The notes below the pieces were generated by a model, which saw only the letters and a list, made by a program, of their open reading frames with translations, did not search any database and was not told the origin of the DNA. From contig NZ_CP107947.1 of NCBI RefSeq assembly GCF_036059255.1, positions 4,774,001-4,838,000 on the forward strand: a DNA stretch of 64,000 nt, given 5' to 3'. Origin of the DNA: Micromonospora sp. NBC_00389 (GTDB lineage Bacteria; Actinomycetota; Actinomycetes; Mycobacteriales; Micromonosporaceae). The position numbers and the translations under genes are program-made. Within the stretch, counting starts at the first letter, position 1, and the number at the start of each line of letters is the position of its first letter. This document shows positions 1-64,000 of this stretch, one piece after another.

Positions 1-278
1 ACCTCGCCCTACTCGCCACCGGCCAGCCCGTCGACATCGCGCTACTACCTCCGGTGATCCTGGTCTGCGTCATCGGCGAGGGCGTCGCCTCCGCCGCGCC
101 CACCCCCGGCGGGCTCGGTGCCACCGAGGCCGCGCTCGTCTCCGGCCTGCTGCTCTACGGAGTGCCGCTGGACACCGCCGTCGCCGGCGTCCTGATCTAC
201 CGTCTCGCGACCTTCTGGCTCCCGGTGCCGCCGGGTTACCTGGCCCTCCGCCACATGACCCGTCACCGCTTGCTGTAA
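1..278 (+). CDS. Flippase-like membrane protein (UPF0104/LPG synthase TM domain), C-terminal part
   Basis: The gene enters from the left edge; only about 91 C-terminal residues are present and the start lies outside the window. The visible part has the conserved PTPGGLGATEAAL loop, then a hydrophobic helix (SGLLLYGVPLDTAVAGVLI), then YRLATFWLPVPPG. These are hallmark segments of the C-terminal half of the YbhN/UPF0104 family, polytopic inner-membrane proteins related to the flippase part of lysylphosphatidylglycerol synthases. The family is thought to handle lipids; the substrate here is unknown. The protein ends with a short basic cytoplasmic tail and a TAA stop. Confidence 0.8.
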   Translation, partial: LALLATGQPVDIALLPPVILVCVIGEGVASAAPTPGGLGATEAALVSGLLLYGVPLDTAVAGVLIYRLATFWLPVPPGYLALRHMTRHRLL

Positions 279-391
279 CCGCGACTGCGCAGAACGAGAC
301 GACGACCAGCGCTGCGGCCTACACTCGACGGGAGCGGACCATCAAGGGCACACGACACCAGGGCAACGTTGCACTGGTGCGATGTCCGGGT

Positions 392-945
392 TCAGCGGCC
401 GCGCCTGCAGCGCACGGCCACCCGATCGGCTGCGGCGAACAGCCACCCGTGGTGCGCGTCGTCGGTCTCCTGCCGCGCCCGGTGGTGCATCTTCTCGAAC
501 ACCCGCGGCACGGCGAGAATGAACGTCGGCTGATATTCGCGCAACTGGTCCAGCACCCCTGCGAAGTCGGAGCTGCGCACCATTGTCGCCCGTGTCTGGA
601 CCATTCCCACCTGGATCAGTCGCGCGAACGCGTGCGCCAACGGCAGAAACAACACCGTTGCTGCACCCGGGTGCAGCAGCTGGGGCAACACCGCCACCGC
701 GCTGGTCGTGTCGCACATGATGTTGCGGTGGGTCAGCACGCAACCCTCCGGACGCCGGGTCGTACCGCTGGTGTAGACGATGGTGGCCACATCGTCACCA
801 GACACCCGCCGGCGCCGCGCGTCGACGTCGGCATCGGCGACCCCACGGCCCAGCCCCGCCAGGGCGATCAGCCCTCCGGCATCCATCTGCCACACGTCAC
901 GCAGGCCCGGCAGATCCCCGCGCACCGCCTCGACCAGACCACCCG
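392..945 (-). pseudogene. Fragment of long-chain fatty-acid-CoA ligase (AMP-binding enzyme)
   Basis: The frame carries the middle of an ANL-superfamily adenylating enzyme: the phosphate-binding motif IVYTSGTTRRPEG, then FLPLAHAFARLIQVG, then FILAVPRVFEKM, in the order found in FadD15-type acyl-CoA ligases of about 600 residues. Only about 185 residues are present. The first 37 codons of the frame (up to 1051) look unrelated, so the N-terminal third is missing. The frame stops right after the VPRVFEK region, so the whole C-terminal adenylation and hinge part is missing too. No neighbouring frame continues it. I read it as a decayed relic, not a functional enzyme. Confidence 0.8.
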
Positions 946-1123
946 GAACTGACCACCGGAGAGCCGTGTGTCTGGGAAACCGGCCAGCCACGGTTCGGGA
1001 AGTGGCCGACAGAAAAGGACCCAACCCCTGGGCACCGCGCTGGCGGCCCACTTCACTCTGAGGGGGCGGCGGCGCAGCAATGCGCCGTCGGTACCCGGCC
1101 GAAGCGAGTGGGCTTGCACGCCC

Positions 1124-1765
1124 TCAGCGATCGTCTCCAGCAGGGATAAGGAGCCAGCGCGCAAAGCAGCTTTCGTCGTCCAGCTCGGTGTACCACCGGA
1201 TCTTGAACCGATACGCTGTGGTGTCACCCGTCTGGATCAGCATGCCCGGGTCAGGCTCACGCTGCGGTGGACCGTGAACGATTGGCACCGGCCCTGGCCG
1301 TGCCGGCAACAACGGAGCCGAGTACTCGCCGGCGCCGTCGATTGCTGTGCTGAAGATCGCCAGTTCACCACTGCCGACGGCGAGGTCATCACCCTCGTCG
1401 TCCTCGTCGTCCGGATACTCCAGTGCTGCAGCGAGCACACGCGGGTAGTCGGGCCCAGATGCCTGCACGAAGGCGAGCGTGCCGCCCTCGGACTGGAAGA
1501 CCTCAACCCAACTGTCGTCGCGGACAACCCCGTCCCCGCCGACCAGAGCCGCCCTGCCAGCCCCGACGACGATGGCGGTGTCCTCCGTCGCCATGTCAAC
1601 GACCCGTTCAAAGTCGTCGTTGCTGTAACCGCACCATTCGCTCCGACGCATGGCGTCGATAGCGAGGAACGGTTCACCGTTGGTCCACAGCCGGCCGACA
1701 TGAACCCATGATCCTCGCACTGACCCAGTATCACTGCCGCGTACGAGGACCCAGCAGGGGGGCAT
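1124..1765 (-). CDS. Imm21-like immunity-type protein
   Basis: This is a 213-residue acidic cytoplasmic protein if the ATG at 1765 is used; longer in-frame starts exist up to 1870. Its layout resembles Imm21-type polymorphic-toxin immunity proteins: DFERVVDM, a hydrophobic strand reading ATEDTAIVVGAGRAALVGGD, a WVEVF strand, a long acidic insert, then a C-terminal YRFKIRWYTE...FARWLLIP strand that matches the family's usual final beta strands. I see no catalytic motif. No toxin or WXG100/LXG-type partner lies next to it, so if the assignment is right it is an orphan. The family assignment rests on pattern recognition only and is tentative. The Shine-Dalgarno sequence is weak (GGGG about 12 bases before the ATG). 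Confidence 0.45.
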   Translation of the reverse strand: MPPCWVLVRGSDTGSVRGSWVHVGRLWTNGEPFLAIDAMRRSEWCGYSNDDFERVVDMATEDTAIVVGAGRAALVGGDGVVRDDSWVEVFQSEGGTLAFVQASGPDYPRVLAAALEYPDDEDDEGDDLAVGSGELAIFSTAIDGAGEYSAPLLPARPGPVPIVHGPPQREPDPGMLIQTGDTTAYRFKIRWYTELDDESCFARWLLIPAGDDR

Positions 1766-2105
1766 CTCGTGGCCATCGCCCCAACCAGCCCTACCGGTCC
1801 GTCGATGAGCCATTCGGGCCCGCGTCCGACTCGCATCGCCCGCCACGGCATCCGGACATGCCGCTGACATGGCGCACCGACAGCTCAGTTGCCATCACCG
1901 TTGATGTCGCCCTCGCCGTTACCCGCCCGGCCGGGCCATCCTCGTGGCCGCAGATCAGCGCCAGCATCATGGAGTTGGCGTCACTCAACGTGACTGCCGG
2001 ATCAGCGGTGAACACGAATACGAGACAGGTGGATCACGCGACCCTGCCAGTCCGTTGTGTGGCTTTCCGCCGTCGGGACGGGCGGGGGCTGCCAGACTGG
2101 GCGGC
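1766..2105. other. Intergenic stretch without a recognisable gene
   Basis: Both strands are open for about 75 codons (for example 1791-2015 on the minus strand), but none has a Shine-Dalgarno sequence or a family resemblance that I recognise. The region lies between the divergent Imm21-like gene and ltrA and probably holds both promoters, though no clear -35/-10 pair stands out. Confidence 0.4.
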
Positions 2106-3395
2106 ATGAGCACCGGCCACTGGCGGGGTCGGATCCTGCCTGCCGCGCCGGGGTCCCGCGTCACTCGCCTGGAGTTGTTCTACGACCTGGTGTTCGTGCT
2201 CGCGTTCCTCAACGTCACCACCCTGCTGTCGGCGCACCTGCACGTACGCACGCTGCTCGCGGGGCTGGTGGTGCTGGCCCTGCTGTGGTGGTGCTGGGTC
2301 TCCTTCGCCGCCCTCGGCAACGTGGTCCGCACCGACCAGGGGGTGCTGCCGCTGATCGGCGCGGTGACGGTGGTCGCCCTGTTCGTGCTCAACCTGAGCG
2401 TGCCGGAAGCGTTCACGAACCGACCCGGTGGGCCGCCCGGCCCGCTCGTCTTCGCCGCCTGCTACCTGGTCATCCGGGTGGTTCAGGTGCTGGTGCTGCT
2501 GACCCGCGCCGACGCCCCGGGCCGCGCGGCACTGCGGTCCGGCCTGCCGCTGCTGGCCAGCGTGATGCTGATCCTGGTCGCCGGGGCGCTGCCCCACCCG
2601 CCCCAGGTCGGGGTGACGTGGCTGCAGCTGACGCTGTGGGCGGCCGCCGTGGGCATCGAGTTCACCGCCGGGGGCCTGGTCCGCAGCGCCGGTCTGGCGG
2701 TGGTCTCCGCCGCCCACGTGGCCGAGCGGTACGCGCTGATCCTGCTCATCGCGCTCGGCGAGTCGATCATCTCGCTCGGACTGGGAACCAAACCGGCCGC
2801 CGGCCTGCCGCTCAGCTGGGCGGTGATCGTGGCGTCGGTCCTCGGCGTCACCACCATCGCGGCGCTGTGGTGGATGTACTTCGACACCGTGGCGCTCGAA
2901 CTCGAGCAGAGGCTGCACGGCACCCGCGACCCGGACGCGCGGGCCGCCTACGCCCGTGACGTCTACGCGTACCTGCATCTGCCGTTGATCGCCGGGATCA
3001 TCCTGTTCGCCCTCGGCCTGAAGCGCTACCTCGCCGTGATCGCCGACCCGCACGGTGACCCGTGGCGGGTGCGGGCGCTCAGCCTGGACTACCGGGTGCT
3101 GTTCGCCGGCGTGATCATCTACATCGTGGGCCTGCTGGCGTTGGGGGTGCGGGCCAGCCACCGGGTGCGCCTGTGGCCGACCGTGACGGTGGTGGCGCTG
3201 GCCGTCGTGCTGCTGCCCGCAGGCCGGTTGCCGGCGGTCGCCGGCCTGGCGGTGCTCGCCGCGGCCTGCGTCGCGCTGGTGCTGGCCGGGCTGCGCGCCA
3301 GTGACCCGCTGCGCCGCGAGGTGCGGCAGGTCGCGCTGCAGGAGCAGGTCGCCGCCGAGCAGGAGCAGTCCGAGTGGCGCCGTCGCCACCTGTGA
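2106..3395 (+). CDS. Low temperature requirement protein A (LtrA) family membrane protein
   Basis: A 429-residue polytopic membrane protein. The N-terminus contains the family signature RVTRLELFYDLVFVLAF just before the first membrane helix. It is followed by about ten to eleven hydrophobic helices and HVAERYALILLIALGESII in the middle, another LtrA hallmark. The ATG at 2106 is chosen because homology begins there; the same frame is open further upstream without similarity. The family was named from a Listeria mutant that fails to grow in the cold; its biochemical role is unknown. The C-terminus is a charged cytoplasmic tail. The gene stands alone, with the opposite-strand Imm21-like gene upstream and decayed sequence downstream. 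Confidence 0.9.
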   Translation: MSTGHWRGRILPAAPGSRVTRLELFYDLVFVLAFLNVTTLLSAHLHVRTLLAGLVVLALLWWCWVSFAALGNVVRTDQGVLPLIGAVTVVALFVLNLSVPEAFTNRPGGPPGPLVFAACYLVIRVVQVLVLLTRADAPGRAALRSGLPLLASVMLILVAGALPHPPQVGVTWLQLTLWAAAVGIEFTAGGLVRSAGLAVVSAAHVAERYALILLIALGESIISLGLGTKPAAGLPLSWAVIVASVLGVTTIAALWWMYFDTVALELEQRLHGTRDPDARAAYARDVYAYLHLPLIAGIILFALGLKRYLAVIADPHGDPWRVRALSLDYRVLFAGVIIYIVGLLALGVRASHRVRLWPTVTVVALAVVLLPAGRLPAVAGLAVLAAACVALVLAGLRASDPLRREVRQVALQEQVAAEQEQSEWRRRHL

Positions 3396-3485
3396 GCCGA
3401 GGGGCCGGCCCTTGAGGACCAATGGCCGGAAATCCGGCGCTGCGCCCACACCCCCGGCGACAACACCCGGATCATACGTACGTGC

Positions 3486-3692
3486 CTGTGGCTGGACGAC
3501 CCGCCGCGGGACCCCAAGGGCTGGCTGGTCGCCGTGGCCTGGCGTAAGTTCCTCGACGCCGCCCGCGCCGATACCTCCCGGCGGCGGCGAGAGGAACTGG
3601 TCGAGGCCGAGCCCATGCCCGACCCGGGCGAGGCGGTGGACGACACGCTTCAGCTGTACTGTCTGTGCGCGCACCCGCCCCTGACACATCCC
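3486..3692 (+). pseudogene. Fragment of ECF-type RNA polymerase sigma factor (SigJ/DUF6596 type)
   Basis: A continuous frame reads GWLVAVAWRKFLDAARAD, then SRRRREELVEAEPMPDPG, then DDTLQLYCLCAHPPLT. This is the linker between the sigma2 region and the DUF6596 domain of a well-known actinobacterial ECF sigma class, normally about 400 residues long. Before 3486 and after about 3692 the similarity ends abruptly, so sigma region 2.1-2.3, most of sigma4 and the C-terminal domain are gone. There is no start codon with a ribosome binding site. It is a relic of a gene that was deleted from both sides. Confidence 0.8.
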
Positions 3693-3726
3693 CGGCGCTC
3701 GGCTGTGCACGGGCAGCCTGCTCACC

Positions 3727-3963
3727 GTGCTCGATGCCGCGCTGCATGCGCTTCGTCTCGCGTCGCCTGAGGCCAACCGGGCAGCGATACTGGCCGCACT
3801 GCGCCACCAGGGGACCGTCGTCGCGTGCGCGACCGGGGTACGCACCGCCCGCCCTGCCTTCGCCGCCTTCTGGGCCAGCTACACCAGCGGCTTCCAGGAC
3901 GCGCTGCGCAGCTATAGACCCGTCACCGCTCCGCTGGAACTGCTCGGCGGACGGAATTGGTGA
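3727..3963 (+). other. Unrecognised short open frame
   Basis: A frame of about 78 codons starting with GTG, alanine-rich and predicted helical (DAALHALRLASPEANRAA, then FAAFWASYTSGFQDALRS). Codon use is GC-biased as in real genes, but there is no convincing ribosome binding site and I recognise no family. It directly follows the sigma-factor relic and could be a fragment of another deleted gene. The stretch from 3964 to 4230 holds nothing I can identify. Confidence 0.25.
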
Positions 3964-4230
3964 CTGGGCGCACCGGCGGAAGAGCAACACGGGTGGCAAC
4001 GGCGCCACCCCCACCGTGCCGGTTCCGGACGGCGAAAGACGGCGAAACGTCGGCATTGGCTCGTGGTGAACGACGGCTATCCCAGACGGCCGTCCTGCGC
4101 CGATCATTGCCCCATATTGACATGAGTCATTCTCACCTCCAGGCGGAACGCCCGGGCACGGAGGGCGAGAGGTCGGCACCAGCAGCCGGGCGTACCGAAC
4201 GGCCCGACTCCGCGTCCCCGGAGGATCGCC

Positions 4231-7200
4231 ATGCCCAGACCCGCCCTTCGCGCCCGGCTCGCGGCGCTCACCGCCGCCGCCCTGACCACGAGCGTCCTGA
4301 CGGTCACCCCGCCGTCACCGGCGCTCGCCGCCACCACCTTCACCCCCGACGACTACTGCCTCGGCCAGTGCGCCGACATCCTGCCCCCCGGGCAGAACGG
4401 CAACGCCACGCTGGTCGCCATCCTGGCCCACCAGACGCTCGGCACCCGCCCAGCACACTCCAGCGACCAGCTCGACGAGTACGCGAACCTGGTCTACAAC
4501 TACGCCGGGCTGACCGACGAGCAGATCGCCCACTTCTACAACGACGCCTCGTTCGGCGTCCCCGCCGCGCAGGTCGAAAGCACCATTTCACCGCGGGCGG
4601 ACGTCACCATCGTGCGGGACAAGGCCACCGGCGTCCCGCACGTCACCGGAACCACCCGCGCCGGCACCATGTTCGGCGCCGGCTACGCCGGGGCCCAGGA
4701 CCGGCTCTGGGTGATGGACCTGCTGCGGCACGCCGGTCGCGGCACGCTCACCTCGTTCGCCGGCGGCGCGCCGGGCAACCGTGAGCTGGAGCAGAGCATC
4801 TGGGCCAACTCGCCCTACGCGGAGGCGGACCTCCAGGCGCAGGTGGACGGGCTGCGCCTCAAGGGCACCCGGGGCCAGCAGCTCTACACCGACGTGGTCG
4901 ACTACATCACCGGCATCAACGCCTACATTGACAAGTCGATCGCCGACGACAACTACCCCGGCGAATACGTGCTGACCGGCGCTGGCAAGCCGACGCACTT
5001 CACCATGACCGATTTGATCGCCACCGCCGGTGTGGTTGGCGGGCTCTTCGGCGGGGGCGGTGGCAGCGAGATCCAGTCCGCGCTGGTCCGGGTGGCCGCC
5101 AGGGCCAAGTACGGCACCACCGAGGGCGACCGGGTCTGGCAGGCGTTCCGCTCCCAGAACGACCCGGAAACCGTGCTCACGCTGCACGACGGGCAGAGCT
5201 TCCCCTACGGCGCGACACCGCCGGGCGCGACCAGCGCGGTACTCCCCGACGCCGGCACGGTGATCGCCGAGCCCCTCGCCTACGAACAGAGCGGCGGGGC
5301 CGCCGCCCGCGCCGGTGCCAGCACAGCCACCCACGGGCTGCTCGGCGGGCTGTCCAACCTGCGCGCACACGGCATGTCCAACGCAGTGGTGGTCTCCGGC
5401 CGACACACCACCACCGGCAACCCGGTCGCCGTGTTCGGCCCGCAGACCGGCTACTTCGCCCCGCAGCTGCTCATGCTCCAGGAACTCCAAGGGCTGGGGA
5501 TCAGCGCGCGCGGCGCCGCGTTCGCCGGGCTGAACCTCTACGTGCTGCTCGGTCGAGGTCAGGACTACGCCTGGAGCGCCACCTCGGCCTCCCAGGACCT
5601 GACCGACACGTACGCGGTGCCGCTGTGCACCACCGACGGCAGTGCCCCGACGCTCCGCTCCAACCGCTACCTCCACCGGGGCCAGTGCCTGGCGATGGAG
5701 GTGCTGGAGCGGCGCAACTCCTGGTCGCCGACCCTGGCCGACCCCACCCCTGCCGGCTCGTACACGCTGCGCGCGCTGCGCACCAAGTACGGGCTGGTGG
5801 CCTACCGGGGCCTGGTGAACGGGCAGCCGACCGCGTTCACCAGGCTGCGCTCGACCTACCGGCACGAGGCCGACTCGGCGATCGGCTTCCAGGCGTACAA
5901 CGACCCGTCGGCCATGGGCAGCGCGGCGGCGTTCCAGGCGTCCGCAGCCAACGTCGGGTACGCGTTCAACTGGTTCTACGTCAACTCGACCGAGGCGGCG
6001 TACTTCAACTCCGGCTCGAACCCGGTACGGCCCGCCACCGCCGACCCGAACCTGCCGACGAAGGCCGAGCCGGCCTACGAGTGGGTGGGCTGGAACCCGG
6101 ACACCAACAACGCCACCTACACCCCGGCGTCGGCCCACCCGCAGTCAGTCAACCAGGACTACTACGTCAGCTGGAACAACAAGCAGGCGCAGGACTTCGC
6201 CGCAGCCGACGGCAACTTCAGCTACGGCGCGGTGCACCGGGGCCAACTGCTCGACGGTCCGGTGCGCGCAGCCATCACCCAGCGCAAGCTCGGCCGCGCC
6301 GACATTGTGAAGATCACCGCCGAGGCGGCAGTGACCGACCTGCGTGGCCAGCAGGTTCTCGGCGAACTGCTACGGGTGCTCGACAGCACGCCGGTCACCG
6401 ACCCGGCGCTGGCCGCCGCCGTGAGCAAACTGCGAGCCTGGCAGCAGGCCGGCTCCCGCCGGGTGGAGACGTCACCCGGCTCCAAGGTCTACCAGCACGC
6501 CGAGGCTATCCGGATCTTCGACGCCTGGTGGCCGCTGCTGGCCGCGGCCCAGTTCCGACCCGGCCTCGGGCCCGACCTGTATGCCGCCCTGGTCGATGCC
6601 ATCGAGGTGAACGAGGCGCCGTCAGGCGGCCAGAACGGCGGGCGTGACGGCGCCGTGAGCTGGGCATTGCAAGGGCAGGCGCACAAGGGTTCGTCGTTCC
6701 AGTACGGCTGGTGGGGCTACGTCGACAAGGACCTGCGCACCGTGCTCGGCGACCCCGTCGCCGGCGGGCTGGGGCGCGCGTACTGCGGCAACGGCAACCT
6801 CGGCGCGTGCCGGCAGGCGCTGCTCGACACGCTCGGCCGCGCCACCGCGGTGCCGGCCACGACGGTCTACCCGGGTGACACGTCCTGCGGGGCCGGCGAC
6901 CAGTGGTGCGCCGACTCCATCGCCCAGTCCGGGCTCGGCGGCATCACCCACCCGCTGATCGCCTGGCAGAACCGTCCCACCTACCAGCAGGTCGTCTCGT
7001 TTCCGGCGCGACGCGGCGACAACGTCACCAACCTGGCGCAGGGCCGTCCGGCCACCGCGTCGAGCACCCAGTTCCTGACCAGCAACACCCCGGACAAGGC
7101 AGTCGACGGCAGCCTCGGCAGCCGATGGTCCAGCAGCTACAAGGACAACCAGTGGCTCCGGGTTGACCTCGGCGCGGCCCGGACGGTCAGCCGGGCGGTG

Positions 7201-7416
7201 CTGCGCTGGGAATCCGCGTACGGCATCGGGTACCGGATCGAGGTCTCCGGCGACGGTACCTCCTGGCAGCCGGTGTTCAGCACCACCACCGGCAACGGCG
7301 GCGTCGACAACGCCACCTTCACCCCGGTCAGCGCCCGCTACGTGCGGGTGTACGGGGTCAACCGGGCCACCTCGTACGGGTTCTCGCTCTACGAATTCGA
7401 GCTCTACGGACGGTGA
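4231..7416 (+). CDS. Secreted penicillin acylase family amidohydrolase with C-terminal discoidin domain
   Basis: A 1061-residue exported enzyme of the N-terminal-nucleophile penicillin/acyl-homoserine-lactone acylase family, which hydrolyses amide-linked acyl chains. Residues 1-34 form a signal peptide ending ALA. Residues about 125-370 correspond to the alpha chain (VTIVRDKATGVPHVTG; AGYAGAQDRLWVMDLLRHAGRG). The beta chain should begin at Ser383 in GMS383NAVVVSG, the autocleavage site and nucleophile. Residues 931-1061 are an F5/8 type C (discoidin) carbohydrate-binding domain ending FSLYEFELYGR. The ATG is preceded by GGAGG at ideal spacing. The gene is monocistronic, with a strong hairpin terminator just downstream. 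The substrate cannot be told from sequence; lipopeptides, lactones or cell-wall amides are all possible. Confidence 0.88.
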   Translation: MPRPALRARLAALTAAALTTSVLTVTPPSPALAATTFTPDDYCLGQCADILPPGQNGNATLVAILAHQTLGTRPAHSSDQLDEYANLVYNYAGLTDEQIAHFYNDASFGVPAAQVESTISPRADVTIVRDKATGVPHVTGTTRAGTMFGAGYAGAQDRLWVMDLLRHAGRGTLTSFAGGAPGNRELEQSIWANSPYAEADLQAQVDGLRLKGTRGQQLYTDVVDYITGINAYIDKSIADDNYPGEYVLTGAGKPTHFTMTDLIATAGVVGGLFGGGGGSEIQSALVRVAARAKYGTTEGDRVWQAFRSQNDPETVLTLHDGQSFPYGATPPGATSAVLPDAGTVIAEPLAYEQSGGAAARAGASTATHGLLGGLSNLRAHGMSNAVVVSGRHTTTGNPVAVFGPQTGYFAPQLLMLQELQGLGISARGAAFAGLNLYVLLGRGQDYAWSATSASQDLTDTYAVPLCTTDGSAPTLRSNRYLHRGQCLAMEVLERRNSWSPTLADPTPAGSYTLRALRTKYGLVAYRGLVNGQPTAFTRLRSTYRHEADSAIGFQAYNDPSAMGSAAAFQASAANVGYAFNWFYVNSTEAAYFNSGSNPVRPATADPNLPTKAEPAYEWVGWNPDTNNATYTPASAHPQSVNQDYYVSWNNKQAQDFAAADGNFSYGAVHRGQLLDGPVRAAITQRKLGRADIVKITAEAAVTDLRGQQVLGELLRVLDSTPVTDPALAAAVSKLRAWQQAGSRRVETSPGSKVYQHAEAIRIFDAWWPLLAAAQFRPGLGPDLYAALVDAIEVNEAPSGGQNGGRDGAVSWALQGQAHKGSSFQYGWWGYVDKDLRTVLGDPVAGGLGRAYCGNGNLGACRQALLDTLGRATAVPATTVYPGDTSCGAGDQWCADSIAQSGLGGITHPLIAWQNRPTYQQVVSFPARRGDNVTNLAQGRPATASSTQFLTSNTPDKAVDGSLGSRWSSSYKDNQWLRVDLGAARTVSRAVLRWESAYGIGYRIEVSGDGTSWQPVFSTTTGNGGVDNATFTPVSARYVRVYGVNRATSYGFSLYEFELYGR

Positions 7417-7427
7417 CCTCGGCCGGA

Positions 7428-7454
7428 GGGCCGGCGGGAACCACCCGCCGGCCC
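7428..7454 (+). terminator. Hairpin terminator after the penicillin acylase gene
   Basis: A perfect 11-base inverted repeat (GGGCCGGCGGG at 7428-7438, CCCGCCGGCCC at 7444-7454) with the 5-base loop AACCA, starting 12 bases after the stop codon. There is no T tract, which is usual for actinomycete hairpins. Confidence 0.7.
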
Positions 7455-7667
7455 CTGCAGGGCGTGCACAGCGCCATGGCCGGCGGGCGGGGCCTGCAGG
7501 CTCTCCCGAACGCGATCGTGGTGCCGGCGGTCCGGGCGGTGACGACGATCCACGTCGCAGCCATCTCGGGCTGAGGCGCTCTACCGGCGGCGCCGGGCGT
7601 CGGCCTCCGCGTCGAGCAGGTCGTTCAGCGTCAGTGCCGAGTTGATCAGGCAGAGGGGGCTGAACGC

Positions 7668-7740
7668 CCATCGTGCCGAGCCGACGCAATTTCCCGTCGA
7701 AGTCAGTGGCGACGAGATCCGGGACGAGGCCAGAGGTAAC
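7668..7740 (+). pseudogene. OsmC-family fragment (about 24 codons)
   Basis: The bases read HRAEPTQFPVEVSGDEIRDE, which matches, with few changes, a longer OsmC-type fragment at 48818-49003 (RRAEPTQLSVVVSGDKIRDE). Only this internal piece remains here. The rest of the 7455-8141 gap has no gene I can support. A short minus-strand stretch at about 7582-7665 has coding-like codons and ends ARRRR-stop, and could be another relic. A plus-strand frame at 7773-8060 has neither a ribosome binding site nor a recognisable product. Confidence 0.6.
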
Positions 7741-8141
7741 TCTTATGTACCCGACGCCCAACCAGCTTCGACATGAGCCACCTTGGCCACCTCAATCCGG
7801 AAGGCGTGGTCGCCGCTGGCCGCGGGGCGTCTCGGCGCCCACCAGCGCTCGGCTGCTTCCTGTCGCTGATCGTTCTCACCGCGTTTGCCGAGATCAACGG
7901 CGCGCGGCTGTTTGGCAAGGCTGGCACAAGCACCAGGGCATACGTTCGATCCCCGGATGAGTTTCGTCGGCAGATCGCGTCGATGACGCAGCTGGGGCTA
8001 CCGTCAGGTCGTGACGGTCAGTCGCGCGTCGAGCCAGGGGATCTGGATGGTCGGCATTGAGTACGTGATCGCGTTCGGTACCTCAGCCGGCCCGCTGGAG
8101 GCACCGGTCGCGATCATCGGCTCTCGACGGGTCGATGTCCG

Positions 8142-9737
8142 GTGAGCGCCGTCGAGGTTCTGGTGGTCGGGGCGGGGCCAACCGGACTGGCCATGGCCGG
8201 GCAGTTGGCCGCCCTGGGTGTGCGGGTCCGGGTGGTAGATCGATCTGTCGACCGGGTGCACGAGTCCCGTGCCCTGGCGGTTCAGCCGCGCACTCTGGAG
8301 GTCCTCGCCAGTCTCGGGGTGACCGATGAGATGGTGGCCGTGGGGAACCGCGCGGTGCGACTGCGTCTGCACGCACGGGGGCGGGCACGTACCGTGCCGC
8401 TGTTTGACTTGGGTTTGTCCGGCACCGCGTATCCGTATCTGTTGTTCCTGTCGCAGGCGGAGACCGAGCGCATCCTGGGGGAGCACCTCGCGGCGGTGGG
8501 GCTTGATATCGAACGGGGTGTCGAGCTGGTGGGTCTGGACCGTGCCGCCGACGGTGCGGTGGCGATGCTGCGGCACGGAGACGGCCGGGCGGAGCGGGTG
8601 GCGGCCCGGTATGTGGTGGGTTGCGACGGCGCGCACAGCGCTGTGCGGCACCTCGCCGGGATCGGATTCGAGGGCGGCGCGTATCCGCAGACGTTCGTCC
8701 TGGCTGACCTGGAGGCCGACGGCCTCGACACGGGGACGGCGCACGTGTTCTTGTCCGAGCGGGGGATGCTGTTCTTCTTCCCACTCGGCCACCCGAGCAC
8801 CTGGCGACTGCTGGTCATGCGACCGCCCGCCGAGGTGGTCTCACCAGACGCCCCGGTCACCCTCGACGAGGTGCAGGCACTCGCCGACACTTACACCGCC
8901 GCGACTGTGCGGCTGCACGGTCCTGTCTGGATGACCAACTTTCGGCTGCACCACCGCGCCGCCACCCACTACCGGGCCGGGTCGGTGTTCCTGGCCGGCG
9001 ACGCCGCGCACATCCACAGCCCCGCCGGCGCGCAGGGAATGAACACCGGCATCCAGGACGCCGTCAACCTCGGTTGGAAACTCGCCCAGGCCCTGCGGGG
9101 CGGCGCCACCTCGACGCTGCTGGATACCTACGAGACGGAACGGGCGCCAGTCGGTCGGATGGTGCTGCGCTTCAGCGACCGGGCGTTCACTGTCGCGACG
9201 TCCACCAACCCTGCCGTCCGGTTCGCTCGTACCCGGATCGCCCCCGCTCTCATCCCGGTCGTGCTCGCGTCCCGGTTCGTGCGGGCCTCCGCGTTCCGGA
9301 CGGTTTCGCAGTTGGGCATCAGCTACCGGAACAGTCCGCTGTCGGTGGACGGGCCGCGTCCATCGCGCACCGGTCCACGACCCGGCGACCGGCTGCCCAA
9401 CGCCCCGCTCCCCGAAGGCGGCACGCTCCACCGGCTCACGGCCACGCCCAGGTGGCACCTGCTGCTGTGCGGGCCGCCACCCGCCTGGTCGAGCGGCGAG
9501 ACCGTGACATTAAGTCAGCAGTACTCCGACCGGCTCGACGTGCACTGGCTGACCGAACCCGACGCGAGTGAAGCGGCTACCGCCGCCCACGCGTTGCGAC
9601 AGCTCGGCCTGGCCCCCGGCTCCAGCGGCCTGTATCTGATCCGCCCCGATGGTCACATCGGCTACCGGTCAGGCGGCACCGACATGACTGGGCTGGTGAC
9701 CTACCTGCAACGCTGGCTCCGCTCGCCACTGCCGTGA
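8142..9737 (+). CDS. FAD-dependent monooxygenase (PHBH-type aromatic hydroxylase)
   Basis: A 531-residue class A flavoprotein hydroxylase. The N-terminal VLVVGAGPTGLAMAGQL is the ADP-binding GxGxxG. RALAVQPRTLEVL follows. VVGCDGAHSAVR (about residue 165) is the DG motif for FAD/NAD(P)H. FLAGDAAHIHSPAGAQGMN (about residue 285) is the GD motif binding the FAD ribityl phosphate. The last 110 residues form the thioredoxin-like C-terminal domain seen in phenol hydroxylase and polyketide hydroxylases (RLDVHWL, YLIRPDGHIGYR). Such enzymes insert one oxygen atom into aromatic rings using NAD(P)H and O2. No polyketide or aromatic catabolic genes adjoin it, so the substrate is open. Start is GTG at 8142. 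Confidence 0.9.
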   Translation: MSAVEVLVVGAGPTGLAMAGQLAALGVRVRVVDRSVDRVHESRALAVQPRTLEVLASLGVTDEMVAVGNRAVRLRLHARGRARTVPLFDLGLSGTAYPYLLFLSQAETERILGEHLAAVGLDIERGVELVGLDRAADGAVAMLRHGDGRAERVAARYVVGCDGAHSAVRHLAGIGFEGGAYPQTFVLADLEADGLDTGTAHVFLSERGMLFFFPLGHPSTWRLLVMRPPAEVVSPDAPVTLDEVQALADTYTAATVRLHGPVWMTNFRLHHRAATHYRAGSVFLAGDAAHIHSPAGAQGMNTGIQDAVNLGWKLAQALRGGATSTLLDTYETERAPVGRMVLRFSDRAFTVATSTNPAVRFARTRIAPALIPVVLASRFVRASAFRTVSQLGISYRNSPLSVDGPRPSRTGPRPGDRLPNAPLPEGGTLHRLTATPRWHLLLCGPPPAWSSGETVTLSQQYSDRLDVHWLTEPDASEAATAAHALRQLGLAPGSSGLYLIRPDGHIGYRSGGTDMTGLVTYLQRWLRSPLP

Positions 9738-9757
9738 GACGGAGCCCCGTCGAGTAT

Positions 9758-9778
9758 CGGCACCGTGCAGCCGTGCCG
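9758..9778 (+). terminator. Small hairpin after the monooxygenase gene
   Basis: Inverted repeat CGGCAC (9758-9763) / GTGCCG (9773-9778) with a 9-base loop, 20 bases after the stop codon. The stem is short, so this is only a candidate terminator. Confidence 0.3.
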
Positions 9779-9793
9779 GTCAGCGCGGAGAGG

Positions 9794-10060
9794 TCATCGC
9801 GCGGTGGTATCGGCGGCCTCCTTAAGCGCTCGGCGTAGGCGTCTGATCGGTGGTACGCCTGACACGCCGGTGTCCTCGATATAGAGCCGGCATGCCATCG
9901 CCGGACGGTGGTGGGGTTCGGCGAACGGATCCTGGCCGTCGATAAGGACACTGGGTGAGCCGACGAAGCCGAGCTGCTCGGCCTCAGCCTGGCTGGCCAC
10001 CACTCGGACGGTGATCCGCACCGTCGCCAGGCCCACCTCGTCGAGTGCTCGGCGCACCAC
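9794..10060 (-). pseudogene. N-terminally truncated thioredoxin-like protein (MerB-associated type)
   Basis: The frame reads GFVGSPSVLIDGQDPF, then ACRLY, then LRRALKEAA. This is the C-terminal two thirds of a small thioredoxin-fold protein that actinobacteria often encode beside alkylmercury lyase genes. The same fold is fused to the lyase at 12771 in this window (YPSPSILVNGLDVMG...ACRLD). A stop codon precedes the GTG at 10060 and the first strand with the usual DCPN/CxxC segment is missing, so the gene was truncated, apparently by the rearrangement that left the IS701 piece next to it. Probably not functional. Confidence 0.55.
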
Positions 10061-10064
10061 GACA

Positions 10065-10355
10065 ATGCCCGGTCGGCGCCATCGCTACCATCGATCAATG
10101 ACGTTGCGACAGCGCCGCTGGTTGATCAGGTGTGCCAGCAGACGGCGGGTCTCTGCGAGGGTGATGGAGATGAGCCCATCGTCGGGATGTTGCCGTCCTC
10201 TCCCACTGCGGCGGCCGTGACGGCAAGGTGGTCAGGGTGATGTGGCGGTACCAAGCCTCGTAACGGCGGACCTGGTAGTGGTCGAGGCCGGTTTCAGTTC
10301 TGGCCTGCTGGAAGCATTCCTCGATCGCCCAGCGGCGCCGGCGACGCGGACCAGG
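10065..10355 (-). mobile_element. Remnant of an IS701-family transposase (C-terminal end)
   Basis: The segment encodes RRWAIEECFQQARTETGLDH then YQVRRYEAWYRHITL, the conserved E-containing C-terminal block of IS701-type DDE transposases. After HITLTTL the frame shifts; a second frame continues GLISITLAETRRLLAHLINQ, also IS701-like. Everything upstream (the DD part) is absent and no terminal repeats are visible. It is a decayed end of an element, wedged between a thioredoxin-like relic and a subtilase relic. Confidence 0.8.
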
Positions 10356-10377
10356 GGGTATTGGTGGTGCCGGCAAC

Positions 10378-10827
10378 ATGTGTCTCGGCAGCATCGACCC
10401 ACCCGATGTCGACCCGCTCGAAGCCGCGGTGAATGACCTGTCGGCCCAGACCGGGGCGCTCTTCGTCATCGCGGCGGGCAAGGACGGCTGTGGTTACGGC
10501 GTTCACCCAGTCGGCTCACCGAGGACCGCCGTCGCGGCGCTGAGCGCGGCCGCGGTCGCGGTCGCCGACAGGGGCTACATCGCCAACTTCTCGAGCTGCG
10601 GCCCTGGCGCCGGTGACTCCGCGCTGAAGCCGGAGATCAGCGCCCCTGGCGTGAACATCACCGTGGCGGTCCCGGCGGCGGCTCCACCGCGGCACAGCTG
10701 CATCCGACAAAACGGTCTGCTGGCCCCTGCCGTAAATGGACAGCTCCAGTCAAGCGGGCTGGGGCATAGATCGAAGTCGGTCGAACGGGTGCAGGTGTCG
10801 ACGTTGCGGCGCGTGGGTGCCCGATAA
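10378..10827 (+). pseudogene. Fragment of a subtilisin-like (S8) serine peptidase
   Basis: The first 100 codons match the middle of actinobacterial S8 peptidases: MCLGSIDPPDVDPLEAAVN, then TGALFVIAAGKDG (the oxyanion-hole Asn position reads K), then FSSCGPGAGDSALKPEISAP, then GVNITV. The similarity stops there. The catalytic-Ser segment GTSMAxPH and everything after it are missing, and the Asp and His blocks would lie upstream where the IS701 relic now sits. The remaining 45 codons are unrelated filler. A dead relic truncated at both ends. Confidence 0.75.
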
Positions 10828-10857
10828 CTGGCGGGGTCTCTGGTAAACGGTTCAGCC

Positions 10858-11898
10858 TCAGCTCACGGCAAGGTCGATGTATGCGGGGTCGTGGTCGGAC
10901 CCATCACCGCTGATCTGGGTGCGGCGCATCACGTGCGCGGCGGTGACGGTCAGGTCGGGGGTCGTCCAGATCTGGTCGTAGAGGGCGAAGGTGGTGACGC
11001 CCTTCGCCCGGTGCCGGTGTGTCCACATGGTGGGGGACAGGTCGGCGAACTTGTCGTCGATGAGGGTCCCGTTGCGGTTGGGGCCGGCGATCGTGGTGCC
11101 GCGTTGGATGTGTTCGGTGAGGTTTGCTTGTTGCAGGGCGGCGAGGGTCTCGGCCTCAGGGGCGTCGTTGAAGTCGCCGGTGACCACAACGCGGCGGGTC
11201 AGCCGCTGTCGGCGCAGGATCTTGGCGATCGCCGTGGCTTGGTCGCGGCGTCGTTCGGCGATGGCTTTTCGAGCGGCTGCGACCTCGGCGGGGCTGAGGG
11301 TGTGTTCGTCGGTGATGAAGTTGCTCTTGAGGTGGTTGACGAGCACGTGCAACGGTTTACCGTCCGGGGCGGCGATCTCGGCTTGAAGGAGGTCGCGGCC
11401 GAACACCGGTTCCCCGGCAGGGTTGGGCCAAAACCGCCAGGAGCTGATGCGGGTGATCGGGTGGCGGGAGCAGATGGCAACGTCGATGCGGCGGGGGTCG
11501 TTGCCCTCTACGACGACCCGGTAGCGGTAGTCGATGCCCAGGGGGCGCAGGTCGTCGCGGTGGAACGTGTCAAGGGCGTCTTGGTCTTCGACTTCCTGCA
11601 GGCACAGCACGTCGGCGTTCAGGGCGGCGATGCGTCGGGCGATCCACGCCCGGGCTTTCGGGTCCTTGCCCTTCACGAGTCTGCCGCGGAAGGTGCGCAG
11701 AATTCCGCTCATGTGGGTGCCGTCGGGCAGGACCACCTCGACCACTGACGGTTGCTCGCTGCTCGGCCCGCCTGTTGCGTCCGGCGTAGCGTCGGTGGCG
11801 ATCTCGGCGAGCGGGGGATTGGCCACGGTCCGGGAAAGCTCCGCCTGGAACGACCAGCGGGAGAACAGGTTGTTGGCGTTGAACGTCGCGATCCTCAC
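10858..11898 (-). CDS. Endonuclease/exonuclease/phosphatase (EEP) family protein
   Basis: A 346-residue protein with the EEP metal-dependent phosphodiesterase/nuclease motifs in order: ATFNANNLFSRW at the N-terminus, DVLCLQEVED with the metal-binding Glu, LHVLVNHLKS, VVVTGDFNDAPEA (catalytic Asp and Asn), and GSDHDPAYIDL at the C-terminus with the catalytic Asp-His pair. It has no signal peptide, so it is probably cytoplasmic. Members cut DNA, RNA, phospholipids or inositol phosphates; the substrate here is unknown. Start is GTG at 11898. No co-directional neighbour is close, so it is likely transcribed alone. Confidence 0.85.
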   Translation of the reverse strand: MRIATFNANNLFSRWSFQAELSRTVANPPLAEIATDATPDATGGPSSEQPSVVEVVLPDGTHMSGILRTFRGRLVKGKDPKARAWIARRIAALNADVLCLQEVEDQDALDTFHRDDLRPLGIDYRYRVVVEGNDPRRIDVAICSRHPITRISSWRFWPNPAGEPVFGRDLLQAEIAAPDGKPLHVLVNHLKSNFITDEHTLSPAEVAAARKAIAERRRDQATAIAKILRRQRLTRRVVVTGDFNDAPEAETLAALQQANLTEHIQRGTTIAGPNRNGTLIDDKFADLSPTMWTHRHRAKGVTTFALYDQIWTTPDLTVTAAHVMRRTQISGDGSDHDPAYIDLAVS

Positions 11899-12257
11899 AG
11901 CTACCGCCCGCTTCCACTGTCCACGGATCGGCCCTTGGATGAGCTTGACGATACGGTCCGCCCGCCCCAGGAGGGCACAACTATCAGCAAGCCGCCAATC
12001 CTGGAGCCCGCCGGCCCCGCCTTGGTGACCCCGTCGGGAAGACGTAGAGGTCCGTCGGTGCCTTCAAGCCGCCGCCGATTCAGATCAGCTCATCGACTCT
12101 GGCCTCAGGGGTACTACGAACGGCGGAGTGTCACGTAGGCCCTGAGACCCCATGGCCTATTAACCGGCATTTGGGTGAAACTTGTATGCGCCTTACGGCC
12201 CTCCGCGGGCGGCCCGCGACGAGCGTCAACGTCCGGAGAAGCTCGGAGCCAGAGCGG
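11899..12257. other. Intergenic stretch without a recognisable gene
   Basis: About 360 bases between two minus-strand genes. I see no family-level similarity on either strand and no strong hairpin. It must contain the promoter of the EEP gene and the 3' end of the merR transcript. Confidence 0.4.
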
Positions 12258-12647
12258 CTACAGGTATCGGCAGACCTGCTCGGGTGGGCAGGTGTCCGGT
12301 TCGGCGTCGGCGGCGGACTGGTGAAGCTGAGCCACGGTGCAGCGTAGGGCGTGCAGGTCGGCCAGCTGCGCGTCGATGGCGTCGAGCCGTTGGGCGAGCA
12401 GTTCGCGTACATGTCCGCAGGGGGCGTTGCCGGCGTCGCGGACGGCAAGGATGTCGCGGATCTGGGCAAGGGTGAATCCGGCGGCGCGACCGCGGCGGAT
12501 GAAGTCGAGCCGCGCGACCGCCTCGTCGTCGTAGTCGCGGTAGCCGTTCCCGTAACGTCCCGCAGGTGGGAGCAGGCCGCTGGCTTCGTAGAAGCGTAGC
12601 GTTTTGGTAGTAATGCCGGTTGCGTCGGCGAGTTCCCCGATCCGCAT
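12258..12647 (-). CDS. MerR-family metal-responsive regulator
   Basis: A 129-residue MerR protein. Residues 1-70 are the winged helix-turn-helix (MRIGELADATGITTKTLRFY, GYRDYDDEAVARLDFI). Then come the dimerisation coiled coil and a short C-terminal metal site with Cys in NAPCGHV and DTCPPEQVC, the pattern seen in soft-metal-sensing MerR proteins. The ATG at 12647 is preceded by AGGAGG. It is divergent from the organomercurial lyase gene at 12771, and the 123 bases between them contain a perfect dyad, so it most likely represses and activates that promoter in response to mercury or organomercurials. The effector is inferred from context. Confidence 0.85.
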   Translation of the reverse strand: MRIGELADATGITTKTLRFYEASGLLPPAGRYGNGYRDYDDEAVARLDFIRRGRAAGFTLAQIRDILAVRDAGNAPCGHVRELLAQRLDAIDAQLADLHALRCTVAQLHQSAADAEPDTCPPEQVCRYL

Positions 12648-12670
12648 TCGTGGCCTCCTGCCGTCGCGCC

Positions 12671-12702
12671 TTGACCTTCCCCTGCACTGGAAGGTCCAGT
12701 CT
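12671..12702 (+). promoter_or_regulatory. MerR-type operator and stretched promoter between merR and merB
   Basis: A -35-like TTGACC (12671-12676) runs into a perfect dyad GACCTTCC (12673-12680) / GGAAGGTC (12689-12696) with an 8-base centre. CAGTCT at 12697-12702 is a plausible -10 with a 20-base spacer. Overlong spacers of 19-20 bases spanned by a dyad are the hallmark of promoters untwisted by MerR proteins. Confidence 0.65.
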
Positions 12703-12770
12703 GGTACCGGTAGAGCCGTAACGGCCAAGCGGTGTGCCTCATGCCACCGGTCAGACGGAAAGGGGCTGTG

Positions 12771-13727
12771 ATGACCGCAGCAGCAGAGCGCCAGCTTGCT
12801 GTTGAGCTTCGTTCCGTGCCCGAGTGTCCGAACCTTGGCCCGGCTCGGCAGGAGCTGCGCGCCGCGCTGGCCGACGTCGGGCTGCCGCCGGAGGTTGTCA
12901 CCGAGGTGGTGGGGGACTATCCGTCACCGTCGATCCTGGTCAACGGCTTAGATGTGATGGGCAGCACCGGTGACGGGTCGGCGGCCTGTCGCCTGGACCT
13001 TCCCACGGGCGAGCGCATTCGTGCTGCCTTGCGCCAGGCGATGGGCCCCGAACCCGCCACCGCCGCAGCCGAGCCGAGCCCGGTGGATTGCTGCGCGCAG
13101 CCGGGCAACGCTATCCGGACCGACCGACCCCGCCGCGCCGAGCATCTGCCCGACCGCCTCCGGCAGGTGCACCAGACGATCCTCCGCCACTTCTCCACTA
13201 CTGGAACCGTCCCCACGGACGCCGACATCCGCACTGCTGTCGGCGCCCCGGACCTGGACACCGCTAACGCGCTGCGCGAACTCGCCCGGGAAGACCTTGT
13301 CGCTGTCGACAGCGCCGGGCGTCTGGTCGCGGCCTACCCGTTCTCCCCAACGCCAACGCCGCACGTGGTCTCATTCGGCGATGTCGAGGTGTTCGCGATG
13401 TGCGCCATCGACGCGTTGGGCATGCCGTTCATGCTCGGTACCGACGCAACGATCACCTCCGCTGATCCGCACACCGACCAACCGGTCCGCGTGACCATCA
13501 CCAACGGTGCCGCCACCTACGAGCCGGCCGAAGCGGTGGTCGTCTACGCAGCCACCGGAGGCGCTGGTGGCTCCGTGGACACCTGCTGCTCCACCATCAA
13601 CTTCTTCACGAGCGCGCCCAACGCTCAGGCGTGGATCACCGCCCATCCCCACCTGGCCGCCACTGTTCTCGACCAGAACCAGGCCGTCACGCTCGGCCGC
13701 GACATCTTCGAACCGCTGCTCGCCTGA
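12771..13727 (+). CDS. merB: Organomercurial (alkylmercury) lyase with fused N-terminal thioredoxin-like domain
   Basis: A 318-residue protein. Residues about 10-92 form a thioredoxin-like fold (VELRSVPECPNLGPARQEL, YPSPSILVNG). Residues about 125-318 are the MerB domain, which cleaves the carbon-mercury bond to a hydrocarbon and Hg(II). The three catalytic positions are present: Cys211 and Asp214 in FAMC211AID214AL, and Cys272/Cys273 in VDTCCSTINFF. The ATG at 12771 follows AAAGGGG; a longer frame upstream crosses the promoter and is rejected. The gene is divergent from merR. No merA reductase is in the window, so the released Hg(II) would need another route. Confidence 0.85.
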   Translation: MTAAAERQLAVELRSVPECPNLGPARQELRAALADVGLPPEVVTEVVGDYPSPSILVNGLDVMGSTGDGSAACRLDLPTGERIRAALRQAMGPEPATAAAEPSPVDCCAQPGNAIRTDRPRRAEHLPDRLRQVHQTILRHFSTTGTVPTDADIRTAVGAPDLDTANALRELAREDLVAVDSAGRLVAAYPFSPTPTPHVVSFGDVEVFAMCAIDALGMPFMLGTDATITSADPHTDQPVRVTITNGAATYEPAEAVVVYAATGGAGGSVDTCCSTINFFTSAPNAQAWITAHPHLAATVLDQNQAVTLGRDIFEPLLA

Positions 13728-13782
13728 GGCCGACAGCACCATCACCACCCCGCCGCCGCCGGACCCGACACGAGGTGCCTCA

Positions 13783-14265
13783 ATGCAAGGCTCCGCAAAA
13801 AATCAACAGTTCACCGCCACGGTCACCGCAGCCACACGCGGCCGCGTCCTGATCCCGGTCCCCTTCAACCCGGACACCGTCTGGGGAGCCAAGCCCGCCC
13901 ACCACATTCGCGGCACCGTCAACGGCATGGGTGTGCGTGCCGTGGTGGAACCAGCGGGCGATGCCTTCGGGTTCACCCTCGGCCCGGCCTGGCTACGGTG
14001 CTGCGGCCTGGCCGCCGGCGACACCGTCTCCGTGACCATCGAGCCCGAAGGGCCCCAACGCGGCGACCTCGCCGAAGACGTGGCCGCCGCGCTCGACGCG
14101 CATCCGCAAGCTGGCGCGTTCTTCGACTCGTTGGCCCAGTTCTACCGGCGCGCATACCTACGGTGGATCGACGCCACAAAACGCCAACCCGAGCAACGGC
14201 CCCGACGCATCGCCGAGATGATCGAACTCCTAGAAGCCGGGCACAAGGAACGCCCGCGCCCTTAG
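13783..14265 (+). CDS. DUF1905 / YdeI-type domain protein
   Basis: A 160-residue cytoplasmic protein. Residues 5-95 match the DUF1905 beta-barrel (FTATVTAATRGRVLIPVPF, HHIRGTVNGMGVRAVVEPAG, LAAGDTVSVTIEPEGP). The C-terminal 50 residues form the helical bacteriocin-protection YdeI-like segment (RYLRWIDATKR..RRIAEMIELLEAG pattern). Function is unknown. It lies 55 bases after merB on the same strand and may be co-transcribed with it. The ATG at 13783 is set by where homology begins; the longer frame reading back into merB is a shadow. Confidence 0.75.
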   Translation: MQGSAKNQQFTATVTAATRGRVLIPVPFNPDTVWGAKPAHHIRGTVNGMGVRAVVEPAGDAFGFTLGPAWLRCCGLAAGDTVSVTIEPEGPQRGDLAEDVAAALDAHPQAGAFFDSLAQFYRRAYLRWIDATKRQPEQRPRRIAEMIELLEAGHKERPRP

Positions 14266-14407
14266 CGACCCGGATCGACGCGGGGTAGTGCCAGCGGGCG
14301 TGTAGCAGCGCCTGTAGCAACGATGACGAACGACGGCGGACCACCAATGGCTCTTGACGGGGACGACGAGGGCCGGGCCGGCCGCGGGTGGACGCAACCG
14401 GAAGGCA

Positions 14408-14565
14408 GGGTGGCGTCGGGCGATGTCGGGGAGCTGCGCGCCGGCGGTGACTCGTCGCTGCAGGTGGGCGAAGTTGGTTCGTTCGCCTTCCCACACCACC
14501 AGCTCGCCGTCGAGGACGGCACCCGGCTCGACGGCTTCGGTGACGGCTCGGGTGATGTCTGCTGG
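14408..14565 (-). repeat. 158-base direct repeat, copy 1 (ligase gene piece)
   Basis: Bases 14408-14565 equal 19279-19436 with one visible mismatch (T at 14541 against C at 19412). On the minus strand it encodes ADITRAVTEAVEPGAVLDGE and then LVVWEGERTNFAHLQRRVTA, an internal part of an ATP-dependent DNA ligase. The upper end of both copies stops at the same base. Below 14408 the ligase similarity ends. The rest of the 14266-14841 gap contains no gene I can support. Confidence 0.85.
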
Positions 14566-14841
14566 ATATGCCCCGAGCGCTGGCTCGGCACGTTCACCGT
14601 TCCGGTCGGCGCCGTCGGATTTCAGAATGGTCCGAATTGCCTGGGGCCGCAGCCATGGCGGCGCCCCCTACGGTGTGTCGCTCGGCAGGGCTATCCCATG
14701 CGGCGCTGGGGCCAGCGCGACCAGACCAACTCGACCGTGAAGAGTTGGTCCTGTCCGCATGTCAGAGATGGTCGGGCTATCTCGTCTCAGGTTGCGAAGA
14801 CGGGTTTTGAGATGAACCGCCTCGACAACAAGGAGCAGGTC

Positions 14842-15609
14842 ATGAGCGAGGAGACGACCCACCAGAAGGTCGCGCTGGTCACCGGGGCGAACAAGGGGAT
14901 CGGTCGTGGGGTTGCCGAGCAACTCGCTGCACTGGGCATGACGGTCCTGATCGGCGCCAGAGACCCGCGGCGCGGCGAGGAGGTCGCTGCGGCGATGCGC
15001 GCGGCCGATTGCGACGCGCACGCGGTCACCTTGGACGTCACTGACCAGGCCACCGTCCAGGAGGCCGCGAAGCGGATCGAGGAGCGCTTCGGCTACCTCG
15101 ACGTACTGATCAACAATGCCGGCATCACCGGCTCCGGGCAGGTTTCACCCGAAGACGCCCGCGATCAAGTCCCCAGTTCCGTCGACCTGGACATGGTCCG
15201 AGCGGTGTTTGAGACCAACGTCTTCGGGGTGATCGCGGTGACCAACGCCATGCTGCCGCTGCTGCGGCGGTCACCGGCGCCGCGCGTCGTCAACGTCAGC
15301 AGTCACGCCGCGTCGCTGGCTCTTACCAGCGATCCGGACGGGCCCTTCGCGGCGCTGCTGCCGTCGGCTGCGTATTCGCCGTCCAAGAGCGCGCTGACCG
15401 CGCTCACCGTGCAGTACGCCAATGAGCTGCGAAAGGACGGCGTCCTGGTCAACGCAGTCGCCCCCGGCTTCGTCGACACGGACAGCAACAACCACACCGG
15501 GTTCCTTACGGTCGCGCAGGGCGCCGCAGTCGTGGTGCGGCTGGCTTCGCTCGGCTCGGACGGACCGACTGCCGGGTTCTTCAGCGAGGAGGGTTCGGTG
15601 CCCTGGTGA
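14842..15609 (+). CDS. SDR-family NAD(P)-dependent oxidoreductase (carbonyl-reductase-like)
   Basis: A 255-residue classical short-chain dehydrogenase: TGANKGIG cofactor loop near residue 17, NNAG in VLINNAGITG, catalytic Ser in VNVSSHAAS, and Y178-SPS-K182. The acidic insert before MVRAVFETNVFG and the ending FFSEEGSVPW are typical of the carbonyl-reductase-like subgroup that reduces ketones or aldehydes with NADPH. AAGGAG sits 5 bases before the ATG at 14842; an earlier in-frame ATG at 14812 is less well placed. The sigma factor at 15787 follows on the same strand and might regulate it. Confidence 0.88.
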   Translation: MSEETTHQKVALVTGANKGIGRGVAEQLAALGMTVLIGARDPRRGEEVAAAMRAADCDAHAVTLDVTDQATVQEAAKRIEERFGYLDVLINNAGITGSGQVSPEDARDQVPSSVDLDMVRAVFETNVFGVIAVTNAMLPLLRRSPAPRVVNVSSHAASLALTSDPDGPFAALLPSAAYSPSKSALTALTVQYANELRKDGVLVNAVAPGFVDTDSNNHTGFLTVAQGAAVVVRLASLGSDGPTAGFFSEEGSVPW

Positions 15610-15744
15610 TGGCGGCCCTGGACAGCGGGATGTTCTACGTGCCTCGCGACATGGCCGGTCCGCAGGTGCCGGGCCCTGCTGCTGGCCGGCCAACAGGCAG
15701 TGGTAATTGATGGTCGAGGGGCGCTGCTTCTCCAATTGGGAGTT

Positions 15745-15766
15745 CTGCCGCCCCTTGTGGCGGCAG
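15745..15766 (+). promoter_or_regulatory. Stem-loop just upstream of the sigma-factor start
   Basis: Perfect 8-base inverted repeat CTGCCGCC (15745-15752) / GGCGGCAG (15759-15766) with a 6-base loop, ending 6 bases before the AAGGAGG ribosome binding site of the gene at 15787. It could end SDR transcripts or affect translation of the sigma factor. Confidence 0.4.
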
Positions 15767-15786
15767 CGATTCAAGGAGGGGGCGGT

Positions 15787-16725
15787 GTGAGGAAGACCGA
15801 AGAGTTCCAGGAGTTGCGGCCGCTGCTGTTTTCGATCGCCTACCGGATTCTGGCCAGTGTGAGCGAGGCCGAGGACGTAGTCCAGGAGACCTGGCTGCGC
15901 TACCAGGCCACCGCCACCCAGCCCGGGTCGGCTAGGGCGTTCCTGTCGACCGTGGTCACCCGGATCTCGATCGACGTGCTGCGCTCGGCCCGCGTCCGGC
16001 GGGAGGAGTATGTCGGGCCATGGCTCCCCGAACCGCTGCTGACCGACCCGTACGAGGATCCGGCGCGGTCGGCGGAGCTGGCGGACTCGCTGTCGATGGC
16101 GGCCCTGCTCCTGCTGCAGCGGCTCACCCCGCTCGAGCGCGCGGTCTTCGTGTTGCGGGAGGTGTTCGCTTTCGGCTTCGCGGAGATCGCATCGGCGGTG
16201 GGCCGTTCGGAGGCGGCGTGCCACCAGCTCGCGGTGCGGGCGCGCCGTCACATGGACGCGGGCCGGACTCGGTTCGATGCCGACCGGAGGGAACGCGAGG
16301 AACTCGCCGAACGGTTCTTCGACGCCTTCCGGGAAGGGGATGTCGACGGTCTGACCGAGCTGCTGGCCGCCGACATTCACATGATCGGCGACAGTGGCGG
16401 TAAGGCCCCACAATTCAAGCCCATCATCCTTGGCGTCGAGAAGGTGATCCGGGTGCTGGCGATGTTTGTCCCGCTGGTGATCAGCAGCGGTGGCGTCGTG
16501 GAGGCGCAGCAGGTGAACGGCCAGCCGGGCGCAGTCTTCCGCGACCGGGACGGCCAGGTTCTCAGCACCTGGACGTTAGACATACTCGACGGACAGATCC
16601 AGACGATCCGCACGGTGAACAACCCCGACAAGCTCGGGCACGTTGGTCCCGTAGCGGACGCCTGGGCATCATTCCGCGAGGCGCGGCACACCAGCGTTGG
16701 TCTACGGCGGCCTAGATCCGGCTAG
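15787..16725 (+). CDS. ECF sigma factor, SigJ type, with C-terminal SnoaL-like domain
   Basis: A 312-residue ECF sigma factor. Residues 5-70 are sigma2 (LRPLLFSIAYRILASVSEAE, VVQETWLRY). Residues about 110-165 are sigma4 (LTPLERAVFVLREVFAFGF, EIASAVGRSEAACHQLAVRA). Residues 175-300 form the SnoaL-like NTF2-fold domain that replaces an anti-sigma factor in the SigJ/ECF41-type groups (FFDAFREGDVDGLTELLAAD). Start is GTG at 15787 with AAGGAGG ideally placed; the frame open upstream is non-coding. In such systems the target is often an adjacent oxidoreductase, which fits the SDR gene upstream. The 3' end overlaps the IS5 remnant on the other strand. Confidence 0.9.
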   Translation: MRKTEEFQELRPLLFSIAYRILASVSEAEDVVQETWLRYQATATQPGSARAFLSTVVTRISIDVLRSARVRREEYVGPWLPEPLLTDPYEDPARSAELADSLSMAALLLLQRLTPLERAVFVLREVFAFGFAEIASAVGRSEAACHQLAVRARRHMDAGRTRFDADRREREELAERFFDAFREGDVDGLTELLAADIHMIGDSGGKAPQFKPIILGVEKVIRVLAMFVPLVISSGGVVEAQQVNGQPGAVFRDRDGQVLSTWTLDILDGQIQTIRTVNNPDKLGHVGPVADAWASFREARHTSVGLRRPRSG

Positions 16726-17092
16726 TTCTGTCTCGTAGATCATGTTGGTCGGGGATGGCGGGTAGCCAGTCGAGGGTTGCGACCAGGTTGAGAGTGGCCT
16801 GGAAATGGGTGGCGAGTTTGTCGTACCGGGTGGCGAGGCCGCGCCAGTGTTTGCGTCGGTTGAAGCCGCGTTCGATACCTGGTTGCGGCGCTTGTAGGCG
16901 GTGGTGTCGAAGGTCGGTGGGTGGCCGCCCCGTCGTCCCCGCCGGTTCTGGTTGGCGATCTGGTCGTTGGGCTCGGGGATGACGGTGGTAATGCCCTAGA
17001 GCCCTCCGGTTCGCTCGGGAGGAGTACGCCATGTCGCCGGTCACCGAGTCAGGTCGCATGCGTGGTCTGCCGGCATCACCGGGTCGGGGTGC
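16712..17092 (-). mobile_element. Remnant of an IS5-family transposase (C-terminal part)
   Basis: The minus strand encodes PDSVTGDMAYSSRANRRALG, then, after a probable frameshift in a degenerate PRAQRPDRQPEPAG segment, ERGFNRRKHWRGLATRYDKL. This is the conserved DDE end of IS5/IS1182-like transposases. The N-terminal half is missing. Its outer end abuts the truncated ynfA relic, suggesting that the element's insertion or deletion destroyed that gene. Confidence 0.75.
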
Positions 17093-17115
17093 CCAGACCT
17101 GGTGCAGTAGCGGGA

Positions 17116-17410
17116 TCAGTTGCCGGGTGTCAGCTGCCTGGCCGGGGGTGATGCGGGTAGCGAATGAGCAGCCACGTCCCAGGCCAGGGACCCGGCGACG
17201 AAGATCCCGCCGTAGGCGGCCAGGATACGACCGAAGTTCGGATCCGGCTGCAACGACGCCGCGAATCCGTACGCACCGAGAGCCACGATCCCGGCGGCGA
17301 TCCACAGCAACCCGCGATGCTCCCGCCAGCCCTGCCAGACCAGCCAGGCCCCGCCGATCTCGGCCACCGCAGCCAGGACGAAGAAAGACGAGGGAACGCC
17401 CGAGTGTCAC
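17116..17410 (-). pseudogene. ynfA (UPF0060) family gene, frameshifted and 3'-truncated
   Basis: The gene starts with a GTG at 17410 that overlaps the TGA of the MerT-like gene (GTGA). It reads VTLGRSLVF, then needs a one-base shift to continue [34 protein letters not shown] and [11 protein letters not shown]. YnfA proteins are about 108-residue, four-helix membrane proteins. Here the last helix is missing and the frame ends in unrelated sequence next to the IS5 remnant. So it has both a frameshift near codon 9 and a lost C-terminus. The frameshift could in principle be a sequencing error; the truncation is real. Confidence 0.75.
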
Positions 17411-17718
17411 GACGAGGACCCGACCGAGGTCTCCTCCGGCGACCGATGTGTAGGCGGTTCGGCGCACGCACAGTCCCCACCAGCACATCCGGTGCGGTGC
17501 CGGCGGACCCGCCGGGTTGCCCACCACCAAGCGACGCCTGCCGCGACTGCCAAACCGACCGCGACGCCGGGCATCGCCCGGGTGGCGGTGGCCCAGCCGG
17601 CACCGCCGAGGAGCCCGGCCGCCAGCAGCAGCGGCAGCACGCAGCATGCCGCGCACGCGACGCCGGCCAACCCGGTCAACCCGGACGGCAACAATCGACG
17701 CGGATTAACCCTCGACAC
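17407..17718 (-). CDS. MerT-like mercuric ion transport membrane protein
   Basis: A 103-residue membrane protein with two hydrophobic helices. The first helix contains the paired cysteines typical of mercury transporters (GVACAACCVLPLLLAAGLLG). The second runs about residues 48-68. The cytoplasmic tail has a second Cys/His cluster (HRTGCAGGDCACAEP). The family passes Hg(II) across the membrane by cysteine relay. GTG start at 17718 overlaps the end of the preceding merR gene by 14 bases, with GGGAG upstream. The stop overlaps the ynfA relic. Metal specificity is inferred from the cysteine pattern and context. Confidence 0.7.
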   Translation of the reverse strand: MSRVNPRRLLPSGLTGLAGVACAACCVLPLLLAAGLLGGAGWATATRAMPGVAVGLAVAAGVAWWWATRRVRRHRTGCAGGDCACAEPPTHRSPEETSVGSSS

Positions 17719-18148
17719 GATCAGCTCCCTTGGCTAGTTCCACGAACGGAAGCGGACAGCATGGGCTTTCCGCGCAGGCAACCAGGTCGTCGCAGCCAGC
17801 GGCGACAGCCTCACGTAGCGTGTCCCGGATCACCGACAGGTCGGCGATCTTCTGCTCCACCTCAATCAGCTTCGCCTGCGCACGGGCCTGCAACCCGGCC
17901 TCGGGACGCCGACCATGCCGGTGAACACTCACGTCCAGTAGATCGGCGACCTCATCCAGGGTGAACCCGAGCCGCTGCGCGGTCTTGATCACCCGCAGGA
18001 TCGTGACAGTCTCCGGCGGGTAGAGCCGATGCCCACCCAACGTCCGATCCGGCTCGGCCACCAGACCTCGCCGCTCGTAGTAGCGCAACGTCTGCTGGTT
18101 CACCCCCGCCGCCTCCGCTACCTGCCCCGACCGCAACCCCGGCTTCAC
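17705..18148 (-). CDS. MerR-family regulator, mercury-sensing type
   Basis: A 147-residue MerR protein: helix-turn-helix LRSGQVAEAAGVNQQTLRYY, wing GGHRLYPPETV, dimerisation helix with VHRHGRRPEAGLQARAQAKL, and a C-terminal AGCDDL..CAESPCCPLPF cluster that corresponds to the metal-binding cysteines of mercury-responsive MerR proteins. GTG at 18148 overlaps the TGA of the preceding gene (GTGA), giving translational coupling. It would control its own operon from the dyad promoter at 18502-18533. Confidence 0.85.
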   Translation of the reverse strand: MKPGLRSGQVAEAAGVNQQTLRYYERRGLVAEPDRTLGGHRLYPPETVTILRVIKTAQRLGFTLDEVADLLDVSVHRHGRRPEAGLQARAQAKLIEVEQKIADLSVIRDTLREAVAAGCDDLVACAESPCCPLPFVELAKGADRVEG

Positions 18149-18495
18149 GCGCCCTCCTGGAGCCCGGCGCGTGCGGCGAGAGCGTCGAGTACGTCGACGT
18201 GACCCTCCGGCACCGCGACGTCCAAGGCGAGCTGCCCGCCGGTTGCGGTCAAGGTGAAGGTGAAGAACGAGCAACACCCGGTCTCCCGTGTAACCAGGTC
18301 CGCCGCCCGTCCGGCTACCGTCGGCGCGGGCCGCAGCTCCAGCCGCACCCGCAACCGGTCAACGCGCTCCATCCCGACCACCGCTGAGGCGAACAGGTCA
18401 TCGAACTCGGCCAGCCGCAACGGCTGCTCCACCGTCGGCAGCGTGCACTCCTGCGGCACCCACGACCCCTCACCCAGGGTCCTCATCTCTGTCAT
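18145..18495 (-). CDS. Small cysteine-pair protein of unknown function, first gene of the merR operon
   Basis: A 116-residue soluble protein with WVPQECTLPTVEQPLRLAEF near the start, VTRETGCCSFFTFTLT with a vicinal Cys pair in the middle, and VAVPEGHVDVLDALAARAGL at the end. Proteins of this pattern occur beside merR genes in actinobacteria; I know no biochemical function. The Cys pair and location suggest metal or redox handling. The promoter's -10 ends 6 bases before the ATG, so the mRNA may be leaderless. The stop overlaps the merR start by 4 bases. Confidence 0.7.
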   Translation of the reverse strand: MTEMRTLGEGSWVPQECTLPTVEQPLRLAEFDDLFASAVVGMERVDRLRVRLELRPAPTVAGRAADLVTRETGCCSFFTFTLTATGGQLALDVAVPEGHVDVLDALAARAGLQEGA

Positions 18496-18501
18496 GCTCA
18501 G

Positions 18502-18533
18502 ACGGTAGGCCTGTACCTAGGTACAGGATGCAA
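18502..18533 (-). promoter_or_regulatory. MerR-type promoter with palindromic operator
   Basis: On the minus strand TTGCAT (18533-18528) and TACCGT (18507-18502) are separated by a 20-base spacer filled by the perfect 18-base palindrome CCTGTACCTAGGTACAGG (18510-18527). This is the geometry of MerR-activated promoters. The start codon at 18495 lies only 6 bases beyond the -10, implying a leaderless transcript. Confidence 0.75.
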
Positions 18534-18624
18534 GCCGCTCGCGCGAGTTCCAGTCAGGCGGCCCGGCAAGGTCGACTGGCAGCGAGGAACACGGGCCAGC
18601 GAACGGCTGACGTTCAGCTCTAGA

Positions 18625-19436
18625 TCACTCGATCAACAACGGCACCTCAAACGTCGACATGTCCGCCCGTAAACGCAAGTAGCGGACGTGGTGTCGCCAC
18701 CGGTGATGTTCGTAGGCGGTGTCGACGTCGATTTCCGCGACGATGCTGGGAGTGACGGGGGAGTACGGCAGGGTTGGGGCCGGTCGAGTTGTCCGGTCCA
18801 CGCGGCGGGCAGGGGTTGCGGCCAGGGGTGTGACCCCTGCGGGTCGACGGGCGTGAGCAGGGCGGCCAGTTCGGCGCGCTGTGCGGGTCGTAGAGGGCTG
18901 GTTCGACCGGTGTAGCGGAGCCGTCCATGCTGATCGCAGCGGCCCAGCAAGAGGGTCTCGGGACCTTCGATGCTGGGGGAGACGCCGCCGATGATGGCTT
19001 CGGTGGTGCGGTAGGCCCGGACTTTATGCCAGCCACGTCGGCCCGGTTCGTAACGCCCGTCGAGGTGTTTGATCACGACGCCCTCAATGCCCGCGGCGGT
19101 CCAGGTCGTCAACCATTCGGCGGCCTGGTCGAGGTCGGCGGTCTGTGGGGACAGGGTGAGTTGGGCGGGTGCGCCGGCGAGCAACTGGGTGAGCAGGGCA
19201 CGTCGCTCGTGCAGGGGCCGGTCCAATAGCGGTCGGCCCGGTGGGGCGCTGAGCAGGTCGAAGACGACGTAGTGCGCGGGGTGGCGTCGGGCGATGTCGG
19301 GGAGCTGCGCGCCGGCGGTGACTCGTCGCTGCAGGTGGGCGAAGTTGGTTCGTTCGCCTTCCCACACCACCAGCTCGCCGTCGAGGACGGCACCCGGCTC
19401 GACGGCTTCGGCGACGGCTCGGGTGATGTCTGCTGG
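18625..19436 (-). pseudogene. ATP-dependent DNA ligase, C-terminal three quarters
   Basis: From 19436 down the strand encodes ADITRAVAEAVEPGAVLDGE (motif III region), HYVVFDLLSAPPG, AGIEGVVIKHLDGRY (motif IV, EGVVIK), GWHKVRAYRTTEAIIGG (motif V) and the OB-fold part. A single frameshift near 18785 leads to the true end, AEIDVDTAYEHHRWRHHVRY ... EVPLLIE-stop. The nucleotidyl-transferase start with the catalytic Lys is missing here. It lies 9 kb away at 28401-28634 on the same strand, in the right order. So this is the 3' part of a gene split by an insertion, since frameshifted. Confidence 0.85.
19279..19436 (-). repeat. 158-base direct repeat, copy 2
   Basis: The 5' end of the ligase C-terminal relic, matching 14408-14565 with one visible mismatch. 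Beyond the shared end, both flanks carry a similar imperfect motif: GGATTTCAGAATGGTCCGAA at 14617-14636 and GGATATCAGAACTGTCCGAA from about 19443. Confidence 0.85.
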
Positions 19437-19793
19437 CGATGTGGGATATCAGAACTGTCCGAATGCTGGCCTTCGTGGCGCCTGGCGATGCTCGATGAAG
19501 AAGTGTGTCGAGGCGGCGTAGTCGTGGAGGTGCCGAGGCACGCCGGGTGTGGTCGCGAGCCCAGGGGGATCCTGACCCTGAATCGCATGGAGCCCGTGCT
19601 CGCGTGACACGTAGTTCAGCGGCGCACTGCCCCTGGGCGCGCGGTCAGCGGCATAGAAAGAGTGCATTGCTGTGGTTGGTCCGGCTCGAAGGTGTTTCCG
19701 CGGTGTTGAGCACCGTTGTGGCGAGTGAAAGACGCGGGGTAGTGTCGTTGCACTGCACGTGCTAACGTCTCTTGGCATGTGCAGGGTCCGCTT
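19437..19793. other. Left border of the presumed insertion; no recognisable gene
   Basis: About 357 bases between the split point of the ligase gene and the ArsR-like gene. A minus-strand frame of about 109 codons (19449-19778) shows less GC bias than real genes here and no family resemblance. The first 35 bases carry the GGATATCAGAACTGTCCGAA motif. The region should contain the promoter of the operon starting at 19794. Confidence 0.4.
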
Positions 19794-20126
19794 ATGAGTG
19801 CTCCTGGGATGGCCGGGGACGATCTGTTACAGGTGCTGGCGGCGCTGGCCAGCCCACACCGCCTGCGGGTCGTCGCGACGTTGGCTCGGGAGCGCAACTA
19901 CGTGAGCCAGCTGGCCCGCGAGCTCGGCATCAGCCGGGCGCTGCTGCAGGTCCACCTCCGCAAGCTCGAGGCAGCCGGTCTGGTATCGGCGCACCTGGAG
20001 CTTTCCGAAGACGGGAAAGCGATGAAGTTCTACGAAGTCAACGAGTTTGTCTACACGCTCACGCCGCAGTCCATCGCGGTCGCGGCGCAGTCGCTTACGA
20101 CGCCAGAGCCGGTGGAGGAGTCATGA
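19794..20126 (+). CDS. ArsR-like winged-helix transcriptional regulator
   Basis: A 110-residue protein, almost entirely a winged helix-turn-helix: LQVLAALASPHRLRVVATLA, then YVSQLARELGISRALLQVHL as the recognition part, then a wing ending EDGKAMKFYEVNEFV. I see no metal-binding cysteines, so it is probably a small-molecule or lipid-responsive member rather than a metal sensor. The ATG at 19794 has CAGGG upstream. The stop overlaps the next start (ATGA). As first gene of the operon with an MMPL transporter it likely represses that operon. Confidence 0.85.
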   Translation: MSAPGMAGDDLLQVLAALASPHRLRVVATLARERNYVSQLARELGISRALLQVHLRKLEAAGLVSAHLELSEDGKAMKFYEVNEFVYTLTPQSIAVAAQSLTTPEPVEES

Positions 20127-20392
20127 GCGGAAACGACTGGGCCGAAGTGGTCGGGGCCGTCGGCATCTTCGCGTTCATTACCACCGTGATCGCGGTGATC
20201 ATCGTACAGGTGGCCACCACGCTGCGGGCGAAGGCAGCCCTCGCCCGCGAGGACGAATATCGCAAGCTCGCCGAGAGGGCGGTCCAGCTACAGGAGGCCA
20301 CGGAGCAGCGGTTGGCCGCTATCGACGATCAACTTGGGCAGACGCAGTCCCGGCTCGCCTCGATCGAGCGGGTCCTCAAGCAGGTCGAGTAG
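20123..20392 (+). CDS. Small membrane protein with coiled coil
   Basis: An 89-residue protein: one N-terminal transmembrane helix (VVGAVGIFAFITTVIAVIIV) and then about 55 residues of heptad-like charged helix (LAEREDEYRKLAER-type pattern, QLGQTQSRLASIERVL). The start overlaps the ArsR-like stop by 4 bases, so translation is coupled. Short proteins of this design often sit beside regulators or efflux pumps; it could tether the regulator or pump to the membrane, but no function is known. It precedes the MMPL gene by 115 bases. Confidence 0.7.
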   Translation: MSGNDWAEVVGAVGIFAFITTVIAVIIVQVATTLRAKAALAREDEYRKLAERAVQLQEATEQRLAAIDDQLGQTQSRLASIERVLKQVE

Positions 20393-20507
20393 CCAGGTAG
20401 GTCCCGGGCCGTCGAGGTGCAACTCGACGGCCCGGGTGAAAGACGCACCGCCTCGCCCAAGGGCGAGTTCTCTCCGGAACGTTCCTTCACCGAAAGGACA
20501 GCATTTC

Positions 20508-22733
20508 ATGCTGCCCAGAAGCAAACCCGGCGGTCCGCTCATCGAGCGAGTCGCCGGGTGGTCGATCCGCCATCGGTACCTCGCGGTGCTCGGTTGGCTC
20601 GCGCTCGTCGTGTTCGCGGTCCTGTCGAGCGCGCTGATTCCAGGGGATGAGGCTCGTTCCGTCGACCCGGGCGACTCCGGTCGCGCCCAACAGGCATTGC
20701 GGGCGCAGCAGGTCTACGAGCCCATCCGCGAGAGCGTCCTGGTGCAGGCACGAGCTTCCGGTGCACCGCGGCTGCTCGACGACCCCGCGGCGCGGGCCAC
20801 GATGGAAGATCTTGTCACCGCGTTGCGGGAGTCGGGTGCGGTGGCCGACCTGCGGTCGCCGCTGGCAGCGGACAGCGTGGAGTTGCTCTCCCAGGACGGC
20901 CGGTCCGGCTTGGTCACCTTCCAGGTGGCTGGAAGCGATGATCAGCGAGTCGCCAAGTACGAGACAGCGGTCGGCGTGATCGAGGCGGCGACCGCCCGGC
21001 ACCCAGACATGCGGGTAGCGCAGGCCGGCGACCGGAGCCTGTCGGTCGCGGTCGACCAGGCCGTCCAAGACGATCTCCAACGCTCAGAGCTCATCTCGCT
21101 GCCGCTGACCGTGGTGATCCTGCTGGTCGTATTCGGCTCCCTCGTCGCGGCGGGCATCCCGCTGCTGCTTGCGGCGACCACCGTCGCAGGCACGTTCGGG
21201 TTCCTGCAGACCATCGGGCACTGGATGCCGATCAACAGCGCCGCCTCCTCGATGGTGCTGCTGATCGGGGTGGCGGTCGGGATCGACTACTCGCTGTTCT
21301 ACATTCGCCGGGTACGGGAAGAACGCGTCGCCGGCCGCGGCATCACCGAGGCGCTGCAGGTCACCGCGCGTACCTCCGGGCACGCCGTGGTGGTCTCCGG
21401 GCTCACCGTCATGCTGTGCGTGTGCGGGCTGCTGTTCACCGGGCTCGACAACCTACAGGGCCTTGCCGTCGGCGCGGTGCTCGTCGTCGGCCTGGCGATG
21501 ACCGGTTCGGTGACCGTACTGCCAGCGCTGCTTTCCCTGCTCGGGCGGCGCGTGGATAGCGGCCGGGTCCCGTGGCTGGGCCGGCGGCGAACCGCTGCGG
21601 CGCAGTCGCGCGCATGGTCGGCGGTGGCGCGTTCGGTGGTGCGGCGTCCACTGCTTTGGGGCGGCGTTGCGAGTGCGGCACTCGTTGTCGTGGCGCTACC
21701 CGCGCTCGGGATGCGGCTGCAGGACGCGGCCGTGACCGACAGCCTGCCGCGAAGCGTGCCCGCCGTCGACGCCGCGATCCGGATGCAGGAGGCGTTTCCC
21801 GGTGCGGCTACGCCATCACGGGTGGTCATATGGCGCACTGACGGCAGCGATGTCGACGGTCCGGCGGCGCGGCAGGCGATCGACGAACTGCGCCGGCGGG
21901 TCGCCGGGCCCGTCGCCGTGGTCGAGGTCGACCAGGCCCTGGTGGTGCGGGTCCCGCTGCCGGGCGGCGGCACCGACGCCACATCGAACGCCGCGCTGAA
22001 TGCCCTCCGCGATGACGTGCTGCCGGCCACCCTCGGCAAGGTTCACGGCATCGAGTACGCGGTGGCCGGACGGACAGCGTTCGCCCACGACTTCACCGAC
22101 GTGGTGCGCGACCGCAGCCCACTGGTCTACGCATTTGTCCTCGTGATGGCGTTCATCCTGCTCATGGTGGCGTTCCGTTCGGTGGCGATCCCGGCGGTGT
22201 CGATCGTGCTGAACCTGCTGTCGATCGGCGCCGCATACGGCGTGGTGACCTGGGTGTTCCAAGACGGCCACCTGACCTCGGTGCTCGGCTTCACCCCGTA
22301 CGGCGGGGTGGTCGGCTGGCAGCCTCTGTTCATGTTCGTCATCCTGTTCGGCCTGAGCATGGACTACCACATCTTCATCCTCAGCCGGATCCGCGAACGG
22401 TGGACCGCCGGAGCGACCGCCCACGACGCGATCGTCGGCGGCATCAGCACCAGCGCCGGCGTCGTCTCCAGCGCCGCCGTCATCATGACCGGCGTCTTCT
22501 CGGTCTTTATCACCCTCGGCGCGATCGAATACAAGATGCTTGGAGTCGGGATGGCGGTCGCCGTGATCATCGACGCCACAATCGTTCGCGGAGTCCTGCT
22601 ACCAGCAGCGCTGGCGCTCCTCGGCGCTCGCGCTTGGACTCTGCCCGGCCGCCGCACGTCACGAGACCCAGTACCCGATCCGACGAGTTCCGCCGCCGGT
22701 ATACCCATGCCGAAGCCAGCAAGCATCACCTGA
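20508..22733 (+). CDS. MMPL-family RND transporter
   Basis: A 741-residue inner-membrane transporter with about 12 helices in two repeats. The N-terminus IRHRYLAVLGWLALVVFAVL is the first helix, followed by a periplasmic domain. Helices 2-6 contain the family block MVLLIGVAVGIDYSLFYIRR. The second repeat has FVILFGLSMDYHIFILSRIR with the proton-relay Asp. MMPL proteins export lipids, siderophores or drugs using proton flow. The ATG at 20508 has GAAAGGA upstream. Cargo of the same operon as the ArsR-like regulator, which suggests inducible efflux. Confidence 0.9.
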   Translation: MLPRSKPGGPLIERVAGWSIRHRYLAVLGWLALVVFAVLSSALIPGDEARSVDPGDSGRAQQALRAQQVYEPIRESVLVQARASGAPRLLDDPAARATMEDLVTALRESGAVADLRSPLAADSVELLSQDGRSGLVTFQVAGSDDQRVAKYETAVGVIEAATARHPDMRVAQAGDRSLSVAVDQAVQDDLQRSELISLPLTVVILLVVFGSLVAAGIPLLLAATTVAGTFGFLQTIGHWMPINSAASSMVLLIGVAVGIDYSLFYIRRVREERVAGRGITEALQVTARTSGHAVVVSGLTVMLCVCGLLFTGLDNLQGLAVGAVLVVGLAMTGSVTVLPALLSLLGRRVDSGRVPWLGRRRTAAAQSRAWSAVARSVVRRPLLWGGVASAALVVVALPALGMRLQDAAVTDSLPRSVPAVDAAIRMQEAFPGAATPSRVVIWRTDGSDVDGPAARQAIDELRRRVAGPVAVVEVDQALVVRVPLPGGGTDATSNAALNALRDDVLPATLGKVHGIEYAVAGRTAFAHDFTDVVRDRSPLVYAFVLVMAFILLMVAFRSVAIPAVSIVLNLLSIGAAYGVVTWVFQDGHLTSVLGFTPYGGVVGWQPLFMFVILFGLSMDYHIFILSRIRERWTAGATAHDAIVGGISTSAGVVSSAAVIMTGVFSVFITLGAIEYKMLGVGMAVAVIIDATIVRGVLLPAALALLGARAWTLPGRRTSRDPVPDPTSSAAGIPMPKPASIT

Positions 22734-22821
22734 CTGAAAACCAGCGACGGATAACACACTCAACTCGACAGAAGCGGATGCGGCATGATGGGTCTGCTGC
22801 ACCGATAGGTGACAGTTTCAG

Positions 22822-23685
22822 TCACGCGGCCTGACTGGCCGGTCGGGTCATGATGGTCTCGTACTCGATAGGGGTCAACCGGGACAGGGATCGTTGGCGT
22901 CGACGGCGGTGGTAGGTCCGTTCGACCCAGGTCACGATCGCGGTCCTCAACTGCTGCCGGGTCGTCCAGGTTCGGCGGTCAAGGACGTTGTTCTGCAGCA
23001 GGCCGAAGAACGATTCCATGGCGGCGTTGTCGCCGGCGGCGCCGACTCTGCCCATCGACCCGGTCACGTGGTGCTGGTTGAGGGCACGGACGAATTTCCG
23101 GCTTCGAAATTGCGACCCGCGGTCGGTGTGCAGCACGCAGCCGGCCACGTCACCACGGCGGGCTACGGCGTTGTGCAGGGCGTTGACGGCCAGCCTCGAT
23201 TTCATGCGTGAGTCGATGGAGTAGCCGACGATCCGGTTGGACCACACGTCCTTGATCGCGCACAGATACAGCTTGCCCTCACCGGTGCGGTGTTCGGTGA
23301 TGTCGGCCAGCCACAACCGATTTGGGCCGTCCGCGGTGAAGTCGCGGCGCACCAGATCGTCGTGCACTGGCGGACCGACCTTGCCGCCCTTGCCCCGACG
23401 CTTCTTCTTGCTGAACGCGCTCCACCAGCCCATGCCGGAGCAGATTTTCCATGCGGTGCGCTCGACCATCGGCTGGCCGGCAGCGCGGGCCTCATCGGCC
23501 AGGAACCGATATCCGAACTCCGGGTCATCGCGATGGGCGTCGAACAACGCGTCCGCCCGATACGCCTGCGCCAGTTCGGCGTCGGTGACACGGCGGGCAA
23601 GCCATCGGTAGTAAGGCTGACGAGCGATGCTTAATACCCGGCACGTCACCGCCACGGGGACCCCGTCGGCGGCCAGCTCGCTCAC
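22822..23685 (-). CDS. IS3-family transposase orfB (DDE integrase domain)
   Basis: A 287-residue frame with the IS3 orfB layout: N-terminal helical HTH_21 part (ARQPYYRWLARRV, RFLADEARAAGQPM), then the rve integrase core with the DDE triad: Asp in NRLWLADITEH, Asp in VLHTDRGSQF, and Glu in DNAAMESFFGLLQ 35 residues later. GTG at 23685 overlaps the orfA stop. It is probably made mainly as an OrfAB fusion through -1 frameshifting at the slippery G-GGA-AAA heptamer about 20 bases before the orfA stop; the fused frame reads KRLYPLVSELAADG. Confidence 0.92.
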   Translation of the reverse strand: MSELAADGVPVAVTCRVLSIARQPYYRWLARRVTDAELAQAYRADALFDAHRDDPEFGYRFLADEARAAGQPMVERTAWKICSGMGWWSAFSKKKRRGKGGKVGPPVHDDLVRRDFTADGPNRLWLADITEHRTGEGKLYLCAIKDVWSNRIVGYSIDSRMKSRLAVNALHNAVARRGDVAGCVLHTDRGSQFRSRKFVRALNQHHVTGSMGRVGAAGDNAAMESFFGLLQNNVLDRRTWTTRQQLRTAIVTWVERTYHRRRRQRSLSRLTPIEYETIMTRPASQAA

Positions 23686-24017
23686 GAGCGGGTAGAGCCT
23701 TTTCCCGGCAGATGCGCCTGCGACAAGTACGCCGCGGCCCGGCGCAGGACCTCGTTCTCCTGCTCGAGTAGCTTGATCCGCTTACGGGCCTCACGCAGCT
23801 CGGCCGAGTCGCTGCCACTGACGCCAGGCTTGGTCCCGGCGTCGATGTCGGCCTGGCGCAGCCACTTGAACAACGTCATCGGGTGGACCCCGAAGTCCTT
23901 GGCGATCTGCTCGACCGACACGCCAGGCTCCCGGTCACGGGCCACCCGCACGACATCATCGCGGAACTCACGGGGGTAGGGCTTGGGCACAGCAACATCC
24001 TTCCAGCCCGCCACCAA
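23682..24017 (-). CDS. IS3-family transposase orfA (helix-turn-helix protein)
   Basis: A frame of up to 111 codons encoding the DNA-binding half of the transposase: YPREFRDDVVRVARDREPGV, EQIAKDFGVHPMTLFKWLRQ as the helix-turn-helix, then a leucine-zipper helix (ELREARKRIKLLEQENEVLR). The true start may be a GTG a few codons inside, since homology begins at VAVPKPYP. The stop overlaps orfB by four bases. Confidence 0.9.
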   Translation of the reverse strand: MVAGWKDVAVPKPYPREFRDDVVRVARDREPGVSVEQIAKDFGVHPMTLFKWLRQADIDAGTKPGVSGSDSAELREARKRIKLLEQENEVLRRAAAYLSQAHLPGKGSTRS

Positions 24018-24155
24018 GGCAAGCCATCTCAGATGTCACCTATCGGTGCAGCAGACCCGATCGCCCCGTGCGGCGGCTACTCGTTACAGGCCCGGCGCTT
24101 GGGTAGCTGTCCCAGTCCGCAAATCTTTGATCTTGAAGCCAGTGGCGGGGACGTG

Positions 24156-24194
24156 GAACGGCCCGAGAGCGAGGTTGCTGCTCCCGGGCCGTTC
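24156..24194 (-). terminator. Strong hairpin terminator of the recombinase operon
   Basis: GAACGGCCCGAGAGC (24156-24170) pairs with GCTCCCGGGCCGTTC (24180-24194), 15 bases with one mismatch and a 9-base loop. It lies 11 bases beyond the stop of the hidden frame at 24205, which supports that frame as the operon's last gene. Confidence 0.75.
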
Positions 24195-24204
24195 GGGTGT
24201 GTAT

Positions 24205-24387
24205 TCAGCCGACGGTGTCGCGCTCGTGGAGGTCGAGGGGTTCGATGTCGTCGTCCTGGTGGTCAGGCTCGGCGGGGACGTAGAGGTCGGGGTAGCGCAG
24301 GGCGTCGGGGCCTTCGTCCCAGTCGAGCCGGTCGGGCCATTCGCGGCACTCGGCGATGGTGAGGGCGCGGGTGGCGGCGCGTTCAAT
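24205..24387 (-). CDS. Hidden 60-codon acidic reading frame, fourth gene or C-terminal extension of the recombinase operon
   Basis: Directly after the zinc-ribbon gene another frame reads RAATRALTIAECREWPDRLD, WDEGPDALRYPDLYVPAEPD, and ends DIEPLDLHERDTVG. Nearly every third base is G or C, as in real genes of this genome. There is no ATG, GTG or TTG. The frame could begin at an ATT (24387) that overlaps the preceding TGA as ATTGA, or be joined to the upstream protein by a +1 frameshift. The stop is followed at once by the operon's terminator. The product would be small and very acidic; I recognise no family. Existence is moderately supported, its mode of initiation is open. Confidence 0.5.
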   Translation of the reverse strand: MERAATRALTIAECREWPDRLDWDEGPDALRYPDLYVPAEPDHQDDDIEPLDLHERDTVG

Positions 24388-26788
24388 GTCGGCGGCTGAC
24401 GTCGGCTGCGTAGGTGGTCCAGTCTCCGGCGCAGGCTCGTTGCCATCTGACCGCGCCTTTGATGTCGATGCCGAGTACGCGTGCCAGGATCGCGGCGGGC
24501 AGTTCGGTGGCGAGCTGGAACAGTGCCGCGGTCCGTGCTTCCGTGACCTGGATGCCGATCCGCGTCAGGCGGTCACGGAGCGCGCCGTCGGTGATGGGGC
24601 GCCCGGCGAGCCGGCCGGGGAACAGCCACGTCTGGCTGCCCACGTGGGTGTGAGAGCAGGTTCTGGCGGTGACGAGTTCGCGGGTCAACGCGGCGAGCGG
24701 TTCGGGTATCTCGATGGGCCGGTCGCCGAGTCGTATCCGCACGTTGTCGTCGGTGACCTGCACGTGGCCGAGGGTGAGCCGGCTGACGTCGGCGGCGTTC
24801 TGGGCGTAGAGGATCACGAGCAGCCCGGCGACGCGGTCGGCCAGGTCGATGGTGTGGTCATGAAGGAGCCGGCGGGCGATCTCCCACCGGCGATCGCCGT
24901 CGATGGGTGCACCTGGCCCGCCCCATTGCTGGACGGGTAGGTAGACCGTTGTCAGCTTGTTGGCGTTCGCCCAGCGCAGGAAGGCGCCGACTGCCTTGCT
25001 GTTGCGGATCTGTCCGCCGGCGAGCCACCGGTCGACGTGGGTGTGGGTGCAGGTGGCCAAGGTCAGGTGATCGGCTCTGAGCAGGCCGAGGAAGCTGATG
25101 ACGGCGCGGGTCTGGTCCCGCACCGCGCCGCACTGATTGGTGTTGGCCCGGGTGCCGGCGACGCGACGGCGGAGCCGTCTGAGCAGGTGCCATACCGTGT
25201 ATTGCTGCACGAGGTGCCGCTGTGCCGGGTCTGGGATGGCGTCGATGGTGGCGTGCAGCCACCGTTCCAGCCGGGCCAGGAGCTCGTCGCGGGGCGGCAG
25301 CACTCCCGCGCCGACGAGTAGTTCTCGCAGGTACCGCCCGGCTTTGTCGGGCTCCAGCGCGTCGAAGGTGTCGTGAGTGAGCGGGATGCGGCCGGTGGCG
25401 AGGTCGGACAGCAGGGAGCGGGCACGCGGCTGGCGATGCAGCCAGGCCGACACGTTCTCGGGCCGGTCGCCAGCCACGAGGAAGCCACGTAGTGCCTGCA
25501 GCGGGGCGGGGATCGCGCCGGTGTGGTCGGCCAGGAGCCGGTCAAGCCGGTCGCTGAGCGCACAGCGCTTGCACATGGCGGCCGTGAGCTGGCCGGAGAC
25601 GCCGCAGCGGGGACAGCACAGCCAGAGGTCAGGTTCGGCCCGGGTGCAGGCAGCGCACAACGGCCGGTCGATCGTGCCGCTGCGCACGAGCCGTACGTGG
25701 CTGCAGCCGGCGCACCTCATCCGCCTGCTTCGGCAGGGCACGCACCACGGCAAGCCCGTGGCTTTCGAGGTTTCGCAGTGCGCGAGCCGGCCGCAGATGG
25801 AGCAGGCCTGCACCGGTGGCGGTGTCCGGCACGCCTCGCAGACCGGCCCGTCGTCGGTCCGGGCGTAAACACGACGGCGTCGGCCGCAGCGCACGCACGG
25901 CTTCAGGTTCGCCGGGTCGGTCGCGTTGCAGTACCGACACAGCGGGCGCCCCTGCAGATCGCGGGCGGACGGTTCGCGGACCTTGCCGCAGCGGCTGCAT
26001 TCCACTTCACGGGACTTGCCGGCGCAGGTACGGCAGACCCGCGCTCCGTCGCGGAACTCGACCAGCGCAACAGTGCGCCGGCAACCGGGGCATCCGGGCG
26101 GGCGGATACGGGTAGCGCCCCGTGCGCGGAGGTGGTCAATGAGCAGCAGCACCGTGTGGGTCGGAGCGTCGTGCCCTTGTCCGGCGAGCAGGTCTGGGCG
26201 TTCTGTTACGGCCCAGGCGAGCCGTCGCAGCTGCTGCGGCTTGGGCGCCGACGCACGCACGGCTTCCTCGACCAGGTGAGCGGGAATGCCGGGGTCCGCC
26301 GCGGCGACGGCCGCAGCGACCGCCTGCAGGCACGCGGCGCGGTCCGCCGGCGTGCAGCGGGCACACAGCGCACGCCCGTCCCGATCCCGGCTGTGCGCCT
26401 TCGTGATTCGCTCACAGGAAGCGCAGGCCTCCCGTCGCGGGCCACACACCGAGCAGTACCACTGCCCGCCGCGTCGCCACATGTTCCTCACCAGGCCCTT
26501 GCCGCAGCCCGCGCAGCGTGGCGCCGACACCTGCGCCAGGCCCTCCTGGCGTAACGCCAGGAGGAGCTGGCCCACGACCGAAGGAGCCGGTGATTGGCCG
26601 TCGACGAGCACCTGCGGCCGCTCCGAGATCGCCTGGGCCAGCCGACGACGCTTGGCGGCGTGGCCGCCCACCACCGCGGCGACCGTGGCCCGCACCAACG
26701 CGGGGTCAACTGTTGGATCAACCCAGGTGATGGCCTCCACGACGGGAAGCAGCAGGTCAAGCTCGGTTCTGCTGTCCGCAGCGGTCAC
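24383..26788 (-). CDS. 801-residue multi-zinc-ribbon protein with degenerate tyrosine-recombinase-like C-terminus
   Basis: Residues about 1-80 are helical. Residues about 92-408 contain 16 CxxC pairs (CAGC, CSVC, CASC, CARC, CPGC, CRTC, CSRC, CRYC, CVRC, CEAC, CSIC, CVPC, CAGC, CAAC, CPRC, CKRC), enough for eight zinc ribbons. Residues about 560-795 resemble a tyrosine recombinase (SAM-like part, then RVAGLLVILYAQNAADVSRL, IRLGDRPIEIPEPLAAL, QTWLFPGR, RLTRIGIQVTEARTAALF). The first catalytic Arg (normally GLR) and the HxxR box are not evident; a Tyr remains in DWTTYAADV. So it is probably an accessory DNA-binding subunit rather than the catalyst. GTG at 26788 overlaps the HTH gene's TGA. Confidence 0.8.
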   Translation of the reverse strand: MTAADSRTELDLLLPVVEAITWVDPTVDPALVRATVAAVVGGHAAKRRRLAQAISERPQVLVDGQSPAPSVVGQLLLALRQEGLAQVSAPRCAGCGKGLVRNMWRRGGQWYCSVCGPRREACASCERITKAHSRDRDGRALCARCTPADRAACLQAVAAAVAAADPGIPAHLVEEAVRASAPKPQQLRRLAWAVTERPDLLAGQGHDAPTHTVLLLIDHLRARGATRIRPPGCPGCRRTVALVEFRDGARVCRTCAGKSREVECSRCGKVREPSARDLQGRPLCRYCNATDPANLKPCVRCGRRRRVYARTDDGPVCEACRTPPPVQACSICGRLAHCETSKATGLPWCVPCRSRRMRCAGCSHVRLVRSGTIDRPLCAACTRAEPDLWLCCPRCGVSGQLTAAMCKRCALSDRLDRLLADHTGAIPAPLQALRGFLVAGDRPENVSAWLHRQPRARSLLSDLATGRIPLTHDTFDALEPDKAGRYLRELLVGAGVLPPRDELLARLERWLHATIDAIPDPAQRHLVQQYTVWHLLRRLRRRVAGTRANTNQCGAVRDQTRAVISFLGLLRADHLTLATCTHTHVDRWLAGGQIRNSKAVGAFLRWANANKLTTVYLPVQQWGGPGAPIDGDRRWEIARRLLHDHTIDLADRVAGLLVILYAQNAADVSRLTLGHVQVTDDNVRIRLGDRPIEIPEPLAALTRELVTARTCSHTHVGSQTWLFPGRLAGRPITDGALRDRLTRIGIQVTEARTAALFQLATELPAAILARVLGIDIKGAVRWQRACAGDWTTYAADVSRRH

Positions 26789-27120
26789 TTCTCGACACCC
26801 GTGATGCGGGCCCGTTTGGGCCGCAGATCCCCGACCCCCGCCTGCCCGGAGGCGACCGCCTTGCGTGGCCGGGCGGCCGCCTGGGCTGCGACGGGCTCGA
26901 CCAGGTCGTCCATCCGGCAGTCGAGGATGTCCAGCAACGCCATCAAGACCTTCAAGCTCAAGCGCTCCGGCCGCTCGACGACCAGCCGATAGACCTGACT
27001 GGAGGACAGCCGGATACCTCGCTCGGCCAAGGGCCCGAGCAGGTCGGTGGTGGAGAACATGCCGCGGCTGGCCATCACCTGGCGTAGATGCCACCGGTAA
27101 TCCAGCTTGGCGCCGCTCAA
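26785..27120 (-). CDS. Small XRE-like helix-turn-helix protein of the recombinase operon
   Basis: A 111-residue protein. Residues 8-75 fit a compact Cro/XRE-type helix-turn-helix (WHLRQVMASRGMFSTTDLLG, LSSSQVYRLVVERPERLSLK, VLMALLDILDCRMDDLVEPV). The C-terminal 35 residues are basic and disordered (RPRKAVASG, LRPKRARITG). A TTG start at 27120 overlaps the integrase TGA, and the stop overlaps the zinc-ribbon start, so all three are translationally coupled. Role inferred: excision/integration accessory factor or operon repressor. Confidence 0.85.
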   Translation of the reverse strand: MSGAKLDYRWHLRQVMASRGMFSTTDLLGPLAERGIRLSSSQVYRLVVERPERLSLKVLMALLDILDCRMDDLVEPVAAQAAARPRKAVASGQAGVGDLRPKRARITGVEK

Positions 27121-28295
27121 CGTCGCTCCTCGGCTCCGATGCCGCCGCCGGTGAAGGCCGGCGACAGCGCCCTACGCAACGCCGTACTCATGAAGTCGTC
27201 GCTGACATGGGTATACACCGCTGTTGAGCTGTCGCGCTCATGCCCAACCTGCTGCTGAATGAATCGCCGGTCCACGCCGTCCTCGGTCAGGTGCGTCACA
27301 TACGAGTGGCGCAGCGAGTGCACCGTCAGTCCCTTCGACATCCCCAACGCCTCACGATAGGCACCGAAGCGGGCGTTGATCTCGGCCGGCTTGATGCGGC
27401 CACCCCGCTCAGTGACCCACATGGCCGGGTGCTCCTCTGAGCCGAACCGCGGCCGGACGTTGTGCACGTAGTCGGCCACCGCCTCCACCGCCCATCCCAT
27501 CACCGAGGCGACGTTCCGCCGGCGCGGCTGCTGGCCCCGTTTGGCCTTCCCGTAGCGCACATGCAGCATCCCGAACCGGTCGAACTCCGGAGCCGCCGGG
27601 TTGCGGCCCCAGTCGAGCAGGTCCAGCTTCGCGGTCTCTGTGCGCCGCAGCCCCCACCCGTAGATCACCTTGAACAAGGTGGCATCGCGATACGCCGCCA
27701 GCGCCCCCTTGCGCCCGGCCCGAACCGCCCGGCCGACCTGATCATCGGCATAGTCCAGGAACCGCTGCAGCTCCTCCCGAGTGAAAGCACGTGCCTCGGG
27801 ATCGCCCTCGTAGTCGTCCAGGTGCGACAGTGTGTTCCACTCATGGCAAACCGGGACAGGACGCGTTCCGAACGCCTCCTGACACGCCGCTACCCAGCCA
27901 TACCGGCCATCGGTCAGGAACTCGGTGAACAACCGCAACTGGCCCTGGTAGCTGCGGATCGTCGACGGCCGCAGATGCTTCTCGCTGGTCAACGACAGCG
28001 ACCATTCGTCCACATGAGAGGCCGACCACGCCCAGGGAAACTCATTCGTGAAGGCCAGAAAACCACGGACCAGATGCTCCCGCTGCGCGATCGTCTCCTC
28101 TCGCAGCCCCCGCGCCGTCTGCTGCGCCCGCCAGCCCCGCAGCATCGCCTCCACCATCGCCTCCTGAGGTCGCAGCTGCACCACACCGGCGACCAGCTCC
28201 AGACCCGCCGAACCTGCCAGGTTAGCCCGCCCCACTCGCCCTCCCCGAGCTCGCATGACGGGTGAATCATGCATCAGACGGGATCGATAGTCCAA
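27117..28295 (-). CDS. Tyrosine-type site-specific recombinase (integrase)
   Basis: A protein of up to 392 residues with a core-binding SAM-like domain (about 45-135) and a full catalytic domain. Residues (numbered from 28295): Arg217 in YGWGLR217RTE, Lys250/Lys252 in RYGKAKRG, His326 and Arg329 in TVHSLRHSYVTHL, His352 in QVGHERDSS, nucleophile Tyr361 in AVYTHVSDDF. All are intact, so it should cut and rejoin DNA. Starts at 28295 (TTG), 28274 or 28256 (ATG) are possible; none has a strong ribosome binding site. It leads the int-HTH-zinc ribbon operon and lies next to the N-terminal half of a split ligase gene. Confidence 0.92.
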   Translation of the reverse strand: MDYRSRLMHDSPVMRARGGRVGRANLAGSAGLELVAGVVQLRPQEAMVEAMLRGWRAQQTARGLREETIAQREHLVRGFLAFTNEFPWAWSASHVDEWSLSLTSEKHLRPSTIRSYQGQLRLFTEFLTDGRYGWVAACQEAFGTRPVPVCHEWNTLSHLDDYEGDPEARAFTREELQRFLDYADDQVGRAVRAGRKGALAAYRDATLFKVIYGWGLRRTETAKLDLLDWGRNPAAPEFDRFGMLHVRYGKAKRGQQPRRRNVASVMGWAVEAVADYVHNVRPRFGSEEHPAMWVTERGGRIKPAEINARFGAYREALGMSKGLTVHSLRHSYVTHLTEDGVDRRFIQQQVGHERDSSTAVYTHVSDDFMSTALRRALSPAFTGGGIGAEERR

Positions 28296-28400
28296 AAGCC
28301 CAGCTCACTGCCCCTCTGACCGAGGGCGTAATCGGTCACAGGTAGGCTCCAGAGCTAGCAGCTCACGAGGGAACGAGCCCATCCGATGCAATTTCCGAGG

Positions 28401-28634
28401 GTTGGGGAAGTAGGTGGTGATGTCCCGGCCGGCTCGGGACTGCAGGTACACGGTGTCGGGCCGGCGGAAGGCCAGTGCCCGCCAGCCGTCCCACTTCGGC
28501 TCGTAGGCCAGGTCCGATGCCTCACGGACAGTGTCGACGGCCTTCGCCAGCCTCGGCGTGAGCGGCGGACGCAGTCCGTCGGTGGTGCCGACACGCCGAC
28601 GGGCTCGAGTCACCGCAGGACCGACCCACGACAT
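28401..28634 (-). pseudogene. ATP-dependent DNA ligase, N-terminal part
   Basis: The minus strand encodes LRPPLTPRLAKAVDTV, LAYEPKWDGWRALAFRR (motif I with the catalytic Lys) and VYLQSRAGRDITTYFP (motif Ia). Similarity ends at about 28401, after which the frame runs into unrelated sequence towards the integrase. The missing continuation, starting ADITRAVAEAV, is found at 19436 downward on the same strand. Joined, the two parts make one ligase of about 345 residues with no obvious missing residue. Confidence 0.82.
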
Positions 28635-28891
28635 CGAACTCGAATTTCACTCACCTCCTCTCACATGGTTGAGGGGCGCACAGGGATGGCGCTGGAAGAT
28701 GCCGAACGCTCGATGGCGGTAGCAGAACGAGAAGCAGGACGAGGTCCGCCGGGTGCGCCCAGCTCGTGCCCGCACGCCAGCGAACCGCTTCGAAGTTTCG
28801 TAGCTGCTTCCTCGCCTCTTCACAAACATGCCCTTCGATGGACATGATCGTCGGAGACGGTTGCCGTCCACCCAGTGCCGAGGAGGCCCTC

Positions 28892-29566
28892 ATGCGGGTA
28901 ACCCCAGTCTCTGCCCGTTTTCCACGCATCACGCGCCACGCCGCCGCAGTCGTCCTCGCCGCGCTCGCAGGCGCCGGTCTGGTCGGCGTCAGCGCGCAGC
29001 CCGCGTCGGCCACGCCTCCCGGGATCCCGTCGAAGGCGACGGCCCAGTCGCAGCTCAACTCCCTGACCGTAGCGGCGCAGGGCTCGACCAGCGGCTACTC
29101 CCGTGACCTGTTCCCGCACTGGATCACGATCAGCGGTAGCTGCAACACCCGCGAGCAGGTCCTCAAGCGCGACGGCACCTCCGTCGTCGTCGACAGCTCC
29201 TGCGCGGCCACCTCCGGCCGCTGGTACAGCCCCTACGACGGCGCGACCTGGACGGCCGCCTCCGACGTCGACATCGACCACGTCGTGCCCCTCGCTGAGG
29301 CGTGGCGCTCCGGCGCCAACTCCTGGACCACCAGCCGCCGGCAGAGCTTCGCCAACGACCTCACCCGCCCGCAACTGATCGCGGTGACGGACAACGTCAA
29401 CCAGTCCAAGGGCGACCAGGACCCCTCCACCTGGCAGCCGTCCCTGTCCTCCTACCGGTGCACCTACAGCAAGATGTGGATCACCGTGAAGTACAACTGG
29501 AGCCTGAAGCTGCAGTCATCCGAGAAGTCCGCGCTGCAGAGCATGCTCAACACCTGCAGCTCCTGA
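28892..29566 (+). CDS. Secreted HNH-type nuclease (DUF1524/GmrSD C-terminal-like)
   Basis: A 224-residue exported protein: signal peptide in residues 1-45 (AAAVVLAALAGAGLVG, cleavage near ASA), then a mature domain with the HNH core VDIDHVVPLAEAWRSGAN (His-based metal site), FANDLTRPQLIAVTDNVNQS and KGDQDPSTWQP. The family is common in Streptomyces and Micromonospora and is annotated as HNH endonuclease; roles in nutrient DNA degradation or competition are suspected. ATG at 28892 has AGGAGG 5 bases upstream. A convergent terminator follows. Confidence 0.88.
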   Translation: MRVTPVSARFPRITRHAAAVVLAALAGAGLVGVSAQPASATPPGIPSKATAQSQLNSLTVAAQGSTSGYSRDLFPHWITISGSCNTREQVLKRDGTSVVVDSSCAATSGRWYSPYDGATWTAASDVDIDHVVPLAEAWRSGANSWTTSRRQSFANDLTRPQLIAVTDNVNQSKGDQDPSTWQPSLSSYRCTYSKMWITVKYNWSLKLQSSEKSALQSMLNTCSS

Positions 29567-29577
29567 CACAGCCCCTC

Positions 29578-29613
29578 GGCCGGCGGGGCGTCCTTCGGGG
29601 CGCTCCGCCGGCC
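29578..29613. terminator. Bidirectional hairpin terminator
   Basis: GGCCGGCGG (29578-29586) pairs with CCGCCGGCC (29605-29613), and the inner arms GGGGCG/CGCTCC extend the stem. It lies between the convergent nuclease gene and the minus-strand gene ending at 29617. Confidence 0.65.
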
Positions 29614-29616
29614 GGA

Positions 29617-29901
29617 CTATGCCTGCTGCGGCGGAGACGCTGGGCTGTCGCCGGCCTGCTTGCGCCACTGGCCGCCCGCGTCAGCGGCGAGGAGGCGCTT
29701 GACCATCGCCAGGGCATCCGCCTCGGTGTCGAACTCCCAACGCAGCACCCGGCCATTCTCGCTGTCGCCGGCACGGGCTACGACCTTCCACCGAACCTCA
29801 CGGGTCAGCCACACATCCCGGCGACCCAAGCGCCCCCAGATGCCGTTCCACCAGCGACCCGCCACGTCCTCCACCACGGCATCGTACATGTGTTCGATCA
29901 T
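29617..29901 (-). CDS. Small actinobacterial protein of unknown function
   Basis: About 94 residues from the ATG at 29901 (or 90 from 29889). The sequence YDAVVEDVAGRWWNGIWGRL, DVWLTREVRWKVVARAG, LRWEFDTEADALAMVKRLLA looks like a single small alpha/beta domain, and I have a sense of similar short actinobacterial proteins, but no function is known. The upstream end lies beside the truncated IS5 transposase frame, so its promoter may be disturbed. Confidence 0.6.
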   Translation of the reverse strand: MIEHMYDAVVEDVAGRWWNGIWGRLGRRDVWLTREVRWKVVARAGDSENGRVLRWEFDTEADALAMVKRLLAADAGGQWRKQAGDSPASPPQQA

Positions 29902-29939
29902 CCGATCGGGGCTGACCGCGCTAATGCCAGGCTCTGATC

Positions 29940-30332
29940 GATGAGGCGTGACAAGGGTTGGCTCGGGTGGTGACCAGCGAAGACGGCCCATCCGCTTGTC
30001 TGGCGGTAGGGTCGCCGGCGTGCTGCCCGGGTGAACCGCACCGCTGTGCCGTCGTCATGCAACTGCGCCGCAGCCAGAATCCGATCACATGTCCCGTCCG
30101 CCGTCCATCGGCGCAGGCGTTCGTGGCGGGTCTTCCACGGCCCATACAGTTCGGGCAGGTCGCGCCACGGCGCACCCGTTCGCAGTTTCCACAGGATCCC
30201 GTTGATGACCTGACGGTGATCCCGCCACCGCCCCCACGCCTCACCCGGCTCGGGAAGCAGCGGCGCGATCACCGTCCACGCCTTATCGGTCAACTCGCCG
30301 CGACGCACCACCGACACATCGTCAGCGATCAA
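29940..30332 (-). mobile_element. Remnant of an IS5-family transposase (N-terminal part)
   Basis: The strand encodes RGELTDKAWTVIAPLLPEPG, WRDHRQVINGILWKLRTGAP, WRDLPELYGPWKTRHERLRR and WTADGTCDRILAA, the conserved DUF4096 N-terminus of IS5-type transposases. About 100 codons in, the similarity is lost and the catalytic DDE half is missing. No terminal repeats are evident. It is a different piece from the C-terminal IS5 remnant at 16712. Confidence 0.85.
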
Positions 30333-30335
30333 CCA

Positions 30336-30779
30336 CTACACGATCGGACGCCCCAGGCGGGCGCAGGTGTTAGTGCCGCCGGCTTCGGAGGGGAACTTCA
30401 GGGACGCGCGTGACTGCGGCCCGAACTGGCCGTCCGCGCTGATGCCCGCCTTGCTCTGAGCGAACTTCAGCGCGTTGAAGGTCAATTGGCCGAACGACGC
30501 GTCCTCTTGAAGCCGCGCCTTGCCCGCGGGTGCGAGGTAGCAGTCGTTCAGGGCCCACTGGAGGGCCAGCGTGCCCGGCCCGCCGTCGCCCCAGAGCAGC
30601 GAGCACGGCAGGGCGCCGTACTTGCCGATCGGCGCGGCGACCGTGTAGCCCGCCTGGTTCGAGACGTACGTATAGGACTCGCACTCGGGTTGGCTGCGAG
30701 CGTAGGCAGGGTTGGCGGAGACGAGCGTGCCCGCGATCACGGCCGCGAGCAATGTGCACAGTGCTGCCAGACGTTTCAT
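30336..30779 (-). CDS. Small secreted protein, peptidoglycan-binding-like
   Basis: A 147-residue protein with a signal peptide (MKRLAALCTLLAAVIAGTLV, cleavage near AYA). The mature part contains ALQWALNDCY, SFGQLTFNALKFAQSKAG, SADGQFGPQSRASLKFP, the pattern of a PG_binding_1 fold, plus four or five cysteines (CESY, PCSLL, NDCY, NTCAR) that could form disulfides. The ATG at 30779 has AAAGGGG upstream. It follows a related secreted protein gene on the same strand (gap about 120 bases). Function unknown; cell-wall binding is inferred. Confidence 0.75.
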   Translation of the reverse strand: MKRLAALCTLLAAVIAGTLVSANPAYARSQPECESYTYVSNQAGYTVAAPIGKYGALPCSLLWGDGGPGTLALQWALNDCYLAPAGKARLQEDASFGQLTFNALKFAQSKAGISADGQFGPQSRASLKFPSEAGGTNTCARLGRPIV

Positions 30780-30900
30780 GGAACCCCTTTTCATCGCAAC
30801 TTCATTCGGGCCATGCATCGATGCATGGGCCGCGCCGGTGCCCTTCGCCTTTCGCGGTACGGCGAATTGAAGCTTCATCCCCTTGTTCTCCTCCGAACTC

Positions 30901-31440
30901 TCAGCTGCCATGGCTCGTGTCGGTCCACAATCTGTCGCCGGGCATCTTGAACCAGGTGACTCCGTCCGAGATCCTGTCCCGGATGAGGAAGGTTCGGCCC
31001 TCCTTGCGTCCGTAATACGTGTAGTACAAGTAAGTGCCGTCCGACTTGTCGAAGTGGTAGCCCCAAACGGAGTTCTGGCTTGCCGCTTCCCAGGTCTCCG
31101 GACCAACCCAGCCGTCGACGTCGATGTCAACCGGGTGTGTGGCGTTGTAGAGCTGCTGCCAACGGACCGTGGCGTTGTGAGTGTTAGATCCAAACGCCCC
31201 GTCAATGTCGCTGTAGCCTTCATCCGCCCAGAGGTGCCGCTGCCAGAAGCGCACCAGATTGCCGCTGTTGATGCATGGGGTGGCTTCCTTGCAGAGCATG
31301 TGAAGGCCGGGGTAAGCGGTATGCGCCGACGCGGGGCTCGCTGTGACCAGGGAGGCTCCCAGCACCACAGCCAGCGCGAGGACCACCCGCGATGCGAGGA
31401 CCCTGCTGCGCAGCCGGACCGTACTTTCGGTTTGATTCAT
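30901..31440 (-). CDS. Secreted peptidoglycan-binding domain protein
   Basis: A 179-residue exported protein. The signal peptide covers about 40 residues (SRVVLALAVVLGASLVTASP, ASA cleavage). Then LHMLCKEATPCINSGNLVRF, LWADEGYSDIDGAFGSNTHN, WQQLYNATHPVDIDVDGWVG, PETWEAAS match the PG_binding_1 repeat (D..G.fG..T...v..fQ pattern). The last 60 residues are rich in Tyr/Trp/Asp and end in HGS; I do not recognise that part. ATG at 31440 with CAGGG upstream. A frame continues upstream to 31512 but lacks support. Confidence 0.78.
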   Translation of the reverse strand: MNQTESTVRLRSRVLASRVVLALAVVLGASLVTASPASAHTAYPGLHMLCKEATPCINSGNLVRFWQRHLWADEGYSDIDGAFGSNTHNATVRWQQLYNATHPVDIDVDGWVGPETWEAASQNSVWGYHFDKSDGTYLYYTYYGRKEGRTFLIRDRISDGVTWFKMPGDRLWTDTSHGS

Positions 31441-32078
31441 GTAGACCCTGTTCTCGAAAGGTGAACGGAAGCATGATGCCGCGTGTGTAACTGGCATCCG
31501 CTTTTCCGTCACGCAGCTCCTTGATTTACATCAATCTTCGGCGCGCCCCTAAAGGTGCAAGTCGCAGCGTTGATCGTGCATGCCAGGCTCGCTCGTGCGA
31601 CGAAAGCACTGAGAGTTCACCCGATATGCAGACCGGAAGGTTCGGCTGAAACCGCAATGTCGCGACCCCGCGCGCACCTCGTTACTTCAGCACGGCTGTT
31701 TCGCTCCTTTCTCCTCACGTCTGGGCCGAACACCGCGATGCGGGGCCGCCATCGGTCAGCGGGCCTCGTGGTGGCGGCCACCGAGGTTGTTCGCCGCGTC
31801 CACGGTGGACCGTCCATGCGTTGACCGGTAGCGTGGCACGCACCGGACAAACAACGTCGGACAAAGCTTCGCGTCTGCGCTGGTCAGAGGCGTGCCCGCA
31901 GGCCGCGTGGAGCGACCAGCTACCGACCCCTTGAACGGCGACCCCCGCCCCGCACCCGGCACGCGAAGTCCCTGATACTGCCCTCGATCCAAACGATGGG
32001 CAGCGGACGCCTGACGGCACGAAGCCCGCCACGGGTGCGCGGCGGGGGAGTCTGCCTGGAGGCAGGACTTGGAGGTTG
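31441..32078. other. Long intergenic region without a supported gene
   Basis: About 640 bases. It has lower GC in its first half than the genes around it and several short frames on both strands, none with a convincing ribosome binding site or family. It separates the divergent secreted-protein genes and the nSTAND gene, so it should hold both promoters. A GGAGG lies just before the start at 32079. Confidence 0.4.
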
Positions 32079-35000
32079 GTGTTGGGCCGTCGGGAAACGC
32101 CCCTGGACCCGAAGGCGGGCCCGGTCCACCGGCTGGCGTGGCAGCTGCGCCAGTTGCGGGAGCGGGCCGGCAGCCCGAGCTATCGGGTTCTGGCTCGGCG
32201 CGCGCACTACTCGGCGAGCACCTTGGCGGATGCGGCGAAGGGTGACCGGCTGCCCTCGCTGGAGGTGACGTTGGCGTACGTCGAGGCGTGCGGTGGCGAT
32301 GCCGACGAGTGGCGGGCAAGGTGGTCGGCCATCGCGAATGCAATGGCTGCATCGGCGACGCCAGTTCGCGATGAGGAGCGCTGCCCCTATCAGGGGTTGA
32401 CGTCGTTCCAGCCTGAGCAGGCGGAGTGGTTCTTCGGCCGCTCAGAGTTGGTTGACCGGCTACTGAATCGGGTCGAGCGGCTACCACTGAGCTGCCTCAT
32501 CGGGGCATCCGGTAGCGGGAAGTCCTCGTTGCTGCGGGCTGGTCTGCTGGGCACCATCGCAGCCGATCGCCGGGCAACGCAGCGTTGGCGGACCATGTTG
32601 ATGACGCCGACCGAGCACCCGCTCGAGGCCTTGTCGGCCGAGGTTGCGAAGTTGTCCGGTCAGGACGTCGAGCAGGTGCGCGAAGAGCTGACGGAGGACC
32701 CAGCCGGCCTGGACATCGCCCTACGTACCACCTTGGCCGCCGGTCACTCGCAAACCCGGGCACTGTTGGTGGTGGACCAGTTCGAGGAGATCTTCACCCT
32801 CTGCGCCGACAAGGACGAACGCCGCAAGTTCATCGAAGCGCTGCTGGACGCCACTCAGGGTTCGGACCGCCGTGCCACTGTGATGCTCGGCGTGCGCGCC
32901 GACTTCCTCGCTCACCTCATGAAATATTCGGGGCTGACCGACGCACTGGGCGACGAAGGGCACCTGATGGTAGGCCCAGTGACCACCGCTGATCTGCGTG
33001 AGATTGTTACCCGGCCCGCCGCGCAAGTCGGAATGGGAGTGGAATCCGATCTGCTGACCACGGTGCTCGCTGATGCCGCCGACGAGCCGGGCGCGTTGCC
33101 ACTGGTGTCGCACGCGCTGCTGGAGACGTGGCAGCGACGAAGCGGGGCGACCCTCACCCTGTCGGCCTATCACGCAAGCGGGGGCGTACGGGGGGCGGTC
33201 GCCCAGACCGCCGAGCGGGTTTATGCCGAGTTCGGGGCAGCGGAGCAGCGAGCCGCTCGCCGGATATTTCTCCGGCTCACGGCCTTGGGCGATGGCACCG
33301 AGGACACCCGCCGGCCCCTCGCGCGAACGGAACTCGAGGGTATCGCCGATGAGGCCGTCACGATCAGGGTCCTGGACCAGTTGGCCGCAGCCCGGCTGGT
33401 GGTCCTGGGCGACGGCACTGTATCGGTGGCCCATGAGGCGCTGATCAGTGCCTGGCCACGGCTACACCGATGGCTCACCGACGACCGTGCGAGCCTGCTC
33501 ATCCACCGGCGGCTCACCGACGCCGCCCACACCTGGACTTCATTGCACCGCGATCCCGGAGCCCTGTACCGGGGCGCCCAGTTGGTTGCCGCGAATGCGT
33601 TCTCCGATGACCGTCGCGACGAGTTGAACCAGCACGAGCGCGACTTCCTGCGCGCCAGCAGCGCTCTCGCCGAAGCCGAACAGGACAAGGCCCGGCGCCA
33701 CGCCCGTCTCCTCAAGCGCCTCGTCGCAGGCGTTTCCGTCCTCTTGGTACTCGCCCTACTGGGCGGCACGGTGGCGGTGCGGCAGCGCCAGGACGCCCGC
33801 CGGCAGCAGGTGGTCGCGCACTCCAGCGAGCTGTCGCTACAGGCGCGATCTCTGCTCGCCACCGATCCGGAACTGGCCGGCCTGCTGGCCGTCGAAGCGG
33901 ATCACCTCCACTCCAGCAACGAGAGTCGGGGGAGCGTGCTGAGCGCGGCAGCCGCGCCTCGCCACACCGAACTCAACGTCGCCGGACCGTCTATCTACGC
34001 CGTCGCGTTCAACCCTGACCATTCCCTACTCGCCTCCGCCACTGCGGACGGCACGATCGGGCTGTGGGACCCCGCGCGCGGTGAACGCATCGCCACACTG
34101 CCGGGGCACCCCGGCCGGGTCGCGAACCTGGCCTTCGCCAGCGATGGAAAGCTGCTCGTTTCCGTCGGGGTTGATGGAACCAAAGGTTCCATCATCGTCT
34201 GGGACGTTCACACACGCCAGCAGATCACCTGGCTGGAGGAGAACAACCTCGCCTCCGGCACGGCCTTCAGCTCCGACGGAACAAAGGTCGCCGTCGGCTT
34301 CGCGAGTGGCGCGGGCGGCTCCGGGGCCAGCGCGGACACCCCAAAACCCGGCGACATTGCCCTATACGACCTGCGGGCCGGGACCCGCACGCTGCTTCGC
34401 GGGCACCACGTGCCGGTCGCGTCCCTGACCTTCAGCCACGATGGCAGGCTCCTCGTGTCCGCCAACGGGAAAGAGAACCCGACCGTGTGGGACGTGGCAA
34501 AACGCAGACCGATTGCCCACCTGCCCACCGAGCACATCTTCTCGGTCGCCTTCGGGCATTCCGGATATGTTCTCGCCGGTTTGGCGCACGATCGAGGGGT
34601 GTACCTGTGGAACCTTGGCGACGACCGGCCGGTTCCGCTCCCGCCGTTGCCCCTGTCGGGCCGCTATGCGTGGTCGATCTCCGCTCCTGTGGACGACAAG
34701 CTCGCCGTGGCCGACGAAAACGGCGTGATCACCATCTGGGACCTGCGACGCCGCGAGCCCCTGCAGACCTACCAGGACCGGGGCCGCAGCGAGACGGCCT
34801 CCGTCGCGATGAGCCAGGACGGAGCCATGCTCGCCTCAGCCGGGTTCAACGGAACCATCGTGCTCCACGACCTCGGCCACGCCTCATTCACCGGGTTCAC
34901 GGCACAGGTGAAGGACGTCAAGGTCAGTCCGGACGGAAGCACCATCGCCTCAGCGGGCAGCGACAGGACAGTTCGGCTGTGGGACGCACATGGGAAGTTC

Positions 35001-35870
35001 CTGGTCACACTGGGTGGGCATCCAGACGAGGTTCAGGCCGTCGCTTTCAGCCCGGACGGACGCCTGCTCGCCGCGGTCACCCGAAATAACATCGTCACGA
35101 TCTGGGACATCCAGGGCCGAAAGCATGTGACCCGGCCCTTCCCGACCAAAGGAGTCGGTGCCTCGACGGACGTTGACTTCGATCCCGGTGGCCGTATCCT
35201 CGCAGCCGCCACTCTCGGCCCTGCCTTGTGGGACGTCACGGACATAAACAAACCGTCCGAAATAACCGCCAGGTTCCCGGCCCGCATCGTCACGTCGTTG
35301 GCCTTCACCCCGGACGGGCGTCGACTCCTGGGGGCGAGCGTGGGCGGCTATGTCAACACGTGGGATATCACTACTGGAAAGCTGCTCAACCGGGTCAACG
35401 CCCAGCAGAGCACGGTGCAGGATATCGTGGTCAGCCCCGACGGCAGCTGGCTGGCCACCGCGGGTGACAGCCGCACCATCAAACTGTGGGACGCCGCGAC
35501 CGGTCGGGAAACAGCCGTACTGAGTGGCCATACCGCGCCCGTCCAGGTCCTCGCCATCAGCCGAGACGGCCGCCGTCTCGCCTCCGCCGGCGACGACCAC
35601 ACCATCATCGTCTGGGACACCAGCACCCGCCAGCACGTCGTCACCCTCACCGGCCATACCGCAAGAATCCGCGGGCTCGCATTCACCCCGGCCGGAAGCC
35701 TCATTTCCGGCGCCGAGGACGGCCGAATCATCAGCTGGTCGTTTAATCTCCATGCTGCCAAGGCCCAGATCTGCGTCGCCGCCGACCGCAACCTGACCCG
35801 ACAGGAATGGGCTACACACATTTCCACGGAGCCATATAAGCCCTCCTGTGCTGCACCGCCGAGTCGCTGA
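32079..35870 (+). CDS. HTH - nSTAND1 NTPase - transmembrane - WD40 repeat protein
   Basis: A 1263-residue signalling protein. Residues about 15-90 are an XRE-type helix-turn-helix domain (RLAWQLRQLRERAGSPSYRV, ADAAKGDRLPSLEVTLAYVE). Residues about 105-500 are an nSTAND1 NTPase: PYQGLTSFQPEQAEWFFGR, Walker A CLIGASGSGKSSLL, Walker B ALLVVDQFEEIF. A transmembrane helix lies at about 545-565 (LVAGVSVLLVLALLGGTVAV). From about residue 635 to the end there are roughly 13 WD40-like blades (ASATADGTIGLWD, ASAGSDRTVRLWD, ASAGDDHTIIVWD and others). The repeats probably sense a ligand and gate NTPase activity. Related proteins are widespread in actinomycetes; some STAND proteins act in phage defence, but that is not shown here. 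Confidence 0.9.
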   Translation: MLGRRETPLDPKAGPVHRLAWQLRQLRERAGSPSYRVLARRAHYSASTLADAAKGDRLPSLEVTLAYVEACGGDADEWRARWSAIANAMAASATPVRDEERCPYQGLTSFQPEQAEWFFGRSELVDRLLNRVERLPLSCLIGASGSGKSSLLRAGLLGTIAADRRATQRWRTMLMTPTEHPLEALSAEVAKLSGQDVEQVREELTEDPAGLDIALRTTLAAGHSQTRALLVVDQFEEIFTLCADKDERRKFIEALLDATQGSDRRATVMLGVRADFLAHLMKYSGLTDALGDEGHLMVGPVTTADLREIVTRPAAQVGMGVESDLLTTVLADAADEPGALPLVSHALLETWQRRSGATLTLSAYHASGGVRGAVAQTAERVYAEFGAAEQRAARRIFLRLTALGDGTEDTRRPLARTELEGIADEAVTIRVLDQLAAARLVVLGDGTVSVAHEALISAWPRLHRWLTDDRASLLIHRRLTDAAHTWTSLHRDPGALYRGAQLVAANAFSDDRRDELNQHERDFLRASSALAEAEQDKARRHARLLKRLVAGVSVLLVLALLGGTVAVRQRQDARRQQVVAHSSELSLQARSLLATDPELAGLLAVEADHLHSSNESRGSVLSAAAAPRHTELNVAGPSIYAVAFNPDHSLLASATADGTIGLWDPARGERIATLPGHPGRVANLAFASDGKLLVSVGVDGTKGSIIVWDVHTRQQITWLEENNLASGTAFSSDGTKVAVGFASGAGGSGASADTPKPGDIALYDLRAGTRTLLRGHHVPVASLTFSHDGRLLVSANGKENPTVWDVAKRRPIAHLPTEHIFSVAFGHSGYVLAGLAHDRGVYLWNLGDDRPVPLPPLPLSGRYAWSISAPVDDKLAVADENGVITIWDLRRREPLQTYQDRGRSETASVAMSQDGAMLASAGFNGTIVLHDLGHASFTGFTAQVKDVKVSPDGSTIASAGSDRTVRLWDAHGKFLVTLGGHPDEVQAVAFSPDGRLLAAVTRNNIVTIWDIQGRKHVTRPFPTKGVGASTDVDFDPGGRILAAATLGPALWDVTDINKPSEITARFPARIVTSLAFTPDGRRLLGASVGGYVNTWDITTGKLLNRVNAQQSTVQDIVVSPDGSWLATAGDSRTIKLWDAATGRETAVLSGHTAPVQVLAISRDGRRLASAGDDHTIIVWDTSTRQHVVTLTGHTARIRGLAFTPAGSLISGAEDGRIISWSFNLHAAKAQICVAADRNLTRQEWATHISTEPYKPSCAAPPSR

Positions 35871-36259
35871 CGGCGCGCGGCGTACCTGTGCCAGGCTGCC
35901 GGCCGACCTCGACGTCCACCCGAGAGTCGCCATGCGGGTTCTCTGGCATGCCTGCTTTCTCGGTGGCGATGGAGAGCTACGCGCAGCTCTACAAAGACAA
36001 CCTGGGAAGCCGTCAAGCGCGGCGGGCCGTGCGCTCGGCAGTTGAAGGTCAGTTCGGCGGTTGGGATGGCCCTTCCGGTCAACTCTCGGTCGCGTATCGG
36101 CTGCCACACGCAGGCGCCACCCTCACGCGGGCTAGAGACCGTCGATCGGACGGGCTTGGCGTTGCGATACCGTCAAGGCGCCCGCGCCGGCGTCGAGTGG
36201 TCCGCGTCCGTCGGCTGTCGATGGTCCGCAGGGCGCCCCACGAATCCAGGGAGATACCG
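35871..36259. other. Intergenic stretch without a recognisable gene
   Basis: About 390 bases with open frames on several strands that look like chance in high-GC DNA. No hairpin of note. It should contain the promoter of the small gene at 36260. Confidence 0.4.
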
Positions 36260-36475
36260 ATGCCGGAGCCTGAGCCCGTCCAAGACGACCACGCGGCAGA
36301 TGCCGACACCTCAACCACGGCCGAGACCGACCAGCCTGCCGCTCACGCAAACCGGGCTGCCCGACGCGCGAAGGGCAAGGTCGCCTCGCCTCAACCGCAT
36401 GGAAAGGGTCAGCACCTCGGTGGCCGGGGCTCGGTCCAGAGCCCGCGCCAGTGGGGTAACCGCCGAAGCGGCTGA
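36260..36475 (+). CDS. Small basic low-complexity actinobacterial protein
   Basis: A 71-residue protein with two halves: an acidic start (EPEPVQDDHAADADTS) and a basic end (AHANRAARRAKGKVASPQPH, RQWGNRRSG). The ANRAxRRAKGK block and the QWGNRRSG tail recur in a family of tiny uncharacterised actinobacterial proteins. AGGGAG precedes the ATG. It is likely disordered and may bind nucleic acid or ribosomes; that is a guess from charge only. Confidence 0.6.
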   Translation: MPEPEPVQDDHAADADTSTTAETDQPAAHANRAARRAKGKVASPQPHGKGQHLGGRGSVQSPRQWGNRRSG

Positions 36476-36647
36476 TCCGATGGTGGAGCCCATTGTCAGC
36501 ACGCGGCTCCCGGTGTCAACAGCGAGCGCCGCCACACCGACCGCGTACGTCAGGGCCACCATGCCGCCGGAGCCGGCGTAGACAGGAATTGTCGGAAGCG
36601 ATTGACGTCCCTAACCGACAAGCGGAATCGACGGATGTGATAGGTGC

Positions 36648-36681
36648 GTACCACCCGCCGCATGTTGAAGGCGGGTGGTAC
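36648..36681. terminator. Perfect 12-base hairpin
   Basis: GTACCACCCGCC (36648-36659) and GGCGGGTGGTAC (36670-36681) form a perfect stem with a 10-base loop, in the 36476-36750 gap that otherwise contains no gene. It may terminate the small gene at 36260 or the minus-strand relic at 36751. Confidence 0.55.
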
Positions 36682-36750
36682 GGGCAGCACCGGCAAACCT
36701 GCTCGCGCTGCCTTTCAACACCCACGCCCCCTCAGGAGGGAGCGTCATGG

Positions 36751-36864
36751 CTAGCTCACGGATGCCCGAGGCCACCGCGGTTGTACCGCACCAACATCCG
36801 CGACTGCCTCCCACACCCGCTGCGCCGGGATGTCGATGGTGACTTCGACACAGACCGTGGCCAT
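36751..36864 (-). pseudogene. N-terminal fragment of an SRPBCC-fold protein
   Basis: A 37-residue frame from an ATG at 36864: MATVCVEVTIDIPAQRVWEA then VADVGAVQPRWPRASVS-stop. The first 27 residues match the start of START-like/polyketide-cyclase (SRPBCC) proteins, normally about 145 residues. The rest is missing and the next bases show no continuation. A 290-base stretch on its upstream side (36865-37154) has no supported gene. Confidence 0.6.
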
Positions 36865-37154
36865 GACTCGATACTTCCCATCGATGCACGGAGGCGATGG
36901 CGGCCGGCGCAGCCTACCGGCCCCGCTCACCCAATCGCCGGAAGGACCGAGGCGTGGATTCTGCCATCCGCTTCTGACATCCGCCGACTGCGCGTGGTAG
37001 CCAGCGGCGGGCGGTCACGCTCGGTAGCGGCTCACTTGGCGAGCCGACACCCTGAACTGCCGACATGCGGATACTGCCCGCCGGCTACCTCCGGCCGGAT
37101 TCTTCTGCAGGATCTGATACGAGGCCGGATCGCTGGCGGAAGTTCCGGCAGCCC

Positions 37155-37610
37155 TCACTCATAGAACACCAACACCTGGTCCGCGATGCACGCAGGCTTG
37201 GTCTCGCCCTCGATCTCCACCTTCACTTGTACAACCACGCGGGCGCCGTTGGACAGGGGTCGGGCCTGCGTAAGCGTGGCCACACCGCGGACGTGCGAAC
37301 CGACCAGCACTGGCGTGCGGAAACGGACCTTGTTCAGACCACCGTTGACCACCAGACGAACGCCGTCGACGTGGATCAGCTCGGACAGGAAGGCGGAGCA
37401 TAGCGAGAGCGTGAGCGCGCCGTGCGCGACGGTCTTCCCGAAGGGGCTCTCCACAAGGGCGCGCCGCTCGTCGACGTGAATCCACTGATGGTCGCCGGTG
37501 ACGTCCGCGAACGCATTGATCCTGCTCTGGTCGATGACCTGCCACTCGGTAGTGCCGAGCAGCTCGCCCTCGTGCTTGAGGAACGCGGCGATGCTCTCGT
37601 ACGTGCTCAT
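37155..37610 (-). CDS. MaoC-family (R)-specific enoyl-CoA hydratase/dehydratase
   Basis: A 151-residue hot-dog-fold protein. The hydratase-2 motif is VTGD40HQWIH45VDERR with catalytic Asp40 and His45, followed by TVAHGALTLSLCS. Such enzymes hydrate enoyl thioesters or dehydrate 3-hydroxyacyl thioesters. ATG at 37610 with GGGGAG upstream, 34 bases after the fabH-like gene on the same strand; the two probably form one operon supplying or modifying an acyl chain. Confidence 0.88.
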   Translation of the reverse strand: MSTYESIAAFLKHEGELLGTTEWQVIDQSRINAFADVTGDHQWIHVDERRALVESPFGKTVAHGALTLSLCSAFLSELIHVDGVRLVVNGGLNKVRFRTPVLVGSHVRGVATLTQARPLSNGARVVVQVKVEIEGETKPACIADQVLVFYE

Positions 37611-37644
37611 CCGCTCCCCGTTCCCCCGCGGTTCATAGTCATGG

Positions 37645-38580
37645 TCATGGGCAGCGGATGATCTGCCCGGCGTACGACAATCCTCCGCCAAAGCCCAGAA
37701 GCAGCACCGGTGCACCGGGCTGCAACTCGCCGCGTTGGAGCAGTTTCGACAGCGCGATCGGGATGCTCGCCGCCGAGGTGTTGCCCGATTCGGTGACGTC
37801 ACGGGCAACGACGGCCTTCGTCGCCCCGATCCGCTGTGCGACCGGCTCGATGATGCGCAGATTGGCCTGGTGCAGGACGATGCCGCCGAGATCGTCCGGC
37901 GTTATGCCGGCGGCGGCGCAGATCCGGCGGGCGATGTCGGGCAGCGTAGTGGTGGCCCACCGGTAGACGGTCTGTCCAGCCTGGGTGAACTTGCGATCAC
38001 GCTCGATCACCACGGCCTCGCCCATGTCTGGGTAGGAGCCCCACACCACCGGGCTGATCTCGGGCTGCTCGGCGGCGCTCAGCACCACCGCGCCGGCTCC
38101 GTCACCGACCAGCACGCACGTCGTCCGGTCGGTCCAGTCGGTGAAGTCACTCAGCCGCTCCACGCCGATCACCACCGCGTTCGTCGCCGAGCCGAGCCGA
38201 ACGGCGCCGTCAGCCGTGGCCAACGCGTTGGTGAACCCGGAACAGGCGACGTTGACGTCGATCGTCGCAGGTGACGGCATGCCGAGCCGACGCGCGACCC
38301 GGGCGGCGACGTTGGGACTGCGGTCGACCGCCGTGCAGGTCGCCACCACCACCAAATCGACCGCCTCGACGGCCACGCCGGCATCACGCAGGGCCGCGGC
38401 CGCCGCCTCGGCCGCCATCAGGTCGAGCGGCTCGGCGGGCCCGGCGATCCGCCGTTCCCGGATGCCGACCCGACTGCGGATCCACTCGTCGCTCGTCTCC
38501 ACCATCGTGGCGAGGTCATGGTTGGACAGCACTTTCGCAGGCTGGTAGTGACCTGCGCCGACGACCTTCGAACCGCGCAC
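37645..38580 (-). CDS. 3-oxoacyl-ACP synthase III (FabH-like ketosynthase)
   Basis: A 311-residue thiolase-fold enzyme that condenses an acyl-CoA starter with malonyl-ACP. The catalytic triad is present: Cys113 in VNVAC113SGFTNAL, His237 in GIVLH237QAN, Asn267 in ESGN267TSAAS. The N-terminal TSDEWIRSRVGIRERRI is the usual FabH block. It is a complete member in length. GTG start at 38580. With only one MaoC partner and no ACP, it is more likely a stand-alone chain-starter or ester-forming KAS III for a small specialised lipid than the housekeeping fabH. Two palindromic operators lie just upstream. Confidence 0.88.
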   Translation of the reverse strand: MRGSKVVGAGHYQPAKVLSNHDLATMVETSDEWIRSRVGIRERRIAGPAEPLDLMAAEAAAAALRDAGVAVEAVDLVVVATCTAVDRSPNVAARVARRLGMPSPATIDVNVACSGFTNALATADGAVRLGSATNAVVIGVERLSDFTDWTDRTTCVLVGDGAGAVVLSAAEQPEISPVVWGSYPDMGEAVVIERDRKFTQAGQTVYRWATTTLPDIARRICAAAGITPDDLGGIVLHQANLRIIEPVAQRIGATKAVVARDVTESGNTSAASIPIALSKLLQRGELQPGAPVLLLGFGGGLSYAGQIIRCP

Positions 38581-38614
38581 CAGTGCTTCCCTTCAGCCCA
38601 CGCCAAGACCAGTA

Positions 38615-38655
38615 GGTAGACGTTGTCTACCATCTCGGCGTAGACGATGTCTACG
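38615..38655. promoter_or_regulatory. Two tandem 17-base palindromes (putative operator) upstream of fabH-maoC
   Basis: GGTAGACGTTGTCTACC (38615-38631) and CGTAGACGATGTCTACG (38639-38655) are each perfect palindromes around a 3-base centre, sharing GTAGAC-NNN-GTCTAC, with centres 24 bases apart. They lie 35-75 bases before the FabH start. The form fits binding by two TetR-family dimers. No TetR gene adjoins. Confidence 0.75.
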
Positions 38656-38684
38656 CATTCGGCGGCCCGGTCGAAGTCGCTGCT

Positions 38685-38905
38685 CTATGGGGACAGGGTG
38701 AGCTGGGCGGGCGCCTCGGCGAGCAACTGTGTGAGTAGCGCACGTCGCTCGTGCAGAGGACGGTCTAGCAGAGGTCGACCCGGTGGACGCTGAGGAGGTC
38801 GAAGACGACGTAGTGCGCGGGGTGGCACCGAGCGATATACCCGGGAGCCGCACGCCAGCGGTGACTCGTCGCTGCAATTGGGCGAAGTTAGTCCGCTCGC
38901 GGGTC
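38685..38905 (-). pseudogene. Heavily decayed fragment of ATP-dependent DNA ligase
   Basis: In shifting frames the strand reads ERTNFAQLQRRVTAGVRLPG, HYVVFDLLS, LHERRALLTQLLAEAPAQLT and LSP-stop, clearly related to the ligase part at 19200-19390 but with indels, substitutions and an in-frame stop. Both ends stop abruptly. It is an older copy than the 158-base repeats. Confidence 0.75.
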
Positions 38906-38999
38906 GGGCGAGGCATCAGGCACGTAGCTGGTGACGTAGTTGGGCGCGATCAGCAGGATGACGTCGGCGCTGGTGGCGTCAGCCCGCACGGCGCCGTGT

Positions 39000-39476
39000 T
39001 CACGAGCCCGACACCCGCGCGTAGCCGATGCGGATCTCGGTCGGGTGCGCCGGTGCCGAAGGGGTTGGAGCGTGGCATTGGTGGTCGGCGGCGATGCCTG
39101 GGTCGAGGAGGTCCTCATACACTCCGACCTTGAACCTGATCAGGTCCAGGCATTCGGCGAGTTTGCCGATCTGGGTGGTGACGTGGGCTTGGTGCTCACG
39201 CATGAGCGTGAGTCGTTCCTCCTCGTTTCCGGCTCCTTGCCGCACGAGGTCGGCGTATCGGCGTAGCGCGGGCAGGGGCATGCCGGAGGCGCGCAAGATG
39301 ATGCAGACGGTGAGCCAGTCCACGTCATCCTGGCTGTAGACGCGGCGCCCGCCAGGTCCGCGCCGCACAGGGTTGATGAAGAGGCCCTCGTGCTCGTAGA
39401 AGCGCAGCGCGTGCACACTCAATCCGGTGCGTTCGGCGACCTGCCCGATGCTCAGACTCGTGGTGACCTCAGCCAT
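39000..39476 (-). CDS. MerR-family transcriptional regulator
   Basis: A 158-residue regulator: LSIGQVAERTGLSVHALRFY (helix-turn-helix), GGRRVYSQDDVDWLTVCIIL (wing), a dimerisation helix (LMREHQAHVTTQIGKLAECL, IRFKVGVYEDLL). It lacks a cysteine cluster, so it probably senses an organic molecule or redox state. The last 12 residues IRIGYARVSGS look like the first strand of a serine recombinase (RIGYARVS), suggesting that the original C-terminus was replaced by a fusion. It is divergent from the aldo-keto reductase gene and most likely controls it. Confidence 0.85.
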   Translation of the reverse strand: MAEVTTSLSIGQVAERTGLSVHALRFYEHEGLFINPVRRGPGGRRVYSQDDVDWLTVCIILRASGMPLPALRRYADLVRQGAGNEEERLTLMREHQAHVTTQIGKLAECLDLIRFKVGVYEDLLDPGIAADHQCHAPTPSAPAHPTEIRIGYARVSGS

Positions 39477-39494
39477 GCCGGTCAGGGTAGCGGC

Positions 39495-39525
39495 TTGACC
39501 TAGAGCCGACTCTAGATCCTAGGGT
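39495..39525 (+). promoter_or_regulatory. MerR-type stretched promoter of the aldo-keto reductase gene
   Basis: TTGACC (39495-39500) and TAGGGT (39520-39525) are 19 bases apart, and the spacer holds the dyad CTAGAG (39500-39505) / CTCTAG (39510-39515). This fits activation by the divergent MerR protein. Confidence 0.72.
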
Positions 39526-39592
39526 TCCCCGTGCGATCGACGCTTTTGTCGCTCTGTGTAATCACGGCTGAACCAGTAAGGGAAGCATCACC

Positions 39593-40642
39593 ATGCGCTA
39601 TCGCACCCTCGGCGGAACCGGTATCGAAGTCAGTGCCTACTGCCTCGGGACCATGATGTTCCAGGATGGCTGCAACTCCGACCACGACGATTGTGTCCGT
39701 ATTATTCACACGGCTCTGGACGAGGGGATCAACTTCGTCGATACCGCTGACATGTATGGACAGGGAGAGTCCGAGGAGATCGTGGGGAAGGCGCTGCGGG
39801 GGCGCCGTGATGACGTCGTACTCGCCACCAAGGTGCACTTCCAGATGGGCGAGGGCCGCAACCGAAGTGGCAACTCGCGCCGTTGGATCCTCAAGGCGGT
39901 TGAGGACAGCCTCAGGCGCCTGAACACCGACTGGATCGACCTCTACCAGGTCCACCGCCCCGACGACTCGACCGACATCGAGGAGACGCTCTCGGTGCTC
40001 AGCGACCTCGTACACCAGGGGAAGATCCGCGCTTTCGGCTGCTCGACGTTCCCGGCTGAGGAGATCGTCGAGGCGCATCACGTCTCCGAGCGTCGTGGCC
40101 TCGGACGCTTCCGCACCGAGCAGCCGCCGTATTCGATCCTGGCCCGCGGGATCGAGGCCTCGGTCCTGCCCGTCTGCCAGCGCTACGGAATGGGTGTGCT
40201 GGTCTGGAGCCCACTGGCCTTCGGGTTCCTCACCGGCAAGTACCGCAAGAACCAGCCCATCGACCTGTCAACCGGCCGTCCCACAATCCGGCCGGAACGA
40301 TTCGATCCCACGATCGCAGAAAACGCCGCGAAGCTCGACGTCGTCGAGCAGCTCGTCGAACTCGCGGAAACCATCGGCTGCACCCTCCCGCAGCTCGCCA
40401 TTGCGTTCACCGTGGCCCATCCGGCCATCACCTCGGCGATCATCGGACCGCGGACCATGCCCCAGCTGGAGGATCTCCTCAAGGGCGCCGCACTCACTCT
40501 GGACGATGCGACCCTCGACCGAATCGACGAGATCGTGCCGCCCGGAACCAACCTGTACAACCCCAACGCTCCTCTGCCCCCGCGTTCACTGACCGACACC
40601 GCACGGCGTCGCCGCCCACTCACCGACCGCGCCGCCGCCTGA
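39593..40642 (+). CDS. Aldo/keto reductase
   Basis: A 349-residue TIM-barrel NADPH-dependent oxidoreductase with the full catalytic tetrad: Asp50 and Tyr55 in NFVD50TADMY55G, Lys80 in LATK80VHF, His121 in YQVH121RPDD. C-terminal block SAIIGPRTMPQLEDLL binds the cofactor phosphate region. The length and the insert SGNSRRWILKAVEDSLRRL match the AKR11/12-like group. The ATG has GGGAAG upstream. It stands alone behind a MerR-controlled promoter; reduction of a toxic aldehyde or ketone is a reasonable guess. Confidence 0.9.
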   Translation: MRYRTLGGTGIEVSAYCLGTMMFQDGCNSDHDDCVRIIHTALDEGINFVDTADMYGQGESEEIVGKALRGRRDDVVLATKVHFQMGEGRNRSGNSRRWILKAVEDSLRRLNTDWIDLYQVHRPDDSTDIEETLSVLSDLVHQGKIRAFGCSTFPAEEIVEAHHVSERRGLGRFRTEQPPYSILARGIEASVLPVCQRYGMGVLVWSPLAFGFLTGKYRKNQPIDLSTGRPTIRPERFDPTIAENAAKLDVVEQLVELAETIGCTLPQLAIAFTVAHPAITSAIIGPRTMPQLEDLLKGAALTLDDATLDRIDEIVPPGTNLYNPNAPLPPRSLTDTARRRRPLTDRAAA

Positions 40643-40903
40643 GTGAGCTGACTGTGGTGGGTCAGGTGCTGAATTGAGGGAGACGGGCGTCCCCTCAGGG
40701 ACCCCTTCCACGGCGACTGGAACCACACCGTGCACTGTGGATCTGTCACCGACACCGCCCCAGACAGCGCATCCGTCCCGAAACGGACCAACCAATTTCG
40801 CGGCGGGCTCTGAGCGCAGTGGCACGTTCAGCGCACCCGGCTATTCACTGTCCGACGTGGTAGGAGAACGCTGACGGTCGCAGCGGGACGGGCCCGGCGC
40901 TTA

Positions 40904-43648
40904 TCAAACTCGTTGAGCCGGGACCTCGACGCCGAGAGCGTCGAGGTCCCGGCGGCCTTCGGCGGCACGGTCCGGCAGCAGCAGGAGCGTGGATGCCCGT
41001 TCGAACCGGGCGCCGATGTGCTCCCACCCCGCCACGGCGGCGGTGAGGGCTGCGGTGTCGCCGTGGAGGCGGCCTCGGGCCCGGGCGGTGCAGGCGGCGG
41101 CCCACGCGCTCTCGTGCCGCTCGGCGGCCGACAGCAGCTCCGGCGCGTCGGGAAGCCCGGCGATGACGGCCAGCTCGGCGCCCACCGCCCGCGAGTAGGG
41201 CGGAGACCAGCTGCGGATGCCGTTGAACGTCAGGCGGACAAGCGCGGCGGCGTCCTCGACCCGCCCGGCGTGTACGGCGAGCCGCGCGTCGACCATCGAC
41301 ACGAAGGTGGAGTGCGGGGGTAGCTCCCCGATGACCTCGATCGCGCGGGAACGCCACAGCGTGTACCCCTCGTCGTCGCCGCGCAGCCCGTGGACGAGGG
41401 CGACCGCGGCCATCGGCGGCGACATCGTGCCGGTGTGCGGACGGCCGGCCCGCCGCCAACCCTCCCACGCGGTGCCCGCCATCCGCAGCGCCTCATCGAA
41501 GCGTCCGCTGAGCACCAGCGGCGTGATCAGAAGGGCGGCCGAGTAATAGGAGCTGCCAGCGAGGTCGTCGTCCATGGTCCGCTGGCCGATCGACAGGGCA
41601 GCCGGCAGGTCACCGACGCCGAGGGCAGCCAGGTGGGCCATCCGGTACGTGTCGACGATCTCCGGGGCGGCGTTCGGGTCGTGCCGGGACATCGCGGGCA
41701 GCAGGGTCAACCGTTCGTCCATGATCCGGCGAACGTCTGCGCCCCGCCCCGCCACGATGTCGGCGGTGGCCACCGTGTCCAGAGCTGCGCTGATCAGCAC
41801 CGGATCGCCGGTGGCCCGGGCGGCTGCCACGGCGGCCTCGGCGAGCACCGGGTCGGCCTCATACCTGTCTGCGGTCGCGGCCCAGGCCGCCGCCTCGGCG
41901 AGGCGGGCCGCCACCACGGCGTCGCTCGACCCGTCGGCTGCCGACGCCGCCTCGTCGAGGAGATCACGCAGGCGCTCGTACGGAACCTCGGCGGCGAACC
42001 CTGCCGGGTGCCGCCGCGCGGTGGTGACCGCCTGCGCCAGCGCGATGGCCGTGGCCCCACGATCCCCGGCCACCCGGGCCTGCTGCGCGGCGGCGAGCAG
42101 CAGGTCGAAGGGCCGCTGACCGTCGTCGCCGATCGCATGGGAAACGGCGGAGGCCGCGTACAGGTCCGCCGCGGCCTCGCCCGGAGCGGGGGCCCGTTCG
42201 GCGGCGGTCCGGTAGTGGCCGAGCGATTCCATCAGGAACCGCCGCGTGTAGGCGAGGTGTGCCAGTGCCTGCGCCAGCCGGTGCGGCAGCTCACCCGGGC
42301 CTTCGGGGGCGACGGCGAGGGCGGCTCTCAGATCGTCGGCGACACCGTCGAACTCTTCGTACCAGTCGTCGCCATCCAGCCTCGTCTCCAGCTCGGTGGC
42401 GACGTCCGCCGCCCAGCGCAGGTGCCGGTCCTGGATCTCCGGCCGCTCGCCCGAGACGTCCAGCTGTTCGATGGCGAACGCGCGCACGGTCTGTAGCAGT
42501 CGCCACCGGACCGCTCCGCCTCGGCGGTGCACGCTGACCAGGCTCTTGTCCGCCAGCCTGCCAAGCACGTCGGCAATCGCACCGTGGGTGCTCCCGGCAG
42601 AGCTCACCCCGGCGACGGCGGCGAGGTCGAACGCCCCGGCGAAGACGGCGAGCCGCCGGAACAGTGCCTGTTCCTCGTCATCGAGCAGGTCGTGGCTCCA
42701 GCCGATGACTGCGCGCAGCGAGCGGTGCCGTTCGTCCACACCCCTACCGCCGGCCACCAGCCGTAGCTGGTCATCGAGCGCGGCCAACAACCCGTTCTCG
42801 CCCAGGCCGGCACTGCGCGCCGCGGCCAACTCGATCGCCAGCGGCATACCGTCCAGCCGCGCGCACAGCTTGGCCACCACCACGGGGTCCGCCCCGAACC
42901 CGGGGTCGGCGGCGGTAGCGCGGTCGATGAAGAGTCGCTCGGCGTCGGACTCCAGCGGCAGCGGGCCCAGCGGTACGGCACGCTCACCCCGTACACCGAG
43001 GCGTTCCCTGCTGGTGGCGAGGATGTGGGTAGCCGGGCAGGCGGCCAGCACCCGCTCCACGAACGGTGCCACCACGTCGATCACATGCTCGCAGTTGTCC
43101 AGCACCAGCAGCGATCGACTCTCTCCGAGCCGCTCCACCACAGCGTCCTCCAGCGACTGCTGGGGGCGCTCGCTGACGCCGAGCACCGTGGCCACCGCCT
43201 GTGCGATGTACCCGCCACGGGCGGGGACGAGGTCGACGAACGCGCCACCGGAGGGAAAGGAGGACCCCGCCGCCCCGGCGATCTGGCCCGCCAGTCGGGT
43301 CTTCCCCATCCCGCCTGGTCCCACCACGGTCACGAGTCGGGCGCCGCGCAGCGTCTCCATCAGGTGCTCGCGCTCCGCGCTCCTGCCGATGAAAGTGGTG
43401 AGCGCCGATGGCAGGCCGGCCAGCCGCCCAGGTACCGGCGCCCCCGCCTGCACCTGTACGGCGAGCTCGCCGAGCGCCCGCCGGTCGGCGACGCCGTACT
43501 TGCGCAGCAGCGAGGAGACGTGATTCTCCACGGTCCGCACGGAGATGTGCAGCCTGCCGGCGATGTCGGCGTTGGACAGGCGCGCGCCGAGCATGACGAG
43601 CACCTCGATCTCTCGCTTCGACGCTCCGGCGGGATGCGTGACGTCCAT
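40904..43648 (-). CDS. LuxR-type regulator with NB-ARC-like ATPase and TPR-like sensor
   Basis: A 914-residue regulator with an unusual order: the LuxR helix-turn-helix is at the N-terminus (REIEVLVMLGARLSNADIAG, RLHISVRTVENHVSSLLRKY, residues 12-65). The STAND ATPase follows: FIGRSAEREHL, Walker A VTVVGPGGMGKTRLAGQIAG near residue 115, Walker B SLLVLDNCEHV, and the LRAVIGWSHDLLDDEEQALF winged block. The remaining 450 residues are Ala-rich helices of TPR type. Such proteins switch transcription after ligand binding to the TPR part. It is divergent from the DHFR-like gene at 43785, a possible target. Confidence 0.88.
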   Translation of the reverse strand: MDVTHPAGASKREIEVLVMLGARLSNADIAGRLHISVRTVENHVSSLLRKYGVADRRALGELAVQVQAGAPVPGRLAGLPSALTTFIGRSAEREHLMETLRGARLVTVVGPGGMGKTRLAGQIAGAAGSSFPSGGAFVDLVPARGGYIAQAVATVLGVSERPQQSLEDAVVERLGESRSLLVLDNCEHVIDVVAPFVERVLAACPATHILATSRERLGVRGERAVPLGPLPLESDAERLFIDRATAADPGFGADPVVVAKLCARLDGMPLAIELAAARSAGLGENGLLAALDDQLRLVAGGRGVDERHRSLRAVIGWSHDLLDDEEQALFRRLAVFAGAFDLAAVAGVSSAGSTHGAIADVLGRLADKSLVSVHRRGGAVRWRLLQTVRAFAIEQLDVSGERPEIQDRHLRWAADVATELETRLDGDDWYEEFDGVADDLRAALAVAPEGPGELPHRLAQALAHLAYTRRFLMESLGHYRTAAERAPAPGEAAADLYAASAVSHAIGDDGQRPFDLLLAAAQQARVAGDRGATAIALAQAVTTARRHPAGFAAEVPYERLRDLLDEAASAADGSSDAVVAARLAEAAAWAATADRYEADPVLAEAAVAAARATGDPVLISAALDTVATADIVAGRGADVRRIMDERLTLLPAMSRHDPNAAPEIVDTYRMAHLAALGVGDLPAALSIGQRTMDDDLAGSSYYSAALLITPLVLSGRFDEALRMAGTAWEGWRRAGRPHTGTMSPPMAAVALVHGLRGDDEGYTLWRSRAIEVIGELPPHSTFVSMVDARLAVHAGRVEDAAALVRLTFNGIRSWSPPYSRAVGAELAVIAGLPDAPELLSAAERHESAWAAACTARARGRLHGDTAALTAAVAGWEHIGARFERASTLLLLPDRAAEGRRDLDALGVEVPAQRV
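40918..40952 (-). terminator. 15-base perfect hairpin inside the end of the LuxR-type gene
   Basis: CCGGGACCTCGACGC (40918-40932) and GCGTCGAGGTCCCGG (40938-40952) form a perfect stem with the loop CGAGA. It ends 14 bases before the stop codon region at 40904, so it would form within the coding sequence and could end transcription there. Confidence 0.55.
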
Positions 43649-43784
43649 CGCACCATCCTGCCCGACGCTGGCTCCGTAGTGCGTAGTCCAATGAGTGGTG
43701 GAATGCGTGGTCGCCGCCGATGCCCGTCCCGCCCCCCGTGCAGCAGGCTCTACCTGAGGTCACCGAAACTACGTGGGAGACATC

Positions 43785-44381
43785 ATGGGACGCGTCGTTC
43801 TGTCCATCTTCACCACCGCCGATGGGGTCGTCGACGACCCGCAGCGGTTCACCTTCCAGTTCGTCAGCGAGGACTCCATGCGGACCGGGCTGGCGCAACT
43901 GCAGGCCGCCGACGCGCTGCTGCTCGGCCGGGTCACCTATGAGGGGTTCGCCGCGTCCTGGCCGAACATGACCGACGAGGCGGGCTTCGCCGACAAGATG
44001 AACAGCATGCCCAAGTACGTCGTCTCGACGACACTGGACCGGGGCGAGTGGAACAACACCACCGTCATCAGCGAGAACGTCGCCGAGACGATCACCAAGC
44101 TGAAGGCCGAGGTGAGCGGCGACATCCTGATCTACGGCAGCGTCGCACTGGTCAGGTGGCTGCTGCGTAACGAACTCGTCGACGAACTGCGCCTGGTCAC
44201 CTACCCCGTCGTGATGGGCGGTGGCGTGCGTCTCTTCGAGGAGTCGGGCGAGCCGGTGGTCCTCCGGCTGGTCGGCGCGCAGGCGTTCAACTCGGGCGTT
44301 TTCGTGCTGACCTACGCTCCCACCGGGGACAAGCTCGTCGGGTGGGAGCAGGAGCCCGGGGCCCCAGGCGGTGAAGGGTAA
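43785..44381 (+). CDS. Dihydrofolate reductase / RibD C-terminal family protein
   Basis: A 198-residue protein of the DHFR-like RibD_C family: VVLSIFTTADGVVDDP at the N-terminus, ALLLGRVTYEGFAASWPNM, MPKYVVSTTLDRGEWNNTTV, GDILIYGSVALVRWLLRNEL, VDELRLVTYPVVMGGGVRLF. The family binds NADPH; most stand-alone members have no known substrate. The ATG at 43785 follows GGGAGA. It is divergent from the LuxR-type regulator. Confidence 0.88.
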   Translation: MGRVVLSIFTTADGVVDDPQRFTFQFVSEDSMRTGLAQLQAADALLLGRVTYEGFAASWPNMTDEAGFADKMNSMPKYVVSTTLDRGEWNNTTVISENVAETITKLKAEVSGDILIYGSVALVRWLLRNELVDELRLVTYPVVMGGGVRLFEESGEPVVLRLVGAQAFNSGVFVLTYAPTGDKLVGWEQEPGAPGGEG

Positions 44382-44463
44382 GAGCGAGGCGGCACTCGAC
44401 CCTCGGCTACGACACGTTCTGTAGGCCCGTGCTTTCCAGCGAACAGTGATGAAGGAGAAGACC

Positions 44464-44808
44464 GTGGACGACGATGTCACCCAGTACATCAACAAGACGC
44501 AGCCGTGGCAGATCGACGTATGTGAAAAACTACGTGCGATGATCGACCAAACCATTCCAGGTGTCGAGGAACGGCTTCAGTACGGCAAGCCGCACTACAT
44601 GAAGAACGGCCACTACGCGGCCGTCATCGCGGTAGCCAAGTCCAAGGTCTCGTTCATGGTCTTCAACGCAACGGACATCCCTGAGGTCAAGGGGTTCCTC
44701 CGGGCAATGGGCAACGGTGAACGCAAAACTGTCGACATCAAAGAAGGGCAAGACGTCGACTACGGCGCACTCGCCAGCATCCTGGGAAAGACCACGGCTG
44801 CCTTGTAG
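44464..44808 (+). CDS. DUF1801 domain protein (YdhG/YjbR-like)
   Basis: A 114-residue small alpha/beta protein: QYINKTQPWQIDVCEKLRAM, QTIPGVEERLQYGKPHYM, HYAAVIAVAKSKVSFMVFNA, RKTVDIKEGQDVDYGALASI. This is the typical DUF1801 pattern. AAGGAG lies 8 bases before the GTG at 44464, which I prefer to an ATG at 44449. Function unknown; the fold is also seen in iron-chaperone-like frataxin relatives. It follows the DHFR-like gene by 82 bases on the same strand. Confidence 0.8.
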   Translation: MDDDVTQYINKTQPWQIDVCEKLRAMIDQTIPGVEERLQYGKPHYMKNGHYAAVIAVAKSKVSFMVFNATDIPEVKGFLRAMGNGERKTVDIKEGQDVDYGALASILGKTTAAL

Positions 44809-44905
44809 TTGCCAGCGGGGCTGCCGTGGCAGAGTCTGATCGATCTGACCCGCTGCGCGCATTTCGGTGGACGCCGCCGAAGCGCAGCGGGTCAGCGCGA
44901 CGGAC

Positions 44906-45010
44906 GGACGGCCGGCCGATCGTGTACTGGCGCCCCGGCTGTCGCTACTGCCTCCCGGCAAGGGTCGACGGGTGGCGCCGCCGTACCCGGAGCTTGACCA
45001 TGACGGCTAC
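44906..45010 (+). pseudogene. Fragment of a glutaredoxin-like protein (mycoredoxin type)
   Basis: Within a longer frame (44826-45083) the codons read GRPIVYWRPGCRYCLPARVD. VYWRPGCxYC is the active-site strand of actinobacterial mycoredoxin-like glutaredoxins (usually about 80-85 residues). The second half, with the cis-Pro TVPTV segment, is missing and what follows is basic filler. A relic. Confidence 0.5.
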
Positions 45011-45083
45011 GGGCCGCGAACCAGGCGCGGGTCCTGCTCACCATCGCGCCCGACCGCGTCGGCGCAATGGGCTGACCTCCTGA

Positions 45084-45746
45084 TCAAGCCAGTCGGCCGT
45101 CGTGGGCGAGCAGGGCGATCTGGGTGCGGTTGTCGAGGTCCAGCTTGGTCAGGATGTGCGAGACGTGGGCCTTCACGGTGGTCACGCTCATCAGCAGCTC
45201 GGTGGCGATCTCGGCGTTGGAGCGTCCCTGCGCGATGGCCAGGACGACGTCGCGTTCCCGGGGCGTGAGCAGGGCCAGCCGGGTACGCGCCTGCTCGTAG
45301 GACTCGGCGCCGGACGCGACCCGCTGCATGAGGCGGCGCGTGACGCCCGGCGACAGCATCGGGTTGCCGGCGGCGACGGCGCGGACGGCCTGGCTGATCC
45401 GCTCCGGCGGGGTGTCCTTGAGCAGGAACCCGCTGGCGCCGGCCCGCAGGGCCCGCACCACGTGCTCGTCGGTGTCGAACGTGGTGAGCACGATGATCTC
45501 CGGTGGCCGGGGGCGGCGGCGCAGGCGCTCGGTGGCGGTGATGCCGTTGACGCCGGGCATCCGGATGTCCATCAGCACCACGTCGGGCATGTGCCGGTCC
45601 ACCGCGGTGATCGCCGCACCGCCGTCGGCGGCCTCGCCCACGACGACGATCCCGTCGGCGCCGTCGAGCATCATCGTGAGCATTCCCCGCACGAGGGGAT
45701 CGTCGTCGACGATGACGACCCGAACCGGGCCCGTCACGTCGGCCAT
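45084..45746 (-). CDS. NarL/LuxR-family response regulator
   Basis: A 220-residue two-component regulator. Receiver domain residues 8-125: VRVVIVDDDPLVRGMLTMML, phospho-acceptor Asp60 in PDVVLMD60IRMPGVNG, Thr in IIVLTTFDTDEHV, Lys in FLLKDTPPE. The LuxR-type helix-turn-helix covers residues 155-215: LTPRERDVVLAIAQGRSNAE, VKAHVSHILTKLDLDNRTQI. The start is ATG 45746 or 45755. The gene overlaps the 3' end of the histidine kinase gene, so the two are co-translated. Confidence 0.92.
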   Translation of the reverse strand: MADVTGPVRVVIVDDDPLVRGMLTMMLDGADGIVVVGEAADGGAAITAVDRHMPDVVLMDIRMPGVNGITATERLRRRPRPPEIIVLTTFDTDEHVVRALRAGASGFLLKDTPPERISQAVRAVAAGNPMLSPGVTRRLMQRVASGAESYEQARTRLALLTPRERDVVLAIAQGRSNAEIATELLMSVTTVKAHVSHILTKLDLDNRTQIALLAHDGRLA

Positions 45747-46894
45747 GGCAGCCACGCGGTGAGGTGGAACCGACCCGAGGCGTCGATGTGGTGGGCGACG
45801 CGGCCGCCGGTGAGGGCGGCCCGCTCGGCGAGACCGATCAGGCCCGCGCCGTCGTGCCCGGCGGCACCGCCGTCGGGTGTGGTCGGGTTGCTCACCGCGA
45901 TGCTCAGGCCGGAGCCGGGCGCCCCGACGACGGCGAGTCGGACCGGCTGCCCGGCGGCGTGCTTGCGGGCGTTGGTCAGCGCCTCCTGCGCGATCCGGTA
46001 GGCGGTGCGGCCGACCGTCGGGGGGACCTCGGCCGGCGGGCCGAGCGGGTCGTCGACCTCGATGTGCTGCCCGGCGGCCCGAGCCTCATCGACCAGGCGC
46101 GGCAGGTCTGCGAGGGTCTGCCCGGGCGGTGCGTCCGCTGGCGCCTCGGCGTCGTCGGTGCGCAGCAGCGTGATGACCTCGCGCAGTTCGTCGAGGGCGT
46201 GGTGTGCGCTGGCGCGGATCACCCCGGCGGCGGCGCTGAGCCGCTCGGGTGGCGCGTCCGGCCGGTACTCCATCGCGCCGGCGGCCGCTGCCAGCAGCGA
46301 CAGCCGATGGGCCAGCACGTCGTGCATCTCCCGCGCAATCCGGGTGCGCTCGGCCGCCCGGGCCTCGACGACCCGCCGTTCCTGCTCCTGCTCCGCCCGC
46401 CAGGCCCGGTCCCGCAGTGCCGCCAGCAGGGCGTACCGGGCCTGCGCCCAGGTGCCCCAGCCCAGCAGGGCCGCGTACGCGGCCGTCATCAGCACCAGCC
46501 GCCACCCGTACGGCAGGCTGGGCATCGGCCGCCACACCGCCTGCACCGCCTCGCCTACCACGCCGACCGCCGCCACCACCGCGGCCTGCCGGAACGGCCG
46601 GTTGCGGGCGGTGAACAGCACCGCGAAGCTCGCCACCGGAGTGGCCACCGGCGACAGCGCCACCAGCAGGCCCGCCAGCACGCCAGCGACCTCCGGGCGG
46701 CGGACGACCACCGGGACGAGGGCCAGGGCGGCCACCGCCAGCGCGACATCGGCGCGGACCAGGGCGGTCGACTCGGAGCGGGTGGCGGACCACAGCACGG
46801 TCGCGATGAGCACGCCCATCGTCACGGTCGCCACGCCCACCGGGACCGAACGCCACGTCCGCGGCGGACCCACGTCACACGTCGCCGCATCCAC
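45734..46894 (-). CDS. Two-component sensor histidine kinase (HisKA_3 type)
   Basis: A 386-residue membrane kinase. Four to five transmembrane helices occupy residues about 15-150 (VGVATVTMGVLIATVLW, DVALAVAALALVPVVV and others) with almost no extracellular loops, so it may sense membrane state. The dimerisation box is RTRIAREMH191DVLAHRLSLL with the phospho-accepting His191. The ATPase domain has ALTNARKHA (N box), GAGLIGLAERAALTGG (G box) and ends LTAWLPWP. It phosphorylates the regulator encoded next. Targets are unknown; the divergent DUF6069 operon is a candidate. Confidence 0.92.
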   Translation of the reverse strand: MDAATCDVGPPRTWRSVPVGVATVTMGVLIATVLWSATRSESTALVRADVALAVAALALVPVVVRRPEVAGVLAGLLVALSPVATPVASFAVLFTARNRPFRQAAVVAAVGVVGEAVQAVWRPMPSLPYGWRLVLMTAAYAALLGWGTWAQARYALLAALRDRAWRAEQEQERRVVEARAAERTRIAREMHDVLAHRLSLLAAAAGAMEYRPDAPPERLSAAAGVIRASAHHALDELREVITLLRTDDAEAPADAPPGQTLADLPRLVDEARAAGQHIEVDDPLGPPAEVPPTVGRTAYRIAQEALTNARKHAAGQPVRLAVVGAPGSGLSIAVSNPTTPDGGAAGHDGAGLIGLAERAALTGGRVAHHIDASGRFHLTAWLPWPT

Positions 46895-47024
46895 CAGCGC
46901 AGGCTACTGGGCTCGCGGAGCGCCGGACCACCTCCTTTGGTAGTACGCGGCGCCGCTGACGGATGTACGCGCCGCGGCGTCCGGACCGACGTGCCCGACC
47001 CGGGCCGGTCCACAGACTCAGGGC

Positions 47025-47426
47025 ATGACGAACAACCTTCTCCTGCGCCGAGCCGCAGTGGCGGCCGGCGCGACCCTGGTGGCGACGGCGGAGTTCGCGA
47101 TCCTGCACTCGGCGGCCGGCGTCGACCTGGCGGCCGGCACCGGAAACGCGACCCGGCAGATCACGGTGGCCGCGGTCGTGGTGGCCGCCGCGGTCGCCGC
47201 ACTGGCTGCCTGGGCGCTGCTCGCGATGCTGGAACGCCTCACCAACCGGGCGCGCGCCTGGTGGACCTCGGTCGCGGTCGCGGTCCTGCTGCTGTCACTG
47301 CTGGTCGGGCCGCCGAGCGGCGTCGGCGGGGGAGCGAAGACGGCGCTCGCGCTGCTGCACCTGAGCGTCGGCGTCGTCCTCATCCTCGGCCTGCCCCGGC
47401 CGCGCCCGGAAGGGCTGAACCGATGA
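47025..47426 (+). CDS. DUF6069-like small membrane protein
   Basis: A 133-residue protein with four transmembrane helices (RRAAVAAGATLVATAEFAIL, ITVAAVVVAAAVAALAAWAL, WWTSVAVAVLLLSLLVG, TALALLHLSVGVVLILGLP), the layout of DUF6069 proteins. Function is unknown. It starts 130 bases from the divergent kinase gene, and its stop overlaps the next start (ATGA). Confidence 0.75.
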   Translation: MTNNLLLRRAAVAAGATLVATAEFAILHSAAGVDLAAGTGNATRQITVAAVVVAAAVAALAAWALLAMLERLTNRARAWWTSVAVAVLLLSLLVGPPSGVGGGAKTALALLHLSVGVVLILGLPRPRPEGLNR

Positions 47427-47896
47427 CCGCGCTGACCATACGCAAGCAGGACGGCGCCTTCGTCCTCGACTCCGATGCCGGGCCGCGCGCCTCGCTGCGG
47501 ACCGGCTGGACGTGGCGGTGCGGCGAGATCCGCACCGGCGCGGGCCTCTGGACGGTCGAGCCGACCGACCGCCGACGCATCGGGGTCACCGCCCAGGCCG
47601 AGCGCGGCGCCGCGGTACGGCTCGACCCGCACCAGTCGCACGTGCCGGGACCCGGCGGGGTGACGCGCTGGGTGCCCGGCCGCTGCGGTGGCGAGCTGGT
47701 CCGCGACGGGCACTGGCTCGCGGTGCGCCTCCCCGGCCGGCCCGGCGGGCCGATCCGCGTCGACGTAACCGGTGAGTGGGCCGAGGTGGAGCTGGTGGCG
47801 CTCACCGCCTGCTTCGCACTGATGAGTCGACGGCGGCAGCGCACCCTGATCATGATGGCGGTCGTCAGCACCGCCAGTCGCGGCCCCATGGGTTGA
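47423..47896 (+). CDS. Protein of unknown function coupled to the DUF6069 gene
   Basis: A 157-residue protein I do not recognise. It is rich in Arg and Gly with predicted beta strands (ALTIRKQDGAFVLDSDAGPR, TGWTWRCGEIRTGAG, LWTVEPTDRRRIGVTAQAER). There is one hydrophobic stretch near the C-terminus (VELVALTACFALMSRR). The translational coupling with the DUF6069 gene suggests joint action at the membrane. The region 47897-48211 after it holds no gene I can support. Confidence 0.6.
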   Translation: MTALTIRKQDGAFVLDSDAGPRASLRTGWTWRCGEIRTGAGLWTVEPTDRRRIGVTAQAERGAAVRLDPHQSHVPGPGGVTRWVPGRCGGELVRDGHWLAVRLPGRPGGPIRVDVTGEWAEVELVALTACFALMSRRRQRTLIMMAVVSTASRGPMG

Positions 47897-48211
47897 CGCG
47901 AGCGTGTCCGGCAGAAGGCGATGACGAGGACGAGTGATCGATGGAACCGGCAGGCCCGGGATGGGTTGTGCGATGGGCGTGAAGGAAACGGGTGCCTTCC
48001 CAACCGACAAGCGCTGAGGAGTGACACGGATCTGCTCGCCGTCGGTGGCACCGCTCGCTCACCCGTGCCCGCGCCGGTACTCGTCGACACGGGTGCTCCG
48101 GCCAGCTTGGCTCGCAGGGTCGAGTTCCGCGACGCTCCGCGCCCAGCTGAGCATCGTGATCGGTTCGACGGCCTGCTGGCGGTCCTTGACCGGGGTCGAC
48201 ACGATACAGGC

Positions 48212-48772
48212 GTGAGCCGTCCGCCCACACTCCCGCCGTACCCCGGTGCCCGCCCCGCGCCGTCGGGGCGGGGGAGCGCGGGGTGGTGGGTCCTCGGCGC
48301 CGCCCTGGTCGTCGTGATCGCGGTCGGAGGCGTCGTCGTGTTTTGCGCCGGCCTCTGGACGTACGCGAACCACGACCGGCCCGAGCTGATCGACAATCCA
48401 CCGGTCAGCGAGGTGGCCGAGAGCGCGTGCGCCACGATGCGCGCCACCGTGGCGGCGAAGGCTGTACCTCCCGACTCACCCGCCGACGCGCGGGCGCGCT
48501 CGATCCGGGAGCAGAACGACGCAGTGACCGCCATGGTGGCGCGGGTGCGTGACCTGGACCGCGACCTGTTGGCGGGCGATCATCCGGTCAACGCGTGGCT
48601 GGGCGACTGGGAGACCCTCGTCGAGGCCCGCGAGCGGTATGCCGCCGATCTCGCCGCCGGCCGCCGGCCGCGCTTCGTGGTGCCGACCGCGGATGGCGAG
48701 CCGCTCACCGATCGGATGAACTCGGTGGGGCTGACGTGCGAGGTCCCGCCGCAGCTCATCGACCTCCTGTAG
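48212..48772 (+). CDS. Single-pass membrane protein of unknown function
   Basis: A 186-residue protein: short proline-rich cytoplasmic N-terminus (RPPTLPPYPGARPAPSG), one transmembrane helix (WWVLGAALVVVIAVGGVVVF), then an extracytoplasmic helical domain with two cysteines (ESACATMRATV, LTCEVPPQL) that may be disulfide-linked. No family recognised; such proteins are common near actinomycete two-component systems. GTG start at 48212 because homology-like composition and the membrane helix begin there; upstream codons look non-coding. Confidence 0.65.
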   Translation: MSRPPTLPPYPGARPAPSGRGSAGWWVLGAALVVVIAVGGVVVFCAGLWTYANHDRPELIDNPPVSEVAESACATMRATVAAKAVPPDSPADARARSIREQNDAVTAMVARVRDLDRDLLAGDHPVNAWLGDWETLVEARERYAADLAAGRRPRFVVPTADGEPLTDRMNSVGLTCEVPPQLIDLL

Positions 48773-48817
48773 CCGGGTCAGCCCTGCCGACGTGGTCAGT
48801 GCGTCCTCGTCCGTGCG

Positions 48818-49003
48818 ATGTCACCGGGAACCAGCTTCACGCCGGTGGAGCTGCTTCTGGCTGCCATCGGCGGCTGCACGGCGATAGACGTGGACCACAT
48901 CACCAGGCGTCGTGCCGAGCCGACGCAACTCTCCGTCGTAGTCAGCGGCGACAAGATCCGGGACGAGGCCGGAGGAAGACTGAGGTCTGCGGGTGCCGGG
49001 TGA
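48818..49003 (+). pseudogene. Fragment of an OsmC-family peroxidase
   Basis: The codons read GTSFTPVELLLAAIGGCTAI, DVDHITRRRAEPTQLSVVVS and GDKIRDEAGG. This is the central helix of OsmC/Ohr proteins with the first reactive Cys (GGC), followed by the next strand. The N-terminal dimer strand and the C-terminal half with the second Cys are missing, and the frame ends shortly after. A shorter, diverged copy of its second half lies at 7668-7740. Confidence 0.75.
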
Positions 49004-49071
49004 GTCTGCGGTTGAACAGGTTGAGCAGTAGCGCATCCATCGGCAGGCGGTGGGACCGGTGTGTGCGGACA

Positions 49072-49437
49072 ATGGTGAGAGTGGCACCTGCATTCGTCCT
49101 GCACCACCACCGCAAACCACGACCGCACTTTGACCTGCGGCTCGAGGAGGACGGTGTGCTGCGCTCCTGGGCGGTGCCTCGCGGCCTGCCGGACAGTCCC
49201 GACGACAACCGGCTCGCGATCGCCGTGCCCGACCACCACCTCGATCACCTCATCTATGAGGACGCCGACAAGTCGATCGCCGACATCGGCACCTGGGAGG
49301 AGCACGACCGCACCGAGCGTCGAATGCTGTTCACGTTGAACGGCCGCGCCGGCCGTCGGCGATACGCGCTCATCCGGACCGGTGAGGGTTGGCTGCTCCA
49401 CCTGACGAAAGAGCAGCCTCCGGACGAGCGCGGTTAG
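49072..49437 (+). CDS. Stand-alone LigD-type 3'-phosphoesterase domain protein
   Basis: A 121-residue protein made only of the DNA ligase D phosphoesterase domain: FVLHHHRKPRPHFDLRLEED (metal-binding His and the HxDxR motif), GVLRSWAVPRGLPDSPDDNR, LAIAVPDHHLDHLIYED, then IGTWEEHDRTERRMLFTLNG and WLLHLTKEQ. In LigD this domain removes 3' phosphates and ribonucleotides at breaks before joining. Here it is separate and compact, lacking the usual glycine-rich insert. No Ku or polymerase domain is near. ATG at 49072 is chosen by homology; no strong ribosome binding site is seen. Confidence 0.8.
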   Translation: MVRVAPAFVLHHHRKPRPHFDLRLEEDGVLRSWAVPRGLPDSPDDNRLAIAVPDHHLDHLIYEDADKSIADIGTWEEHDRTERRMLFTLNGRAGRRRYALIRTGEGWLLHLTKEQPPDERG

Positions 49438-49700
49438 AAGGCTCCCGAGGTCCGCCCGTACTCCTAAAGCGCCTTCGACCAGCGCTGGTAATCGGGCCAG
49501 GCCTGCGGGGTGGTGCCGCCGGCTGTGAGGCGCCGACACTCCCGCCGCCGGCGGCGGCACTCGGGGGCCTGTCCGGGGTGCACGCGCCGCATCCCCGCCA
49601 CGGCCTCATCGCGACCAGCGCCACCCGCCCCCGCTGCGTCCGACCGTCGTCAAGGTCCGATTGACAAGGGCGGTGCTCGGCGCAATCGCTGTGCGGCTCG

Positions 49701-50360
49701 TTACTCGTACCGGTACTTCAGCGAGTCCGCCTCCGCCTGCTCGATGTCAGCGATCGTCAGCTCCGGCATCCGCAGCTGGGCCAGCGTCACCTCGGCCGAG
49801 GTCGGCTGCGCGTCCGCTGGCAGCCACTTCTCCGGCTCCCAGACCCCGGTGCGCAGGAGCGACTTGGGGCAGTGCGGGTAGACCTCGTCGATTCCCACCA
49901 CCAGCGCACTGGCCGGCGGCTTGCCCACGGCGGTCAGCTGCGACAGCAGATCGGGGCGAGTGGAGACGCAGGCCCGGCCGTTCAGTCTGAGCGTCGTGGT
50001 GCGCCCCGGGATGATGAACAGCAGCCCGGCCCGTCCGGTCGCGATGACGTTCTGCAGGGTGTCTAGACGCTTGTTGCCAGTCGCGTCCGGTATCGCCACG
50101 GTCCGTGCGTCCAGGACGGCGACGAACCCGGCGGGGCCGCCGCGCGGGGAGACGTCACAGTTGCCCTCGGCGTCCACGCTGGCGACCAGGACCAGCGACG
50201 AGCAGCCGATCAACCGCCGGGTCTGCTCGGTGAGTTCGGTCATCTGCTTGCGCACGGCCGCGTCGCTGGGGAGTTCGTAGGCCCGGCGCAGCGCCTCCTG
50301 GTCGGGCACGGCGTCGAGGCGCAGCGAGTCGAAGGCGCTGGCGGCAAGGGCTGGCGTCAT
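49701..50360 (-). CDS. PPOX-class FMN flavoprotein (MSMEG_1061-like)
   Basis: A 219-residue split-barrel flavoprotein. After a helical start come FIGCS-type strands (LIGCSSLVLVASVDAEGNCD), VSPRGGPAGFVAVLDARTVA, IPDATGNKRLDTLQNVIATG, LLFIIPGRTTTLRLNGRACV, and the C-terminal VYPHCPKSLLRTGVWEPEKW. This matches the pyridoxamine-phosphate-oxidase-like group that binds FMN or F420. The physiological substrate is unknown. The ATG at 50360 fits the family length. Confidence 0.85.
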   Translation of the reverse strand: MTPALAASAFDSLRLDAVPDQEALRRAYELPSDAAVRKQMTELTEQTRRLIGCSSLVLVASVDAEGNCDVSPRGGPAGFVAVLDARTVAIPDATGNKRLDTLQNVIATGRAGLLFIIPGRTTTLRLNGRACVSTRPDLLSQLTAVGKPPASALVVGIDEVYPHCPKSLLRTGVWEPEKWLPADAQPTSAEVTLAQLRMPELTIADIEQAEADSLKYRYE

Positions 50361-50448
50361 GCCGCCGACCCTAATCGGCATACCTGGCCAACGATAGCCA
50401 CATTGACTGGCGCATCGACCTCGCCAACTCCGGCCCGCCGGGCCGGCC

Positions 50449-51273
50449 TCAGGCCAGCAGCACGTTGACCCCGGCGGCGCGTAGGTCGGCGACGACCTTC
50501 GCGTCCGCGCCGTCGTCGGTCACCAGGACGTCCACTGCGTTGACGTCGCAGATCCGGGCAAAGGAGTGCCGGCCCAGCTTTTCCGAGCCGGCCACGACGA
50601 CGACCCGACGGGACCGCCGGACCATCGTCGCGTCGATGCCGGCCTCGCCCTCGTCGTGACAGGACGTGCCGCCGTCGGGGGAGAACGCGTCGACCCCGAG
50701 GATCAGCACATCGAGCCATAGCTCGTTCAGGACCATCGTCGCCAGCGGCCCGGTCAGCTCGTACGACTGAGGCAGTGCCACACCGCCGAGGATGACGGTA
50801 CGGACGTGGCGTCGCAGCACCATCTCGGTGGCGATGTTGAGTGCGTTCGTCACTACCGTCACGGCCGGCCGCTGAACGGCCTGGGCGAGGTCGACCCGCG
50901 CGGCGAGGCGTCGGGCCGTCGCGGATGTGGTGGTGCCACCGTTGAACGCGACCACGTCGCCCAGTTCGACGAGCTCGCAGGCGATCGCGGCGATGCGCTC
51001 CTTGGCGCCGTTGTCGCCCCGGCCCCGGTAGCGGACCGGCAGGTCGTACGAGACGGACGTGGCCACGACACCGCCGTGCGTCCGAGCCGCCAATTGTTGC
51101 TCCGCCAGGGTGGTGAAGTCCCGGCGGACCGTCGCCTCGGAGACCTGCAGGGCGCTGGCCGCCTCGGCGACGGACAGCCTGCCGCGCGCGCCCAGGATGT
51201 CGAGCAGCGCCTGCAGGCGCTGGGCGCGGTCGCGGCCGTCCGCCCGGTCGGTGGCGGCCTCGGCCGTGCTCAC
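50449..51273 (-). CDS. DeoR/GlpR-family sugar-phosphate-responsive repressor
   Basis: A 274-residue regulator: DeoR helix-turn-helix in residues 15-70 (RLQALLDILGARGRLSVAEA, LQVSEATVRRDFTTLAEQQL, ARTHGG), then the sugar-phosphate-binding domain (DVVAFNGGTTTSATARRLAA, TVVTNALNIATEMV, LILGVDAFSPDGGTSCHDEG, VVVVAGSEKLGRHSFARICD). Phosphorylated sugars usually relieve repression. GTG at 51273 overlaps the stop of the permease gene (GTGA), so it is the last gene of the transporter operon and probably controls it. Confidence 0.9.
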   Translation of the reverse strand: MSTAEAATDRADGRDRAQRLQALLDILGARGRLSVAEAASALQVSEATVRRDFTTLAEQQLAARTHGGVVATSVSYDLPVRYRGRGDNGAKERIAAIACELVELGDVVAFNGGTTTSATARRLAARVDLAQAVQRPAVTVVTNALNIATEMVLRRHVRTVILGGVALPQSYELTGPLATMVLNELWLDVLILGVDAFSPDGGTSCHDEGEAGIDATMVRRSRRVVVVAGSEKLGRHSFARICDVNAVDVLVTDDGADAKVVADLRAAGVNVLLA

Positions 51274-52196
51274 TTGATGGCCCCCGCCGTGAGACCTGCC
51301 ACCAGGCGCTTTTCAACCAACGCGAAGAGAATGATCACGGGCACGATGCCGACGATAGAGACTCCAAAGACGTATTGCCACGCCGAATCGTACTGACCGA
51401 CGAATTTTGTGATGGCGACGGTCAGCGGCTGGTTCTCCGCCGTGGTCAAGATGACGAGGCTGGCGGCGAACTCGTTCCAGCACGCGACGAACGTGAAGAT
51501 GATCGCGGTGACGATGCCCGGCCAGACCACCGGCAGGGTTACCCGCCGCAGCGTCTGCAGTTTGCTGGCACCGTCGATCATTGCCGCCTCGTCTATCTCC
51601 TTGGGAACCCCGGCGAAGAAGCTGTGCATGATCCACACCGCGAAGCTGAGGTTGAACGCGCCGTTGACGAGGATCATAGCGAGCCAGGTGTCGTCGATGC
51701 CGATCGCGAGGAACTGCCGGAACAGTCCCGCCGCGAGTACGGTCGGCTGGAGCATCTGGGTCACCAGCACCAGGAGCAGGAACGCCAGTCGTCCGGGAAA
51801 GCGGTGCTTGGCCGTGTAATAGGCGGCGGGCATGGCCACCACCAGGACCAGCAGTGTCCCGCAGGCAGAGATGATGACGGTGGAGACGAGGTTGTAGGCG
51901 AGCGGTGTCTCCGGCGTGGACCACATCGACGCGTAGTTCGATGGCACCCATTCGGTCGGCAGGTATGTGGCCGGAATGCGCAGGATCTCCGAGTGCCGCT
52001 TGAACGAGCCGATCAACATCACCAGGTAGGGTGCCAGGAAGAACAACGCCACCACCGCGCCGGCCAATGTCATCAACCATCGGCGGCGGCCGTGGCGCTG
52101 CCCGCCACGGCTCCGGGTGCGACCGTTGTCTCCGCTGACGCGCACCGATTTCTTGGCGCGCTCATCGCCCTGAGATCTCGTTGCCGTCGTCGCCAA
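51270..52196 (-). CDS. Carbohydrate ABC transporter permease (MalG type)
   Basis: A 308-residue inner-membrane protein with six helices. First helix LAGAVVALFFLAPYLVMLIG, and near the C-terminus the EAA loop that docks the ATPase (IDEAAMIDGASKLQTLRRVT, LPVVWPGI). N-terminal 35 residues are basic and disordered. It forms the channel together with the MalF-type partner, whose stop lies three bases upstream. The ATPase (MsiK-like) is not in the locus, as is usual for actinomycete sugar transporters that share one ATPase. Confidence 0.92.
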   Translation of the reverse strand: MATTATRSQGDERAKKSVRVSGDNGRTRSRGGQRHGRRRWLMTLAGAVVALFFLAPYLVMLIGSFKRHSEILRIPATYLPTEWVPSNYASMWSTPETPLAYNLVSTVIISACGTLLVLVVAMPAAYYTAKHRFPGRLAFLLLVLVTQMLQPTVLAAGLFRQFLAIGIDDTWLAMILVNGAFNLSFAVWIMHSFFAGVPKEIDEAAMIDGASKLQTLRRVTLPVVWPGIVTAIIFTFVACWNEFAASLVILTTAENQPLTVAITKFVGQYDSAWQYVFGVSIVGIVPVIILFALVEKRLVAGLTAGAIK

Positions 52197-52199
52197 GGC

Positions 52200-53129
52200 T
52201 CACACGTCCCTCATCGGCCGGACAACCCGGAGGTAGATACCGATGACCGCGAGGACGATGACGAAGTTCACGACACTCAGTGCGCTCGCCGTCTCGACCT
52301 GGCGGTCCTGCTGGATGTATTTGAAGATCAACGTAGTGGTGGTGTCTGCGTCGTACCCGGGAATGCTGCCGGTCAGCGTGCGGAGGATGGGCAGCGAGTT
52401 GAAGACGTTGATGATGTTGATCAGCACGGCGACGGCGATCGCTGGCCGCAGGACCGGGAAGATCACGCTCCAGTAGGTCCGCACCGAGCCGGCGCCGTCC
52501 ACTGAGGCGGCTTCCACCACCTCGCGCGGCACCATCTGCAGCCCGGCGAGGATCGTGTACGTGGTGAACGGCAGCGAGACGAACACCGCCACTCCCATGG
52601 CCACCAGGAAGGCCGGCACCGGCTGTCGGGTGAAGCCGAACCCGGTATCCAAAATCCCGAGGTCGACCAGGAACTGGTTCATGACGCCGTAAAAGGGATC
52701 GAGTCCGTAGTAAAAGACGGTAGACGTCATCACGACACTGGCCGCCCACGGGACGATGACCGCGAGTCGAACCAGTCGGCGTCCAGGGAAGGCCTTGTCA
52801 AGGAATTGCGCGAGCGCCATCGAGACGAGCAGCGTCACCACGACGACGCCGACCACCCATATCGCGGTGTTGAGCAGCACCCTGCCCAACGCGGGGGAGT
52901 CGAACAGCGTCACATAATTGTCGAACCCGGCCGAGCCGCGGTCGACCCCGACTGGCGAGACGTCCCGGGTCGAGGTCCAGACCAGATAGCCGGCCGGGAA
53001 CAGGACGATAGTGACAATCAGCGTCAGCGTCGGCAACAGCCATGGAAGTGCCGCCACCAGGTCCCGGCGTGCCTGACGACGCGCAGAGACCGCGGGTGCC
53101 GGCACTTCCACCAGTTGGTTGGTCATCAT
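52200..53129 (-). CDS. Carbohydrate ABC transporter permease (MalF type)
   Basis: A 309-residue protein with six transmembrane helices (AALPWLLPTLTLIVTIVLFP, WVVGVVVVTLLVSMALAQF and others) and the EAA loop VVEAASVDGAGSVRTYWSVI, FPVLRPAI. It pairs with the MalG-type permease that follows after 3 bases and lies 16 bases after the binding-protein gene. Together they import a carbohydrate, here probably an amino sugar or a glycan fragment judging from neighbours. Confidence 0.92.
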   Translation of the reverse strand: MMTNQLVEVPAPAVSARRQARRDLVAALPWLLPTLTLIVTIVLFPAGYLVWTSTRDVSPVGVDRGSAGFDNYVTLFDSPALGRVLLNTAIWVVGVVVVTLLVSMALAQFLDKAFPGRRLVRLAVIVPWAASVVMTSTVFYYGLDPFYGVMNQFLVDLGILDTGFGFTRQPVPAFLVAMGVAVFVSLPFTTYTILAGLQMVPREVVEAASVDGAGSVRTYWSVIFPVLRPAIAVAVLINIINVFNSLPILRTLTGSIPGYDADTTTTLIFKYIQQDRQVETASALSVVNFVIVLAVIGIYLRVVRPMRDV

Positions 53130-53145
53130 TTGTTAACCGCGCAGG

Positions 53146-54378
53146 CTAGCCGTTGGCCTTGGCCTGAATTTCATCCAGCACCGCCCTGGGATCCTTGCCC
53201 TGCCCAATCTGTCCCATCAGGCTCTGCATCGCGCCCTGGGTCGCCGCCCAATGCGGGTTCGTGCTGGGGTAGAACCTGGCGTTCGGCAGGACCTCGAGGA
53301 AGCTCGCGATCTCCGTCTTGCCCGCCTGCGCCGCTGCACCGGACTTGGTGGTGGGCAGGAATCCCTCGGTGTCGACGAACTTCGTGTAGACCGGTGCGCT
53401 GAACACGTAGTCCAGGAAGGTCTTGAGCGCTTCCTGCTTGTCACCCTCGTTCTTGAACGCCATCAGGTGGTCGGCGACCCCGAGGGTCATCGGCTGACCG
53501 TCCTTGGTGGGAATCGGCGTGCTCGCGTACTTGAGGCTCGGGTTCTTCTCCGCGATCTGCCTGACGGTTGGCGGGAGCGCCACCACCATGCCAATCTTGC
53601 CCTGGATGAACACGTCCAGCATGGGGGTCCGGTCGGACGCCCCGGGGTCGGGCTGGGTGGCCTTTTCGTCGATCATCCGTTTCATGAACGTGACGGCTTC
53701 GAGGTTCGCGGGGGTGTTGACCGCGATGGTCGACCCGTTGGTCCACGATCCGCCGTTGCCGAAGGTCCAGATTGAAGTCTCCGCCTGGGCCTCCTCGCTG
53801 CCCAGCGGCATGCCGTAGCCGTAGACGCCGTCGCCGAGACTGGCCACCTTCTTCGCCGCGTCGAGCAACTGGTCCCACGTCTTCGGCGGTGCCGCGACGG
53901 CGGCCCGCTCGAACAGTTCGGTGTTGTAGAGCATGGTGCGGGCCGAGGCGATCAGTGGCAGGCCGTACATGGTGCCGTCGATCGAGGCGTTGTCCGCAAA
54001 GGACTGCTGGAAGTCCGCCCTGGTGTTGGCCGAGACCACTTCGTCGGCGGAGTACAACAGATCGTCCGCCGCGAAACCGGAGAAGGCGTCGATGTTGAGG
54101 ATGTCCGGTGCGGCGTTCGACTGGACCTTGGTACGGACAACATCGTTGATGTTGTCCCAGGACTGGATCTCGAGCTCCACGTTGATGTCCGGGTGAGCCG
54201 CCTCAAACTCGGCGATGATGCCCTCCCAGAGCGCCTTGGTGCCGTCGCTGTAGCTGGGCACAAGGAACGACAGCGTGCTGCCGCCCTCACTCTGCCCGTC
54301 GTCGCCGCCGAACCCGCAACCTGTCAGCGCCAGGCCGGCAACCGCTACGGCTGCCCACGAACGCACGAATCTCTTCAT
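53146..54378 (-). CDS. Sugar-binding lipoprotein of ABC transporter
   Basis: A 410-residue extracytoplasmic binding protein. The lipoprotein signal is AVAVAGLALTGC21 with Cys21 as the lipidation site. The body matches family 1 solute-binding proteins: IIAEFEAAHPDINVELEIQS, RTKVQSNAAPDILNIDAF, LPLIASARTMLYNTELFERA, PKTWDQLLDAAKKVA, then FIQGKIGMVVALPPTVRQIA. The ATG at 54378 has GGAGG 5 bases upstream. First gene of the operon with the two permeases and the DeoR regulator. Ligand not determinable; N-acetylgalactosamine or related sugars are inferred from GH109 and SIS neighbours. Confidence 0.92.
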   Translation of the reverse strand: MKRFVRSWAAVAVAGLALTGCGFGGDDGQSEGGSTLSFLVPSYSDGTKALWEGIIAEFEAAHPDINVELEIQSWDNINDVVRTKVQSNAAPDILNIDAFSGFAADDLLYSADEVVSANTRADFQQSFADNASIDGTMYGLPLIASARTMLYNTELFERAAVAAPPKTWDQLLDAAKKVASLGDGVYGYGMPLGSEEAQAETSIWTFGNGGSWTNGSTIAVNTPANLEAVTFMKRMIDEKATQPDPGASDRTPMLDVFIQGKIGMVVALPPTVRQIAEKNPSLKYASTPIPTKDGQPMTLGVADHLMAFKNEGDKQEALKTFLDYVFSAPVYTKFVDTEGFLPTTKSGAAAQAGKTEIASFLEVLPNARFYPSTNPHWAATQGAMQSLMGQIGQGKDPRAVLDEIQAKANG

Positions 54379-54687
54379 ATCCGCCTCCACCGGCGCAAGG
54401 ACATCGCCAAAGTCGTGATCGGAATCCTGGCTGGCTGTGATCGTTCGTGACTGGTTCTGGTCGGAATCTTCCACGATCAAGCCGCCGCTGGGGGAATTCT
54501 GCGTTGCCGCCCCGAGCAACGTCAAGGCCTGCCGCTGTAACTGCTGCTCCGGTCGTGGACGGTCCCTCTCGGATCTCGATGCGTGTTCCTGACTGATTCC
54601 GTGACTTTCTTGACAGACTTGATCAGATCGCTCCATTCTGGAGGCCCTCCAAACCCGCTCGCATGAACCACGAGGACGAGGCACCCG
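54379..54687. promoter_or_regulatory. Divergent regulatory region between the ABC operon and the SIS gene
   Basis: About 309 bases without a gene. On the plus strand TTGACA (54610-54615) and CATTCT (54634-54639, 18-base spacer) make a fair promoter for the SIS gene. The stretch TTGATCAGATC between them is a partial palindrome that could be an operator. The minus-strand promoter for the binding-protein gene is not obvious. Confidence 0.4.
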
Positions 54688-55581
54688 ATGAGTGAAGGAA
54701 CCTTCCTGGCGGCCGAGATCAAGACCCAGCCGTGTGACTGGCTCCGTGTCTTGGACGTGCTGCCGTCCGTGGCGATGGACCTTCCGCAGCCCGGCGAGCG
54801 AGTCGCGGTGCTCGGATGTGGAACATCGCTATTCGTCGCCCAGGCCTACGCGGCCCTGCGCGAGAGCGCCGGCGAGGGCATCACCGACGCGTGGCCGGCC
54901 AGTGAACACCAACTCGGCCGTGGCTACGACCGGGTGCTCTGCATTACCCGCTCGGGCACCACGACCGAGGTGCTCGACGTCCTCAAGCAGCGCCGGGACA
55001 GCGCGCCGACCACCGTCATCACCGCCGACGCGACATCACCGGCGGTGAGCATGGCCCGTCCGGTCGTGCTCAGCGACGTCGACGAGCGTTCGGTCGTACA
55101 GACTCGCTTCGCGACGACCACGCTCGCGCTGTTGCGGGCGGCCCTCGGTCACGACCTACGTCCGGTCGCCGAACAGGCACGGCAGGTTCTCGATCGTGGC
55201 GTCGACGCGACGAGCCCGGCCGCGACGGCTGACCAGATCACCTTCCTCGGACGCGGCTGGACGGTCGGGCTCGCGCACGAGGCGGCCTTGAAGCTACGCG
55301 AGACGACTCAACTGTGGACCGAGTCCTACCCCGCCATGGAGTACCGGCACGGTCCGCTCAGCATCACCGGGCCCGGCCGAGTCGTCTGGGCGCTCGGAGA
55401 GGTTCCCGTCGGCCTGGCGGACCAGGTCCGGGCCGCTGGCGGACACTTCGAGTGGTCCGAGGTGGATCCGCTCGCCGATCTGGTCCGCGTCCATCAGTTG
55501 TGCCTGCTGCGGGCCGGGGCAGCAGGGCTCGACGCGGACCAGCCGCGCAATCTGTCCCGGTCGGTCATCCTCGACGGCTGA
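54688..55581 (+). CDS. SIS-domain sugar isomerase/deaminase (AgaS/GlmS-C-like)
   Basis: A 297-residue protein with two SIS domains. Motifs: VAVLGCGTSLFVAQAYAAL (sugar-phosphate loop), VLCITRSGTTTEVLDVLKQR (second loop), TTVITADATSPAV, and in the second domain FLGRGWTVGLAHEAALKLRE, TESYPAMEYRHGPLSITGPG. The last block resembles the catalytic Glu region of GlmS and AgaS. It likely acts on an amino-sugar 6-phosphate, for example deaminating galactosamine-6-phosphate. Divergent from the ABC operon and upstream of the GH109 gene, so it fits an amino-sugar catabolic locus. Confidence 0.85.
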   Translation: MSEGTFLAAEIKTQPCDWLRVLDVLPSVAMDLPQPGERVAVLGCGTSLFVAQAYAALRESAGEGITDAWPASEHQLGRGYDRVLCITRSGTTTEVLDVLKQRRDSAPTTVITADATSPAVSMARPVVLSDVDERSVVQTRFATTTLALLRAALGHDLRPVAEQARQVLDRGVDATSPAATADQITFLGRGWTVGLAHEAALKLRETTQLWTESYPAMEYRHGPLSITGPGRVVWALGEVPVGLADQVRAAGGHFEWSEVDPLADLVRVHQLCLLRAGAAGLDADQPRNLSRSVILDG

Positions 55582-55587
55582 CCGCTG

Positions 55588-55607
55588 GGCACCCGGGCCA
55601 GGGTGCC
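55588..55607 (+). terminator. Hairpin after the SIS gene
   Basis: GGCACCC (55588-55594) and GGGTGCC (55601-55607) form a perfect 7-base stem with a 6-base loop, 6 bases after the stop codon. Confidence 0.55.
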
Positions 55608-55704
55608 GGAGGTAGCCGGGCCAGGTGGTCCGGTGCTGACTGACCCCTCGCGTCGGCCAGCATGGTTAAGCAATTGTGCCAGGATCGTGCGTCAAACGAT
55701 CACC

Positions 55705-55767
55705 TTCAAGCAGAAGATCTCTGATCGGCCATTGCGCTCGCAAGTGGAGTGATCGATACTGCTTGAA
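55705..55767. promoter_or_regulatory. Widely spaced inverted repeat upstream of the GH109 gene
   Basis: TTCAAGCAG (55705-55713) is repeated in inverted form as CTGCTTGAA (55759-55767), 45 bases apart, ending 43 bases before the GTG start of the GH109 gene. Two half sites at this spacing could let a DeoR-type repressor loop the DNA. Confidence 0.4.
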
Positions 55768-55810
55768 ATTTCGCGTGACACGTCACATTCCCGCAGAGGA
55801 GCTGATCCAC

Positions 55811-57310
55811 GTGAGTCCCAACGAAGCCATCCCGAGCGAGTCCACCGAGGCAGCCAGATCCCACCCCTCGCGGCGCAACGTCCTGAAGGGCGTGGGCGCG
55901 CTGGGCGCCGCGGCCGGACTGGGCGGTGCCCTACTGCCGGGCGCGGCGGCCAGTGCGGCGCCCGCGGCCGAACCTGCCCGGATCAAGGGCAAAGAGAAGT
56001 CCATGGCCAACGTGCCCTTTGAGGGCTTCGACGAGGTGCGCGTCGGCATCATCGGGCTTGGCAACCGCGGCGGAGACCAGGCCATGCGGTGGGCCGCCGT
56101 CTCCACGATCACCGCGGTCTGCGACATCCGGCCCGACCACGTCGCGGAGACCATCAGCCGAGTCATGGCCCAGGGCTTCCAGGACAAGGAGCCGGTCGGC
56201 TACTCCAACGGCGAGGAGGACTTCGAGCGGCTCGTCCGCCGCGACGATATCGACCTGATCTATATCGCCACGCCGTGGGAGTGGCACCACCCGATGGCCA
56301 AGGCGGCCATGGAGCACGGCAAGCACGTTGCCATCGAGCTGCCGATCGCGCCGCACCTGGACGACATCTGGGACCTGGTCCGCACCTCCGAGCGCACCGG
56401 CAAGCACTGCATGCTGCTGGAGAACGTGAACTACTTCCGCCCCGAGATGCAGATGTTCAACATGGCCAAGGCGGGGCTTTTCGGCGAGTTGCAGCACGCC
56501 TCCGGTGGATACGTCCACGACCTGCGCTGGCCGTACACCTTCGGGGGTGCCTACTACCCGGAGCACTGGCGGCGGCGCTGGCAAACCCGGATGAACGCCG
56601 CCCACTACCCGATGCACGGGCTCGGGCCGGTCTCGGCCTGCCTGGACATCAACCGCGGCGACCGCTTCGACGAACTCGTCGCGGTCGCCTCGCGGCCCAA
56701 GGCGCTGGCCCTGTTCCGCGAGGAGGACCCGCGGGTCGGCGCGGACCACCCGGCCTGGGACGACGATCCCTACATCTCCGGGGACCGCAAGCAGGTCTTC
56801 ATCAAGACCGTCAACGACCGGTTCATCCGGGTCGAGCACGACGTGAACTCGCCCCACCCGTACAGCCGGGAGACCACGCTCACCGGGACCCGGGGTTCCC
56901 TGGAACTGGACAACGCCCGGATCTACCTGGAGTCGCTCGGTCACACGAACCACGCGTGGCGGACCGGCAGTGCCTTCAGCACGATCATGAACCAGCACGA
57001 CCACTGGATCTGGCCGGCCCTGCAGAACCTGGCCAGCCAGTACGGTGGGCACGGCGGCGGCGACTTCATCTCCATCTTCCGGATGGTCCAGTTGATGCGC
57101 CTGGGCATGACCCCGGACATCGACGTCTACGACTCGGCGGCGTGGTGCTCGGTAATCCCGCTCAGCCACGAGTCGCTGAAGGGCAAGGGTTTCAAGTCGG
57201 TCAAGGTGCCCGACTTCACCCGCGGCCACTGGACGGAGGCACGCCCCACGTTCGACCGGCCGCGGCCGGAGGACCCGTGGCTGGACGGCAACGGCCGGCC
57301 GCGCCGGTAG
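55811..57310 (+). CDS. GH109 family NAD-dependent alpha-N-acetylgalactosaminidase, Tat-exported
   Basis: A 499-residue Gfo/Idh/MocA-fold protein. The Tat signal is PSRR22NVLKGVGALGAAAGL. The NAD site is VRVGIIGLGNRGGDQAM (about residue 77). GH109 blocks follow: ATPWEWHHPMAKAAMEHGKH, MLLENVNYFRPEMQMFNMAK, YYPEHWRRRWQTRMNAAHYP, MHGLGPVSACLDINRGDRFD, where HGLGPV and NRGDRFD are characteristic of the family. GH109 enzymes cleave terminal GalNAc by an NAD-based oxidation-elimination mechanism. GTG start at 55811 with GAGGAG upstream. It lies next to an amino-sugar transporter and SIS enzyme, which supports the GalNAc assignment. Confidence 0.85.
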   Translation: MSPNEAIPSESTEAARSHPSRRNVLKGVGALGAAAGLGGALLPGAAASAAPAAEPARIKGKEKSMANVPFEGFDEVRVGIIGLGNRGGDQAMRWAAVSTITAVCDIRPDHVAETISRVMAQGFQDKEPVGYSNGEEDFERLVRRDDIDLIYIATPWEWHHPMAKAAMEHGKHVAIELPIAPHLDDIWDLVRTSERTGKHCMLLENVNYFRPEMQMFNMAKAGLFGELQHASGGYVHDLRWPYTFGGAYYPEHWRRRWQTRMNAAHYPMHGLGPVSACLDINRGDRFDELVAVASRPKALALFREEDPRVGADHPAWDDDPYISGDRKQVFIKTVNDRFIRVEHDVNSPHPYSRETTLTGTRGSLELDNARIYLESLGHTNHAWRTGSAFSTIMNQHDHWIWPALQNLASQYGGHGGGDFISIFRMVQLMRLGMTPDIDVYDSAAWCSVIPLSHESLKGKGFKSVKVPDFTRGHWTEARPTFDRPRPEDPWLDGNGRPRR

Positions 57311-57337
57311 GCATAGGCGCGGGCTGAGCTAACGCAC

Positions 57338-57379
57338 CCGGGGTCGGGCACGAACGGTATTGTCCGTGCCCGACCCCGG
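57338..57379. terminator. Strong bidirectional terminator
   Basis: CCGGGGTCGGGCACG (57338-57352) and CGTGCCCGACCCCGG (57365-57379) form a perfect 15-base stem with a 12-base loop, between the convergent GH109 and LysR genes. Confidence 0.8.
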
Positions 57380-57505
57380 TGCTTCGAGAGCCACCCAGCG
57401 AGGTCTGCCTGGCCGGGCCACGGTCGCAGGTCAATGAAACAAGTAGCCGATGTGCGTGCGTTCGAAGGTGGGCACGACATGCTCGGGGTCTCGACGGGCT
57501 CGTGC

Positions 57506-58354
57506 TCAGACCATGCGACGTAGCGCGGTCTCCACGGCATCGATCAGCGGATTACCTTCGGTCCGTGGGTGCCGTGCGAGACCGAGCTCGACGTCCGGCA
57601 GGGTGGGCAGGGCGTCCGCGTCGTGGCAGGCCATGACCGGTTCGAGGTTCGCGGGCATGAGCGCCGCGACGCCGAGCCCGGCCCGTACCGCGGCGAGCAC
57701 ACCGATCAGGCTGTTGCTTTCGAACGCCACCCGCCAGCGCCGATCGGCACGTTCCAGCGTTTCCAGCACTGACGTACGCCAGGAGCACGGGTTCGAGAAC
57801 AGCACCACCGGCAGCGGATCGGCAGCCACGTCCACACCCTGGCCGATCGCCCAGACCAGCGGGCGGCGTACCGTCCAGCGCGGCGGCCCGGGAACGTCCG
57901 GCACCGCGTCGAGCACGAGTTGGACGCGGCCCGCGTCGTAGGCCTCCCGCATCGCGGCGCTGGAAATGCTGAGCACCTCCAGCGTCGCGCCGGGGTGCAG
58001 CCGGGCGAGGTCGGCGAGGGCCTGCGAAAGCTGGGACTCGGCGAGGTCTTCGAGCAACCCGACGACGCAGTGGCCGGTAAGCGCGCGTCCGGTTTCGGTG
58101 AGTGCCTGGGCGGAGAGCGAGAGAATGCGTTCGGCGTACGGCAGGAGCTCCTCACCCGCCCGGGTCGGCGAGACGCCAGACGGCGACCGGTAAAGCAGCG
58201 GACGGCCGACAACGCTCTCGAGCTTGCGCAACTGCTGGCTGAGCGCGGGCTGTGTATGCCCGAGCGCGGTCGCGGCGCGGCTGATGCTGCCCGCCCGCAC
58301 GGCGGTGACGAACGACCGCAGCAACGCGGTCTCAAGATCTCTGGCCATAAGCAT
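57506..58354 (-). CDS. LysR-family transcriptional regulator
   Basis: A 282-residue regulator. N-terminal helix-turn-helix: LETALLRSFVTAVRAGSISR, AATALGHTQPALSQQLRKLE, LLYRSPSGVSPTRAGEELLP. The periplasmic-binding-like sensor domain runs from about residue 90 (HCVVGLLEDLAESQ, ATLEVLSISSAAMREAYDAG, VAFESNSLIGVLAAVRAGLG). It is divergent from the MFS transporter gene, with 66 bases between, so it very likely controls that transporter. Start is ATG 58354 or 58348. Confidence 0.92.
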   Translation of the reverse strand: MLMARDLETALLRSFVTAVRAGSISRAATALGHTQPALSQQLRKLESVVGRPLLYRSPSGVSPTRAGEELLPYAERILSLSAQALTETGRALTGHCVVGLLEDLAESQLSQALADLARLHPGATLEVLSISSAAMREAYDAGRVQLVLDAVPDVPGPPRWTVRRPLVWAIGQGVDVAADPLPVVLFSNPCSWRTSVLETLERADRRWRVAFESNSLIGVLAAVRAGLGVAALMPANLEPVMACHDADALPTLPDVELGLARHPRTEGNPLIDAVETALRRMV

Positions 58355-58362
58355 TCATTATG
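58346..58362. promoter_or_regulatory. Inverted repeat in the LysR/MFS intergenic region
   Basis: CATAA (58346-58350) and TTATG (58358-58362) around a 7-base centre, with the ATAA-N7-TTAT form of a LysR T-N11-A box. It overlaps the lysR start codons, so it would favour autorepression. A further TTATG lies at about 58389. Confidence 0.35.
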
Positions 58363-58420
58363 CCAGCTCCAACAAATTGCCCACTTCTTATGCCGTGAGG
58401 GATGATTTAACGTCACGCTG

Positions 58421-59623
58421 GTGACCGGATACCGACAGGTGCTAGCCGTGCCAGGGATGGCATCGCTGCTGGGCGTTTCGCTGCTCGCCCGGGCCGCGAT
58501 CACGGCTGACGTGATGGCGCTGACGATGTATGTCGTGCTGGGCCTGGAGCTGAGCTACGCCGCAGCGGGCGGGGTCGCCGCGGCCCTGACCGCCGGAGTG
58601 GCGCTGGGCGGGCCGCTGTTCGGCCGCATGATCGACTCGCGGGGCCCGCGCACCGTGCTGCTGGTAACCGTCGTAGTGCAGGTCGCGTTCTGGCTGAGCG
58701 TACCGATCCTGCCGTATGGGTTCCTGCTGGTCGCCAGCTTCGTGGCGGGTCTGCTGATGGTGCCGGCCCAGGCGGTGAGCAGGCAGGCGATCGCCGCGAT
58801 GACGACAACGGAGCAGCGCCGGGCCGCGTTTGCGCTGGAATCAGTGCAGGGCGAGCTGTCGTACATCGTGGGCCCGGCGGTGGTGATCCTGTGTGCGGCG
58901 ACGATGTCCCCCGATGTGGTGGCGTGGGGGGTCGGTGCCGCGATCGTGGCCGGCGGAGCCGGAATCGCCTTGCTCAACCCCCCGGTGCGTGCCGATGCCG
59001 AGGCGGATGCCAGCGCGGCCGGACGGCCCCCGCGCAGGCAGTGGCTGGGCGCCGGAATGATCGCCGCGCTGACGATGGCGTTCGGCACCACGACGCTGCT
59101 CAGCGGCGTCGACCTCGCCATCGTCGCCACGCTGCAAGAAGCAGGTCAGGTGTCCTGGGCTGCCGTGGTCGTAGTGGTGTTCGGCACGTCGTCCGTCGTC
59201 GGCGGACTGATCTACGGCGCGCTGACCCGGCCGCTGCCCACGTGGCTGCTGCTCGGCTTGCTCGGGCTTGTGACGATTCCCGCCGGGCTCGCCCACGACT
59301 GGCCCTGGTTGTGCGTGGCCGTCGTCGGCAGCGGGCTACTCACCGCGCCGACCCTTGCCACGGTTGCCGACGCGGTGAGCCGGCTGGCGCCGGCCGGCGT
59401 GCGGGGTGAGGCGACAGGTCTGCAATCGTCAGCGCAGAGTGCTGGCTTCGCGCTCGGATCCCCGCTCGTCGGCGTGGCGATCGACCTCTCCGTGCCGGCG
59501 GCCGGCTTCGCGGCGGCCGGGCTGGCCGGCCTCGCCGCCGCACTGACCGGACACCTACTGTCCCGCCGCTCGCCCGCTCGAACGGCGGTGCCCTACCACC
59601 CTGTTCCAGTTGATCTCGGATAG
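58421..59623 (+). CDS. MFS transporter
   Basis: A 400-residue protein with about 12 transmembrane helices. It starts directly with a helix (VPGMASLLGVSLLARAAITA); loop 2-3 carries the MFS signature (GPLFGRMIDSRGPRTVLLVT). The second half begins after a short charged loop (DAEADASAAGRPPRRQWLGA) and includes AGVRGEATGLQSSAQSAGFA and ALGSPLVGVAIDLSVPAAGF. Probably a drug or metabolite exporter. GTG start at 58421, divergent from lysR. Confidence 0.9.
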   Translation: MTGYRQVLAVPGMASLLGVSLLARAAITADVMALTMYVVLGLELSYAAAGGVAAALTAGVALGGPLFGRMIDSRGPRTVLLVTVVVQVAFWLSVPILPYGFLLVASFVAGLLMVPAQAVSRQAIAAMTTTEQRRAAFALESVQGELSYIVGPAVVILCAATMSPDVVAWGVGAAIVAGGAGIALLNPPVRADAEADASAAGRPPRRQWLGAGMIAALTMAFGTTTLLSGVDLAIVATLQEAGQVSWAAVVVVVFGTSSVVGGLIYGALTRPLPTWLLLGLLGLVTIPAGLAHDWPWLCVAVVGSGLLTAPTLATVADAVSRLAPAGVRGEATGLQSSAQSAGFALGSPLVGVAIDLSVPAAGFAAAGLAGLAAALTGHLLSRRSPARTAVPYHPVPVDLG

Positions 59624-59744
59624 TGAGCGTGGCGAGGCGGCGGGGGTGCCGCGATCCTGCCGGGAGACGAAGTACGACTCGCGGCGCCGACCGGGGGCGA
59701 CTGGTCACCACGGCGGCAGCGGCGCGCCGGTGACCGCAATCGAC

Positions 59745-59981
59745 CACTCCGCCAAGGGCGTCGGCCCATATCCGCAGTTCATCTGCACACCCGACGTGAA
59801 GACCGTGTGGAACCGCGTCCATCTCGACGTCCGCCCATGCCCGGGTGACGACCTGAAGGCCGAGGCGGCCAGACTGCGGACTCTCGGCGCCACCGCCATC
59901 GACCTAGGTCAAAACGATGTCCCGTGGACCGTCCTCGCCGACCCGGAAGGCAACGAGTTCTGCCTCCTTGCCCCAGGCTGA
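59745..59981 (+). pseudogene. C-terminal fragment of a VOC-family (glyoxalase-like) protein
   Basis: The 3' part reads DVKTVWNRVHLDVRPCPGDD, LKAEAARLRTLGATAIDLGQ, NDVPWTVLADPEGNEFCLLA, the second beta-alpha-beta-beta module of VOC proteins with the metal-ligand His and Glu. The first module is absent; upstream codons (from 59610) are unlike any VOC protein. It overlaps the end of the MFS gene. From 59982 to 60300 there is no gene I can support. Confidence 0.65.
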
Positions 59982-60300
59982 CCCAAACCCTCTTCATCCG
60001 CTCGCTACGGCCACCAGCCCGAATTCTGCGACGCACCCTAGCCGGCATTGCCTACGAGTACTCGGCACGTCCGGATCTGGCTCCCCTCTGTGTCATCCAT
60101 GAAGGAGCGGGGCCGGTCAAGGCTGGGGTTTGACCGGCTGACGTTGATTTTTCCGGTTCCGGCATTGGGTTTCGGGCAGGCGTGTGTGCGGTGCCGGGGT
60201 CAACGGCTGGGCCGTAGGCCCACCCCGCAGGGGCTTGGCCTTGGCACCGGCGCCGTGCGCGCCATGCTCGTGATGCCGGAAGGCGTTGTGGGTGGTCGCG

Positions 60301-61422
60301 TCACCAGTTCCGACCGATGTCGGAAGTGTCGATCTCGGGGTTCAGGTCGGCCGCGCTGGATTGCAGAGTCGCCCCCGTGTGTCCTCCCGGACCCGTCCTG
60401 ACCAGCTTCGCGTCGGCCGTCATCTGCCGGTAGACGATGTCGGACAGGCGCCGCTTCAGCGCCCGTAGGGCTTCCATCGGGGTCTTGCCCGCGGCCAGTC
60501 TGCGTCGGTAGTAGCGGCGACCTTCGGTGTTACGTCGTAGCTGGACGATGGCCATGATGTGCAGCGCCCGGTTGATGCGCCGGTTCCCGGCTCTGGAGAG
60601 CCGGTGCCGGTTCTGGTCGCCGGACGAGGCGTCGATCGGTGCGGTTCCGTTCCACGAGGCGAAGTGGGCACGACTGGGAAACCGGTGGATGTCTGCGATG
60701 TCGCCGAGCAGGCGGGCCGCGCCGGACGGCCCGATGCCGGTCAGGTCCATCAGCCGGCTTCCGGTGTTGTTGACCAGGTCGGTGAGCTCCTGTTTCGCGG
60801 TTTTGATCTTCCTGTCGATGACGCTGAGTTCGCCGATCAGCTCGGAGGCCAACCGGCGGCGGGTCTTGCCGACCACGTCGCGCGGGCGCACAGTGCCCAG
60901 CAGGGCGCGGGCCTGTTGGGCGGACAGGTCCTTTTTCGCACCGCCGGGCACCAGTTCGAGTAGCAGGTGGTGCAACCGGGAGACCACGTCGGTGCGGGCG
61001 CGGCCGAGCTGGTCACGGCGGTCGACCAGCAGCCGTAACGCGACTGTGGTGTCGTCGGTGACGACCTGCCGCAGACCTTCGGTGCGCAGGGCGACCACAG
61101 CGACGCTGCGGGCGTCGACCGGGTCGGTCTTGCGGCCCTGACCGGTGGCGAACACCCGGGCCCGGGCGGACAGCTTCGCGGGAACGTCCACGACGGTCTC
61201 GCCGTCAGCGACCAGGCGTTGAGCGACGTGCCGGCCGATGCCGTTGCAGCCCTCGACCGCCCAAAGGCGGTCCTTGTGCTTGCGGCCGGCGGCGAGCATG
61301 GCCTGGTAGCCGTCGCGGTCGGTGCCGAACCGGCCCTGCCCGAGCGCCTTCTCCCGGGCGTTGATGATTTCGATGGTGGCGGAACGCTTGTGCGGGTCCA
61401 CGCCGATGATGACCTGGGCCAT
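60301..61422 (-). mobile_element. IS110-family transposase
   Basis: A 373-residue DEDD recombinase. The N-terminal RuvC-like domain has Asp in VIIGVDPHKRSATIEI, Glu in LWAVEGCNGIGRHVA, and the Asp pair in GRKTDPVDARSVAVVALR. The C-terminal Tnp_20 domain has LTGIGPSGAARLLGDIADIH and the Ser-containing SSGDQNRHRLSRAGNRRINR, ALHIMAIVQLRR. ATG at 61422 with GAGGAC upstream; the frame open to 61587 is non-coding. IS110 elements lack clear inverted repeats, so the element's ends are not fixed. The gene is intact, so the element may be active. Confidence 0.9.
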
Positions 61423-61690
61423 CGTGTCCTCCCTCGATCCGACGGTGTTCGTCGACGGGAGGGCAGCGCTACCTTGAGCCGGGCAGTCCCCTCTTGAGCC
61501 TCTCTCCGCCGCGGTGACCGGCGGGGCGCACGCCAGATGAGAGCCACACCAACCTGCGGTGGGCAGCCGCGATGAGAGCGACCCCACCGGTCACCTCGAC
61601 CAAGCCTGGCCGGGCTGCGGTCGTACCACCGGCTAACAGGTAGCCGCGATCCGCGCGTCACGCTATGTGACGGCGGACGGCGCACCGCAG
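61423..61690 (-). ncRNA. Candidate IS110 bridge-RNA region upstream of the transposase
   Basis: About 270 non-coding bases precede the transposase, the usual place of bridge RNAs in the IS110 group. A stem-loop lies at 61431-61463 (CCCTC/GAGGG outer arms, CGACG/CGTCG inner arms, loop GTGTT) and overlaps the ribosome binding site. Further up, the similar pieces GATGAGAGCCACACC (reads on the plus strand at about 61537) and GATGAGAGCGACCCC (about 61571) form a short direct repeat. Structure of a full bridge RNA is not shown. Confidence 0.3.
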
Positions 61691-61724
61691 GCGCCCGGAA
61701 CTGCCGATGAGCGCGCGTTCCCTA

Positions 61725-62771
61725 TCAGGCGTCCGCGAGGGGCCCGGGGAGGCGGTGGAAGCCGAACTCTGCATGGTTGCTGGTCAGCAGCGGGGACCAT
61801 CCCGAGGCCAGGAACTCGGCTATCGGTCCGACGGCCATCTGACTGTGGTCGACGATGGTGGTGCCTTGGTACGTGGCGACAAGGATTAGCGCGCTTCGGT
61901 CGGGGAGAGCGAAGAACCCTTCGACGCGGTCGTTGGGCGACATGGCCGCGACCAGGTTCAGGTGGGTGCCGGCGGGATCCGTCTGGAAGAGCCCGTCGAC
62001 CCGGCGTGAGCCGCCCTTTTCGGTCAACGTCGCGGAGAACCACACGTCGTCGCCTAACACCTGAAGATCATGGTAGAACTCCCACAGTTGATCGGCTGGT
62101 AGCTCGGCAAGCGCTTGCAACTGGGCCGTAGCCCCGGCCACGCCTTTGCGCACGTGGTTGCGCAACCCCTGCCCGAACCGCCGGGTGTCACCGGAGGCAA
62201 TATCCAGCAGGCGGGGGCGGGCACCGTGGATGTAGACCAGGGTCTGCGAGTCGAGCCACGCGTACCGGTACGCCCGCGTGCGGAACTGGGTCGACCGCCC
62301 CGGTTCCACGCTCTCAAGGCACAGCCGCTGGTCATCGCCTATCCACCGCACCCACGCCACCGTGTCCCCGGCAGGGCTGACCGACAGCGACGGCGGCCCC
62401 CAGCTGAACCGCCCGACCTTCACCTCGCGCACCACCGCGCCCTGCCCGTGGAGCAGGGTCAGGCCGGCGCCGCGATGCACCACGTATCCGCCCGCGGGCA
62501 GGCACACCGGATCGTGCGCGTAGCCACGGTAGATCTGCTGCCAGACGCCGTCGCGCGGGTCGCACCGGAACAGGCGTAGATCACCTCGGTCATTGGCCCA
62601 TACGTCGGGGACACGTTGCCCGGCTGTAGCAGCGGTCATGATCAGCTCCTGCCGGTGGCCGCACCACCGGAGCGCGGACACGAACGAGAACGGTTGCAAA
62701 GGCACCCGGAACACCTCTGCCTCCGGCCCCGACGTGATCAGCAGATCGTCTGCTTGCAGGCGACGAAACAC
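61725..62771 (-). CDS. Predicted beta-propeller protein of unknown function
   Basis: A 348-residue soluble protein made of repeated four-strand units with Trp/Arg-rich turns (FSFVSALRWCGHRQELIMTA, GDLRLFRCDPRDGVWQQIYR, WGPPSLSVSPAGDTVAWVRW, YAWLDSQTLVYIHGARPRLL, DIASGDTRRF, FALPDRSALILVATYQG). The pattern suggests a seven-bladed propeller of the TolB/WD type without signal peptide. No catalytic residues recognised. It lies about 120 bases downstream of the SMP-30-like gene on the same strand, so they could share a transcript. Confidence 0.6.
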   Translation of the reverse strand: MFRRLQADDLLITSGPEAEVFRVPLQPFSFVSALRWCGHRQELIMTAATAGQRVPDVWANDRGDLRLFRCDPRDGVWQQIYRGYAHDPVCLPAGGYVVHRGAGLTLLHGQGAVVREVKVGRFSWGPPSLSVSPAGDTVAWVRWIGDDQRLCLESVEPGRSTQFRTRAYRYAWLDSQTLVYIHGARPRLLDIASGDTRRFGQGLRNHVRKGVAGATAQLQALAELPADQLWEFYHDLQVLGDDVWFSATLTEKGGSRRVDGLFQTDPAGTHLNLVAAMSPNDRVEGFFALPDRSALILVATYQGTTIVDHSQMAVGPIAEFLASGWSPLLTSNHAEFGFHRLPGPLADA

Positions 62772-62894
62772 CGCAACAGCATGACCACCGTGGGAGGGCG
62801 CGACAAGCTCTACTGCCCTCGTCTTACTTCGTGCCGGTAACAGGGCTCACGGACGTCCTCACATGCCGCCGACCGAGCGTGCGTAGCGTCCGGG

Positions 62895-63731
62895 TCAAGG
62901 TCTCCCGGCTCCCGGTGCGGGCGCCGGGAACGCCACCATCCTCCCGCTAGGTTGCGACGGCTCCGGTCCACCCCACGCCTGGCCGACGACGAACAACCGC
63001 GGGTCCCGCCCGCGGCTGAGCACGCAGGCGAAGGCTCCGCGATCAAAGCCGACGGTGGCCAGCACCTCGCCGCCCTCGTGTACCCGAACACAGCGCTGGT
63101 TGCCGACGTCGGCGTACCAGACGGCGCCCTCGGCGTCCATGCAGATCCCGTCGGGGTGGTCATCGGGCGTCTCTGCCCACACGTGTCGATTGCTGAGGAC
63201 CCCGTCGCTGCCGATGTCGTAGGCGGTGAGCCGGCTCGCGTACGACTCGGCAACGACCAGGGCCGCGCCGTCCGGGCTGATCGCCATGCCGTTGGGGAAC
63301 GCGAGGTCGTCGGCTACCTGCTCGACGTCGCCCTCGGGGGTGACAAGCACGACCAGGCCCGGTGCGAACTCGCCCCCGGGAAAGTCGAAACCGATGCTGT
63401 TGACATAGGCGTTTCCCCGGTCGTCGACCACGATGTCGTTCCACGGCTTGTCCGAAACCGCGGACAAGTCGGCATGCTCGACCAGCGACCCGTCCGGCTC
63501 ACGGCGCAGCAACCGACGCTGGGCCGAGTCCACGACGAGCAGCCGCCCGTCCGGCAGGAAGTCGATGCACATCGGAAACGACGCGACGGTTGCCACCACT
63601 TCGTGGCTACCGTCGACGTCAAGCGAGATCACCTGGTTGGCGCCCCAGTCGGAGAACCAGACCCGCCCGTCGTGCCAGCGCGGTGACTCGCCGAAAACGA
63701 TGCCTTCCATCAGGACTTCAGCTTCGCTCAT
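62895..63731 (-). CDS. SMP-30/gluconolactonase-like hydrolase
   Basis: A 278-residue six-bladed propeller enzyme: EGIVFGESPRWHDGRVWFSD with the metal-ligand Glu, NQVISLDVDGSHEVVATV, LPDGRLLVVDSAQRRLLR, KPWNDIVVDDRGNAYVNSIG with the metal-ligand Asn, DLAFPNGMAISPDGAALVVA, DDHPDGICMDAEGAVWYADV with the catalytic Asp, CVRVHEGGEV. Such enzymes hydrolyse lactones of sugar acids or similar esters using Ca or Zn. ATG at 63731 with AGGGAG upstream; a longer frame up to 63776 is less likely. Confidence 0.88.
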   Translation of the reverse strand: MSEAEVLMEGIVFGESPRWHDGRVWFSDWGANQVISLDVDGSHEVVATVASFPMCIDFLPDGRLLVVDSAQRRLLRREPDGSLVEHADLSAVSDKPWNDIVVDDRGNAYVNSIGFDFPGGEFAPGLVVLVTPEGDVEQVADDLAFPNGMAISPDGAALVVAESYASRLTAYDIGSDGVLSNRHVWAETPDDHPDGICMDAEGAVWYADVGNQRCVRVHEGGEVLATVGFDRGAFACVLSRGRDPRLFVVGQAWGGPEPSQPSGRMVAFPAPAPGAGRP

Positions 63732-63958
63732 CACGTTCTCCCTCTGCTCGGCACTGGAGTAGAAACGATTCGGCACCGGAACTCATCGCCCATCCTGGAC
63801 CCGCCACCACCCCGAGCCCCCGGACACCTACCCCGCCGTCGCCGGCAGCTTCCTTGTCGGTCAGTCGCTCGTCTCTGTGTGCTACCAAGAAGCCGTTGCC
63901 TGCTGGCCTTGGACGTACTGCGGCTGGACTATTTGCACGAAGGGCTAGGGGTACGCGG

Positions 63959-64000
63959 ATGAGAGCGATCGTGTACGACAGGTACGGGCCCCCGGATGTG
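63959..64000 (+). CDS. Zinc-type alcohol dehydrogenase / quinone oxidoreductase, N-terminus
   Basis: Only 14 codons before the window ends: MRAIVYDRYGPPDV. This is the typical start of MDR-family NAD(P)-dependent alcohol dehydrogenases (MRAxVxxxYGxPDV). The rest lies outside. It is divergent from the SMP-30-like gene with about 230 bases between. Confidence 0.65.
   Translation, partial: MRAIVYDRYGPPDV

Follow-up and report, generated by a model that had tools for sequence, protein, structure and literature searches.

A tyrosine recombinase, HTH and zinc-ribbon operon as the probable recombination module of a site-specific actinomycete mobile element usually located at tyrosine codons of other recombinases

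The operon on the minus strand of the window (the whole 64,000-nucleotide stretch of Micromonospora sp. NBC_00389 DNA that was analysed) encodes a tyrosine recombinase (A), a small helix-turn-helix (HTH) protein (B) and a zinc-ribbon protein (C) and is probably the recombination module of a site-specific actinomycete mobile element that would usually reside at tyrosine codons of other recombinases. We assign this reading a probability of roughly 0.85. The compared sequences show the layout of the element, which starts upstream of A, runs through A, B, C and optional cargo and finishes at a conserved right end. The features of the copy in the window, in its own 5' to 3' order, are:

28404..28634, minus strand: 5' part of the target, an ATP-dependent DNA ligase (PF01068, E = 1.4e-6, profile 1-57)
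19431..28403, minus strand: whole mobile element, 8,973 bp, within the ligase gene (empty-site comparison, end motifs)
28379..28403, minus strand: left end AACCCTCGGAAATTGCATCGGATGG, conserved across insertions in different genes
28261..28280, minus strand: a further core-like site, close to where A begins, possibly an operator or recombinase site; recurs by eye in relatives
27117..28295, minus strand: A, tyrosine recombinase with a complete catalytic set (PF00589, E = 4.7e-19; longest frame)
26785..27120, minus strand: B, small Cro/C1-type HTH protein (Pfam HTH_26, E = 3.2e-14)
24383..26788, minus strand: C, 801 aa, 16 CxxC motifs and a dead recombinase-like C-terminus
24145..24205, minus strand: hairpin downstream of C (folding z = −5.5)
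22790..24058, minus strand: IS3-type insertion within the trio element; its terminal inverted repeats are 25 bp long and perfect
20334..22733, plus strand: cargo MMPL-family transporter, start uncertain (PF03176, E = 3.8e-70)
19779..20126, plus strand: cargo ArsR-type regulator (PF01022, E = 1.6e-11)
19431..19464, minus strand: right end ATTCGGACAGTT... to ...CCAGCA, conserved right-end motif
18643..19430, minus strand: 3' part of the target, the same ligase, with a frame change near 18.8 kb (PF01068 profile 57-203; tblastn in two frames)

A, B and C are consecutive and overlap at their junctions (TTGA for A/B, GTGA for B/C). The catalytic residues of A (R217, K250, H326xxR329, H352 and Y361) are all invariant among 14 aligned sequences, in agreement with the first-pass annotation, which had seen a complete catalytic set in the first protein only. 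The open frame of A begins with a TTG at 28295 and the alignment of its relatives starts further in; its true start is uncertain and might also lie further in. That annotation had described four overlapping minus-strand frames, the last of them a hidden acidic frame joined at ATTGA. The first three stand, but the fourth was dropped as a gene because, read by eye, its junction has no ATG, GTG or TTG start, and because searches of the fetched loci and of plasmids did not support it: the former yielded only its own locus and L052, where the match is limited to residues 1-21 and these overlap C at its end, and the latter four weak Rhizobium matches (E = 0.07-0.4). The terminator proposed to follow the operon is upheld in part, in that the hairpin is strong (none of 200 shuffles was equally stable) but is followed by UUCC rather than by a U-run.

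The third protein had been described as joining 16 CxxC pairs to a degenerate recombinase-like end, and both halves of this description are supported. Shuffled versions of C contain a mean of 1.92 and a maximum of 7 CxxC motifs (300 shuffles), and 24 cysteines are invariant among 14 aligned sequences. A profile comparison of 39 C-termini of C proteins with 19 tyrosine recombinases gave a probability of 79.6% (E = 1.5e-5); as read from the alignments, C retains the second arginine but has other residues in place of the first one, of the histidines and of the tyrosine. Comparison of whole C with A found nothing (probability 0.2), PF00589 is touched by only 2 of 14 C relatives (best E = 0.0087), and the C protein of the window has no family match in Pfam, NCBIfam, PHROGs or PADLOC. 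Structure models of C are poor (mean pLDDT 53.6 and 54.5); Cre or XerA accounted for 10 of the first 11 Foldseek matches to the C model, at E values (0.1-0.5) that are not significant, and a search of solved structures with C gave only weak matches of zinc-finger type (best E = 0.013). We read C as a probable dead recombinase with a zinc-ribbon array, its recombinase fold being suggested by the one profile comparison.

Of 300 sampled genomes from the same family as the window's genome, 79 contain relatives of C, many of them as fragments, and such relatives are also present in 257 plasmid records, 46 of which span at least 80% of C, chiefly from Streptomyces, Rhodococcus and Arthrobacter. Among the matches listed, the plasmid relatives are mostly labelled hypothetical protein or site-specific integrase. 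A search of genome contigs with one sequence returned one fragment. Among 39 loci fetched from the better C matches in the 300 genomes, 30 carry A, B and C in this order on one strand (the exceptions being L052, L061, L070, L075-L079 and L081), so that the integrase-HTH-zinc ribbon order, whose recurrence had been proposed as a check, does recur. Earlier insertions have left remains at other places in the same genome as the window, in the form of two decayed fragments of C (G000:C1:2182574-2182801 and 4768314-4768574).

Two other roles for the operon were set aside. A phage module was rejected because 50,697 phage records contain no C match and the sole IMG/VR contig with one represents a trio that has entered the integrase gene of a phage; when other C proteins were used in four additional viral scans, no relative came up. 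A defence system was rejected because PADLOC has no match for A, B or C.

When trio loci are compared, their common blocks begin upstream of A and end sharply. In the window, the interruption of the PF01068 domain falls between 28401 and 19433, which corresponds to profile position 57/58. The ligase is uninterrupted in three relatives (L115-L117; genomes G231, G305 and G341), at six places over the whole query, three of which were aligned. Because these copies give the empty site TACTTCCCC|GACATC, the element is delimited to 19431-28403, 8,973 bp, with no duplication. Cargo lies between C and the right end in the window element and in L047; several copies lack cargo and have lengths near 4.1 kb. 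Further ligase fragments lie in the window at 14405-14565 (98.8% identical to 19276-19436) and 38649-38900 (84% identical to 19108-19357), indicating that the region was rearranged more than once. There are two uninterrupted ligase copies in G305 and three in G341, so that the ligase, too, may be carried by mobile DNA.

A second empty site concerns an element that the Rhodococcus plasmid pDK3 carries in two different integrase genes (99.975% identity over 4,071 bp). R. jostii RHA1 has one of these genes in uninterrupted form on its plasmid pRHL2, and the protein joined across the pDK3 insertion is 100% identical to that form over 199 aa. At the DNA level the comparison gives a clean insertion of 4,067 bp between flanks that are 99.8% and 98.4% identical, the junction showing neither loss nor duplication of a base, and joined flanks are likewise open recombinase frames in L093, L150, L089 and L090. 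These comparisons show precise insertion, without duplication or loss of target. An inverted repeat around the joint reached a best identity of 46% at a 6-bp offset, which is suggestive but not significant, as 16% of column shuffles equalled it. The first-pass annotation had interpreted the operon as a transposition or integration module and had suggested a comparison of occupied and empty sites; with the genes co-occurring in order and with empty sites in both the ligase and the pRHL2 integrase gene, two points on which it had said that its reading could fail, its interpretation is supported.

We mapped 35 left junctions of the window's subfamily and counted 34, since L141 duplicates L153. 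They derive from the C-based searches, from a pattern search for the left end (7 matches, spread over 5 of 394 genomes; in the control, 0 among the matches listed) and from a search of plasmids with left-end DNA (28 records, of which six, from Escherichia, are evidently unrelated; 13 matches fetched). In 25 of the 34 insertions the interrupted gene is the tyrosine recombinase gene of another element, whether phage, Tn554-like or the A gene of a sister element. Measured past the start of the codon for the catalytic tyrosine, the distance to the junction is 6 nt in 17 of these 25, 10 nt in six (L043, L093, L135, L140, L150 and L154) and 9 nt in two (L145 and L147, which have adjacent tyrosines and were assigned by Pfam position 165). 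In a Pfam scan, PF00589 ends at profile positions 165-167 in 19 of 30 left-flank proteins. The match is partial in L043 and L089, L146 has an N-terminal recombinase domain only, and L042, L049 and L149 have no match, their recombinase identity being read by eye. The usual site shown by these junctions is 6, and sometimes 9 or 10, bases past the first base of the codon for the catalytic tyrosine. Given only 28 PF00589 matches in the 7.87 Mb of the window's genome, repeated chance landing at such codons is not credible.

The nine other sites comprise four in ligase genes (the window, L044, L045 and L047, at homologous positions), two in ISL3 transposase genes (L050 and L051), one in an IS3 gene (L094, by eye) and two in no assigned gene (L092 and L136). 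A T occupies position −6 in 31 of 32 distinct sites, and the target motif is weak at other positions. Many sites are on plasmids or close to other mobile genes. The interrupted gene in L090 and L042 is A of a second trio, with B and C of this second trio following after the right end; L157 has its insertion in a phage integrase gene whose product is 51% identical to that of Gordonia phage Finkle. The sites are not all independent, as L091 and L152 lie in related recombinase genes: these are Tn554-like genes on two plasmids of one Mycolicibacterium strain, and both trios carry an MFS transporter and a MerR-type regulator.

The sites used by other subfamilies seem to differ. A second subfamily of about 12 kb has its own ends (L058, L059, L072, L073 and L074), its five copies being 93-99% identical between different flanks. 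Two of the five (L059 and L074) interrupt ATP-dependent ligase genes in their C-terminal part, which again connects these elements with ligases. In L048, L055, L062, L063 and L069 the trio seems, by eye, to follow directly after genes for peptidase-like proteins or cell-wall hydrolases, at their 3' ends.

In the mechanism that we propose, A would cut and join DNA across a short spacer starting with the nearly invariant T at −6. This spacer would consist of six target bases left beside the left end, as the parts of PMC10214605 drawn on here describe for strand-biased circularizing integrative elements (SEs). C would be a non-catalytic partner of recombinase fold whose zinc ribbons might hold the ends or find the target, and we infer that it may be the DNA-binding platform suggested in the first-pass annotation. 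B would control expression or direction, and a carrier plasmid or phage would spread the element. As the tyrosine codon is kept but the rest of the target protein is replaced, the carrier's recombinase is probably crippled. More tentatively, and at somewhat less than even odds, these could be elements of a class that uses the region of the catalytic-tyrosine codon as attachment site and silences a competitor's recombinase, with C as the reader of the site. Such a site could hardly mutate without harming the recombinase, which might be why it is found on phages, plasmids, transposons and the element's own relatives.

Alternatively, the interrupted recombinase might still work, with a new C-terminal tail provided by the insertion. 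The tyrosine is indeed kept, and the left end continues the reading frame as NPRELHQTG at the 6-nt sites, but the six 10-nt sites read another frame and the left end shows no coding constraint (49 of 241 changes synonymous versus 31 of 144 expected). A coding tail was rejected on the latter ground, which also makes damage to the carrier's recombinase the probable outcome, and we regard the idea of a still functional target as improbable. The link to recombinase genes might instead reflect tolerance alone, the element landing anywhere in mobile DNA and surviving there. The many sites on plasmids or near mobile genes would fit, as would a T at −6 as the sole strong base, but 25 of 34 insertions share one codon region instead of being spread along genes, and this makes mere tolerance very improbable. 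Because a truncated recombinase frame stands directly before A in those 25 loci, it could also be argued that this fragment is a fourth gene of the element rather than its target. Yet the fragments differ in kind (phage integrase with an arm domain, Tn554-like, A-type), a ligase, ISL3 or IS3 gene takes their place at other loci, two copies cease to be identical at the junction, and the remainder of the gene is located past the right end; the exact empty site contradicts the idea as well, and its probability is close to nil. A site-specific element usually located at the tyrosine codons of other recombinases remains the reading that we prefer.

If this is true, conflict between mobile elements becomes testable, for example by asking whether insertion immobilises the carrier. 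The recurrent site recalls inteins and homing introns, which sit in conserved catalytic motifs. Since C relatives occur in so many plasmid records and, among the matches listed, mostly bear the name hypothetical protein or site-specific integrase, a number of the integrases annotated on actinomycete plasmids may in fact be targets that have been truncated. Attachment sites already known for integrating elements are, among others, tRNA genes and ssb, according to the parts of PMC8138268 and PMC5385486, respectively, that were used here.

The element has what is general to site-specific tyrosine-recombinase elements, namely a catalytic recombinase, fixed ends, precise insertion and empty sites. 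It might be only a divergent GInt, SE or Tn554-like element, with C as a reshaped form of GinC, Tfp or TnpB and the gene count as the sole difference. As far as the portions of PMC5385486 and PMC10214605 used here go, GInts and SEs share with it the arrangement of a recombination operon, cargo and a short other end, and a dead recombinase partner is common to both. Against this stand the single catalytic recombinase, instead of two or three, the lack of any NCBIfam or Pfam match for C, and the plasmids pBD2 and pRHL2, carriers of the actinobacterial Tn554-like Famint36/41 pair, on which C had no match at E 0.001 in a single-sequence search run without a positive control. Identity with that pair was rejected on the last point, and we consider a divergent member of these groups unlikely, with a chance that is still appreciable.

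GInts carry a ginABCD operon of three integrase-like genes and GinD, all essential, in the account taken from PMC5385486. Like the present element, they have the recombination operon at one end, variable cargo and a short other end, one recombinase-like protein without some catalytic features, a small DNA-binding-like protein and high site specificity, often within a gene (ssb in the GInt example). They differ from the set of one catalytic recombinase, one HTH and one zinc-ribbon protein found here, and in their recurrent target. SEs encode intA, tfp, intB and srap, are given in the sections used of PMC10214605 as found in Gammaproteobacteria only, have a joint at which imperfect inverted repeats enclose a 6-bp spacer, and leave no empty site on excision. 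They resemble the present element in a coupled or overlapping operon, a catalytically dead recombinase-fold protein (Tfp) and precise borders, and they keep six target bases beside one end, as may be the case here; unlike it, they have two catalytic recombinases (IntA and IntB) and Srap. With regard to Gamma-mobile-trio elements, C had no NCBIfam match at E 1, and hence none to GmtZ, and A scored 34 of 340 bits against GmtY, far below the cut-off.

Tn554 and its actinobacterial relatives, as covered in the relevant parts of PMC3414803, likewise have several proteins, one of them long and recombinase-like, make no target duplication and occur on actinobacterial plasmids. However, both TnpA and TnpB have the catalytic motif there, usually with TnpC, whereas the long protein here is dead and bears zinc ribbons, and Tn554-like recombinase genes are among the targets. 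RIT (recombinase in trio) elements, described in the same parts of PMC3414803, also have three adjacent overlapping genes, but a possible catalytic motif is present in all three RIT families and in one of the three proteins here. None of the papers searched describes an A-B-C operon or a tyrosine-codon target. One catalytic recombinase with a dead partner makes a small system in which to study the pseudo-recombinases of GInts and SEs. Because the layout of GInts and SEs is shared but the number of catalytic recombinases is not, and because Tn554-like and RIT elements use two or three, we file the element as a separate variant of the multi-protein tyrosine-recombinase kind, set apart from GInts, SEs, Tn554 and RITs by its gene content.
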